This document shows, in pieces, positions 1 through 48,396 of a DNA stretch of 48,396 nt (position 1 is the first letter of the stretch; the number at the start of each line of letters is the position of its first letter). Under the pieces are notes generated by a model. That model saw only the letters and a list, made by a program, of their open reading frames with translations. It had not been told where the DNA came from and searched no databases. The stretch covers positions 404 through 48,799 of the forward strand of contig MNWN01000039.1 in the NCBI GenBank assembly GCA_001872545.1, in the 5' to 3' direction. Made by a program: the position numbers and the translations under genes. This stretch comes from Parcubacteria group bacterium CG1_02_58_44. GTDB taxonomy: Bacteria; Patescibacteriota; Patescibacteriia; SG8-24.

Positions 1-154
1 GGCCGCCGAGAGTTAGGGCGGACCGCCGCCGGAGCGGGCCGACCCGTGCCGCGCGGGACCGTCCCGAAGGGGGTCCGGGGCGTGAGCCCCGTCCCCCCGC
101 GGAGCGGAGCCGGGGGTCTATGGAGAGGGTCTTCCCCGGTTGAAGAGAAACATC

Positions 155-183
155 CTGGGTCCCGGATCAAGTCCGGGACGACA
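155..183. repeat. Palindromic intergenic repeat
   Basis: ctgggtcccggatcaagtccgggacgaca, with 8-bp perfect arms GTCCCGGA/TCCGGGAC. Confidence 0.85.
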
Positions 184-282
184 CGGTAGAGCCGTCGGGA
201 CGACAGGAGAGGAGGCATGCAGAAACGACAGGTTGAGGATCACAGGTACCATAAAATTCAGTTCTTGCTATCCTGTTCACGT

Positions 283-2385
283 ATGAAACTGTCCGATCCG
301 ATTTCGTCCCTGCGCGGAACCAACAGTAAGCAACGAGCCGTATTGGAGGTCATGGGGCTGACCACGGTTCGTGACCTGATTTTTCATTTTCCGTTCCGCT
401 ACGAGGACTTTTCGGTTCGAATACCGCTGTCGCAGGTCGAAGCAGGCATGGAGGTGACGGTCGTGGCCAAGGTCGAACGACTCGCCAGCCGCCATGCCTT
501 TCGCCGACGTCTGAGCCTGACCGAGGCGTTCCTTTCCGACGGGCAGGGGACGATCACGGCGGTCTGGTTCAATCAGCCGTACCTGAGCAAATACGTCCGG
601 GCAGGGGAGACCTATCGTTTCGCCGGCAAGGCAGTCCAGACCAAGTACGGACTGCGGCTGCAGAATCCGGTCTACGGACGGGAGTCGCTCGGCGAGGCGG
701 CCATGACCGGACCGGTCAGCCCTTTCCTTCCGGTCTACCCGTCGTCGGCCGGGCTGACGCAGTTTGTCCTGCGCAAGCTGATTCGTAACTGCCTGTCAGC
801 AGTCGTCGACCTGCGCGATCATCTGCCGGAAGGGGTTATCGACGGTTATGGTTTGATGTCGCTGTCGGATGCGCTTCGATCCGTTCATTTTCCTGAAGTG
901 ATCGGCGATCAGACGGCGGCCCGGCGACGTCTCGCCTTCGACGAGCTGCTGCGCATTCAGTTGGCTATGGGACGTACCCGCCGATATCGGGAGAGCCGTC
1001 GGGCGCAGGCCGTGACGTTCGGTCGCGAGGCAGTGCTCGGCTTCGTGGAAGGATTGCCGTTCAAGTTGACCGACGACCAGCGACGCGCAGCTTGGGAGGT
1101 GATCCGCGACATGGAGAAGGACATGCCGATGAACCGCCTGCTCGACGGCGACGTCGGGAGCGGCAAGACGGCCGTGGCCGCGCTCGCCGCCATGAACGCC
1201 GCCGCAGCCGGACATCAGACTGCCATCATGGCCCCGACCGAGATTCTGGCCCTGCAGCACTACCGGACGCTCAGCGCGATGTACGCCGCCGGCGGTCTGA
1301 AGGTCGCACTTTGGACTAACTCTTATCATCGTTCTTTCGCGGACGGTGAGGACCGGGAGCGGCGCGGCAAGGCCGAGTCTATGGCATTGCTGTCGGAGAT
1401 CGCCTCGGGTGAAGTAGACGTAGTCGTCGGGACCCAGGCACTAGTCGAACCGTCCGTCAGTTTCGCCTCGTTGATGCTGGTCGTGGTGGACGAGCAGCAC
1501 CGGTTCGGCGTACGCATTCGTCAGTTGCTCTGCGACAAGGGTTCGGCCGACGGACTTGAGCCGCATCTGCTGACCATGACCGCCACGCCCATCCCGCGCT
1601 CGTTGGCCCTAGCCGTCTATGGTGACCTGGACCTGTCGGTGATCAGGGAGAAGCCGGGCGGACGGCAGCCGATCAAGACCAAGGTAGTGTCGCCGCGCGG
1701 GCGGCAGGCGGCCTACGGTGCCGTCCGGCGTGAGCTGGAGGCCGGGCGGCAGGCCTTCGTGGTCTGTCCGCTGATCGACAGTTCGGACATGCTCGGCGTG
1801 ACGTCGGTGACCGAAGAGCACGATCGTCTGGTCGGGGAGGTTTTTCCTGATTACGAGATTGGGCAGCTGCATGGACGTCTGCCGGCGGCGGAAAAAGAGG
1901 AAATGATGCGGCGGTTCAGGTCTGGCGAGATCAAGGTGTTGGTCGCCACGTCGGTCATCGAGGTCGGTGTGGACGTACCGAACGCCACGGTGATGTGCGT
2001 GGAGGGAGCCGACCGTTTCGGCTTGGCCCAGCTGCACCAGTTCCGCGGTCGGGTCGGGCGAGGGGAGCATCAGTCGTACTGCTTTCTCTTTCCCGCGAAC
2101 TACGGGACAGCGGTACGGGAGAGGTTGTCGGCCATGGAGGCCACAGACGACGGTTTTGTGCTAGCCGAGAAAGATTTGGCGCTGCGCGGACCGGGAGATC
2201 TGTTGGGAGTCGAACAGTCGGGCCAGTTGTCCGAGCTGAAGTTCGCTTCGGTTGCGGACATGGATCTGGTGCGCGATACGCGGGTCGCGGCCCAGAGTAT
2301 CCTAGAGGACGATCCGGAGCTGGATAACCATCCGGTTTTGCGCGAGTTCATCGGCGAGTCGGTACGCGAAGCGCATTTGGAGTGA
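283..2385 (+). CDS. recG: ATP-dependent DNA helicase RecG
   Basis: ORF 217..2385; likely start at internal Met 283 (MKLSDPISSLRG). Helicase motifs GDVGSGKTAVAALA, DEQHRFGV, TATPIPRSLAL, QLHGRL, QFRGRVGRG in RecG order. Confidence 0.95.
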   Translation: MKLSDPISSLRGTNSKQRAVLEVMGLTTVRDLIFHFPFRYEDFSVRIPLSQVEAGMEVTVVAKVERLASRHAFRRRLSLTEAFLSDGQGTITAVWFNQPYLSKYVRAGETYRFAGKAVQTKYGLRLQNPVYGRESLGEAAMTGPVSPFLPVYPSSAGLTQFVLRKLIRNCLSAVVDLRDHLPEGVIDGYGLMSLSDALRSVHFPEVIGDQTAARRRLAFDELLRIQLAMGRTRRYRESRRAQAVTFGREAVLGFVEGLPFKLTDDQRRAAWEVIRDMEKDMPMNRLLDGDVGSGKTAVAALAAMNAAAAGHQTAIMAPTEILALQHYRTLSAMYAAGGLKVALWTNSYHRSFADGEDRERRGKAESMALLSEIASGEVDVVVGTQALVEPSVSFASLMLVVVDEQHRFGVRIRQLLCDKGSADGLEPHLLTMTATPIPRSLALAVYGDLDLSVIREKPGGRQPIKTKVVSPRGRQAAYGAVRRELEAGRQAFVVCPLIDSSDMLGVTSVTEEHDRLVGEVFPDYEIGQLHGRLPAAEKEEMMRRFRSGEIKVLVATSVIEVGVDVPNATVMCVEGADRFGLAQLHQFRGRVGRGEHQSYCFLFPANYGTAVRERLSAMEATDDGFVLAEKDLALRGPGDLLGVEQSGQLSELKFASVADMDLVRDTRVAAQSILEDDPELDNHPVLREFIGESVREAHLE

Positions 2386-2492
2386 GCGATATAAGCGCAG
2401 ATGTACTTAAAATGGAGTTTTGCTATTCTGTATTTAGAATGCTTATATATCTTCAATAACAACACAGAGATAAACAAATTTAATGTCAGCCT

Positions 2493-2870
2493 ATGCAGAC
2501 AGAAGGAAATCGATTTGAAAAGAGGAAGACTGGTTTGGAAATGGAGGAAGGGGATGCGGAAAGGTTTTGGGACAGTTTGAATGTCGATCAAAGAAAGGTC
2601 CTGGTCGTCATGGCAGCCTTTCAGGATGGGTCTTTTGCTGAAGATTTTGTCGAGGTCGTCGATCTTGATTGGAGTCAACTGAAAGGGAATGGGTCTGGAA
2701 ACGTGCTGGTCTCCATCCTGTTAGGTAATGGTGGTCGCCTTAGTGAAATTTTAGATCTTTCGGGGAAAGATTCGTCTTTTAAGACCTCATTGCCGGTCGG
2801 GGAGGAAGCTCTCATGCAGTTCGATAATGCCGTAAAGAATAGGAAAGATCATCCGGAAAGGTGGTCGTAG
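2493..2870 (+). CDS. hypothetical protein (125 aa)
   Basis: Intergenic ORF after recG preceded by a TGCTATTCT -10-like box (2421-2429); no recognised family. Confidence 0.5.
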   Translation: MQTEGNRFEKRKTGLEMEEGDAERFWDSLNVDQRKVLVVMAAFQDGSFAEDFVEVVDLDWSQLKGNGSGNVLVSILLGNGGRLSEILDLSGKDSSFKTSLPVGEEALMQFDNAVKNRKDHPERWS

Positions 2871-2948
2871 AATCTGCGAATGGGACTGTAACGCCTCCTT
2901 GATTCGTCTCCTCGTTCGGGGACGCTCATAATGACAAAATAAAGTGTC

Positions 2949-3099
2949 TGTCATCCCGGAATCGCGAGTGTAGCGGTTAGTATCCAGGATCCAGCATCAA
3001 TCATAAAATGTCATCCCGGAAATCGCGTCAGCGATTATCCGGGATCCAGGATACGATCTTTTTGCTTCTGGGTCCCGGATCAAGTCCGGGACGACAAGG
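2949..3099. repeat. Composite palindromic intergenic repeat
   Basis: Two tgtcatcccggaa...atc units (atcccggaaatcgc-gtca-gcgattatccgggat) followed by the ctgggtcccggatcaagtccgggacgaca unit. Confidence 0.85.
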
Positions 3100-3174
3100 A
3101 GGTTGGCGAAAATAATAGGCTAAGATCAAGTCCGAGACAACACATAAAGGAGTATAGGCAGTCTTAAGACAGGA

Positions 3175-4575
3175 TCATGCTTTCGCTTTGGTGACGGCAG
3201 CAAGCGCTTCAGCGATCGTATGTACGTCGCGGATTTCGATGTCGCCTTTCAGTCTGACCGAGGTCTTGTTGCGTGGCAGGGGAGCGACTGCGGTCCTGAT
3301 ACCTAGTCGAGCAGCTTCAGAGAGTCGTCGGTCGGTGGCCGGAACGGGCCGGATCTCGCCGCCCAGTCCGACCTCGCCCCAGACCGCCAGATCGCCGAGT
3401 GGCCGGTTGCCGTGAGCCGAGGCCAGGGCCAAGAGCACGGCCAGATCGACCGATGGATCCTTGATCTTCAGTCCGCCGACCACGTTCACGAAGACGTCAT
3501 GCTGTCCCAGGTCCAGTCCGCCGCGCGCCGCCAACACTGCGATCAGCATTTCGAGCCGTGATTGGTCGAATCCGGTGGCGCGCCGCGTCGGATAGCCGAA
3601 CGAGGTCGGCTGCACCAGGGCCTGGATGTCCACCAGCACCGGCCGCGTCCCTTCGAGTACGCACGAGATGACATCGCCGGGCGTTCCGCCGTTCCGTTCC
3701 TCGAGCATATAGGCGGACGGGTTGGTGATCTCCTTCAGTCCTTCGCCGGTCATCTCGAAGATTCCGGTCTCGTCGGTAGATCCGAAGCGGTTCTTGAGTA
3801 CGCGAAGTATGCGCAGCTGTCCGGTCCGCTCGCCCTCGAATGACAGTACGGCGTCAACTAGATGCTCGAGTGTTTTTGGTCCGGCCACGTTGCCGTCCTT
3901 GGTCACGTGACCGACCAGGATCAGCGGTACGCCGGTTCGCTTGGCGAACTCGACCAGCTTGGCCGTGGCGCCGCGGATGGTGCTGACCGCACCGGCCTCG
4001 GCCGGGATTTCGGACGAGCGCAGCATCTGTACCGAGTCGATCACCGCCAGAGCCGGACGCTCATGGTCCAGCGTGGCGACGATCGTCTCGACCTCGGTCT
4101 CGCCCAGGAACAGTATTTCGTCCGCACTGTCGCCGATTCGTCCGGCACGTGACTTGATCTGGGCGGCCGACTCCTCGCCCGAGGCATAGACGACCTTACC
4201 CCGTGTCGACACGTGCGCCGCTATCTGCAGGCAAATGGTGGATTTGCCGATGCCCGGCTCGCCGCCGACCAGAGTGACCGATCCCGGGACGATGCCACCG
4301 CCGAACACGCGGTCGAGCTCGCCGATGCCGATGGGGGAACGGGCCGAGTCCTCGGTGCGGATGTCGCCGAAGCGTTCGGGCTTGGCCGGCGGGACTCCAG
4401 GACGTTTGGATGCCTGACCGGGCAGCCGTACCGAACTGCCGGAACCGGAACCCGACGTGGACGTCGCTCCGATCGCCACGGTGCCCCAGGCGCCGCATTC
4501 CAGGCATTGGCCGGTCCATTTGGGGCTCTGGGCGTCGCACTTGGTGCAGGTGTAGATCGTGGTGGCGGTTTTCAT
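3175..4575 (-). CDS. radA: DNA repair protein RadA
   Basis: N-terminal zinc finger CTKCDAQSPKWTGQCLECGAW, Walker A GGEPGIGKST, KNRFGSTDE motif, C-terminal Lon-like domain. Confidence 0.95.
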   Translation of the reverse strand: MKTATTIYTCTKCDAQSPKWTGQCLECGAWGTVAIGATSTSGSGSGSSVRLPGQASKRPGVPPAKPERFGDIRTEDSARSPIGIGELDRVFGGGIVPGSVTLVGGEPGIGKSTICLQIAAHVSTRGKVVYASGEESAAQIKSRAGRIGDSADEILFLGETEVETIVATLDHERPALAVIDSVQMLRSSEIPAEAGAVSTIRGATAKLVEFAKRTGVPLILVGHVTKDGNVAGPKTLEHLVDAVLSFEGERTGQLRILRVLKNRFGSTDETGIFEMTGEGLKEITNPSAYMLEERNGGTPGDVISCVLEGTRPVLVDIQALVQPTSFGYPTRRATGFDQSRLEMLIAVLAARGGLDLGQHDVFVNVVGGLKIKDPSVDLAVLLALASAHGNRPLGDLAVWGEVGLGGEIRPVPATDRRLSEAARLGIRTAVAPLPRNKTSVRLKGDIEIRDVHTIAEALAAVTKAKA

Positions 4576-4584
4576 GCGCTTAAA

Positions 4585-4613
4585 CTTAAAGGTGGCCTCT
4601 TTTGACCACCTTA
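4585..4613 (-). terminator. Terminator-like hairpin after the 4662 gene
   Basis: Minus strand: aaggtgg-tcaaaagagg-ccaccttt. Confidence 0.7.
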
Positions 4614-4661
4614 TCCTTTAGCTGATCTCTTTTGAAGGGTCAACGGACCGAAACCATCTTT

Positions 4662-6143
4662 TTAGAGACATTCATTTCGGTGAGTCTGGCAGTATCCTTC
4701 CAGGCCAGAGACGACCATCGGTCGTCCGTCGCAGGTAAAGCGACAGGGATTCGGTCCGCGGGTCATCACTCCTGTAGGACATAGCCGGCCGTAGTCTATT
4801 ACTTTATGTCTGACCGACTCATCTGAGATACAGCGTGAACTGGAGAAGGGAGTGTAGGCTCCTGGCGAAAATCCAGTTGAGACCGTTCTGGTGGTGCTGG
4901 TGTCCGGATGCTCGAAGTGCCAGTATTCCGTGTTTAATCGTCCCCAACCAGCCTGCTTCATTGCTCGTTCGAGCTGCACTTGGCATTGAATATCTGAGTC
5001 GTTGAAGCGACCGACTCTTTCGGTCTGGCACCAGATGTCGCAGGCCAATGCGCTGGCATGCCCACCTCCGGTGGCAACCGCCAACGAGTTCAAATGCTCA
5101 TAGAGAGCGCGGCCTATCGGTCCCCATTCGCCGACACGTGCAGAACGCGTTTCGACGGTTATCTCTCTCAGTGTTAGATTTTGGAAACGTTGGTCGGCTG
5201 GGACCATACGACCCTGGACGCGGATGACGGCGCCGTTTCTGGTCAGTCCAACGCTGCCGGTCGGTATTGTACAAGAGGTCCGGTAAAGACAACGTTTGAT
5301 GTACATTCCTACAGTCGTAGCCGGTGATCGCCAGCATTGTCCTCGGATGGTCCAGGAGGCGTTTGATCGCAGGGAGACAAAGTTTGCCGCGGCAGCTTCT
5401 AGGTGGGAAACGATAGCCGGATTTACCAGCGAGATGGCCATACCATTACGTCTGACATCGACCAGATCACTAGGAGGTGTCGGCACCTGTAGGTTGCTGG
5501 GTAGTCTGGATACCAGATCAGGATCGGGGTCTTCGTGTGGAGTGTTCGGAACAACAAAGGGGTCAGCTACTACCGTTTCTATTCTTAATGCTCTGAGGCT
5601 AACTAGTTCCGGATTGACGGTGTAAAGCAGCAGGTAACTGCCCAAGATGAGTGCCAGACCTACGGCCGCACCCGTGATGCGCTTCTTGGCCGCGCCGACC
5701 TTTCCGGAGTCGCCGGCTGAGGTCAGCCACTGCAGTCCACCGATCATCATCATGACCACGGCCAGCACGGCCGCGACCGGGATGGCGTAGCGGAACAGGC
5801 CGGAGATGTAGTCGGCCAGCCAGAGGATGTCGATTGTTCGATTGCCGTTTTCGTCGTGAATGACGACGTCAGTTAGCCGTATGGTCGGAATGTCGATCGA
5901 TAGAGGTGGGCTTACGGGAATTTCCGGGGCTCTTTCGTTTCCGGCAGGTGCAATCTCGTTTTCCACACAGGTGACCTGTCCGCCCTCGGTCAGGCGTCGG
6001 CAGGTTCCGCCCTGCTCCTGTGCTGTCCGGTCCGCAGGCCTGATCGACACAGTCGCTGCCGTCGGCCGCTCCGGACTCGCAGCAGGCGGCGTGCGGCAGG
6101 ATCGTACAGCAGGAGCCGTTGTAGCCGGCGGCGATGGTCGCAT
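4662..6143 (-). CDS. T4SS-pilin-like two-TM module fused to an M15/VanY-like peptidase domain; N-terminus apparently frameshifted
   Basis: Hydrophobic module WLADYISGLFRYAIPVAAVLAVVMMMIGGLQWLTSAGDSGKVGAAKKRITGAAVGLALILGSYLLLYTVNP; C-terminal GGGHASALACDI and NTEYWHFEHP resemble M15 zinc-ligand motifs (SxHxxGxAxD, ExWHF). Confidence 0.7.
   Translation of the reverse strand: MRPSPPATTAPAVRSCRTPPAASPERPTAATVSIRPADRTAQEQGGTCRRLTEGGQVTCVENEIAPAGNERAPEIPVSPPLSIDIPTIRLTDVVIHDENGNRTIDILWLADYISGLFRYAIPVAAVLAVVMMMIGGLQWLTSAGDSGKVGAAKKRITGAAVGLALILGSYLLLYTVNPELVSLRALRIETVVADPFVVPNTPHEDPDPDLVSRLPSNLQVPTPPSDLVDVRRNGMAISLVNPAIVSHLEAAAANFVSLRSNASWTIRGQCWRSPATTVGMYIKRCLYRTSCTIPTGSVGLTRNGAVIRVQGRMVPADQRFQNLTLREITVETRSARVGEWGPIGRALYEHLNSLAVATGGGHASALACDIWCQTERVGRFNDSDIQCQVQLERAMKQAGWGRLNTEYWHFEHPDTSTTRTVSTGFSPGAYTPFSSSRCISDESVRHKVIDYGRLCPTGVMTRGPNPCRFTCDGRPMVVSGLEGYCQTHRNECL
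5675..5823. repeat. Diverged direct repeat (copy 1) encoding the pilin-like TM module
   Basis: Near-identical DNA to 7281-7428, e.g. gcgaccgggatggcgtagcggaacaggccggagatgtagtcggccagcc in both. Confidence 0.85.
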
Positions 6144-6243
6144 CGGCGACAGGTGTCAGTCCGAACAGCAGCATGACCGTCGCCAGACAGACGGCAAGTG
6201 TCGTACGGCGGACGTTCTTCGTGGTGCGGATGACGTTGGACAT
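6040..6243 (-). other. Out-of-frame N-terminal portion (signal peptide plus Cys-rich segment) of the 4662..6143 gene
   Basis: ORF 5869..6243 encodes a signal-peptide-like start and GSCCTILPHAACCESGAADGSDCVDQACGP, matching the paralog's GSACCGGSVPLPACCPSGAGEASACIGQACGP; similarity then continues in the other frame as QEQGGTCRR. Confidence 0.65.
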
Positions 6244-6342
6244 GCGGTCTTTCAGGACGATGAGTTAATCAGGTCGTAGAATCGGTTTTTCTACGGACCA
6301 CTGAGCGAATCGAAATGTTTTGTCGATGGTCGCGCGGAGCGG

Positions 6343-7914
6343 CTATTCCCAATGGAGAATTCTGTAGACCCGGCAGGAAGATGTTCCATGCGTTCCTTGT
6401 GTGTCGTTTCCGCGGCCTGCGGCAGCGACTCTATCCACCCAGGCGAAGTAGGCGTCCTTGCTGGCATGGGCGTTGATCGCGGCCATGTTGCCTTGAATGC
6501 CTGGTATGGAGGTCCGACTGCCACGCAGTCCGCCCATCTCGATGATCTCGTACGGCAGTCCGGCCCCTCCGGTATAGGTGAACATATGTCCCTTGTTGTC
6601 GGACCGGAAGACGTCGCCGAACTTCAGGCCGCCCGGAACTCGGTTGGCCGCCTCGGCACAGGTGGCACCTTGGGCCAGGAAGTATTGGCCGCTAGTCGAG
6701 AACATCATCTGCCAGATGGCGACGTTGTATCCGCCGCAGGCGAAGAGCTGACCGGTCCAACTGACGCAGTCGCCGCACATTCGTCCGGCGGCGAAGATCT
6801 TGTCCACCATCTCGTGCTGGTAGATGGTGCGCAGGTCCTCCACGGAGGCGCTGGCCGGGAAGGCAACGGAATGCGAACCGAGATGGTTGCGTATCCAGTC
6901 CGCCGTGCCGTGATTGGTGCATCCCGTCCTGCCGGTTCTGCCTCCACGGACGTAGACCGCAGCACCCTGCCTTCCCAGACTGACCCAAGTCGACAGGACA
7001 TTCCTGAAGGCTTCCGGCGTCGCCGGCGAGCCTCTCTGGCAGACGGCCTGCAGACCTTCCCTGGTGGCAGAACCGTTGGAGGAGGTCGGGGCCGCACTGC
7101 CGGACCAGTTGAAGTCTCCACCCGACGGGGCGGTCAGGGCGTCGTCGGCACCGACATATTGGTACTCTTCCGTCACGACCGATCTGACCCGCAAGGCCGG
7201 AAGCAGCACCAAGTTGGGATTGACGGTATTGAACAGTAGGTAGCTCCCGACCAGAAGCATCAAACCGACGACCGCGCCCATGATGCGCTTCTTGGCCGCG
7301 CCGACCCTTCCGGCGTCGCCGGCCGAGGTGAGCCACTGCAGCCCGCCGATCATCATCATGACCACGGCGAGGATGGCCGCGACCGGGATGGCGTAGCGGA
7401 ACAGGCCGGAGATGTAGTCGGCCAGCCAGGGAATGTCAATCGATCTCGTCTGTCCGCTGCCGGAGATGACGGCGTCGGTGAAGCGGACAGTCGGGATGTC
7501 GATCGATAGTCGTGGGTTCGCGGGGATCTCAAGAGGCTCCTCATCTGAATCGGCGGTCGGCGCTGCCGACTGGATGCACTTGATCTCGCCGCCAGATCCG
7601 CAGCTTTGGTCTTCTCCGCCGGAAGCTGAAGTGCAGATGCGGCGGCAGGTTCCGTTCTGGTCATCGGCCGTCGGTCCGCAGGCCTGGCCGATGCAGGCCG
7701 AAGCCTCGCCGGCCCCCGAGGGGCAGCAGGCCGGCAGTGGTACCGAACCGCCGCAGCAGGCCGAACCGTAGCTTACGGATGCGTGGTCTGCGGGCGGCAC
7801 TGTGGCCCGGACGCCGGTCGGGAGCAGGGAAAGCGAAATCAGTACGGCCAGTCCGGCCGACAGGACGGTTCGTCTGATGTCGAATGAGGTGATGGTCCAA
7901 GTCCTTGAAGACAT
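6343..7914 (-). CDS. T4SS-pilin-like two-TM module fused to a putative NlpC/P60- or CHAP-like cysteine hydrolase domain
   Basis: ORF 6343..7956, likely Met 7914. Signal peptide, Cys-rich segment, TM module nearly identical to the 4662 gene, C-terminal CGDCVSWTGQLF and GHMFTYTGG suggest a Cys/His pair. Confidence 0.7.
   Translation of the reverse strand: MSSRTWTITSFDIRRTVLSAGLAVLISLSLLPTGVRATVPPADHASVSYGSACCGGSVPLPACCPSGAGEASACIGQACGPTADDQNGTCRRICTSASGGEDQSCGSGGEIKCIQSAAPTADSDEEPLEIPANPRLSIDIPTVRFTDAVISGSGQTRSIDIPWLADYISGLFRYAIPVAAILAVVMMMIGGLQWLTSAGDAGRVGAAKKRIMGAVVGLMLLVGSYLLFNTVNPNLVLLPALRVRSVVTEEYQYVGADDALTAPSGGDFNWSGSAAPTSSNGSATREGLQAVCQRGSPATPEAFRNVLSTWVSLGRQGAAVYVRGGRTGRTGCTNHGTADWIRNHLGSHSVAFPASASVEDLRTIYQHEMVDKIFAAGRMCGDCVSWTGQLFACGGYNVAIWQMMFSTSGQYFLAQGATCAEAANRVPGGLKFGDVFRSDNKGHMFTYTGGAGLPYEIIEMGGLRGSRTSIPGIQGNMAAINAHASKDAYFAWVDRVAAAGRGNDTQGTHGTSSCRVYRILHWE
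7281..7428. repeat. Diverged direct repeat (copy 2) encoding the pilin-like TM module
   Basis: See copy 1 at 5675-5823. Confidence 0.85.
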
Positions 7915-7952
7915 CTCGGTGTGGATTAAGTGCCTACATGCGAAGGCAGCCG

Positions 7953-8624
7953 TCATTGTCGAAAGCCACCTCGGGCCAGTTCCAGGTCTATCGTGGTGCG
8001 CAGTCGTTCGACGCTGACCACGCCGGACAGTCGCGTGTTGCCGACGAAAAGGTAGGGTGTGGCGTCGATACCCAGCGACAGGGCCTCGTCGACGTCGCGC
8101 CTGACCAGCGGTTCGGTCAGCCGGCCGGAGTAGCAGCTGCCGAACCTTTCCACATCCAGTCCGTCCTCTCCGGCGAACAGCAGGAAGTTAGACTCGTCGA
8201 GCGAGGTTTGGTTGGCCATCAGCAGGTCGTGGTACCGCCAGAAGTCGCCCTGCTCCCCGGCGCACCTTGCGGCCACGGCCGCGTTCATGGCATCGGGATG
8301 GATTCGGGTGTCGGGCAGGTCCTTCCAGACCAGCCGGATGCGGTCAGGGTAGGCGGTTATGGCTTCGATGAGGTTCGGCTCGACCTGGGCGCAGGCGATG
8401 CACTGGTAGTCGCCGAACACGAAGACGGAGATCTCCGCTCCGTTCGGGCCCAACGTCGGATTGCCGAAGTCGGAGCGGGGAACGAGCGACGTTTCGGTCG
8501 GACTGTCGGTCGGCTGCGGATCGGTTCTTTCGGTCCTGTCGGGCAGCGAGACTATGCCGAATATGACCAAGAGAGCCACGGCGACGACGGTGACCGTACC
8601 CAGGAAGGCGGAGGACTTGCCCAT
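7953..8624 (-). CDS. DsbA-family/thioredoxin-fold thiol oxidoreductase, membrane anchored
   Basis: N-terminal TM; VFGDYQCIACAQVEPNLIEAI (CxxC = CIAC), GIDATPYLFVGNTRLSG (cis-Pro region). Confidence 0.88.
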   Translation of the reverse strand: MGKSSAFLGTVTVVAVALLVIFGIVSLPDRTERTDPQPTDSPTETSLVPRSDFGNPTLGPNGAEISVFVFGDYQCIACAQVEPNLIEAITAYPDRIRLVWKDLPDTRIHPDAMNAAVAARCAGEQGDFWRYHDLLMANQTSLDESNFLLFAGEDGLDVERFGSCYSGRLTEPLVRRDVDEALSLGIDATPYLFVGNTRLSGVVSVERLRTTIDLELARGGFRQ

Positions 8625-8625
8625 A

Positions 8626-9840
8626 TCAGCGGAGCCGCAGCTCGTTCAGCATGCCCGAGCCGCGGTCGGTGAAGAGCAGCTTGCTGTGGTCGGCGGTCAC
8701 CATGATGCTGCCGACGGTGTGGTTGCCTTCGGGGATGGCCACTTGGGTCTGCAGGCCGGTAGTCAGGTCGATGCCGATGATGTCGTCCGGAGTCGAGTCG
8801 GCGACGGTCGGCTGCAGCCCGGCGCCGCGCGGCAGGTCGCGCGGTACCGCGCAGTACAGCATGTTCGTTCCGGCGAAGGTGCACTTGTCGGACCAGGTAT
8901 TGACGTTGAGCATGCGGCGATTGAGGCCGATGTCGTCGCCGGAGGCGTCGACTATCCATAGCTGCGGCTTGTAGTCGGAAAGGGAACCGGCTACGGAGTA
9001 GAGCAGCCGTTCGCCGTCCGGTGCCCAAGACGGGCGGAAGTCCAGGCCGTCCACCATGATGGAGCGGAAGTTCTCGTGGTTCTGGCCCAGGAAGAAGACC
9101 TCCTGTCCGTCGACTCCGCGCTTGTCGCCGGTGGTGGCCGTGGCTACGATCTGGTTGTTGGGGGACCAGGCGACCTGCACCTTGTCGGCGTTGTTGCCGA
9201 GCTCCTGGATCGGGCGGGCATTGGAGCCGTCCGGACTGGAGATGATCAGGAACCGGTTCGCCGGATCGAGGCCGATGCTCTTGGCCACTATGCTGCTTCC
9301 CTGCGGACTGAAGTCGAAGTCCTGCCAATGCTTGGGCAGCGTCACCTGTTTGTCGGAGTTGAAGTCGTAGAAGATGTTGGAACCGTCCGGATATTCGATG
9401 ATGGCCGTGTCTCCCTTGGGCGAGAAGCTGGCCTGTTCCACGTTGAAGAAGGTCTTGCCCGAGAGCTGCTGGATAGTGCCGTCGGACAGCACCCGATAGA
9501 ACTTGCCGTCGTTGCGGTTGTAGTAGTTGAGGTCGCCCAAGCTTGTCAGCATGGCGCCGGACGTCGGCACCGGGGCTATGGTGGTCACTTTGGTCAGTCC
9601 GCCGGACGCCACCGGCGAGACTTGTGCGTTCGGCAGGCCGGTTTCCGTGCCGGTCGGCGTTCCGGTCGGCGTTCCTGGTTGGGCCGACGGCAGCCCGCCG
9701 GGTGCGACATTGACGAGGTCTTCGCCTCCGGGCGGAATCTCGGCCGGAGACAGCGGACCGAATACGATTCGGTAGAGTGCGAAGCCGATTCCGACGGTCA
9801 CGGCCAGGAACAGCAGGACGAGTCCTATTTTCTTGATCAT
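8626..9840 (-). CDS. Membrane-anchored TolB/PD40-like beta-propeller protein
   Basis: N-terminal TM; repeated blades such as FSPKGDTAIIEYPDGSN, WSPNNQIVATATTGD, WAPDGERLLYSVAG. Confidence 0.7.
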   Translation of the reverse strand: MIKKIGLVLLFLAVTVGIGFALYRIVFGPLSPAEIPPGGEDLVNVAPGGLPSAQPGTPTGTPTGTETGLPNAQVSPVASGGLTKVTTIAPVPTSGAMLTSLGDLNYYNRNDGKFYRVLSDGTIQQLSGKTFFNVEQASFSPKGDTAIIEYPDGSNIFYDFNSDKQVTLPKHWQDFDFSPQGSSIVAKSIGLDPANRFLIISSPDGSNARPIQELGNNADKVQVAWSPNNQIVATATTGDKRGVDGQEVFFLGQNHENFRSIMVDGLDFRPSWAPDGERLLYSVAGSLSDYKPQLWIVDASGDDIGLNRRMLNVNTWSDKCTFAGTNMLYCAVPRDLPRGAGLQPTVADSTPDDIIGIDLTTGLQTQVAIPEGNHTVGSIMVTADHSKLLFTDRGSGMLNELRLR

Positions 9841-9975
9841 AATGGGCAGTTATTTATTGGGGTTCTGGACTATGGCGTCTTCGGGTAGTGTCCCTGCGAC
9901 TGGGAGGCACGCTGGACGAAGGCGACTCGGTTCAGGCTCCTAATGGCTGCCGGATATCATATGCTAGACGATGCC

Positions 9976-10620
9976 TCAGCTTGAGGCCGCCTCGCCGATC
10001 ACGCCCACGACCAATCCGATCAGCAGTAAGATCAGGATCAGCACCGCCAGGTAGAGCATCGACAGTACGATCAGCCCCAGCCACTCGAAGGCGTTGAAGG
10101 TGCGCAGCCATTTGATCTTGAGCCAGTGGGCGCCGGTGACCCAGATCCAGCACAGCAGTAGGCAGCAGGGGACCGTGAAGAACGGATCCTCGCAAAGCAC
10201 CGAGTAGGCGGTGAAGAGCAGCAGCCAAGGTCCATACTTGTTGGCGATGCCCCAGAGCGATTTGGCCGTCCCCATAACGCCTTCATTGGCGAAATTTTGG
10301 GCGACTTTGCTCGCCTCGTCGGCCGCCATTTTGCCGATGCCGACACCTGAAGCGATTTTGGCGGCCGCTCGGGCTGTCTCAATCGAGGAGGGGCCTTCTC
10401 TCACCGCGGCGGCGGCGTCGCCGGCCTTGCTGTCGGGCATTGGCCGGTAGCTCGAACCGGCGGATTTCATCGCGCCAGAATCGAAAGTCGAAGCCGCGGC
10501 CGTCGCTCCCGGACCCGGCAGGTTGAGTCCGCCGGACAGCGAAGAGCCCAGCCGTCCTCGTTCCAGACGGCGGGCCCAGTTCTGTTCCTGCGATGGATTT
10601 TGGTCGTTAGGCTTTGGCAT
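9976..10620 (-). CDS. hypothetical membrane protein
   Basis: ORF 9976..10743; likely Met at 10620 (MPKPNDQNPSQEQ), overlapping the clpC 3' end; C-terminal hydrophobic helices. Confidence 0.7.
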   Translation of the reverse strand: MPKPNDQNPSQEQNWARRLERGRLGSSLSGGLNLPGPGATAAASTFDSGAMKSAGSSYRPMPDSKAGDAAAAVREGPSSIETARAAAKIASGVGIGKMAADEASKVAQNFANEGVMGTAKSLWGIANKYGPWLLLFTAYSVLCEDPFFTVPCCLLLCWIWVTGAHWLKIKWLRTFNAFEWLGLIVLSMLYLAVLILILLLIGLVVGVIGEAASS

Positions 10621-13204
10621 CGGCTTTGACTTTCTTCTTGCTGACCGTCTTGGTCGTCGCCGGCTTCTTGGCCGCCGTGTTCCGGCGCAGTTTCCTGACC
10701 ACGACCTTCTGTCCGTCGGACTCCAGCCGCAGGCTGTCGCCACGACCGAAGTCGTCCGAGAGCACTCCCTTGGCCAGTGGACTTTCTACCAGTTCCTGTA
10801 TCTGCCGGCGGACCGGCCGGGCGCCGTAGAGCGGGTTGTAGCTGCGTTCGGCCAGCAGGTCGAGTGCCTGTTCGTCGGCCGCGAGCTTCAGTCCGTAATC
10901 GGCCGACAGACGTTCGGACAGCTCGCCGATCTGCAGGGCGACGATTTTTTTCAGGTCAGGCTGCGACAGCGGCCGGAACATCACCACCCGGTCGATGCGG
11001 TTCAGGAATTCGGGCCGGAAGGAACGCTCCAGCTCGCCGGTGATGGCCGCCCGCGTCTCGTCGACGTCTGGTTCGCCTGCCTTCTCGCCGGAGGAGAAGC
11101 CGATGCTGCCGCCGCTCTTCATTTCGCCGGCGCCGACGTTAGAGGTCATGACGATGATCGTGTTCTTGAAGTTGATCTTGCGTCCGGTCGCATCGGTGAT
11201 GTGCCCGTCCTCGAGGATCTGCAGCAGCAGGTTGTGCACGTCGGGGTGGGCCTTCTCGATCTCGTCGAACAGGACCAGCGAGTGCGGCTTGCGTTTGACC
11301 ATGTCCGTCAGCTTAGTGCTTTCGCGGTAGCCGACGTAGCCCGCCGGCGCGCCGATCAGCTTGGACATGTTGAAGCCTTCGGAGAACTCGGACATGTCGA
11401 TGCGAACCAGCGCATCGGGGTCGTGGAGCACCTCCTCGGCCAGCAGCTTGGTCAGCTCGGTCTTGCCCACGCCGGACGGTCCGAGGAACATGAAGGAGGC
11501 GAGCGGGCGGTCTGGGTTGGCCATGCCGGCCTTGGCGCGGCGGATCATCTCGGCCACGGCCGCGACGGCGTCTTCCTGACCGACGATGCGCCGGCCGAGC
11601 CTGTCTTCCAGTCCGAGCAGGCGGGCCTTCTCCTCGGTCAGCATGTCGTGCAGGGGAACGCCGGTGGCCTGCGAGACGATCTCGGCGATGTCCTTGCGGC
11701 CGATCTTGACCGTCGGCTTTTTTGACTTGGATTTGGTGCCGGAAACGAGCTTCTTGAGCTCTTGAGCCAATTTTTCCTCTTCACCTTTCAGCTTTAGTGC
11801 CTCGATGAAGTTCTCGCCCTGCACTGCTTTGTCCTTGCGCTGCCGGACCTTCTCCAGCTCGCTTTCGACCCGGACGGCCTTGAGCCGGATCGAGTTGCCT
11901 CCCTGCGAGACGTGCGCGCGGGCGGCAGCCTCGTCGATCAGGTCAATTGCCTTGTCCGGCAGGAAACGGTCGGTCAGGTATCGTTCCGACAGCTCGACGG
12001 ACGCGTCGATGGCCTCGTCGGTGATGGTCACGTCATGGTGCTTCTCGTAGCGGCTGCGCAGTCCGCGCAGGATCTGCCCGGTCGCGTCGACTGACGGCTG
12101 GTCCACGGAGATCGCCTGGAAGCGCCGCTCCAGCGCGCCGTCGCTCTCGATGTGCTTCTTGTATTCGGCGATGGTAGTGGCTCCGATGCAGCGCATCTGT
12201 CCGCGGGCCAGTGCCGGCTTGAGCAGGTTGGCGGCGTCCATCGAGCCGTTGGTCGATCCGGCCCCCATGATGTTGTGCAGCTCGTCGATGAACAGGATCA
12301 GGTCCGGATTGGCCTTCATTTCCTCGGTCATCTGCTTGATGCGGCCCTCGAACTCGCCGCGGTAGATCGTGCCGGCGACCATCAGCCCCAGGTCCAGGGA
12401 TAGGATGCGCTTGTTGGCCAGCAGCTCCGGTACGTCTCCTTCGACGATTTTCTTGGCCAGTCCCTCGATGATGGCGGTCTTGCCTATGCCTGGTTCGCCC
12501 AGGAGCACCGGATTGTTCTTGTTGCGGCGGCAGAGCACCTGGATCATCCGCTCTATCTCCTGGTCGCGGCCGATGACCGGGTCGATGCCGCGCTGTACCT
12601 CCGGGTCGGTCAGGTCGACGGTGAAGAACTCGAGGGCCGGCGTCTTCGGTTCCTGCGTCTCCAGGCCGACCGTTACCTGATTCTCCTTCGTCTTGATTTC
12701 GCGCGTCGGAGCCTTGCCCGACTCGAACGTCTCCGTGATCTCGGGGAAGCGTGAAGTGCTGTTCAGCGTAGTGCTGACCTGGCCGAGCAGTGCCGACTGG
12801 TCGATGTCCTGATCGGAAAGGATGGCACAGATAACCGGAGAGCTGATCTCGAGCAGACCGAAGAGCAGATGTTCGGTGCCGACGTAGCGGTGCTGGTTGG
12901 AGTTGGCGGTCATGACGGCCTTCTCAACGGCCCGCTTGGCCTCGGCCGACAGGCGGGGAGAGGCGACCGGCCCGTCGGACGGCGTGAACTGATTGACTGC
13001 GACAAGCATTTGGCGCAGCTCCTCCGTGTTCAGTTCGTTCTGCCGGAGGATTTCTCCGCCCATGCTGCCGCGCTGCAGTACCATGGCTAGGAGCAGGTGC
13101 TCGGGATGGATGTTGGCCGACGACATTTCGGTGGCCAGAGAGTGGGATTTGGCTAGGGTGTTCTTGAGGTGGACCGTGAACTTGTTGAGTATTTCGGTGT
13201 TCAT
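10607..13204 (-). CDS. clpC: ClpC/ClpB-type AAA+ unfoldase
   Basis: ORF 10607..13225, likely Met 13204. Clp N domain, two Walker A motifs (GEPGIGKTAI, GPSGVGKTEL), HNIMGAG, YVGYRESTKLTD. Confidence 0.93.
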   Translation of the reverse strand: MNTEILNKFTVHLKNTLAKSHSLATEMSSANIHPEHLLLAMVLQRGSMGGEILRQNELNTEELRQMLVAVNQFTPSDGPVASPRLSAEAKRAVEKAVMTANSNQHRYVGTEHLLFGLLEISSPVICAILSDQDIDQSALLGQVSTTLNSTSRFPEITETFESGKAPTREIKTKENQVTVGLETQEPKTPALEFFTVDLTDPEVQRGIDPVIGRDQEIERMIQVLCRRNKNNPVLLGEPGIGKTAIIEGLAKKIVEGDVPELLANKRILSLDLGLMVAGTIYRGEFEGRIKQMTEEMKANPDLILFIDELHNIMGAGSTNGSMDAANLLKPALARGQMRCIGATTIAEYKKHIESDGALERRFQAISVDQPSVDATGQILRGLRSRYEKHHDVTITDEAIDASVELSERYLTDRFLPDKAIDLIDEAAARAHVSQGGNSIRLKAVRVESELEKVRQRKDKAVQGENFIEALKLKGEEEKLAQELKKLVSGTKSKSKKPTVKIGRKDIAEIVSQATGVPLHDMLTEEKARLLGLEDRLGRRIVGQEDAVAAVAEMIRRAKAGMANPDRPLASFMFLGPSGVGKTELTKLLAEEVLHDPDALVRIDMSEFSEGFNMSKLIGAPAGYVGYRESTKLTDMVKRKPHSLVLFDEIEKAHPDVHNLLLQILEDGHITDATGRKINFKNTIIVMTSNVGAGEMKSGGSIGFSSGEKAGEPDVDETRAAITGELERSFRPEFLNRIDRVVMFRPLSQPDLKKIVALQIGELSERLSADYGLKLAADEQALDLLAERSYNPLYGARPVRRQIQELVESPLAKGVLSDDFGRGDSLRLESDGQKVVVRKLRRNTAAKKPATTKTVSKKKVKADAKA

Positions 13205-13332
13205 AGGGCGGTGGTGATTCTGCATTTTTTGTCGGTGATAAGATTTTGCGTCGGCCTTTTCGCTGGTGCAGTGGCGACGGAAGAGAGTCAGGGCAAGAGG
13301 GGAACGTCGGTTCCGCTGTCGCCTCGGCGCTC

Positions 13333-14229
13333 TTACGCTCCGGTCGGACCGGACATTCGGTGCAGGGCGGCGATGCGGCTCTCGATAGGCGGATGGGTCG
13401 AAAAAAGGGAAGCTGACATGCGTCCGGAGAACGGGTTGGCAATGAATAGGTGGGCCGTGGCGCCGGAGGCCGACTGCATCGGCTGGGACTGCACCTGGAT
13501 CTTCTGCAGGGCCCGGGCCAGTCCATTAGGGAAGCGGGTGATCAGCGCAGCCGAAGCGTCGGCCAGGTATTCGCGCCGTCTGGAGACGGCCAGCTTGATG
13601 AGCTGGGCCACCAGCGGGGCGATCAGCATCAGGATCAGGCCGATGATCACCGCCGCCCCGTTGCCGTCTCCGTTGCGTCGCCTCCGTCCGCCCCAGACGA
13701 ACGACCGCATCGCCAGGTCAGCGACGATGACTATCGTTCCGGCCAGCACCATCACGAGCGTCATGACCCGGATGTCGTAGTTGCGGACATGCGACAGCTC
13801 GTGCGCCAGCACTCCCTCCAGCTCCTCGTTCTCGAGCAGTCGGATCGCACCGGTCGTGACCGCGATCGAGGAGTGCTTCGGGTCGCGTCCGGTGGCGAAA
13901 GCATTGATTGCCGGGTCGTCGATGACGTGGACCCTGGGCATCGGCGTGCCGGTCGTGATGCAAAGGTTCTGGACCATTCTGACCAGATAGGGATTGTCTT
14001 TCTCCGAAACCTCGTGCGCACCGGACATGGACAATGCTAGACGGTCGCCGGAGTAGAATCCGACGACCGCCGTGACGATAGAGTACCCCGCGGCCAGGAT
14101 CAGGTAGAGGCCGCCGCCTTCGAGCAGCTGATCGGCCAGCCAGCCTATGACCATCACCAGAACGCCGAAGACGGCGATCAGCAGCGCCGACTTCCTCCTG
14201 TTCGAGGCGATGAAGTCGTAAGTGGTCAT
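13333..14229 (-). CDS. htpX: M48 family metalloprotease HtpX
   Basis: HELSH zinc motif in LEGVLAHELSHVRNYDIRVM, N-terminal TMs, C-terminal STHPPIESRIAAL. Confidence 0.93.
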   Translation of the reverse strand: MTTYDFIASNRRKSALLIAVFGVLVMVIGWLADQLLEGGGLYLILAAGYSIVTAVVGFYSGDRLALSMSGAHEVSEKDNPYLVRMVQNLCITTGTPMPRVHVIDDPAINAFATGRDPKHSSIAVTTGAIRLLENEELEGVLAHELSHVRNYDIRVMTLVMVLAGTIVIVADLAMRSFVWGGRRRRNGDGNGAAVIIGLILMLIAPLVAQLIKLAVSRRREYLADASAALITRFPNGLARALQKIQVQSQPMQSASGATAHLFIANPFSGRMSASLFSTHPPIESRIAALHRMSGPTGA

Positions 14230-14273
14230 TACTTTTAATATCTATGGGCTGATCTTTTTTTAACACCCATCAC

Positions 14274-14840
14274 CTAAAACTTAACCGTCACGTTTTCGCG
14301 TTCCTGGACGTTGCCGATCTCGAAGAAGTCGTACTTCTTGAACTTCAGCTGGCCGGCGATGATGTTGTTCGGAAAGACCTGGATCTTGGTGTTGAAGTCC
14401 CGGACGTTGGCGTTGTAGAAGCGGCGGGAGGCCTGGATCTTGTCTTCCGTGTCCTTGAGATCATCCTGAAGCTGGAGGAAGTTTTGTGAGGCCTTGAGGT
14501 CCGGGTAGCTTTCGGTGACCGCAAACAGCGACTTCAGGGTCTGGGACAGCGCGTTTTCTGCCTCGGCCTTGTCCGAGAGCGACTGGGCGCCCATGGCCGC
14601 GGCACGTGCCTCCACTACCTTCTGTAGCGTGTCTGCCTCGTGGGTGGCGTATCCCTTGACTGCCGCAACCAGGTTGGGGATCAGGTCGTAGCGTCGCTTG
14701 AGCTGGACATCGATGTCCGACCAGGCCTCGTCGACCCGGTTGCGCAGCCTGATCAGGCCGTTGTAGACGGCGATGATCCAGATCGCCAGGATGATGACCA
14801 GTCCGACGACGGCCAGCAGGAAGGGAATGATTAGCATCAT
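14274..14840 (-). CDS. lemA: LemA family protein
   Basis: N-terminal TM, NRVDEAWSDIDVQLKRRYDLIPNLV, YNANVRDFNTKIQVFPNNIIA; next to htpX. Confidence 0.95.
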   Translation of the reverse strand: MMLIIPFLLAVVGLVIILAIWIIAVYNGLIRLRNRVDEAWSDIDVQLKRRYDLIPNLVAAVKGYATHEADTLQKVVEARAAAMGAQSLSDKAEAENALSQTLKSLFAVTESYPDLKASQNFLQLQDDLKDTEDKIQASRRFYNANVRDFNTKIQVFPNNIIAGQLKFKKYDFFEIGNVQERENVTVKF

Positions 14841-14992
14841 AGTTTTTTGTTGAGCGCTCCGGTTATCAGGAGCTATATTGCTTTGAGGCAGACCAGTGTC
14901 TACACTTAAAATCTACTCCCTGATTATAGGAGTTGACCGTCGTAAGGTCAAAGCAAAACATGGACCATTAAGGTAACTTTTAAACAACCATT

Positions 14993-16366
14993 ATGCCCAT
15001 TTCCTCCAAGATTTTTAAGGCCTACGATATTCGCTGTCTGTCGCCGCAGGAGCTGGACGAGGAAGGCGGATATCGCATCGGTCAGGCGGTGGTGAAGTTC
15101 ACCGGAGCGAAGACCGTGGTCGTCGGCCGCGACATGCGTCAGACTTCGCCGGAGATTTTCGCCGGACTGTCTCGCGGGATCAATTCCATGGGTGCCGACG
15201 TGGTGGACGTCGGGTTGGTCACTACGCCGATGCTGTACTTTGCCGCCGGCAACTATGACCGGTTCGACGCCGGAATCATCGTGACTGCCTCGCACAACCC
15301 TAGTGAGTACAATGGAATGAAGTTGTGCTTTGGTGACGTGCTGCCGATCGGCGGCAACACTGGCATCTACGACATCCGGGACCTGGCCTTGGCCGGACCG
15401 TACGAGCCGGTGGCCGAATCGGGCAAGGTTTCCGAACTGGACGTATGCGAGGCCTACCTGGAACGGCTGTTCCGCGACGTCGATGTCGGCCGGCTGTCCG
15501 GACTGAAGCTGGCGGTCGACATCGGCAACGGCATGGAAGGCGCGATCATCGACGACCTGCTGGCGAGGATTCCCGGACTGGCCAGCGAGATCCTCTTTAA
15601 GGATCTGGACGGCAATTTTCCCAACCATGAGGCCAATCCGCTGAAGGAGGAAACGCTCAAGGATCTGCAGGCCAAGGTACTGGAGATGGGTGCGGACTTG
15701 GGTGTGGCCTTCGACGGCGACGGCGACCGGGTCGGACTGGTGGACGAGAGGGGACAGATCATTCGGGGCGACATCATCACTGCCTTGCTGACACCGGTCG
15801 TACTGAAGACGGCACCGGGTGCGGCCGTTCTCTATGACGTGCGCGAGAGCATGGCCGTGGTCGAGGAGATCGAGCGGGCCGGCGGCCGGGCGGTCATGTG
15901 TCCGGTCGGGCACGGACTGATCAAGCCGCAGATGCGTCAGGAAGATGCGGTCTTCGGCGGCGAGCTGTCGAACCATTTTTTCTTTCGTGACTTCTATGGC
16001 TCCGAATCGTCGGATTCGGTGCTGCTGCTCATCATGAAGCTGATCGTCGAGTCCGGTCGGCCGTTGTCCGAACTGGTCGCACCACTGCTGCGCTACCATC
16101 ATTCCGGCGAGATCAATTCCCGTGTCGAGGACAAGGATGCGGTTTTGGCCGCGCTCGAACGGAAGTATGGTCCGCAGGCATCGAACGTATTGCGGATCGA
16201 CGGAGTGCGGATGGAGTTCTTCGATCCGGCCGATCCGGCCGACGACTGGTGGTTCAATGTCCGTCCCTCGAACACCGAACCCCTGCTGCGCCTGAACTTG
16301 GAGGCCAAGGATCGGGCCAAGATGGAACGAATGCGCGATGAGATGCTCGGAGTAATTCGGGGCTGA
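14993..16366 (+). CDS. phosphomannomutase/phosphoglucomutase
   Basis: KAYDIRCLSPQELDEEGGYRIG, TASHNPSEYNGMK, FDGDGDRVGLVD, FNVRPSNTEPLLRLN. Confidence 0.95.
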   Translation: MPISSKIFKAYDIRCLSPQELDEEGGYRIGQAVVKFTGAKTVVVGRDMRQTSPEIFAGLSRGINSMGADVVDVGLVTTPMLYFAAGNYDRFDAGIIVTASHNPSEYNGMKLCFGDVLPIGGNTGIYDIRDLALAGPYEPVAESGKVSELDVCEAYLERLFRDVDVGRLSGLKLAVDIGNGMEGAIIDDLLARIPGLASEILFKDLDGNFPNHEANPLKEETLKDLQAKVLEMGADLGVAFDGDGDRVGLVDERGQIIRGDIITALLTPVVLKTAPGAAVLYDVRESMAVVEEIERAGGRAVMCPVGHGLIKPQMRQEDAVFGGELSNHFFFRDFYGSESSDSVLLLIMKLIVESGRPLSELVAPLLRYHHSGEINSRVEDKDAVLAALERKYGPQASNVLRIDGVRMEFFDPADPADDWWFNVRPSNTEPLLRLNLEAKDRAKMERMRDEMLGVIRG

Positions 16367-16395
16367 TTTTCCTAGTACAGGAGGAAAAGAAGCAA

Positions 16396-16428
16396 AATGC
16401 CGCCTTTCTAGGCGGCATTGAGTTTTAT
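16396..16428. terminator. Rho-independent terminator
   Basis: aatgccgcc-tttcta-ggcggcatt followed by gagtttta. Confidence 0.85.
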
Positions 16429-16456
16429 TGGAGTCGTTGTTTTCAACAAGGTCGTT

Positions 16457-16855
16457 TTAAAGCAGATCTTTTTTCTTTGCAGTGTCGATTACCTCGTGAG
16501 GTATTTCAAATCCGGAAATTTTATCCTGCATCAGGAGGTAGCAGTTATCTTTTTTCTTTAATATTTCTCCGGCAATTCCCAAACCAACTCCAGTTTTTCC
16601 GGCTTCAACTGCACCGAATGCATCTTCCCATGATTTGAATTGTGTCGAGTCGTAACTTTCGAGGGTCGGCGTCCAAGTTTTAAAGGGTTTTCCGATTTCT
16701 TCGCCCAATTCAAGAAGGTTCTCAATTTTCTCGCGGTCAGGGGCAGCTTCAAGAATTTTTTTCTTTGCATCCGTTAGTTTTTCCGCTGTCCATCCGTGTA
16801 TGTCTTTCCATTCCTCTTTCGGTTCGTGATCGGTTAGTCTATCTATGTTAGGCAT
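16457..16855 (-). CDS. hypothetical protein (132 aa)
   Basis: Stand-alone low-GC ORF with plausible soluble protein composition. Confidence 0.6.
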   Translation of the reverse strand: MPNIDRLTDHEPKEEWKDIHGWTAEKLTDAKKKILEAAPDREKIENLLELGEEIGKPFKTWTPTLESYDSTQFKSWEDAFGAVEAGKTGVGLGIAGEILKKKDNCYLLMQDKISGFEIPHEVIDTAKKKDLL

Positions 16856-16992
16856 ACTAATTCTAGCTTAGTTATTCTTCGTTACTTTTAAAGAGTAACG
16901 AACGGGGGGGATGTCAAGTCTATGTACAGTCCGACACAAAATAGTTTTTAAGACAGTAGTGGGATCAGAACTTGTCTTTTAGCTTTTACCAT

Positions 16993-17031
16993 TTTGCTTC
17001 TGGGTCCCGGATCAAGTCCGGGACGACAAGG
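16993..17031. repeat. Palindromic intergenic repeat
   Basis: 39 nt identical to 3061-3099 (tttgcttctgggtcccggatcaagtccgggacgacaagg). Confidence 0.9.
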
Positions 17032-17245
17032 CGGGCTTTCTGTATTCCGGCTCGGAGGCCGGACGACAATTTTCTTTTTTTATCACTGCCGCTTGCCGAG
17101 GTCGAGAGGCGACAGGTATCGACGACGCAGCCCCTTAATGCGGCATTTTTTCATCGTCAAAAAACGAATTGATAAGCCTTGAAAATAAACTCGCTCGCTG
17201 TCATCATAGGTAGGTCTTACGTTAGGAAACATTCGTGTCGCAGCT

Positions 17246-18031
17246 ATGATCGGAGTATTCGATTCAGGACTGGGCGGACTGACCGTGGTGAGGGAAATTT
17301 GGCGGCAGTTGCCGGGGCGCGGTGTGGTCTATCTGGGCGACACGGCCCGGACGCCGTACGGCACCAAAAGTCGACGCCTGATTCAGGGGTATTCCCTGCA
17401 GGATGCCGATTTTCTGATTTCCAAGGGCGCGAAGGTGATAGTCGTGGCCTGCAACACTGCTTCAGCTCAGGCAGTCGAAACCTTGCGTCGTCATGTGGAC
17501 GTGCCGGTTTTCGAGGTGGTCACGCCGGCAGTAAACAGCGCCGCGGCCCTGACCAGCGGTCGGGTGGGCGTGATCGGCACGCGCGGTACGGTGCGGAGCG
17601 GAGTCTATGAGCGCAAGATGAAGCGGCTGTCGCCTCGCATCAAGGTCTTTTCTTCGGCCTGTCCGCTGTTCGTGCCATTGGTCGAGGAAGGCTGGATCAA
17701 GCGTTCCGAGACCGTTTCGATTGCAAAAGAGTACCTGCGTCCGTTACGATTACGGCGGATTGACACCTTGATTTTGGGCTGTACTCACTATCCTTTCCTG
17801 CGTTCGGTCATCCGTCAGGCGGTCGGTTCCGAGATCAGGCTGATCGATCCGGCCCACGACACGGTGGCCGAGCTCGCCGTCTACCTGAAGCAGCATCCCG
17901 AACTCGACGCGGTTCTTCGCATCAAACGCGGCACCTCGATCTATGTGAGCGATCTGACCGAACATTTCGCCTCTCTCGCCAGAGACTGGCTCGGACGCAG
18001 GCTTCGCGTCAGGTCAGCTGAGGTCGGTTAA
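17246..18031 (+). CDS. murI: glutamate racemase
   Basis: MIGVFDSGLGGLTVV, YLGDTARTPYG, VACNTASA, LILGCTHYPFL. Confidence 0.96.
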   Translation: MIGVFDSGLGGLTVVREIWRQLPGRGVVYLGDTARTPYGTKSRRLIQGYSLQDADFLISKGAKVIVVACNTASAQAVETLRRHVDVPVFEVVTPAVNSAAALTSGRVGVIGTRGTVRSGVYERKMKRLSPRIKVFSSACPLFVPLVEEGWIKRSETVSIAKEYLRPLRLRRIDTLILGCTHYPFLRSVIRQAVGSEIRLIDPAHDTVAELAVYLKQHPELDAVLRIKRGTSIYVSDLTEHFASLARDWLGRRLRVRSAEVG

Positions 18032-18040
18032 CGAATATTT

Positions 18041-19156
18041 ATGCTCGGAGCAGTCATCATCTTTGTCGTCATTCTGTCGTTGGCGGTGTTCGTCCACGAG
18101 TGCGGACATTTTTTCTTTGCCCGGAAGTTCGGAGTGAAGGTCGAGGAATTCGGCTTCGGGTTTCCACCTCGTATCTACGGCTTCAAGCGCGGCGGAACGA
18201 TCTATTCAGTGAACGCCATTCCGGTCGGCGGCTTCGTCCGTCTGAAGGGGGAGTCGGGGAACAGTCGGGACAGGGACAGCTTCAGCAGCCAGTCGGTAGC
18301 CAAGCGGGCCGTCATCATCGGCGCCGGAGTGGTCATGAACGCGCTTTTGGCCTGGGTGCTGTTTACGGTCGGCTGCCTGTTCGGCCTGCCGCAGGTCGTA
18401 GGGGATGGCGCTGACCTGCCGGCCGGAGTCCGCGTCTCCGACCAGAGAGTCCATGTCGTGCAGGTATTGGAAGGATCGCCGGCCGACGAGGCGGGGATCA
18501 GGTCCGGGGACATCATCGTTTCGGCTGACGGTCGGTCGCTGGTCGCCGTGGCGGAGCTTTCGGCCCTGACCGGACAGACTGACAGTGCCGGCCTGATGTT
18601 GGCGCTCGATCGTGACGGCGAGACCGTCGAGGTCCGGGCTACACCGACCGTCCTACCGTCCGGACAGACCGGCATCGGCGTTCAGTTGGTCGAGACCGGT
18701 CTGGTCTCCTATCCTTTTTATCTCGCGCCGCTGCAGGGGCTGTACGTGACCGCAAGCTACACCTACGAGATCGCGTCGGTCTTCGTGCAGATCGTCGGTG
18801 ATCTGGTTACGGTTGGACATCCGTCGGTCGACGTTTCCGGACCGATCGGTATCGCCGTCATCACCGGAGAGGTGGCCAAGTTCGGCTTCCTGTACCTGCT
18901 GCAGTTCACCGCCCTGCTTTCCATTAACCTCGGCGTTCTGAACGTCTTGCCTCTGCCGGCGCTCGACGGCGGCCGGTTGCTTTTCCTGCTGATCGAGAGG
19001 CTGCGCGGTCGGTCGGTCGGCGCACGCATCGAAGGCCTGATCCATAACGTCGGCTTTCTCCTGCTGATGGTCATGGTCGTCGTCATAACTTACGGCGACG
19101 TGATAAAGTTCGGCGATCAGATACTTCAGTCAATTTCCGGCGCTTTTTCCGGCTAA
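18041..19156 (+). CDS. rseP: RseP/MmpA-type site-2 zinc metalloprotease (M50) with PDZ domain
   Basis: HECGHFFFARKFGVKVEEFGFGFPPR, PDZ region, NVLPLPALDGGRLLF. Confidence 0.94.
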   Translation: MLGAVIIFVVILSLAVFVHECGHFFFARKFGVKVEEFGFGFPPRIYGFKRGGTIYSVNAIPVGGFVRLKGESGNSRDRDSFSSQSVAKRAVIIGAGVVMNALLAWVLFTVGCLFGLPQVVGDGADLPAGVRVSDQRVHVVQVLEGSPADEAGIRSGDIIVSADGRSLVAVAELSALTGQTDSAGLMLALDRDGETVEVRATPTVLPSGQTGIGVQLVETGLVSYPFYLAPLQGLYVTASYTYEIASVFVQIVGDLVTVGHPSVDVSGPIGIAVITGEVAKFGFLYLLQFTALLSINLGVLNVLPLPALDGGRLLFLLIERLRGRSVGARIEGLIHNVGFLLLMVMVVVITYGDVIKFGDQILQSISGAFSG

Positions 19157-19161
19157 AACTT

Positions 19162-20223
19162 ATGAAGGACAAGCTGCTCAAACTCAAGGATAAGATAACG
19201 AAAGCCGTCGTCGGGGCATCGAACCTGTCCGATCTCGAGGCGGTCGAGGTCTTCAACCTGGGCCGCAAGAGCGAGTTCAGTCAGGCCATGAAGGAGCTGG
19301 GCGGACTGTCCGAAGGCGAACGGCGGGAGATCGGTCGGCTGGCCAACGAGGTCAAGCAGGAGATCGATGCAGCCGTCGGACGCCGTCGGCTGGAGCTGCA
19401 GCGGGCCAGGTTCGCCTCGCTGGCCGACCAGGATCGGATCGACGTGACCGTTCCCGGGGTCGAACCGCCGAAGGGCCATCTGCATCTCACCACCCAGGCC
19501 ATCGATGACATCGTCGGCATTTTTTCTCGGCTGGGCTTCACTCGGGTCAGGCATCCGGAGGTCGAATGGGACTGGTTTACCTTCGAGTCGCTCAACATGC
19601 CGCCCGACCATCCGGCCCGCGACGAATGGGAGACGTTCTTCGTCGACGCGCCGTCGCACCGCAAGCTGGGCAAGATGGTGCTGACGCCGCATACCACCTC
19701 CGGCAGTGCGCGTGAGCTGAAGAAGGGACGGCTGCCGATTCGCATGATCAACATCTCGAAGACCTACCGTCGGCAGATCGACGTATCGCATACGCCCATG
19801 TTCCACCAGTTCGAGGGACTGCTCGTCGACCGCGGTGTGACGGTCACCCATCTCAAGGGAGTGCTCGACCATTTCGCCCACGAGTTTTTCGGTCCGGACC
19901 GCCGGACGCGCCTGCGTCCTTTCCATTTCCGTTTTACCGAACCGAGCTTCGAAGTCGACATCAGCTGCGGCATCTGCGGCGGCACCGGTCGGCTGGAGGG
20001 CGGGTCCAAGTGCCGTCTGTGCAAGGAGGGCTGGCTGGAGCTGGGCGGCGCCGGCATGCTGCATCCTAACGTGCTCAAGGCCGGCGGCGTGGATCCGGAC
20101 GAGTATTCGGCCCTGGCTTTCGGTTGGGGAGTGGAGCGGACCATGATGATGCGTTCGGGCATCATGGTGGACGACATTCGTGTCCTGTACCGGAGCGATT
20201 TCCGGTTCCTGAATCAGTTTTGA
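19162..20223 (+). CDS. pheS: phenylalanyl-tRNA synthetase alpha subunit
   Basis: HPARDEWETFF, class II motifs, FRFTEPSFEVDI, AFGWGVERTMMMRSGI. Confidence 0.96.
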   Translation: MKDKLLKLKDKITKAVVGASNLSDLEAVEVFNLGRKSEFSQAMKELGGLSEGERREIGRLANEVKQEIDAAVGRRRLELQRARFASLADQDRIDVTVPGVEPPKGHLHLTTQAIDDIVGIFSRLGFTRVRHPEVEWDWFTFESLNMPPDHPARDEWETFFVDAPSHRKLGKMVLTPHTTSGSARELKKGRLPIRMINISKTYRRQIDVSHTPMFHQFEGLLVDRGVTVTHLKGVLDHFAHEFFGPDRRTRLRPFHFRFTEPSFEVDISCGICGGTGRLEGGSKCRLCKEGWLELGGAGMLHPNVLKAGGVDPDEYSALAFGWGVERTMMMRSGIMVDDIRVLYRSDFRFLNQF

Positions 20224-20234
20224 ATCGACCACCT

Positions 20235-22664
20235 ATGAACATGCTTGTCTCGTACAACTGGATCAGGGAATTCGTCGGACTGAAGGAATCACCGGAGGAT
20301 TTTGCGCGCCGCATTTCTCTGTCCGGTCCGTCGGTCGAGAGGCTGTATCCGCAGGGTTCGCAGTTCGACGGCATGGTCATCGGACGTATCGTCGAGGTCA
20401 AGCCCCATCCGAACGCCGACAAGCTGAAGATCGCCGTGACCGACCTGGGGACCGAGAGGTCGAATATCGTCTGCGGAGGCAGCAACCTGACTGTGGACAT
20501 GAAGGTGGTGGTGGCACTGTCCGGCGCGATGGTGCGCTGGCACGGCAGCGGCGAGCCGGTTCGTCTGGAGTCGACCGAGATTCGCGGTGTCAGGAGCGAC
20601 GGCATGATCTGTGGAGCCAATGAGATCGGTCTGGAGGAGGCCTTTCCGCATGCCGAGCGCGAAATACTGGACATGAGCTGGTGCAAGGCCAAGCCGGGCA
20701 CCCGTCTGGCCAAGGCACTTGACCTGGACGACACGGTTTTCGATATTGAAGTGACGACCAACCGGCCGGACGCGTTTTCCGCGGTCGGCCTGGCCCGCGA
20801 GGCGGCGGCTATCTTCGAGGTTCCGTTTCTTCACAAGGAGGCGCTGGTCCCGTCGTTGGCCAAGTCGGTCGATCCGCTGCCGCTGACCGTCCTGAACGAC
20901 GAACTCAAGCTCTGTACTCGCTATCAGGCCGTGGTCATGGACGGGATCGAGGTCGGTCCGTCGCCCTGGTGGCTGAAGAGTCGGCTGCATCTGGCCGGCA
21001 TCCGGTCGATCAACAACGTCGTGGACATCACCAACTACGTGATGCTGGAGCTGGGCCAGCCCATGCACGCCTTCGACTACGACACCCTGACCGGCAACAC
21101 CATCCGCATCCGTCAGGCCAGGCCCAAGGAGTCGATCAGGCTGCTCGACGGCAGTCAGAAGTCCCTGGCGGCGTCGCATCTGGTGATCGCCGACGAGGAC
21201 AAGCCGATCGCCGTGGCCGGAGTGATGGGCGGCGAGGATACCGGCGTGACGGATCGGACTAAGCGGATCGTGTTTGAGGCGGCGACCTTCGATCCGGTCT
21301 CCGTGCGACGGACCGGCCGTGACCTGGACCTGCGTTCCGATTCGTCGCTGCGGTTCGAGAAGGGACTGCCCGAGGAACAGACCCAGACCGCACTGGCGCG
21401 GGCGATCGAACTGTGTCAGAAGGTAGCCTGCGGCCGGATGGTCAGCACGGTTTTCGACCTGCGCAGCACGCCGCACAAGAAGGTCAAGTACTCGTTCCGT
21501 CCGGAACGCGCCGAGCAGCTCATCGGAGTGAAGGTTCCGACCGTCCGCATGGTCAAGATCCTAAAGTCGCTCGGTTTCGGCGTGACCAGGCGTTCGCCCT
21601 TCAGGAAGGGGAAGGCCCTCTATGACGTCGAGGTGCCGTACTGGCGTGTCCGTGACATTGAGGGCGAGCGGGACTTTGCCGAGGAGATCGCCCGGATTTA
21701 CGGCTACTCTAACCTGCCGTCCGAGATTCCGAACGGCGAGCTGCCGGTCGACCCGGTCGACCCGGTTCTTCTGTCCGAGGGACAGCTCAAGCGGTTTTTC
21801 GCCTCGTTGGGCTTCACTGAAATTTTGAATTACTCGCTCGTATCGTCGGAACTGCTGGCCAAGGCCGGCTACGATGCCAAGGACTGCCTCCGGCTGTCCA
21901 ATCCGCTGTCGTCCGATTTCGAGTTTTTGCGTCCGTCGCTCATTCCTGGCCTGCTCGAGACAGTCAACGAAAACAGCGGTTTGTTTCCGGACGGTGAGGT
22001 GTTCGAGATAAGTAACGTCTACATCAAGAATGCCGGGGCCAATTTGCCGGACGAGCGGCTGGTGGTACTGCTGGCCGCCTACGGTCCGGACGACGACGGC
22101 GACCGCCTTTTCCGTCGGGTCAAGGGCGTACTGGAGGCCGAATTCGGGGTCATGCACCGTCGAGTGGAGATGTGTCGGGAGGTCTCCGTCGAAAGTCGGC
22201 TGTGGAATCCCGGACGGACGGTGGACCTGTATGTCGGCGATACCGCCATTGGCACCCTGGGCGAGATACATCCCGAGGTTCTCGAGTCGTTCGGTATCGA
22301 CGGACGTGTCTGTACGGCCGAATTCGACCTGTCTGTCCTGGTTGGCGCGGCGGCGACGGAAACCAGATATCAGCCCATCCCGCTGTTCCCGCCAATCCGT
22401 CGTGACCTGTCAGTGATCGTACCGGAAGCGGTCGAGTACGGTGCCGTAGAGACGGCGATCAGCGGCGTTTCGGACGTGCTGCGCGAGATACGGCTGTTTG
22501 ACATCTATGCCGGAGAGGGGATTCCCGACGGTCACAAGAGCTTTTCGCTGCATCTGACCTTCCGTCACGACGACCGGACCTTGACCGCCGAGGAGATCGA
22601 CGGCGAGGTCGGAAAGATCGTCAAGTTGCTGGCCGGCAAGCTTCAGGCCAGATTGAGGGACTGA
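20235..22664 (+). CDS. pheT: phenylalanyl-tRNA synthetase beta subunit
   Basis: ORF 20124..22664; real start likely Met 20235 (MNMLVSYNWIREFVG). VVDITNYVMLELGQPMHAFD, B5 and FDX-ACB regions. Confidence 0.96.
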   Translation: MNMLVSYNWIREFVGLKESPEDFARRISLSGPSVERLYPQGSQFDGMVIGRIVEVKPHPNADKLKIAVTDLGTERSNIVCGGSNLTVDMKVVVALSGAMVRWHGSGEPVRLESTEIRGVRSDGMICGANEIGLEEAFPHAEREILDMSWCKAKPGTRLAKALDLDDTVFDIEVTTNRPDAFSAVGLAREAAAIFEVPFLHKEALVPSLAKSVDPLPLTVLNDELKLCTRYQAVVMDGIEVGPSPWWLKSRLHLAGIRSINNVVDITNYVMLELGQPMHAFDYDTLTGNTIRIRQARPKESIRLLDGSQKSLAASHLVIADEDKPIAVAGVMGGEDTGVTDRTKRIVFEAATFDPVSVRRTGRDLDLRSDSSLRFEKGLPEEQTQTALARAIELCQKVACGRMVSTVFDLRSTPHKKVKYSFRPERAEQLIGVKVPTVRMVKILKSLGFGVTRRSPFRKGKALYDVEVPYWRVRDIEGERDFAEEIARIYGYSNLPSEIPNGELPVDPVDPVLLSEGQLKRFFASLGFTEILNYSLVSSELLAKAGYDAKDCLRLSNPLSSDFEFLRPSLIPGLLETVNENSGLFPDGEVFEISNVYIKNAGANLPDERLVVLLAAYGPDDDGDRLFRRVKGVLEAEFGVMHRRVEMCREVSVESRLWNPGRTVDLYVGDTAIGTLGEIHPEVLESFGIDGRVCTAEFDLSVLVGAAATETRYQPIPLFPPIRRDLSVIVPEAVEYGAVETAISGVSDVLREIRLFDIYAGEGIPDGHKSFSLHLTFRHDDRTLTAEEIDGEVGKIVKLLAGKLQARLRD

Positions 22665-22695
22665 TCGAATTACGTTTTGGTTTTATGAAAGAGAG

Positions 22696-22726
22696 TCCGG
22701 CGGGCGCATTGCCTGCCGGATTTATT
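22696..22726 (+). terminator. Rho-independent terminator after pheT
   Basis: tccggcgggc-gcatt-gcctgccgga then tttatttt. Confidence 0.85.
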
Positions 22727-22822
22727 TTGTGGCTTTTGGTCATGTCGAACCGGCTTTCTCTTAGCCCCACGGCTAACAATCTGCTATAGTTACAATCGAT
22801 AACAAATTATTTTTGTACCTTT

Positions 22823-23131
22823 ATGCTTATTGAGTCCAGCAAAGACCTTCTCTACATGGTTCTGGCCTTCAGCGTTCTTTGGCTGACGGTCTTTCTGTCG
22901 TGGCTTCTCTACTACGTCATCGCTATCGTTCGTGACACCGAGTCGCTGGTGTGGCAGGTTCGCGGTGCGGTGGAGAAGGTCGAGGACTTCGCCAGGTCGG
23001 CGCATGACAAGATGGAACGTTCGGCCGCATCGTTCACGCTGGTGGCCCAGGCAGTCAGGGAACTGATCAGCTGGGGCATTCAGGAACGGGCCAAGGGAGC
23101 CCTGAAGAAGAAAAAGGCCGTCAAGAAGTGA
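22823..23131 (+). CDS. small single-TM protein (102 aa)
   Basis: N-terminal TM, then charged helix with Lys-rich tail; preceded by TGCTATAGT box at 22782-22790 and followed by a terminator. Confidence 0.7.
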   Translation: MLIESSKDLLYMVLAFSVLWLTVFLSWLLYYVIAIVRDTESLVWQVRGAVEKVEDFARSAHDKMERSAASFTLVAQAVRELISWGIQERAKGALKKKKAVKK

Positions 23132-23152
23132 CGGTCTGCTGTACGGAAAAAT

Positions 23153-23181
23153 AGAGGCGGCTTCTGCCGTCTCTTTGCTTT
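23153..23181 (+). terminator. Rho-independent terminator
   Basis: agaggcggc-ttct-gccgtctct then ttgcttt. Confidence 0.85.
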
Positions 23182-23294
23182 AGGTAGTTTTTCGGGGAGT
23201 TTCTTCCTGAAGGCGACATCTTCAAAGGACTTGAAAGCCGGCTGGACAACGACTAACGTAATGGTGGTTGGTGACTTAACTAAACTTTCGTTCT

Positions 23295-24443
23295 ATGTCG
23301 GAAAGGTATTTGGAGATCGAATCTGAATTACGGTCGTCGTTTAGTTTTAGGGAACAGATGACAAGGCTCGTTCGAGAGAAGTTTCCGGAGTACGAGTCTT
23401 TTACTGCGGAGCAGCAGGATCGGATGGATTCGGAAAAGGCAAGGCGTGATGCGGCTGTTTTGTCATCGGACGTGACAGACCTGCTGCATGAATATGGGAT
23501 TAGCCAGAAGTTTTTGGATCGTCTGATTGAGGTAAATCAGGAACAGGCATTTGCCGATCAGTCTGACGGAACAGAAAGTGAATCTCGGAGTAGAGTTTTC
23601 GTACTTTCGGTGGATAGTCATTTTTCCGCCGACATGCGCCTGCCGGACGGTTACGGCTATAAGGGTGGTGCGGCTCGGGTCTTGCTGGAAAGGGCTTTGG
23701 GTATAGATGTGTCAGGTCAGCCACGTGACTTGGATGTAATTCGTTTGTCTTGGCGGAAGCCAGAAAAAGATTTGGATGTCCAGGTCGGATATGAATTTAT
23801 GCCCGATGACATGGAGACCGGAAACGGTGTCGAGGTTATTGGTGACGAATGGGAATATTTTGACAGTCGTGATCTGACTCTCAACCAGGTTTGGGCCAAT
23901 GACACGGAAATTCGGCTGACTGAGGCCTGTCTGTTGGATACGGTTCGGCATATTCTTCGACCGACTGAGTATGAACGTCGACAGAAGGTGTCGAAACATG
24001 ACGGTGCAGAGGTAGGCAACAAGATGATGGCCAAAATGATTCGTCTGTACGTCGATTTGGTTGAACAGTACGGTTATGCCGAGTTGATTGGTCTGGACGT
24101 CTGGATGGTCGAGTCAAGCTTCATTTCTCCTTTTTGGCTGGCAGTTAATTTGGATCGGGCTTTTGAAAACGGAACGGCAGACCAGTTTTTCTCCGAGATT
24201 AAGAGGTTGAGACAGGTTCCGGATAAGGTTAAATCGGCTGAAGAGGCCGGCGTTTACCTTTTGAGGCTGATGAGTCAAAGTGATTTTTATTTCCGAAACG
24301 CACCGATTGAACAGTACGAATACGAGAACCTTCTGGATGAAACGACAGGAGTGACTATTTTTCCGTTCTCGAAAGAGGATGGTGAACTCGATGAGTACGA
24401 CATTCTGCCGTTTAGTTTGGGGCACGGACGCGGTCGGGGTTGA
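23295..24443 (+). CDS. putative CCA/poly(A)-polymerase-type nucleotidyltransferase-like protein
   Basis: GYKGGAARVLLERALG...PRDLDVIRLSW resembles GGxxRDxL...DxD; SRDLTLNQVWANDTEIRLTEACLLDTVRHILRP resembles RRDFTINA...D...G..DL....LR. Confidence 0.55.
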   Translation: MSERYLEIESELRSSFSFREQMTRLVREKFPEYESFTAEQQDRMDSEKARRDAAVLSSDVTDLLHEYGISQKFLDRLIEVNQEQAFADQSDGTESESRSRVFVLSVDSHFSADMRLPDGYGYKGGAARVLLERALGIDVSGQPRDLDVIRLSWRKPEKDLDVQVGYEFMPDDMETGNGVEVIGDEWEYFDSRDLTLNQVWANDTEIRLTEACLLDTVRHILRPTEYERRQKVSKHDGAEVGNKMMAKMIRLYVDLVEQYGYAELIGLDVWMVESSFISPFWLAVNLDRAFENGTADQFFSEIKRLRQVPDKVKSAEEAGVYLLRLMSQSDFYFRNAPIEQYEYENLLDETTGVTIFPFSKEDGELDEYDILPFSLGHGRGRG

Positions 24444-24615
24444 GGATTGGAATTAAGGTTCTTTTGTCAAGTTGTCCGCTTGTATAGGGTGGGGTAAGTT
24501 GCAACTCAACTGTCTTGAAGCGGCCATTTCATTAAGTTATGGGCGGTGAGTTGTTTACGGTATGGATCTAGCGTTATCGCCCCCTTCGTGACTCGTTGTT
24601 TGTGATCTGATCCAT

Positions 24616-27600
24616 ATGCCCTCGAAATTCGTTCATCTCCACGTCCATTCCCACTACTCGATGCTTCGGGCCCTGCCGCAGATCAAGGGTCTGGTTAAGA
24701 ACGCCAAGGATTTGGGTATGGATGCGGTGGCGCTCACCGATTACGGGGCCATGTACGGCGGGGTCGAGTTCTATCAGGCCTGCCTCAAGCAGGAGATCAA
24801 GCCGATCATCGGAATGTGCGCTTATGTGGCGCTCGACCGGCTGATCGACAAGCGGCCGCGTATCGACGACCAGAACTATCAGTTGGTGCTTTTGGCCGAG
24901 AACTTGGAGGGCTATCGCAATTTGCTGCAGCTTGCGACCGTTGCCAGCGTCGACGGCTTCTACTACCGGCCGCGCATCGACAAGGAAGTGCTGCGGAAGC
25001 ATTCGGCCGGACTGATCGGACTGTCGGGCGGATTGTCGGGCGAGATCAACAAGGCCCTGAACCTCGACGACTGGACGCGGGCCGAACGGGTCGCCCGCGA
25101 GTACGCCGACATTTTCGGTTCGGACAACTTTTTTCTGGAGATACAGGACCATCCGGAGCTCGACGAGCAGAATGCCAGGAATGAGGACCTTCGAAAGTTG
25201 TCCGTGGAAATCGGTTTGCCGCTCGTCGCCACCAAGGACGTACACTATCTCCAGCCGGACGACGCCGAGGCTCACGACGTTCTGATGTGCGTCGGCGCCG
25301 GCAAGACCGTACAGGACGATCGACGCAAGACGATGACCAACGCCGACTATTCGTTCGTTTCCGGCGAGCATATGGAGCAGGTCTTCGCCGACGTGCCCGA
25401 GGCGATTGAGAACACCCACCGTATCGCCGACCGCTGTAATGTCGAACTGGACTTGGACAAATGGTACTTTGCCGACTTCAAGATTCCGGAAGGCAAAACC
25501 TATGACGAGCAGCTGCGCGAGGAGACGATCAGGGGTATCGATGAAAAGTTTCCCGAGGTCACCGACGTCATTCGCGAACGGATGGAGTATGAGCTGGACG
25601 TCATCAAGACTAAGGGTTACGCGTCGTATTTCTTGATCGTCTCCGACTACATGAGGTTTGCCAAGAGGCAGGGGATTGCGGCCACGACCAGGGGATCGGC
25701 TGCCGGTTCGCTGGTTTCCTACGCGATCGACATCGTGCCGGTCAATCCGCTGACCTACAACCTGCCGTTCGAGCGGTTCCTCAATCCGATGCGTCCGTCC
25801 GCACCCGACATCGACGGCGACTTCGAGGACTCGCGGCGCGACGAGATGATCGCCTACGTCACCGAGAAGTATGGCCACGACAAGGTGGCGCAGATCGGGA
25901 CTTACGGCACGTTGGCCGCGCGTGGTGCGGTTCGCGACGTAGGTCGGGCGCTCGGCTTGCCCTACGCCTTCTGCGACCGGGTGGCCAAACTGGTGCCGAT
26001 GGGCAGTCAGGGGTTCGCCATGACCATCGCCCGGGCGCTCGAGGAGGAGCCGGAGCTCAAGGAACTCCATGATACCGACCCTCAGGTCAGGAAGCTGCTC
26101 GGTCTGGCCCAGAAGGTCGAGGGCAGCGCTCGCCACTGTTCGGTGCATGCGGCCGGGGTGGTGATCGCGCCGCGCCCGCTCACCGAGTACACCGCCCTGC
26201 AGAAGGAGACCGGAGGCGAGAAGCTGATCACTCAATATGACATGCACCAGGTGGAGGCGGCCGGCGTGGTCAAGATGGACTTCCTCGGCATCCGCAACCT
26301 GTCGATCTTGGGTCTGGCGGTCAAGACCATCAGGAAGACCAAGGGCATCGACATAGACATCTACGACATCCCGCTCGACGACCCCAAGACCTATGCCCTG
26401 CTGAAGCGCGGCGACACGACCGGCCTGTTCCAGCTCGGCGGTTCGGGCATGACCAAGTACCTGACCCAGCTCGAGCCGACTACGGTCACGGACATCATGG
26501 CCATGGTCGCGCTCTACCGTCCGGGTCCGATCGAGTCCATCCCCGAGTTCATTCGTCGCAAGCACGATCCGTCGCTCATCGACTATCCCGACCCGCGACT
26601 CAGGGAGGCGCTCGAGGCGAGCTACGGACTGCTGGTCTATCAGGACGACGTCATGCTTACGGCTATTACGCTCGCCGGCTACGACTGGTTGGAGGCGGAC
26701 AAGCTGCGGAAGGCCATGGGCAAAAAGATTCCGGCCGAGATGGCCAGACAGAAGGATAAGTTCATCACCGGCTGCCAGGAGTTCGGCGGACTGTCCGAGG
26801 TAAAGGCCTGGGAGCTATGGCGGCTGATTGAGCCGTTTGCGGCTTACGGTTTCAACAAGGCTCACGCCTGCAGTTATGGCATGGTGGCCTATCAGACCGC
26901 CTACCTGAAGGCCAACTGGACCGCCGAGTACATGGCGGCGCTCCTGACCTGCGAGTCGCATGACCTCGACGAGGTGGCGGTCGTCGTGCAGGAATGCGAA
27001 CGTCTCGGCATCAAGGTCCTGCCGCCGTCCGTCAACGAGTCGTTGGTCGATTTTACCTACATCGACGACCAGACCGTCCGTTTCGGGTTGCGGGCGATCA
27101 AGAACGTGGGTATCGACGTGGCTCGGGCACTCATCGACGAGCGCAAGTCGGGTGGCACCTACCGTTCGATCTCCGACATGGCCTCGAGGGTGGAGACCAA
27201 GAGCTTCAACAAGCGCGTGCTGGAGTCGCTGATCAAGGCCGGAGCCATGGACTGCCTGGGCGAGCGCAATCAGCTGTTGGCCTCGCTCGACCAGATTCTG
27301 CAGTTTAACCGCAGTGCCATGAAGGATGCAGCATCAGGTCAGAGCAACTTGTTCGCTTCTGCTCCGGTCCTGGGGCACGAGGCGTCGGTCGCGCTGCGCG
27401 AGGTTCCGCCGGCCACCAAACGCGAGAAGTTGGCTTGGGAGAGGGAACTGCTGGGGCTTTACGTCTCCGAGCATCCGTTCGCCGAATACGCTCAGGTGTT
27501 CAAGGGCCTGTTGACGTCGATCGCCGACATTCGCGGACAGAAGGGGCAGGTCGGACTCTTCCGTGTCGCCGGCAACCTGTCCGACGTGCGCGAGATATTG

Positions 27601-28104
27601 ACCAAGAAGAAGCAGGAACCGATGGCCTTCGCCAAGCTGGACGACGGTTCGGGCGAAGTCGAGGTGGTGGTCTTTCCGCGCACCTACGGCGAGTCCAAGG
27701 CCTGCTGGATCAAGGACCAGCCGGTGCTGGTCGAGGGCAAGTACGACGAACGCGACGGCGACCCTAAGGTGATCTGCGAGAAGGCTACGGCGCTGTCGTC
27801 GGAGAACGCGGTCGACGTGCGGGACATGCTGACCTTGGGTGGGCGCAAGGCCTCGGTCTCCGGTGCGACAATGACCATGGCCACGGAACAGGTTCTGGTC
27901 CGGGTTCCGCCGACTATGGCACCGTCGATCGCTCAGGAACTAAAACGGGTCTTCGAGAAATATCCCGGCGGACGGCGGGTCGTCCTGGTCGTCAAGGATG
28001 GCGGCAGCGAAAAACAGATCGAGACCAGCTTTCGGGTGGCGGTCTCGAGCGACCTGATCGTCTCGGTCGAGCGTCTGTTCGGACGTGGTGCGGTGCGGGG
28101 CTGA
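24616..28104 (+). CDS. dnaE: DNA polymerase III alpha subunit
   Basis: PHP domain HLHVHSHYSMLRALPQIKGLV, RGSAAGSLVSYAIDIVPVNPL, PDIDGDFEDSRRDEMI, KMDFLGIRNLS. Confidence 0.97.
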   Translation: MPSKFVHLHVHSHYSMLRALPQIKGLVKNAKDLGMDAVALTDYGAMYGGVEFYQACLKQEIKPIIGMCAYVALDRLIDKRPRIDDQNYQLVLLAENLEGYRNLLQLATVASVDGFYYRPRIDKEVLRKHSAGLIGLSGGLSGEINKALNLDDWTRAERVAREYADIFGSDNFFLEIQDHPELDEQNARNEDLRKLSVEIGLPLVATKDVHYLQPDDAEAHDVLMCVGAGKTVQDDRRKTMTNADYSFVSGEHMEQVFADVPEAIENTHRIADRCNVELDLDKWYFADFKIPEGKTYDEQLREETIRGIDEKFPEVTDVIRERMEYELDVIKTKGYASYFLIVSDYMRFAKRQGIAATTRGSAAGSLVSYAIDIVPVNPLTYNLPFERFLNPMRPSAPDIDGDFEDSRRDEMIAYVTEKYGHDKVAQIGTYGTLAARGAVRDVGRALGLPYAFCDRVAKLVPMGSQGFAMTIARALEEEPELKELHDTDPQVRKLLGLAQKVEGSARHCSVHAAGVVIAPRPLTEYTALQKETGGEKLITQYDMHQVEAAGVVKMDFLGIRNLSILGLAVKTIRKTKGIDIDIYDIPLDDPKTYALLKRGDTTGLFQLGGSGMTKYLTQLEPTTVTDIMAMVALYRPGPIESIPEFIRRKHDPSLIDYPDPRLREALEASYGLLVYQDDVMLTAITLAGYDWLEADKLRKAMGKKIPAEMARQKDKFITGCQEFGGLSEVKAWELWRLIEPFAAYGFNKAHACSYGMVAYQTAYLKANWTAEYMAALLTCESHDLDEVAVVVQECERLGIKVLPPSVNESLVDFTYIDDQTVRFGLRAIKNVGIDVARALIDERKSGGTYRSISDMASRVETKSFNKRVLESLIKAGAMDCLGERNQLLASLDQILQFNRSAMKDAASGQSNLFASAPVLGHEASVALREVPPATKREKLAWERELLGLYVSEHPFAEYAQVFKGLLTSIADIRGQKGQVGLFRVAGNLSDVREILTKKKQEPMAFAKLDDGSGEVEVVVFPRTYGESKACWIKDQPVLVEGKYDERDGDPKVICEKATALSSENAVDVRDMLTLGGRKASVSGATMTMATEQVLVRVPPTMAPSIAQELKRVFEKYPGGRRVVLVVKDGGSEKQIETSFRVAVSSDLIVSVERLFGRGAVRG

Positions 28105-28200
28105 ACTCTACGTTGGAGACCGGTCAGGTTCGGTATCGGTCGCTGTCTGGGGCGTTCACCCTGCCCAATTAGGTTCGATCGTGCTACATTTAAGGCGGCT

Positions 28201-29349
28201 ATGATACAGGTAAGCGAACCGAAACAGAACTGCTCAGCACGGCACTGGAGGACCAACCGTCTGATCGCCTTCGTTTTTGTGGTCGTGACAGCGGCCATTG
28301 CCGTGTTTTCGTTGCTGATCGTCTTTTCCCGCGCTACCGTCGTGGTGCTGTCCAAACAGAGGGACATCGAGTCCGAACTGATCGTCGATATTGCCTCCAG
28401 TCCGACCGGCGATGAGGTTCCCGGATCGGTCTATAAGATCTCAAGATCGGCGACCGAAAGCTTTCCGGTCTCTTCGTCCGTGACGGTCGAAACCAGGGCC
28501 GAGGGCCGGGTGCGGATCGTCAGTGAGCTATCTCGAGCCCAGACTCTGGTTGCCTCGACTCGTCTGGTCACTCCGGACGGAGTGCAGTTCAGGCTGAAGG
28601 ATACCGTGGTAGTGCCGGCCTTCGGATCGGTCGAAGGTGTAGCCGTGTCCGACGAGTCCGGTCCGTCCGGCGACGTCGGCGAGACCACCTTCACCATTCC
28701 CGGCCTGAACGAGGGAACGCGTCAGTTCTTCAGTGTCGAGACGGTCGGTTCGCTCATGGGCGGAAGGAAGGAGACATACATGGTGACGGCGGCCGAGCTG
28801 TCCAAGGCCGAGGACGAGATGGTAGGACGTCTGAGTTCAGAACTGACTTCTGCCCTGCGCGGACAGGCCAGGGATGACGGCAGCCGGCCAGACGGAGAGC
28901 TGTTTTCGTTCGACGTGACCAAACGGCTGGCCGATACCGAGATCGGGGAGGAGACGGAGAGCTTCAACCTGTCCGTGACCGTCGAGGGCAAGGGGGTGTT
29001 CTTCGATCGTTCGGCCTTCGATGGGAGCGTCAACAGAATGCTGACCGCCCGTCTGCTGTTCGGTCGGGAGCTGGCGACGGTCAATGTTGATACGTCCAGG
29101 ACGGAGATCGAGAAGATCGACCTGATCGGCCGCCGGGCCAACGTTCGAGTGACCGTGCAGGGTGCCTCGATATTGTCTGCCGAGGCCGCCGGACTGGATC
29201 CGGAGAAGCTGGTCGGCGTGACTTCGACTGCGGCCGTGCAGTACCTGGAAGGGTTGGACGGCGTGTCTTCCGCCTCGGTCAGCCTGTGCCCGTTCTGGCT
29301 GCGGCGACTGCCGAACGTGGCCGAGCATATCATGATCGAGGTCAGGTGA
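28201..29349 (+). CDS. membrane-anchored extracellular protein (CPR-type 'baseplate J-like' family)
   Basis: N-terminal TM followed by a beta-rich ectodomain, TRAEGRVRIVSELSRAQTLVASTRLVTPDGVQFRLKDTVVVPA. Confidence 0.6.
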   Translation: MIQVSEPKQNCSARHWRTNRLIAFVFVVVTAAIAVFSLLIVFSRATVVVLSKQRDIESELIVDIASSPTGDEVPGSVYKISRSATESFPVSSSVTVETRAEGRVRIVSELSRAQTLVASTRLVTPDGVQFRLKDTVVVPAFGSVEGVAVSDESGPSGDVGETTFTIPGLNEGTRQFFSVETVGSLMGGRKETYMVTAAELSKAEDEMVGRLSSELTSALRGQARDDGSRPDGELFSFDVTKRLADTEIGEETESFNLSVTVEGKGVFFDRSAFDGSVNRMLTARLLFGRELATVNVDTSRTEIEKIDLIGRRANVRVTVQGASILSAEAAGLDPEKLVGVTSTAAVQYLEGLDGVSSASVSLCPFWLRRLPNVAEHIMIEVR

Positions 29350-29405
29350 CGTCTGCCCTCTCTTTATTGTAAGGGGAAAAATTGATCAGCGAAAAGCCTC
29401 CGGCC

Positions 29406-29434
29406 TTGACAAGGGCTGTTTTTTTTGCTTAACT
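29406..29434 (+). promoter_or_regulatory. sigma70-like promoter
   Basis: TTGACA (29406-29411), 17-nt spacer, TTAACT (29429-29434) with extended TGC. Confidence 0.6.
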
Positions 29435-29475
29435 GGTCAGTTCGGCTTTGCGACATGGTCGTATATAACCGCCGA

Positions 29476-29754
29476 ATGGAGGGAAAGATGGACGAGTTGG
29501 ATAGATTTTGTGACCTCGTCAAGATGTCTGGCGGATCGTCGGACGTCATGTTTACGCCCGTAGACGAAGATGGACTGCGGGGTTCTCCGACCAGGTATGG
29601 CCGAAGGATGGATCCTCAGACAAATGCCGTCGTAGTTGAGGTGCTGGTCGATGGCATCACCATCAGGGCGATGTTCAGCTTGGTACAGTTGGGCGGCATG
29701 GAAACGCTCTATAACAAGCTCAATGCCGCCGATTGTTGGATGAACGACTACTGA
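29476..29754 (+). CDS. hypothetical protein
   Basis: ORF 29425..29754; Met 29476 (MEGKMDELDRF) fits the promoter position; followed by a terminator. Confidence 0.55.
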   Translation: MEGKMDELDRFCDLVKMSGGSSDVMFTPVDEDGLRGSPTRYGRRMDPQTNAVVVEVLVDGITIRAMFSLVQLGGMETLYNKLNAADCWMNDY

Positions 29755-29783
29755 TCTTCTGGGTTGTCGTTCATTCCTTTCCA

Positions 29784-29818
29784 GGACGGTCTCCTTATGG
29801 GGCCGTCCTTTAGTTTTT
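29784..29818 (+). terminator. Rho-independent terminator
   Basis: ggacggtctccttatggggccgtcc then tttagttttt. Confidence 0.75.
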
Positions 29819-29900
29819 GAGTCGGTCAGAAAGACACATAAGCCGGCCTGTTAGGTCGGCTTATTGGCCATCTCACGACGTTTTTTCCGTCAGATTCACG

Positions 29901-30146
29901 TTACTCTCCCCGTAACTTTTTAAGGATTTTTGAGAAAATACCACCTTTCTCACCAGCCGATTTAGTGTCAGTCGGCGGATAGGCTACAGTTTTGACTTCT
30001 TTTCCTGCTGACGACTGACTCAAATTCGTCTCTCCGAAAAAACCCGCTCTTGTACCCCAGGGCTGTCTCGTGGTGGATCTCGGATTTGAAGATGGTGAGG
30101 CAGTTTCTTTATGGATCTCTTTTCTGCTGCGTCTGATCCCTTTCAT
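29901..30146 (-). CDS. hypothetical small basic protein
   Basis: ORF 29901..30233, plausible Met 30146 (MKGIRRSRKE); C-terminus GGIFSKILKKLRGE. Confidence 0.4.
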   Translation of the reverse strand: MKGIRRSRKEIHKETASPSSNPRSTTRQPWGTRAGFFGETNLSQSSAGKEVKTVAYPPTDTKSAGEKGGIFSKILKKLRGE

Positions 30147-30171
30147 CTTTTCTCTCAGTCTTTTGTCGTTT

Positions 30172-30831
30172 TCATTCCTCTCTCTCTTCCTTTTTCTCCT
30201 TTTTTGACACAATAGCAGGACCGAGCATTTCATTTAGCCGTCCTCTGTTCTTCTCCTCAAAATCAATAATCTCTCTTAGCTTAAGGAAAGTTTCCGCCAT
30301 CTGGGCCTCCCTTTCCAGGAAGGAGATCCGTTCCTTGTCGGTAAGTTCATGGTGGTTCATCAGTATTTCGAGCCCTTTTCTTTCATGCAGGCCAGTTTTT
30401 GAATCAATGGGGACCGTTCCTTTTTTTATGGCATTTTGAAATGCTATGAGCTGATTTTTGTGCAGCAGACTTTTTTCCTTCTCTGACAGAGACGGTGGGC
30501 TGATCAGCTCTGACGGTGCCGATCCAAATTCTCCTTCAGTTCTTAATGCCTCACCCATCGTGAGAAATCTTCGGGCCTCATTCTCCTCTTTTTTGAGGAA
30601 AGCTTGTCGTTCCATATCCGTGAGTTCTTGATCGCTCATCAGTCTTTCGAAGCGGTTCCTGTCCTCAAAAAGACCCGTTTTTTTGTTTATGATAAGTCCC
30701 ATCTTCATTGTCTTCTTCCAAAGTCTTTCAAGAAGCTGCTCTCGAATTGGTAATACACCAGCCTCTGGACTCTGGTCTTGAGTTCTGAACCGTCTTTGCG
30801 GTTCCCCCGTATGACTTTCCATGTTCTCCAT
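30172..30831 (-). CDS. hypothetical protein with two copies of a roughly 50-aa GL-ER-LM-ELT-ER helical module
   Basis: TGLFEDRNRFERLMSDQELTDMERQAFLKKEENEARRFL and TGLHERKGLEILMNHHELTDKERISFLEREAQMAETFL within one ORF. Confidence 0.7.
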   Translation of the reverse strand: MENMESHTGEPQRRFRTQDQSPEAGVLPIREQLLERLWKKTMKMGLIINKKTGLFEDRNRFERLMSDQELTDMERQAFLKKEENEARRFLTMGEALRTEGEFGSAPSELISPPSLSEKEKSLLHKNQLIAFQNAIKKGTVPIDSKTGLHERKGLEILMNHHELTDKERISFLEREAQMAETFLKLREIIDFEEKNRGRLNEMLGPAIVSKKEKKEEREE

Positions 30832-31002
30832 ATTTTTTTGCCTACGGCTAATATTGATGCACGTTTTACGTTCTTATGGACATCTTATATCAATAATCAC
30901 TTCAGCACTAAATTTTTTGGCCGTTAGGCCTTTGGAATTTTAGAGAATGCCTCACAATCGCGTTGATCAGTAGGCTGCAGCAATGAATCGAGAGCGACTG
31001 GT

Positions 31003-31218
31003 CTATCCGTCCTTTGGCCTCCAGTGCAGCAGTCGATCGAGAAAACCCCTAGAATGCCGCTCGGTCTGTCTGTCGGTCTCTTCTTCAGCCCTTTTTTGTC
31101 TTCCAAGATTTTCCGCTTTTCTGCGTATTTCGGCTGCTTGATCCGGCGAAAATACTTGCGCTTCCCGTCGGCTGAACGGGGTTCCTGCTACAGCGTCGTA
31201 AAGCTCTTCTCTCGCCAT
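31003..31218 (-). CDS. hypothetical small protein, possibly a paralogous fragment of 31578..32156
   Basis: FSPDQA...RGFLDRLLHWR parallels LSPEEQA...TGLLRRIGDWFSR of the neighbouring gene. Confidence 0.4.
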   Translation of the reverse strand: MAREELYDAVAGTPFSRREAQVFSPDQAAEIRRKAENLGRQKRAEEETDRQTERHSRGFLDRLLHWRPKDG

Positions 31219-31534
31219 TCTTAATTTATCGAATTTTCCGGTTTCTACGTCAATTTGAGTCGTCGTTTTTCCTCAGCATTTGAAGATGCCTTTTCGAGGC
31301 GTTGTCTCGATAAAGCCTCTTCCGACACAGGTGAGGATTGGACTTCGCTCGGACTTCTTTCCATGTGAGTTTGGATTAAGTTGGTTTGGCGATGTCTGTG
31401 TGAATAACGCTTTGTTTAAAGCAATTTTTAGTTAAGCAGGCTTACTGGAAAATTGAAAGTTGGAGTCAGTGTGTCTGTATTGGATCAGTCTCCATTTTCT
31501 GGATCTTTGCGTTGGGGTACGCGTCTACGAAATG

Positions 31535-31564
31535 AAAAGCCCGTCCCTCTTTGGGTCGGGCTTT
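31535..31564 (-). terminator. Rho-independent terminator of the 31578 gene
   Basis: aaaagcccgtccc-tcttt-gggtcgggcttt. Confidence 0.8.
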
Positions 31565-31577
31565 GCTGTAGGGTGTT

Positions 31578-32156
31578 CTAGCGCGAGAACCAGTCTCCGA
31601 TGCGTCGCAGTAGTCCCGTATTTTTCGCCTTACTCCTATGCGGTTTTTCGGCCTCAGTCAGGCTCATCTCTCTACTCGCTGTTGCCTGCTCCTCGGGGGA
31701 AAGAGTTCTGTACTCTTTGATCTGGAATTCCCTAGCATTCTCGTGGACAGGCCCGACCACTGATTGGTGGTCATCCGACGAAACGCCTTGAATATACTCC
31801 CTAGCCACTTCCATTTTTCTTGGCACTGCAGTCTCTCGTGTTTTTACTTCACGCATTGCAACATGATCGCGTAAAAGTTCCCCCATCTTTACAGCTTCTT
31901 TTTGCTCCTTCTTCCAGAAGACTTTTCGTTCGGCCGACGTCAGATCTACTGTGTCCATCAGGTTTTCGACGATTCTCCGGTCCGGAAGACCGTCAGGATT
32001 GCGCATGATGGTTGCTTTTTTCATTAGTTTCCGAAAATCGTCCATTCGCGTCGGGTCTACGGTTTGGTCGCTGTCGTTCAATGTTTCTGCTCCGCTTTCA
32101 TTTTCCCCCGGCATTTGCGGATATCCGACTATAGTTTCGTCCATCGGTCTGCCCAT
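31578..32156 (-). CDS. hypothetical protein with one copy of the GL-ER-LM-ELT-ER module
   Basis: NPDGLPDRRIVENLMDTVDLTSAERKVFWKKEQKEAVKMGELLR aligns with both repeats of 30172..30831; own terminator and upstream GGCTATACT box. Confidence 0.7.
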   Translation of the reverse strand: MGRPMDETIVGYPQMPGENESGAETLNDSDQTVDPTRMDDFRKLMKKATIMRNPDGLPDRRIVENLMDTVDLTSAERKVFWKKEQKEAVKMGELLRDHVAMREVKTRETAVPRKMEVAREYIQGVSSDDHQSVVGPVHENAREFQIKEYRTLSPEEQATASREMSLTEAEKPHRSKAKNTGLLRRIGDWFSR

Positions 32157-32309
32157 AAAAGTTTGGTTGAGATTAGTCTTGTCTTTAGATTACTCAAAGT
32201 ATAGCCCAAAATTGGGAGTTTTTCTTGGGGGTCGGCCGGACTGCCGGACTGGCTTGCCTAAAGCAAATGGGCGATGGTACGCTCAAATGCGTAAACTAAG
32301 CGAAAATAT

Positions 32310-34133
32310 ATGGGAGCTGTAAAGCCTTCTGACTTCAAATGGGTGGACGAGATGCGGCACTCTGCGGCTCATGTTATGGCTGCGGCCATTCAAGAGCTCT
32401 ATCCTGAGGCCAAGTTCGGTATCGGTCCGGTAATCGAGGACGGTTTCTACTACGATATCGATGTGGCGACTCCGATTACCGCTTTGGACCTGGCCAAGAT
32501 CGAGAAGCGCATGCACAAGATCGTCGAGCGAAACGAGGAGTTTCGTCGTGAGGAAATGTCCATGGATCAGGCTATCGAGTTCTTTCGCACTCGCAATCAG
32601 GGGTACAAGCTCGACCTGCTCAAGTCGCTTCAGGAAAAGGGGACTACCAGCGTCAACCCCGACGAAGAGGGGGCGATTGGCGGCGGGGGGGCCGAAACGG
32701 TCTCGGTCTACTGGACTGGCGACGGGTTCGTCGACCTATGCCGCGGTCCGCACGTGAAGCGTTCGCGGGACATCGGGGCGTTCAAGCTCAAGTCGGTGGC
32801 TGGGGCCTATTGGCGCGGCAATCAGGACAACCCCATGCTGCAGCGCATCTACGGTTACGTGTTCGAGACTCAGGAGGAACTCGATGCGCATCTTAAGATG
32901 CTCGAGGAGGCGGAGAAGCGCGACCATCGCAAGCTCGGCGCCGAACTGGGCCTGTTCGCCTTCTCGCCGCTCGTGGGCGTAGGCCTGCCGCTCTTCACCG
33001 AGCGGGGGACGGTCGTGCGCGAGGAGCTGGAAAGGTATGTCTCGTCGCTTCAGGTTCCGGTCGGTTACCGCCGAGTTCACATCCCGCACATCGCCAAGTC
33101 TGACCTGTACAGGACCTCCGGCCATTGGGATAAGTTTGAGGACGACCTATTCCATGTCCGCAGCAAGAAGACCGACGACGAGTTCGTGCTCAAGCCGATG
33201 AATTGTCCGCATCACACCCAGATCTTCGCCTCGTCTCCGCGGAGCTACCGCGACCTGCCGATCCGCATGTCCGAAGTGACGACCGTCTACCGTGACGAGA
33301 ACACCGGACAGCTGCAGGGACTGTCGCGCGTCCGGTCGATCACCCAGGACGACGCACATGTTTTCTGCACCATGGACCAGGTGGAGCAGGAGGTTAAGAT
33401 CGTCCAGGAGATCATTCGCAAGTTCTACGAGGGTTTCGGCATGCCGCTGCGCCTGCGCCTGTCGGTGCATGACCCGAAAAACAGGCAGGCCTATCTGGGC
33501 GACGACGAAGTCTGGCAGCGCGCCGAGTCTATGCTCGAAAAGTCGATCCGCGACCAGGGATACGAGTTCGAGCTGGGCGTGGGCGAGGCCGCGTTCTACG
33601 GACCGAAGATCGACTACATCGCCAAGGACGCCATCGGTCGCGAGTGGCAGCTGGCTACCTGTCAGCTGGACTTCAACCTGCCGGAGCGGTTTCAACTCGA
33701 GTACACCGGCGAGGACGGAGCCAAGCACCGGCCGGTCATGATTCATCGGGCTGTGCTCGGATCGATCGAACGCTTCATGGGCATCCTGATCGAGCATTAC
33801 GTTGGCGCATTTCCTGCCTGGCTGGCGCCGGTCCAGGTGCAGGTGATACCGGTCAGCCAGGACCATTGGGACACCTGCCGCCGGCTGGTTGGGCAGCTTG
33901 AGGCAGAGGGGATTCGCGTCGGTTTCGACGAGCTACAGGAGACGGTCGGCTATCAGATCCGCAAGTCCGAGAAGGCCAAGGTGCCGTACATGCTGGTGAT
34001 CGGCGACCGGGAGAAGTCGCTGGAGGATCTGACTGTGCGTCTGCGCGGACAGAAGGAGGAGGTTCAGCTGCCCTATGCCGAGTTCGTCGGTCGGGTGAAG
34101 AGAGTGCTGACCGACCGTTCGGCTGAGTTATAG
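32310..34133 (+). CDS. thrS: threonyl-tRNA synthetase (no N-terminal TGS domain)
   Basis: RHSAAHVMAAAIQELYPEAKFGIGPVIEDGFYYDI, FVLKPMNCPHHTQIF, TQDDAHVFC, HRAVLGSIERFMGILIEHY. Confidence 0.96.
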   Translation: MGAVKPSDFKWVDEMRHSAAHVMAAAIQELYPEAKFGIGPVIEDGFYYDIDVATPITALDLAKIEKRMHKIVERNEEFRREEMSMDQAIEFFRTRNQGYKLDLLKSLQEKGTTSVNPDEEGAIGGGGAETVSVYWTGDGFVDLCRGPHVKRSRDIGAFKLKSVAGAYWRGNQDNPMLQRIYGYVFETQEELDAHLKMLEEAEKRDHRKLGAELGLFAFSPLVGVGLPLFTERGTVVREELERYVSSLQVPVGYRRVHIPHIAKSDLYRTSGHWDKFEDDLFHVRSKKTDDEFVLKPMNCPHHTQIFASSPRSYRDLPIRMSEVTTVYRDENTGQLQGLSRVRSITQDDAHVFCTMDQVEQEVKIVQEIIRKFYEGFGMPLRLRLSVHDPKNRQAYLGDDEVWQRAESMLEKSIRDQGYEFELGVGEAAFYGPKIDYIAKDAIGREWQLATCQLDFNLPERFQLEYTGEDGAKHRPVMIHRAVLGSIERFMGILIEHYVGAFPAWLAPVQVQVIPVSQDHWDTCRRLVGQLEAEGIRVGFDELQETVGYQIRKSEKAKVPYMLVIGDREKSLEDLTVRLRGQKEEVQLPYAEFVGRVKRVLTDRSAEL

Positions 34134-34159
34134 GTACATAGGAAAGAAAGACAGAAAGG

Positions 34160-34194
34160 CACTGACGATCTTGTTAGGTCGTCGGTGTTTTGAT
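34160..34194 (+). terminator. Rho-independent terminator of thrS
   Basis: cactgacga...tcgtcggtg then tttt. Confidence 0.75.
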
Positions 34195-34225
34195 GTCGAG
34201 AAGACCTTGCGTAAGTTTTTCCGAA

Positions 34226-34262
34226 AAGAAAAACAGGCCACATAGGCCGGTTTTTCTTTTTA
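34226..34262. terminator. Bidirectional terminator-like hairpin
   Basis: aaaagaaaaacaggcc-acat-aggccggtttttcttttt. Confidence 0.75.
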
Positions 34263-34266
34263 AGGA

Positions 34267-34884
34267 TTATTTTCCGTGTCCCGTAGTGCCGAGTGTCGGG
34301 GACGAGGAGCCACTGTCGTTGCGGTTTCCTCGGACGGCTCTCAGAGCCGCTCTCTTGATTTGATAAGTTCGTTCGTTGGCGATTTGGCGTGCTAGGTTCG
34401 CTTCTGGGTTCGTCTTCCCGTTCCTTATGACCTCAAGTTCCGCTTGCGCTTCAGTCAGGTAATCGGCCTGTCGGCGGTAGTCATCGAAGACTGTCCTAAA
34501 CTCCGGATCTGCCGCCGTTTTGGCTATGTGTCCGAGCGTAGCGGTCCAGGAGAAACTGAGCTGATCGAGGTAAGCCTCCGGGTCATCGATCTGAAAGCGA
34601 TTCTTCAGCGTTCGGATCAGCATGTCCAAGTTGGTCTGGGCTAGTTCAATTGCCGCCTCGGCTCTTTTTTCTGGCTCAGCTTTCATTTCCTCCAGCAGCT
34701 TTTGGCCTTCTGACTTCTTGACGACCTCCAGATAACCGCCATCTCTGTCAGTCAGAACCTGAAAGTATTTGTTTTCGGTGACGGTCAGTTCTACCGGCAT
34801 TCTCATCTCGGTGAGGTTCATCGCTTGTTTCCTGTCAGCGTCACTAACCTCTTGAGGTTGATTGAACGGCTGTTCTGCACCCAT
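34267..34884 (-). CDS. hypothetical protein sharing a DP[ED]FR domain with 36651..38222
   Basis: YLDQLSFSWTATLGHIAKTAADPEFRTVFDDY matches spacing of YRQEMEANPREAMAHTKRMFKDPDFRRLWSSY; TGCTATAAT promoter box upstream. Confidence 0.7.
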   Translation of the reverse strand: MGAEQPFNQPQEVSDADRKQAMNLTEMRMPVELTVTENKYFQVLTDRDGGYLEVVKKSEGQKLLEEMKAEPEKRAEAAIELAQTNLDMLIRTLKNRFQIDDPEAYLDQLSFSWTATLGHIAKTAADPEFRTVFDDYRRQADYLTEAQAELEVIRNGKTNPEANLARQIANERTYQIKRAALRAVRGNRNDSGSSSPTLGTTGHGK

Positions 34885-34960
34885 AGTTTTGAAAGTTTCA
34901 ATTGTAGTGAATTAACGCTTAAATTATAGCATTTTTTGGTTATCTGAGCAAGTACGTAGA

Positions 34961-34986
34961 CAAAAAAGAAACGCGCCGTAGCGCGT
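34961..34986 (-). terminator. Rho-independent terminator of the 35007 gene
   Basis: Minus strand: gacgcgc-tacg-gcgcgtttctttttt. Confidence 0.8.
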
Positions 34987-35006
34987 CTTCAAGGGAAGAA
35001 TTTCCG

Positions 35007-35534
35007 TCATGAGACCACCTTCAGGTATGGTGGTCGTTGTTTCGGGCGGTTCCGCCTTGTCCCCCAGAAGGGATTTCCCATTCCTTCAGATGTTTCTCCA
35101 TCTTCTTCAAGATGGAATGGAATGTTACGGAAGGAATGGCAGAGTCCGGACGGGGTCTCCAACTGAATTCGGAACAGCTCGCCGATGTCCAGCTCGCCGA
35201 TATTCGGGAAGAGGGGATAGAGATCAATGTTAATCCGCAATCGTAGTCGCCGCTCGTAGTGCTCTTCCTCGATACACAGGACATCCCATATAGGGTTTTT
35301 TCCGGTGGACGCTTTTTTTCTTGTTTTCAGGTGAAGCACCTGCCAGCGGCACCGGCCCATCCAGTCGAACAGCTTTTCGGTCTCGGTCGTGTGACCGACA
35401 ATCAGCCCTAGACGCAGGTGGATCGTCGAGACGAAGGTCATTGGTATCTGTTCTATCCGCCTCAGTTGGGATTTATCCTCTTTCCTCTGCTCTAGGCTAA
35501 TGATCCTAGCTCCAGAGTTTTTTCTTTTTTTCAT
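35007..35534 (-). CDS. hypothetical protein (175 aa)
   Basis: Strong SD on minus strand (gcaggaggataaaATG) and downstream terminator; no recognised family. Confidence 0.65.
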   Translation of the reverse strand: MKKRKNSGARIISLEQRKEDKSQLRRIEQIPMTFVSTIHLRLGLIVGHTTETEKLFDWMGRCRWQVLHLKTRKKASTGKNPIWDVLCIEEEHYERRLRLRINIDLYPLFPNIGELDIGELFRIQLETPSGLCHSFRNIPFHLEEDGETSEGMGNPFWGTRRNRPKQRPPYLKVVS

Positions 35535-35677
35535 TTTATCCTCCTGCTTGTCGTCTTGCGGACGACTTGCTTGGACTGGTAAAGGTAGCAGCTTGGAGCC
35601 TGGGAGTCAACTCTGCCCTTGACTCGCGACATTCTATACTCGTTGCACCACCCGTGGCAGGATTAGGTCCTAAGAAC

Positions 35678-36547
35678 ATGATGCCACTCGACATGCAACA
35701 CAGGGAACTTTCACTGCCTGAAAGGCAGTTCCTGGAATTACGTCTACTTGGAAGATGGAGTCTCCGACGGATAGCCCGGGAAATGGGTAGGGACCATTCA
35801 GCCCTGTCCCGCGAGGTCAGGAGGAACCGGGGACGGTATGGCCGGTACCTGGCCGCCGAGGCACATGGGCGGTCCGTTGTACGACTAGCCAAGCGGGTAC
35901 GAGGGCGCAGACTCGACCGTGATCCCAATCTGGCAGCTTGGGTCGAAGGCAGACTACGCGCAGGCTGGTCGCCTGGGAAGATTGCAGGGAGGACAGCATC
36001 GAAGCTTGCGCCGAAGGAGTTGCAGGGTGTGACAATAAGCCACGAGACGACATGCCGATGGTTGTACGAGGGTGGAGGCAAATTCGGTGGCCTTTCAAAA
36101 TACCTCTGGACGGGGCGTCGGAGACGGTTCTCCCACAAGGGCAGGAAGCCCAAAACATCGCAGATTGAGGGTCGAATCCCCATCTCGGAGCGACCGGAGG
36201 ATGGTCTGCCTGGACACCTAGAGTCTGACTCGATGGTCTGGCGGTCAACGAAGGGGCTTCTCTCGGTCCAGGTCGATCGGGTACTCAAAGTTTGTCGCCT
36301 CTCCTGGTGCCCGGACCGCACTGCAGTGGAGACACTGCATGCCCTGCGCCGGACGGCCGAGACCCTGCCACACCGGTTCGTGCGGAGTGTGGCCTTCGAC
36401 AACGGGAGTGAGGGGTCGAGGCACGGAGTTCTTGGTGAGGAGTACGGCATACCGACCTACTTCTGCCTTCCCCGGAAGTCGCTTGGGTATCTGACGCCCA
36501 ACGAGGCACTTCATCAATACCTGTCGGGTGGTGCAACAGCAACTTGA
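35678..36547 (+). pseudogene. IS30 family transposase with internal deletion of the region carrying the catalytic Glu
   Basis: N-terminal HTH (ERQFLELRLLGRWSLRRIAREMGRDHSALSREVRRN), LESDS, AFDNGSEGSRH and RKSLGYLTPNEAL present; expected DPY..W.RGtNEN.NGL..yfPKG segment absent. Confidence 0.8.
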
Positions 36548-36596
36548 ACTTCGCCTCTTCTTTATTATGGACCTGAGGTCGAGATTTTTCCAACAC

Positions 36597-36626
36597 AAAA
36601 CGCCGGATTTGGAAGTCCGGCGTTTT
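36597..36626 (-). terminator. Rho-independent terminator of the 36651 gene
   Basis: aaaacgccgga-tttggaag-tccggcgtttt. Confidence 0.85.
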
Positions 36627-36650
36627 GGCTGTGGATCGAATCTGATTTGG

Positions 36651-38222
36651 CTAGCGGACGATCTTTTTCTCCAGCGCTGTCACTTCCTTCCTGGCATCCT
36701 TGAGCTTGCCGCGAACCGTCTCCAGCTTCTGCCATTGTTTTCGGTAGGCGCCATCGGTGACCAACTTGAGGCTGTGTTTGGCGATGAGCGCTAGGTCCCT
36801 CCAGCTGTGCCGCTCCAGCGCAAGGTTGACCTCTTCCGGATTCAACGGTTTGGTCATCTTGGCCATCTGGTTGCGCAGATTTTCTTTTTCGTCGATCAGC
36901 TGCTTGATGTCCCAATACTTTCTGGCTATTTCCGGCTTAGCCTTCTCTTCCGGCGTCAGAGCCTGATTTAGGCCAGCCTCGAGCGAGGCATCGATCTCAT
37001 CTTCCGTCACGTCGGACAACTCTCGCATGACTTCCGGCGGGGCCTGTTCGCTATGCCCAGACAGGTAGGAATCAACTTTGACTTTGGCCTCCGTATCCAG
37101 ATAGGACGACCAGAGCCGACGGAAGTCGGGATCCTTGAACATCCGTTTGGTGTGGGCCATGGCCTCACGGGGATTGGCTTCCATCTCTTGTCGATAGCTG
37201 TCGATATCCGATATGCCGGCTGCATGAAGGTCAGCGGTCAATGAGTTGAGCGTATCAAGGCGAAAGGACATCTCTGCACTCTGCCGTTCGCTCACGCCCT
37301 GCTGCTCATGTCTGAGAGCGGTTTCCCTGATCAGCTGACTGTCAACGAAAGACTCGTTTCGTCTCTGCTTCCATTGCTCCGTGCCCTTGATTTGTGATTG
37401 TTCGGCATCGACTTCCGCCTTTTTTCGTGCCTGTTCTCGATCAAATGCTTCCTTGCCGGCGATGATGCCCTCCCTTTTTTCTCGGGCCAGACGCTGTCGT
37501 TCGGACTCTTCGGCCGCGGCTGCCTGTTCGTCTCTATCCAGAGCCTCCAATAGTGCCAGACGCTGTCGTTCGGCCTGTTCTCGATCGAAGTCTTCCTTGC
37601 CCTTGATAATGCCTGCTGTCTTGCGTTCCTGCACATCGATTTCGTCCATGATCTGTTGAGCTTTTTTGGCAGCTTCTTCGGCACGATCGGCTTGCTTTAG
37701 CGCTTCCCTGACGTTGAGTAGGTCTGATTCTCGACGCTGATTTTCGGCAGCCTGACGCTCGGCTTCTTCAGCTTCCCTCTGTCGTTTAAGTTCAACCTGC
37801 TGCAGCCTGGCTTTGTCAGACGTTTTGCCGCTGACCTGTCGATTCTGCATCTCGTCAGCTATTTTTTTCATGGCTCGACGGTCCCTTTCGGTCTGTGCCG
37901 CCGCAGTCTTTCTAGCTTTGCTTCTGTCGATGGTTTTTTTAATTTCTTGTCGAAGATGTTCCTGAAGATCTGCCTTTCGAGACTTCTCGGAAGCTATTTC
38001 TTCCTCAGTTGTCTCCATTAAGTCACTTTCGTCCAGCTCTACTTCACCCTCGTCGGAGGCTGGCATGGGCAGATCGCTCGTTTCCCGGGTGGCTCTTTTG
38101 AGTTGTTCGGCTTGACGACGAGCTTGGTCATCGGGTGTTTCGGTATCTTCAGGCCCGATTTGTCTGAGACGTTCTCCCATAGGTTTGGATTTAGTAGGTT
38201 TTGGCCGTCTTGAGGTGACCAT
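36651..38222 (-). CDS. long coiled-coil hypothetical protein with C-terminal DP[ED]FR domain
   Basis: 523-aa ORF rich in R/E/Q/A with an internal repeat (GIIKGKEDFDREQA / GIIAGKEAFDREQA); promoter and terminator flank it. Alternative start at 38180 (MGERLRQ). Confidence 0.75.
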   Translation of the reverse strand: MVTSRRPKPTKSKPMGERLRQIGPEDTETPDDQARRQAEQLKRATRETSDLPMPASDEGEVELDESDLMETTEEEIASEKSRKADLQEHLRQEIKKTIDRSKARKTAAAQTERDRRAMKKIADEMQNRQVSGKTSDKARLQQVELKRQREAEEAERQAAENQRRESDLLNVREALKQADRAEEAAKKAQQIMDEIDVQERKTAGIIKGKEDFDREQAERQRLALLEALDRDEQAAAAEESERQRLAREKREGIIAGKEAFDREQARKKAEVDAEQSQIKGTEQWKQRRNESFVDSQLIRETALRHEQQGVSERQSAEMSFRLDTLNSLTADLHAAGISDIDSYRQEMEANPREAMAHTKRMFKDPDFRRLWSSYLDTEAKVKVDSYLSGHSEQAPPEVMRELSDVTEDEIDASLEAGLNQALTPEEKAKPEIARKYWDIKQLIDEKENLRNQMAKMTKPLNPEEVNLALERHSWRDLALIAKHSLKLVTDGAYRKQWQKLETVRGKLKDARKEVTALEKKIVR

Positions 38223-38255
38223 AGACGGTTTGAAAATAAGATTAAAATTGACCTT

Positions 38256-38284
38256 ACGATAGCATTAAAACTGTCTTTTGTCAA
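38256..38284 (-). promoter_or_regulatory. sigma70-like promoter of the 36651 gene
   Basis: Minus strand TTGACA, 17-nt spacer, TATCGT with extended TGC. Confidence 0.7.
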
Positions 38285-38421
38285 TAATTTTGCCTAAAAT
38301 AGGTTATTTTCTAGCCATTTTTTGTCGTTTGTCTGGTCGATATTGGGACCGGCTTCAGATTGACTAACCGGTGACGGACAGTTATGCTGGCGGTTGATTT
38401 TTGCCGTTGACGACACTTCCC

Positions 38422-39747
<1,326 letters not shown>

Positions 39748-39774
39748 GTCTGTTGATTTCCTGAGTTTTTGCCT

Positions 39775-40755
39775 ATGACCGCAGTCAGAACCGCAAGAGA
39801 TGTCGCCATCGGAAAGCGGTCGACTGGCGAGATGTTGTCCAGAGCTGTGGCCGTGGTCGGAGCGACCGCCTCGGGCAAGACCGCACTGGCCATGGCTTTG
39901 GCTAGGGAGTTCGGCGGCGAGATCGTTTCGGCCGATTCGCGGCAGCTGTATCGCGGCACGGCGATCTGTACCGACATTCCGACGGGAAAATGGAAGAGTT
40001 ACGGCAATGGTCGACGACAGGTCTACGTCGTGGACGGCGTAGCGCACTATCTGTTGGGCAGCGAATCACCCGGACATCCGCTGGATCTGGCCGAGTACCA
40101 TCGGCGGGCAGAATGGCGACTGAAGGAGATTGCCTCGCGCGGACGGCTTCCGATCCTGGTCGGCGGCACCGGCCTGTACGTCCGGGCGGTCGTCGACAGT
40201 TTTGTCGGTCCGGAAGTCGCACCGAACTACGCCTTCAGGGACGAATTAGAAAAGCACGACACGGCCAAGCTGTATCGACGGCTGATGAAGGTCGATCCCG
40301 ACTACGCCGGGCGCATCAGTCCGAACAACCGTCGGTACGTCGTGCGGGCGCTGGAGGTGCAGCAGGCCACCGGTCGTCCGTTCTCCGAACAGCAGGGACA
40401 GGGTCGGCCGCAGTTTGAGTGGCTGCAGTTGGGAGCGGATCGTTCCAGGGACGAACTTTACCGTCGAATCGACGCTCGAGTGGACTGGATGGCCGACAAC
40501 GGACTGGTCGAGGAGGCCCAACGAATGTTCCGTCGTTACGGTTCGGACTCCAGAATCGCAACCTCACTCGGCTACGCCCAACTGGCCGGGTTCCTCTCCG
40601 GAAAATACGACCTAAAGGAGGCCTTCCGGCTCATTAAGCGGGACACTCGGCACTATGCTCGTCGTCAACTGACCTGGCTGCGGCGAGATTCCAGGATCAG
40701 GTGGGTCAGGGACGATTCCCGGGCTCAGGGGTTGGTCCGAAGGTTTATCGGCTGA
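39775..40755 (+). CDS. miaA: tRNA dimethylallyltransferase MiaA
   Basis: VVGATASGKTALAMALAREFGGEIVSADSRQLYRG, LVGGTGLYVRAV, ATSLGYAQLAGFL. Confidence 0.94.
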   Translation: MTAVRTARDVAIGKRSTGEMLSRAVAVVGATASGKTALAMALAREFGGEIVSADSRQLYRGTAICTDIPTGKWKSYGNGRRQVYVVDGVAHYLLGSESPGHPLDLAEYHRRAEWRLKEIASRGRLPILVGGTGLYVRAVVDSFVGPEVAPNYAFRDELEKHDTAKLYRRLMKVDPDYAGRISPNNRRYVVRALEVQQATGRPFSEQQGQGRPQFEWLQLGADRSRDELYRRIDARVDWMADNGLVEEAQRMFRRYGSDSRIATSLGYAQLAGFLSGKYDLKEAFRLIKRDTRHYARRQLTWLRRDSRIRWVRDDSRAQGLVRRFIG

Positions 40756-40916
40756 ATTTTTAAAATTGCCTTGTATTAGCCAAAAATGTTCTAACATACG
40801 GTTTCAGCACAGTTCCTGAAGGTAAAGAAGAGGCCCGTCTTTATTGGATTTTACTAGCCAAAAAACGGTTTATGTGCTAGTCTAAAGGCAGAATTTATTC
40901 TCTAAAAGAGAAACTT

Positions 40917-41108
40917 ATGGCCGAAGAAATCGTCAGGGCCGAAGAGGTCATCGGCTACTGCGTCAAGTGCAAGGCTAAACAGCCCATGAAGGACGCAGAA
41001 AAAGTCGCGATGCCCGCTAAGGGAGGCGGAACACGTCCGGCGATGAAGGGTATCTGCCCGGCCTGCGGAACCGGAATGTTCAAGATTCTGCCCAAGAGCG
41101 AGGCTTAG
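40917..41108 (+). CDS. small zinc-ribbon protein, DUF5679-like
   Basis: YCVKCKAKQPMKDAEKV...RPAMKGICPACGTGMFKI; promoter-like TGCTAGTCT upstream and terminator downstream. Confidence 0.85.
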   Translation: MAEEIVRAEEVIGYCVKCKAKQPMKDAEKVAMPAKGGGTRPAMKGICPACGTGMFKILPKSEA

Positions 41109-41120
41109 GAGCAAAGAAAA

Positions 41121-41149
41121 AAAGATCCGACGCAAGTCGGGTCTTTTTT
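41121..41149 (+). terminator. Rho-independent terminator
   Basis: aaagatccgac-gcaa-gtcgggtctttttt. Confidence 0.85.
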
Positions 41150-41186
41150 GTATTGCTGATTGTTGTCTTGGACCAACCGTTGTTAA

Positions 41187-42722
41187 TTAGAGCTTGCTCA
41201 GCTCCTCTTCCAGGATTCGTCTAGCTTCCTCCGGCGGGGCCTTGCCGCGGGTGGCCTTCATCACCTGTCCGACCAGGAACTGCACGGCCGTGGTCTTGCC
41301 TCCGCACCAGTCCTCGACCGGCTTGGGGTTGTCGGCGATGGCTTGCTTGGCCGCCTCGCGCAGCTCGTCGAGGTTTTCCATTTGACCGAGGACTTTTTCT
41401 TCCATGACCTGTGATGGGTCGGCACCGGAGAGCACCATCTCTTCCAGAATGAGCAGGGCGTTGGTTCCGGTCACTTGGCTGTTGTGGATCATGGTCAGCA
41501 GCTCGGCCATGTTCTCCGGACCGGCCTTCATGGTCTCGAGGCTCAGCTTGTGGGCCGACAGCACTCCGTTCAGCTTGGTCAGCACCCAGCCGGAGACCAG
41601 TTTGGCCGCCCGTTCTGGAGTCAGTGCCTGTCCGCCGGCGGACTGGACGCTCGCCGCCCAGGCATCAAGTTCGGAGAAGACCCGCTCGGCATAGTCGGCT
41701 AGGTCCGGCTGGTCGCAGAAGGTCCGCGCATCGGCCAGGGTCAGGCCGTACTGTTCGACAAAGCGGCGGCGTCGGGCTTCGGGCAGCTCTGGCACCGTCC
41801 GGCTCAGACGGTCGCGCGTATCGGTTAGGTCCATCGGCGGAAGGTCCGGCTCGGGGAAGTAGCGGTAGTCGCTCGACTCCTCCTTGGTGCGCTGCTCGAC
41901 CGTCACGCCCCGGGCGTCGTCCCAGCCGCGGGTGGCCAGGATTGACGGTATCTGTCCGTCGAGCCAGAGCTTGGTCTGCCGCTTGATCTCGAACTCCAGC
42001 GCCCGCTCGACCGACCGGAAGGAGTTGAGATTCTTGATTTCGGTCTTGGGGTTGAGCTGTGTCGACCAGTTTTCGTTCTTTGGGTCTTCTGGCACTTCAC
42101 GCAGCGAGATATTGGCGTCGCAGCGCAACTGGCCCTTTTCCATGTCGGCGTCAGACACGTCCAGGTAACGCATGATCAGTCTGAGTTCCTGCAGGAAGGC
42201 CTTGGCCTCCTCGGGGGAGCGCAGGTCCGGTTCGGTGACGATTTCGGCCAGGGGAGTGCCGGCTCGGTTGAAGTCGACCAGCGATGACTTGCCGTCCCCG
42301 CCGTCGACGTGCAGCAGCTTGGCCGCGTCCTCCTCCAGATGCAGGCGCGTGATGCCGACGGTGAACTCGCGTTCGCCATCGCGTCCCTCGTTCAGTCGGA
42401 TGCTCAGCTTGCCGTGCTGCGATACAGGCAGGTCGAACTGCGATATCTGGTAGCCCTTGGGCAGGTCAGGGTAGAAGTAGTTCTTGCGGTCAAACTTCGA
42501 AATTCCGGCTACCTCTCCGCCTAGAGCGTACGAGATCAGCATGCCCATCTCCACTGCCCTGGCGTTGATGTTCGGCAGCGTACCCGGCTGTCCGGTGCAG
42601 GTCGGACAGATGTTGACGTTCGGTGCCTCAAGATCCCCGCAGTTGGGGCAGGAGCAGAACATCTTCGATTCGGTCTTTAGCTGGACGTGGATTTCTAGCC
42701 CGATTACAGGTTCCAATCTCAT
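41187..42722 (-). CDS. gatB: Asp-tRNA(Asn)/Glu-tRNA(Gln) amidotransferase subunit B
   Basis: ORF 41187..42770, likely Met 42722 (MRLEPVIGLEIHVQLKTESKMFC); FYPDLPKGYQISQFDLP, DFNRAGTPLAEIVTEPDLRSPEEA. Confidence 0.95.
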   Translation of the reverse strand: MRLEPVIGLEIHVQLKTESKMFCSCPNCGDLEAPNVNICPTCTGQPGTLPNINARAVEMGMLISYALGGEVAGISKFDRKNYFYPDLPKGYQISQFDLPVSQHGKLSIRLNEGRDGEREFTVGITRLHLEEDAAKLLHVDGGDGKSSLVDFNRAGTPLAEIVTEPDLRSPEEAKAFLQELRLIMRYLDVSDADMEKGQLRCDANISLREVPEDPKNENWSTQLNPKTEIKNLNSFRSVERALEFEIKRQTKLWLDGQIPSILATRGWDDARGVTVEQRTKEESSDYRYFPEPDLPPMDLTDTRDRLSRTVPELPEARRRRFVEQYGLTLADARTFCDQPDLADYAERVFSELDAWAASVQSAGGQALTPERAAKLVSGWVLTKLNGVLSAHKLSLETMKAGPENMAELLTMIHNSQVTGTNALLILEEMVLSGADPSQVMEEKVLGQMENLDELREAAKQAIADNPKPVEDWCGGKTTAVQFLVGQVMKATRGKAPPEEARRILEEELSKL

Positions 42723-42731
42723 ATTTCTTGT

Positions 42732-42854
42732 GCGAGCCCTGACCTGGGCGCACTGCACTCGACTTCGCAAATCACTAGCTCAGCGTACGTTAGCAGTACG
42801 CATCGCTTCGCGATTTGCTCCAGTCGAGCACATTGCATCCCAGCCAGCGCTCGC
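42732..42854. repeat. Long imperfect inverted repeat/hairpin upstream of gatB
   Basis: Perfect arms CTCGACT/AGTCGAG (42758-42764, 42822-42828), GCAAATC/GATTTGC (42767-42773, 42812-42818), GCGTAC/GTACGC (42783-42788, 42796-42801); weaker pairing extends outward. Confidence 0.75.
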
Positions 42855-42940
42855 CATTTCTACGGCACTAATGAGTATTGCCACTTCCCGGTAAAGATGG
42901 CATTTGAGCGGTTGATTGGCAAGCCTTCGCGATCAAGTCA

Positions 42941-42960
42941 AAACAGGGCCGTTTGGCCCG
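42941..42960 (-). terminator. Terminator-like hairpin after the 42983 gene
   Basis: Minus strand: gggcc-aaac-ggccc-tgtttt. Confidence 0.6.
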
Positions 42961-42982
42961 GCCGCCGTTTTTCGAATCGACC

Positions 42983-43741
42983 CTAGCCCTTCCGTTTGAG
43001 GTCCAGCCAGAGGGCCAGGTCGGCTCCGAGGAACAGGGCGACGGCAAGACTGTCGATGGCTTGGGGTACGATGGCGGTGATCAGGGTGTGGAGGTGGGAC
43101 AGCTGGTCGGCGTCCGCGACCTGTCCAAAGAAAAGTCTTGGGTCGCCCATGGCGGTACCGACGGCCAGATAGACCAGCATACGCGCGAACGAGGCGGCGA
43201 TGGCGAAGAAGACGAAAGGAACTGCCACCCGGAAGAGTACGGCGAACCATCGTCCGGTGACCAGATTGCGGCTGGACTTCAGTGCGCTCGTTCCGCGTTC
43301 ATCGTCGGCCATGACGTGATACGGCGCGAACCGGAACCAGATCAGGAAGATCAGCGCCGGAACGAACAGCATGAAGAAACCGCCGAAGACGGCTATCGAA
43401 ACTAGGAACGACACCCAAAGCAGCGGGAACAGCCGACGCAGGCCATGGAGGAATGACTTGCGGATGCTGAGCGTCTCGCCGGAAAGTCCCCTGACGGTCA
43501 GGTCGATGGTGGTGACGTAGATGGCCAGGAAGGCCAGCGAGCTGGGGATCGACAGTACGGAGAAGATCATCAGCCGCGTGATCTTGTCCGGTACGTAGGT
43601 CTGCAGCACGACGGAGATGGTCCACTGCAGCAGGCTAAGGAGCATCGTCCAGACCACCATTTCCGCATAGAACTGGAAGTTGCGGCGGAAGTTCTGCCAG
43701 GAGACGACGATGATGTCACCCGGACCGATTAGTTGTGACAT
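42983..43741 (-). CDS. multi-pass membrane protein (252 aa)
   Basis: Several hydrophobic helices; TGCTATAAT box upstream at 43780-43788 (minus). Confidence 0.75.
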   Translation of the reverse strand: MSQLIGPGDIIVVSWQNFRRNFQFYAEMVVWTMLLSLLQWTISVVLQTYVPDKITRLMIFSVLSIPSSLAFLAIYVTTIDLTVRGLSGETLSIRKSFLHGLRRLFPLLWVSFLVSIAVFGGFFMLFVPALIFLIWFRFAPYHVMADDERGTSALKSSRNLVTGRWFAVLFRVAVPFVFFAIAASFARMLVYLAVGTAMGDPRLFFGQVADADQLSHLHTLITAIVPQAIDSLAVALFLGADLALWLDLKRKG

Positions 43742-43789
43742 TGAGGTACAGTTATTTTTTTGATCCGTCTTACTTCTGGATTATAGCAA

Positions 43790-43824
43790 AAAAAGACGGC
43801 CGTAGGTTCGACCGCCGTCTCCAG
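43790..43824 (-). terminator. Rho-independent terminator of tmk
   Basis: Minus strand: agacggc...gccgtctttttttt. Confidence 0.75.
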
Positions 43825-43852
43825 TCGTAGGTTTTGATTTCGTCTGGTCCGT

Positions 43853-44542
43853 CTAGGTGGTAACTGTCGCTGCCGTCTGGCCGACCAGCACCGGCTGGAC
43901 CGCGAGCCAGACTAGCTCGTGCACCTGTTCGACGGTCAGCAACTGGCCGTTCTCGACGCATTCGATCAGCGAGAACCCCTCGAACATTTCGGCAATCTCG
44001 AGATAGGTCCGCTCGGCCGCCAGCAGATGATCGGGGTCCGACTCGTGCATGTCTTTCTTGTTGCCCCTGCCGTCGACCAACTGCAAGGTCGTTGCAGTCG
44101 GCACATGCAGAATGACGTTCAGGACCGGGCGGGGGAGTCCCAGCCGAACGAACTCCAGCTCGTCGTCCCAGCGAAAGAACTCAGCTCGTTTCTCGAAACT
44201 TTTTATCTTGCCGCCCTGATGTCCCATGTTTGAGGTGACGTAGCGGTCCAGCACTACGTTGACACCAGACGCAAGCCAGGTGTCGAGCGTTCCTTTGGCT
44301 GCACAGCGGTCAATGGCATAGAAGAGCGAGGCCGTTTGGGCGTTGATCTGGTCGGCCGGCCCGAGCTCGCCGTGCAGGTAGGCTTCGATCGGTACGCAGA
44401 ACGACGTGCCGTAGCGCGGAAAGGACATGGTTTCGACCGGCAGCTTCTCTCGTTTCATGCGCTCAATGAGCAGCTTGGTCTGGGTGGCCTTGCCAGAGCC
44501 GTCGGTCCCGTCGATGACGATGAGTTTACCCTTAGTCGTCAT
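43853..44542 (-). CDS. tmk: thymidylate kinase
   Basis: KLIVIDGTDGSGKATQTKLL, NVVLDRYVTSNMGHQGGK; SD aggagg upstream. Confidence 0.93.
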   Translation of the reverse strand: MTTKGKLIVIDGTDGSGKATQTKLLIERMKREKLPVETMSFPRYGTSFCVPIEAYLHGELGPADQINAQTASLFYAIDRCAAKGTLDTWLASGVNVVLDRYVTSNMGHQGGKIKSFEKRAEFFRWDDELEFVRLGLPRPVLNVILHVPTATTLQLVDGRGNKKDMHESDPDHLLAAERTYLEIAEMFEGFSLIECVENGQLLTVEQVHELVWLAVQPVLVGQTAATVTT

Positions 44543-44561
44543 ATTTTCCTCCTTTTTTGAG

Positions 44562-46292
44562 TTAAGTCGTTTGTTTTTCCAGCTCCCTTTCGCGGACTCG
44601 CTGCCGGGCTTCCGAGTCGCCGCGGGCCCAGAGATAGTCGTTATGGTCGGCGAAAGACATGGCCGCAGCCCGCCACGGTGACCGTTCGGCGATGGCCCGA
44701 TGCATGGCCTGACCGACCTTTCGGTAGCTGGCGTGTCCCTGTGGCGTAGTGCGGAGCTCGATCAGGTGGAAGGCCTCGCGGTCGTTCAGACCCATGATCC
44801 AGCGCACTTTCGAGCCGTGCAGAGTGGCATAGGACGCCTCTTCCGGGAAGTCGGCATGCAGCAGCTCGTACAGGGCGACCGATCGGCGGTGACATTCGTC
44901 GGCCCGGTCGGCGAATCCGGCTGCGATCAGGTCGGCCGGCATGGAGAAGCCCAGCAGGGGAGAGAATTTCTGCCGAATCTGGGTGGTCATGCGGTGGCGC
45001 TGCAGGTCCTTGTACGTCCCCCAGTCGGTGAGCAGGTCGAAGGTATAGGGATAGCCGGCCTCGAAGGCTCGGCCCGGACGGTCCCGTCGGGTTTTTCGCT
45101 CGCCGATGTAGGCATTGATCACTTCTTCGCGTTCCGCAGCGTTCAGACCTCGCACTCGGTCGCGGATCTGATCGAGCGACAGGTTGGTATACGGGTAGAG
45201 CATGTGCGACAGGGTCAGCATGTCGGCCTCGTCCTGCATGACGTCCCGGACCGCCTCGTCCCGCATCAGACGAAGAGCCACCTGCTGCTCTCCGCGGTCG
45301 ACTAGTCTGACCTCCATGGACATGTCGGGCTGCCGTCCGGAGAACAGTCGATCGGCCAACTGACGCATGCGGGCGGGAACCCCCGCCAGATACTCGTTTC
45401 GTTTGGCTCGCCTGACGTAGCACGGCATGATCCGGTCAAGCGCCGTATGGGCTCCGTGTCCCAATGACTGCGCTTCCGGCAGGTCGGAGGTCAGGCAGTG
45501 GGAGATCAGTCCCTGAAAGAAGCGGCCGTTGCCGAACATTCCGACGTTGGTCTTGGTCGCGAGCGGCAGCAGGTAGCGTAGGGTGTCGCAGGCCTTGGTG
45601 CGGATGTCGTTCCTGTAGGTCTGGCGGAAGGCCTTGATTTCGCCGGCGTCGGTCAGCTCAGCCAGCCGTTCCTTGTGTCCGTCGCCGTTGATGTCGTATT
45701 CCGCCCCCTCGATCGGCTTGATGCCCCGGTAGTGCTCCTGCATCGGTTCGGCCAGCTCGGCGTAGGTCGAGAAGATGAAGTCCATGGTCTCGATGTAGGC
45801 CGTGGCGTACGGCGAGGCCATGACGCCTTCGGGACGGACATAGAGCCAGTTTCCGTCGTCGTCGCGGCGGTCGTAGAAGACGTAGCGGGTGGACTGTTCG
45901 ATGGGGGAGCCGCCGATGCGTCGGTCCTCCAGTTCCTTGGTCGCCAGCATGGAGATGCCCTCGAACGAGACGTAGGCACCCTCCAGTTCGCCGACAGAGT
46001 CGTCGCCGAAGGCAATCAGTACGCGCTCGATCAGGTTCTGGGCGCGTTGGGCGTCGATCGTTCCTTCGTTAATGAACTCTTTGAGCAGGGTCTCGCGGAA
46101 GCCGCCCGGCGCTCGGCTGTAGCGGGCGTAGATCGCGCCGGTCAGTCCGGCGAGTCCGGTCACGGCGAAGACACCGTCCGTGGCCGAGCTGACGTACCTT
46201 TTCAGCATTGCGCGCTCCTCCAGGGTGAACTTGGGCATACGGCAGGCGGTTATTTTCGCTCGAAGCTTAACGGCTGGCCGAGGTAGTGTCAT
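44562..46292 (-). CDS. thyX: FAD-dependent thymidylate synthase-like protein with two ThyX-like halves
   Basis: First half DDSVGELEGAYVSFEGISMLATKELEDRRIGGSPIEQSTRYVFYD; second half LQRHRMTTQIRQKFSPLLGF and WIMGLNDREAFHLIELRTTPQGHASYRKVGQAM. Start may be Met 46238 (MPKFTLEER). Confidence 0.8.
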   Translation of the reverse strand: MTLPRPAVKLRAKITACRMPKFTLEERAMLKRYVSSATDGVFAVTGLAGLTGAIYARYSRAPGGFRETLLKEFINEGTIDAQRAQNLIERVLIAFGDDSVGELEGAYVSFEGISMLATKELEDRRIGGSPIEQSTRYVFYDRRDDDGNWLYVRPEGVMASPYATAYIETMDFIFSTYAELAEPMQEHYRGIKPIEGAEYDINGDGHKERLAELTDAGEIKAFRQTYRNDIRTKACDTLRYLLPLATKTNVGMFGNGRFFQGLISHCLTSDLPEAQSLGHGAHTALDRIMPCYVRRAKRNEYLAGVPARMRQLADRLFSGRQPDMSMEVRLVDRGEQQVALRLMRDEAVRDVMQDEADMLTLSHMLYPYTNLSLDQIRDRVRGLNAAEREEVINAYIGERKTRRDRPGRAFEAGYPYTFDLLTDWGTYKDLQRHRMTTQIRQKFSPLLGFSMPADLIAAGFADRADECHRRSVALYELLHADFPEEASYATLHGSKVRWIMGLNDREAFHLIELRTTPQGHASYRKVGQAMHRAIAERSPWRAAAMSFADHNDYLWARGDSEARQRVRERELEKQTT

Positions 46293-46403
46293 CCACAGGT
46301 TTGTTGGTTCGGATAAGGGTCGTCTTTATGCTGTTTGCGTTGTAAGCTGGTGGCACATGGCCGGCTGCAGACGTCGGCTCAGCGATAAACAGGTGAAATT
46401 TCA

Positions 46404-47003
46404 GTGACTATGTCCAAGGGAATCTGTGTCGTCATCATCGGGGTAGTCGGCAGCGGCAAGACAACCGTCATCAGGAGGCTATCCGAGGTTTTACCCGATG
46501 CAGTTATGATGCGTACTTTCACCACTCGGGCTCTGCGACCAGGCGAGGCAGAGAATGGCGATCGTTATTCCCTAAGTCGGGAGGAGTTTGAGCGTCGGGT
46601 GGCGGACGGTGAGATGATCGAATGGGACGAGCACTTCGGTTTCCTGTACGGTTCTTCCTCCAAACTGCTCGACGAGCTGCTCGAAAGGCATCAGGTGGTG
46701 CTGGCCAACGTCAACTACGTCGGTGCGCGCGCTTTTCAGAATAAGGTTCCCAATGTCCTGACCGTCTTTCTGTCTGTGCCGCTCGATCAGAATATCGATC
46801 GCATCAGGCAGCGCGGCAAGATGACCGAACGTGAACTGGCATTGCGTCTGGATGCCGTGAAGGACGAGATCGCCTCAGCCGGCGAGTTCGACTTCATCGT
46901 CGATAATCCGGACGGCGGTCTGGATCGGGCAGTCGAAAGGATTCGAGAAATTATTCTAGAGAGGCTGAAGTCGTTTAACGACGATCGGTCACACGTGAGG
47001 TAG
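46404..47003 (+). CDS. gmk: guanylate kinase
   Basis: GVVGSGKTTVIRRL, TFTTRALRPGEAENGDRYSLSREEFERRVADGEMIEWDEHFGFLYGSS. Confidence 0.88.
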   Translation: MTMSKGICVVIIGVVGSGKTTVIRRLSEVLPDAVMMRTFTTRALRPGEAENGDRYSLSREEFERRVADGEMIEWDEHFGFLYGSSSKLLDELLERHQVVLANVNYVGARAFQNKVPNVLTVFLSVPLDQNIDRIRQRGKMTERELALRLDAVKDEIASAGEFDFIVDNPDGGLDRAVERIREIILERLKSFNDDRSHVR

Positions 47004-47011
47004 CGTCGAAG

Positions 47012-48079
47012 GTGGCACAGCCGTTCGACTTATTAAATAAGGATATGCGTAGAAATGAGGGCTTTAGATCCGATCGTTACGATGTTTCCGGTCGTGATGT
47101 TGATCGACCTAACTTTGAAGCTCAGGAGGTCAACGGAGTCAAATACAAAAATTTTTCCGGCAAAAGTTTGAGTGAGGTGCTGCATTGGTTTCCTGGCGAC
47201 CTGAAGGCGGAACAGGTAATTTTATTACCCGACCTATGCCCAGGAAGATCGCCGTTGCCGACCGGATGCTGTGTCGAGTTTAAGGAATCTTCTCAGTCGG
47301 ACTGGAGAAAATTTGCCCTGTCAGACGTCGGCTGCGGAATGCAGGTGCTGGAGTCCGGCCTAGACTGGGAAGAGTTTGATGATAGGAGAGGCGATTGGGA
47401 CGAGGTCTACCGGAGAATTAAGGCCAATCGCAATAGCGGTCGACCAGGTGACTTGGGGTCGGGCAACCATTTCATCGATGCGGTCAGCGATGAGAACGAA
47501 CGTGTTCTGTTTGTGGTCCATACAGGATCCAGGGACGAGGGGCGGGATTTGGAAGGACTAGTCGGGTCGCAGGGGAAGTTCGATAAGAAGTTTAGTGAAG
47601 TGACCTCTTGGGCCAAGTCAAATCGGACGGCCATCGCCGAAATCCTGCAGAGGAAATTCGGACCTTTGGAGTTGGTGCTGGATAAGCCTCATAACTTGTA
47701 TAAGCGTGGCGACGGCACGGTAATTATTAGGAAGGGTGCAGTACGTCTGGATACGAACGACATGACAGTTATACCGTCCAGCATGGACGGAGATATGGTT
47801 TTGGTCTCAGGAACGGAGATGATGTCCTTTGCGCTGAATGGCATGTCGCACGGCACTGGTAGGATAAAATCGCGTGGAGAGTCGTCAGAAGATGCTCAAT
47901 CCTTTGATTTTGATAGTTTGAGGCAGAGGGTCTACATACCCGACGGCATAACTGACATGTCGATCCGCAAGGAGAATCCGGACTGCTATCGCGATTTGGA
48001 TAGCTGTTTGGGTCTGATAGAAGGGCTTGTCCGCGTTGAAAGTAGACTCACTCCCATTGCCTACATAGGTCAAGTTTAG
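47012..48079 (+). CDS. divergent RtcB-family RNA ligase-like protein (GTG start)
   Basis: LPDLCPGRSPLPTGCCVEF, SDVGCGM, LGSGNHFIDAV, VVHTGSRDEG, KPHNLYKR..GTVIIRKGAV, IPSSMDGDMVLVSG, GMSHGTGRIKSRGE in canonical RtcB order. Confidence 0.8.
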   Translation: MAQPFDLLNKDMRRNEGFRSDRYDVSGRDVDRPNFEAQEVNGVKYKNFSGKSLSEVLHWFPGDLKAEQVILLPDLCPGRSPLPTGCCVEFKESSQSDWRKFALSDVGCGMQVLESGLDWEEFDDRRGDWDEVYRRIKANRNSGRPGDLGSGNHFIDAVSDENERVLFVVHTGSRDEGRDLEGLVGSQGKFDKKFSEVTSWAKSNRTAIAEILQRKFGPLELVLDKPHNLYKRGDGTVIIRKGAVRLDTNDMTVIPSSMDGDMVLVSGTEMMSFALNGMSHGTGRIKSRGESSEDAQSFDFDSLRQRVYIPDGITDMSIRKENPDCYRDLDSCLGLIEGLVRVESRLTPIAYIGQV

Positions 48080-48165
48080 GTTGTGGAATATTTGTGGCGG
48101 TTCTCAGATCTTTAATAGGGGCAGTCTCAACAATCTAACGCAACGGGGTGATATCATCGCCCCAT

Positions 48166-48396
48166 ATGCGAAGAACCACATACACACGACTCGATCAGCA
48201 GGACCGTGAGGAAATCAGCAGGGGTATCGCGGCAGGATATACCCTGACGGCCATCTCCCGCCGGATCGGCAGGCATGCGAGCACGGTATCCCGGGAAGTG
48301 GCCGCCGGCGGCGGGCAGGCCGGGTACCGTGCGGACGGAGCCGGAAGACGAGCGGCGCGTTCCGCGGCTACGAGACGCGGGGGAAAGACCAAGCTG
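48166..48396 (+). CDS. IS30 family transposase, N-terminal part (runs off window)
   Basis: Manual translation MRRTTYTRLDQQDREEISRGIAAGYTLTAISRRIGRHASTVSREVAAGGGQAGYRA; no stop to the window end. Confidence 0.75.
   Translation, partial: MRRTTYTRLDQQDREEISRGIAAGYTLTAISRRIGRHASTVSREVAAGGGQAGYRADGAGRRAARSAATRRGGKTKL

Follow-up and report, generated by a model that had tools for sequence, protein, structure and literature searches.

Two adjacent genes on the minus strand, termed A and B, raise the question of why an almost identical membrane module should stand in front of two unrelated, putatively cell wall-cleaving domains. They are located in a stretch of 48,396 nucleotides, the window, from the draft genome (1.06 Mb, 95% complete) of Parcubacteria group bacterium CG1_02_58_44. 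The sister genome used for comparison was that of Candidatus Uhrbacteria RIFOXYC2_FULL_47_19, a member of the same genus, and we take the Uhrbacteria to belong to class ABY1 of GTDB. A preliminary description had interpreted the gene pair as wall-cutting enzymes displayed interchangeably on a shared pilin-like base. This interpretation is supported by the analyses below because the module bears many hydrolase families, mostly in a single syntenic slot, with the enzyme type nearly uncoupled from the module tree. The observation behind it was partly confirmed, because the intact open frame of gene B in the window lacks a signal peptide. The coordinates of all relevant features are compiled in Table 1.

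Table 1. Position and properties of genes A and B, their predicted domains, and neighboring genes in the window.
Feature	Position	Strand	Properties
RecG	217..2385	+	marker of the conserved locus
RadA	3175..4575	-	downstream marker of the conserved operon
Gene B	4662..6240	-	signal peptide, frameshift near 6028, Cys-rich segment, T4SS_pilin module, M15-like C-terminus
M15-like metallopeptidase C-terminal domain, gene B	4665..5579	-	putative Zn ligands H362, D369, H409; putative base E406
T4SS_pilin module, gene B	5580..5909	-	PF18895, E = 6.6e-7, above cut-off; 76% identical to gene A module
Extra base in gene B versus sister genome	~6028	-	alignment with sister genome
Gene A	6343..7956	-	ORF, 537 aa; signal peptide, Cys-rich segment, T4SS_pilin two-TM module, NlpC/P60-like C-terminus
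NlpC/P60-like C-terminal domain, gene A	6346..7185	-	putative triad C397, H457, E473
T4SS_pilin module, gene A	7186..7515	-	residues 148-257; PF18895, E = 2e-6, above cut-off
Cys-rich segment, gene A	7576..7758	-	residues 67-127, 10 Cys
DsbA-like membrane-anchored thiol oxidoreductase	7953..8624	-	CxxC 75-78; PF13462, E = 4.7e-18; PF01323, E = 3.6e-11
Membrane-anchored beta-propeller-like protein	8626..9840	-	N-terminal TM; PD40 in ortholog, E = 6e-7
Membrane protein	9976..10743	-	slot of other membrane proteins in relatives (clusters c11/c14)

The modules of A and B agree over 110 residues, include an identical run of 55 nt at the DNA level, and are preceded in both genes by a Cys-rich N-terminal segment; beyond the module the two proteins are unrelated, as had been stated before. 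The assignment of the module to the T4SS pilin family, initially made from its appearance, was corroborated by scores of 29.7 and 28.2 bits for the two modules versus the curated cut-off of 26.6 bits for PF18895 (T4SS_pilin). A search of NCBIfam gave a sub-threshold match to a mycoplasma pilin, plus weak M15 matches. In gene A, the hydrophobic segments 181-213 and 223-246 are separated by a Lys/Arg-rich loop. This layout of a signal peptide (in gene B located in another frame) followed by two TM helices flanking a short basic loop fits PF18895 and is shared with the VirB2-like pilins of Patescibacteria (PF18895, TrbC/VirB2). Unlike VirB2 pilins, which end just after the second helix, A and B continue for 280-305 residues (a domain of 280 residues in gene A) and carry the Cys-rich segment before the first helix. 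The source genome contains 14 matches to PF18895, including stand-alone pilins that, unlike A and B, end soon after the second helix; an array of such pilins is located on contig C36. A cleaved signal peptide and positive charge in the loop joining the helices would place the C-terminal domain of the A-type fusion outside the cell.

The modules of A and B form one supported group (98) in the module tree together with their orthologs from the sister genome. Synonymous divergence between A and B amounted to 0.75 and 0.90 within the two genomes, compared with 0.99 between the B orthologs and saturation between the A orthologs. The A and B proteins are less alike than the orthologs, yet their synonymous divergence is no larger, which hints at gene conversion between the two modules. 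Shifts in base composition could also contribute to this pattern.

The secretion signal ascribed to both genes was found in gene A and in gene B as evolved, i.e., in the single open frame of 519 amino acids present in the sister genome, but not in the open frame of gene B in the window. Here, the intact ORF (4662-6143, minus strand) codes for 493 amino acids, and the signal peptide together with the first Cys residues sits in a different frame (ORF 5869-6243). The extra base either reflects a genuine frameshift or was introduced during assembly. A one-base frameshift versus the sister genome would fit a decaying pseudogene B with only A being functional. The C-termini of both could also be inactive regulators or binders, as suggested by PrgK, a multidomain protein (SLT, CHAP, LytM) of which only SLT was active in vitro, the LytM and CHAP domains being non-hydrolytic (PMC11323569). 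We consider both variants very improbable, since the sister genome has an uninterrupted gene B, the lone additional base may stem from an error in the draft assembly, and the putative catalytic residues of the A and B types are invariant across relatives. The orthologs in the sister genome are ~83% (A) and ~81% (B) identical, and the C-termini are under strong (A, dN/dS 0.036) and clear (B, dN/dS 0.125) purifying selection versus the sister genome, although the value for B is uninformative on decay because it contrasts lineages and not the time after the frameshift. The gene pair did not arise by chance, since the same two genes occur in the same order in the sister genome and are under purifying selection. 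A second in-frame ATG near position 7911 may be the true start of gene A.

The four motifs pointed out in the preliminary description were all located at the places given there: GHASALACDI (residues 361-370) and EYWHFEH (residues 406-412) in gene B, CGDCVSW (residues 394-400) and GHMFTY (residues 456-461) in gene A. In gene B, residues H362, D369, E406, H409, and Arg272 are invariant across 11 related C-termini, and the profile of these 11 sequences matched VanX (1r44, E = 4e-10) plus VanY- and VanXY-type structures. Gene B alone gave a weak match to Pfam M15 (E = 0.004-0.007; 17.5 bits, below the curated cut-off of 27), and other C-termini of the set analyzed below reached E-values as low as 6e-11. 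A sequence search of the PDB with gene B alone yielded nothing useful, and an AlphaFold2 model of its C-terminus based on two sequences was of low confidence (mean pLDDT 36). The domain shares H-x6-D, E-x-W-H-x-E, and the conserved Arg with M15 peptidases of the VanX/VanY type and differs from them by its fusion to a pilin module and by long extra Cys-rich parts. The conserved residues and the profile match support the earlier M15/VanY-like assignment and suggest a putative D,D- or L,D-peptidase.

The C-terminal domain of gene A is more divergent. Asp396-Cys397, His457, and Glu473 are invariant across eight relatives of this domain, and a search of PDB sequences with its profile gave no match. 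A profile-profile comparison was carried out with hhalign against a two-member cluster of identical architecture; this cluster shows an evident NlpC/P60 motif, and its profile retrieves NlpC/P60 hydrolases in the PDB. The gene A profile aligned to these NLPC_P60 members with a probability of 81% (E = 1.2e-5), whereas the probabilities for two decoys were 0.03% and 0.1%. The Cluster 3 C-termini (GSCG...HAVIFMGW) were rejected as kin of the gene A domain (hhalign probability 2%). An AlphaFold2 model from three sequences was of low confidence (mean pLDDT 47), and a Foldseek search with it returned noise only. In this model, Cys397 is placed at a helix start and His457 and Glu473 on the two subsequent strands, resembling the Asp-Cys and Gly-His arrangement of NlpC/P60 and CHAP domains. 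Unlike these, gene A has Glu in third place and is too divergent for Pfam, NCBIfam, and PDB sequence searches. The invariant residues and the profile-profile match support a divergent NlpC/P60-like domain, putatively a Cys peptidase or amidase, in line with the earlier proposal.

As the preliminary description had proposed, the module was sought with other C-terminal enzymes in related genomes. A match to gene A was obtained in 143 of 144 relatives, mostly via the module, and 271 of the 287 genomes in a phylum-wide survey contained the module. From 60 fetched loci of the class and the source genome, 62 loci with 88 C-termini of at least 120 residues were analyzed. About half of these C-termini matched wall-hydrolase families, mostly within one conserved operon. 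At E ≤ 0.01, the Pfam families comprised M15 (11), SLT (10), VanY (7), M23 (5), Amidase_2 (4), C39 (4), M15_4 (3), SGNH (3), glucosaminidase (2), NlpC/P60 (2), GH18 (1), phage lysozyme (1), and 3D (1), with partly overlapping counts. The other half, including gene A, was without a known hydrolase domain, being unassigned, Cys-rich (several of them Cys-rich only), or too divergent. Even within the family of the window, the slot is occupied differently: by NlpC-like and M15 domains in the sister genome, and by SLT (G002), M23 (G004), or glucosaminidase plus M15_4 (G005) in others. In a tree of 100 modules, which was built on few columns, eight enzyme labels required 34 changes versus a mean of 36.8 for shuffled labels, with 17 of 200 shuffles being as low; strongly supported branches alone require several changes for most enzyme labels. 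Inheritance of the enzyme type along with the module is weak by this measure; the kind of enzyme hardly follows the module tree.

The fusion genes of the relatives are embedded in a conserved series of ClpC, a membrane protein, the propeller, DsbA, one or two fusions, RadA, and RecG. Across the 62 loci, the propeller was found in 47, DsbA in 31 (plus the window), RadA in 40, and RecG in 39, and the fusion genes were adjacent in ~18. In the window, the DsbA-like gene is directly upstream of gene A and overlaps it by 4 nt, the membrane protein at the upstream end of the listed genes had no Pfam match, and the neighbors also include ClpC and HtpX. In a 2025 survey of Patescibacteria type IV secretion systems (T4SSs), the same Pfam family (PF18895) was taken as VirB2, and T4SS loci of ABY1 commonly included comF, recG, and radA (PMC12102498); the latter two also flank the fusion genes here. 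The main text of that survey makes no mention of enzyme-bearing pilins, the propeller, or DsbA (PMC12102498).

A link to T4SSs was provided by VirB4, which was encoded in the fetched stretch of six of the 60 class loci versus a chance expectation of 0.67 loci (P = 7e-5 if shared descent is disregarded), in five of them oriented as the fusions and the propeller. One of these VirB4 proteins matched TraG P-loop with E = 1.5e-28. In 20 loci from other classes, picked on a strong module match and frame length and not on their neighbors, VirB4 was present in nine, typically in the order VirB4, another gene, fusion, propeller. Pfam analysis of the other-class fusions identified NlpC/P60, SLT_2, and SLT_3 beside VirB4, and M15-like motifs were recognized by eye. 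The Pfam accession of SLT_3 adjoins that of T4SS_pilin, and the curators may have seen both together.

This linkage bears on the question of whether the module is a mere two-helix membrane anchor for enzymes that serve ordinary wall growth or division unrelated to a T4SS. Its near-universal presence would suit such a housekeeping role, as would the housekeeping neighbors RadA, RecG, ClpC, and HtpX and the position of VirB4 of the source genome on another contig (C21), not beside A and B. We regard this explanation as quite unlikely in view of the VirB4 genes near the fusions in class and other-class loci. Moreover, four other M23 peptidases of the source genome could cover housekeeping functions, and a housekeeping wall enzyme would hardly switch its family between close relatives.

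We rather propose that A and B are probably VirB1/PrgK-like wall-opening components of the Patescibacteria T4SS, composed of a pilin base and exchangeable putative enzymes. Most likely, they open the wall locally for the T4SS and dock via the pilin module. The fusion protein would be exported by Sec, and the DsbA-like protein, whose gene lies directly upstream, would probably oxidize its Cys-rich part. Within the cytoplasmic membrane, the VirB2-like module is predicted to adopt a hairpin of two helices; via its kinship to the pilins of the system, it may dock at the T4SS platform or, as a minor subunit, become part of the pilus. The external C-terminal enzyme would then cut the wall where the channel passes, gene A presumably acting as Cys peptidase/amidase-like and gene B as M15 D,D-/L,D-peptidase-like enzyme. 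The enzyme part is freely swapped between species on a conserved base, plausibly as an adaptation to the chemistry of the wall that has to be crossed.

Alternatively, the putative enzymes could act on the wall of a host or prey, with the pilin base displaying cutters for penetration or feeding and the enzyme type being tuned to the host. Cultivated Patescibacteria live as epibionts and cannot grow on the host without their T4SS and pilin array (PMC10633639, PMC12857230), large surface proteins with Ig/TIG domains also carry the module, and enzyme families are swapped between close genomes as host-matching would predict. On the other hand, many T4SSs need hydrolases merely for crossing their own wall, and an attack on the host wall therefore appears rather unlikely to us, though it would be the more interesting outcome. 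It is similarly doubtful that enzyme-bearing pilin subunits perforate the host wall and that the host range of a species depends in part on which enzymes its operon encodes.

The assignment to wall opening for the T4SS is of interest because the T4SS was essential for epibiotic growth in the one Patescibacterium tested by genome-wide mutagenesis, and the wall-opening enzyme was reported to be mostly missing in the phylum: VirB1 is mostly absent in Patescibacteria, and other enzymes might replace it (PMC12102498). The fusions are concrete candidates for this enzyme in nearly every genome of the class and in other classes, and the propeller protein and DsbA are candidate T4SS partners. Two questions become testable, namely how epibionts open cell walls and whether the choice of the enzyme follows the host. 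A literature search, with most subscription journals outside its reach, returned no description of pilin-hydrolase fusions. The individual parts are of known kinds; no account was found of their combination, in which wall enzymes are freely exchanged on a pilin base within a conserved slot.

As in VirB1, PrgK, and TraG of pIP501, putative wall-cutting domains (SLT, CHAP/NlpC, M23/LytM) are encoded near a T4SS gene (VirB4) in part of the loci, though not in the source genome, and the enzyme would be placed outside a membrane anchor. In contrast to these proteins, each fusion carries a single putative enzyme on a VirB2-like pilin module, and the freely exchanged families include M15, amidase, C39, GH18, and lysozyme. 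Unlike in systems with VirB1-type hydrolases, Pfam searches revealed no SLT domain in A, in B, or anywhere else in the source genome; SLT was likewise absent from 58 of 95 relatives. Some adjacent fusions combine a glycan cutter with a peptide cutter (glucosaminidase and M15_4, SLT and M15_4, SLT and M15 in loci L087, L101, and L119) and in this respect resemble the multidomain PrgK (PMC11323569).

The membrane-anchored beta-propeller protein of the window was found beside fusion genes across the whole class, and in other classes of the Patescibacteria it occurred together with VirB4 and fusions (L149, L150, L156, L158, L159, L161 and L162). The propeller protein is thus a candidate for a so far unrecognised T4SS component. 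The position and shape of a small protein adjoining VirB4 (cluster 10) suggest that it may be VirB8-like; VirB8 has been reported as seldom detected in Patescibacteria.

Among the C-termini, cluster 3 represents a conserved domain (L086, L089, L102, L108, L111 and L130) with the motifs SCG... and GD...HA.IFMGW. It gave no PDB match, the one member examined had no Pfam match, and the motifs point to a putative papain-like domain. In four genomes (L093, L109, L118 and L124), a TPP-enzyme-type gene was located between or beside pilin-module genes, with the TPP-enzyme C-terminal domain being demonstrated for L118.

In the same assembly as the window, the fusion of Ig-like domains to the pilin module in two proteins encoded on contig C7 indicates that the base also bears predicted adhesin-like cargo. 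A further pilin-module gene on C7, downstream of a second DsbA-like gene, has a long Cys-rich C-terminus in which no Pfam hydrolase match was obtained. This pair is adjoined by UvrA, and the DsbA-fusion-UvrA order was similar in L120 and L139. The array of stand-alone pilin genes on contig C36 adjoins two extracellular solute-binding-like proteins. Contigs C15 and C21, the latter carrying VirB4, have one transposase-like fragment in common at their ends; the assembly is therefore probably interrupted there by an insertion element.

Coordinates of fusion genes, pilin genes and associated features
Feature	Location	Remarks
Four fusion genes in tandem, single operon	L126:1551-9200	C-termini: two NlpC-like, one C39-like, one unassigned
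Beta-propeller protein	window 8626-9840	Orthologs accompany fusion genes
Tandem stand-alone pilin genes	L017:4861-8936 (C36)	Eight PF18895 matches
Second DsbA-like gene with pilin-module gene	L018:3277-6032 (C7)	Pilin-module gene immediately downstream of the DsbA-like gene
Pair of pilin-module proteins	L019:9250-19326 and L019:6972-9218 (C7)	3358 aa with Big_5, TIG and Big_7; 748 aa with Big_5 match
Cluster 10 small protein	L137:8003-8656, L142:4296-4916 and orthologs	Single TM, conserved outside domain
Transposase-like fragment	L020:4641-4910; L142:2-274
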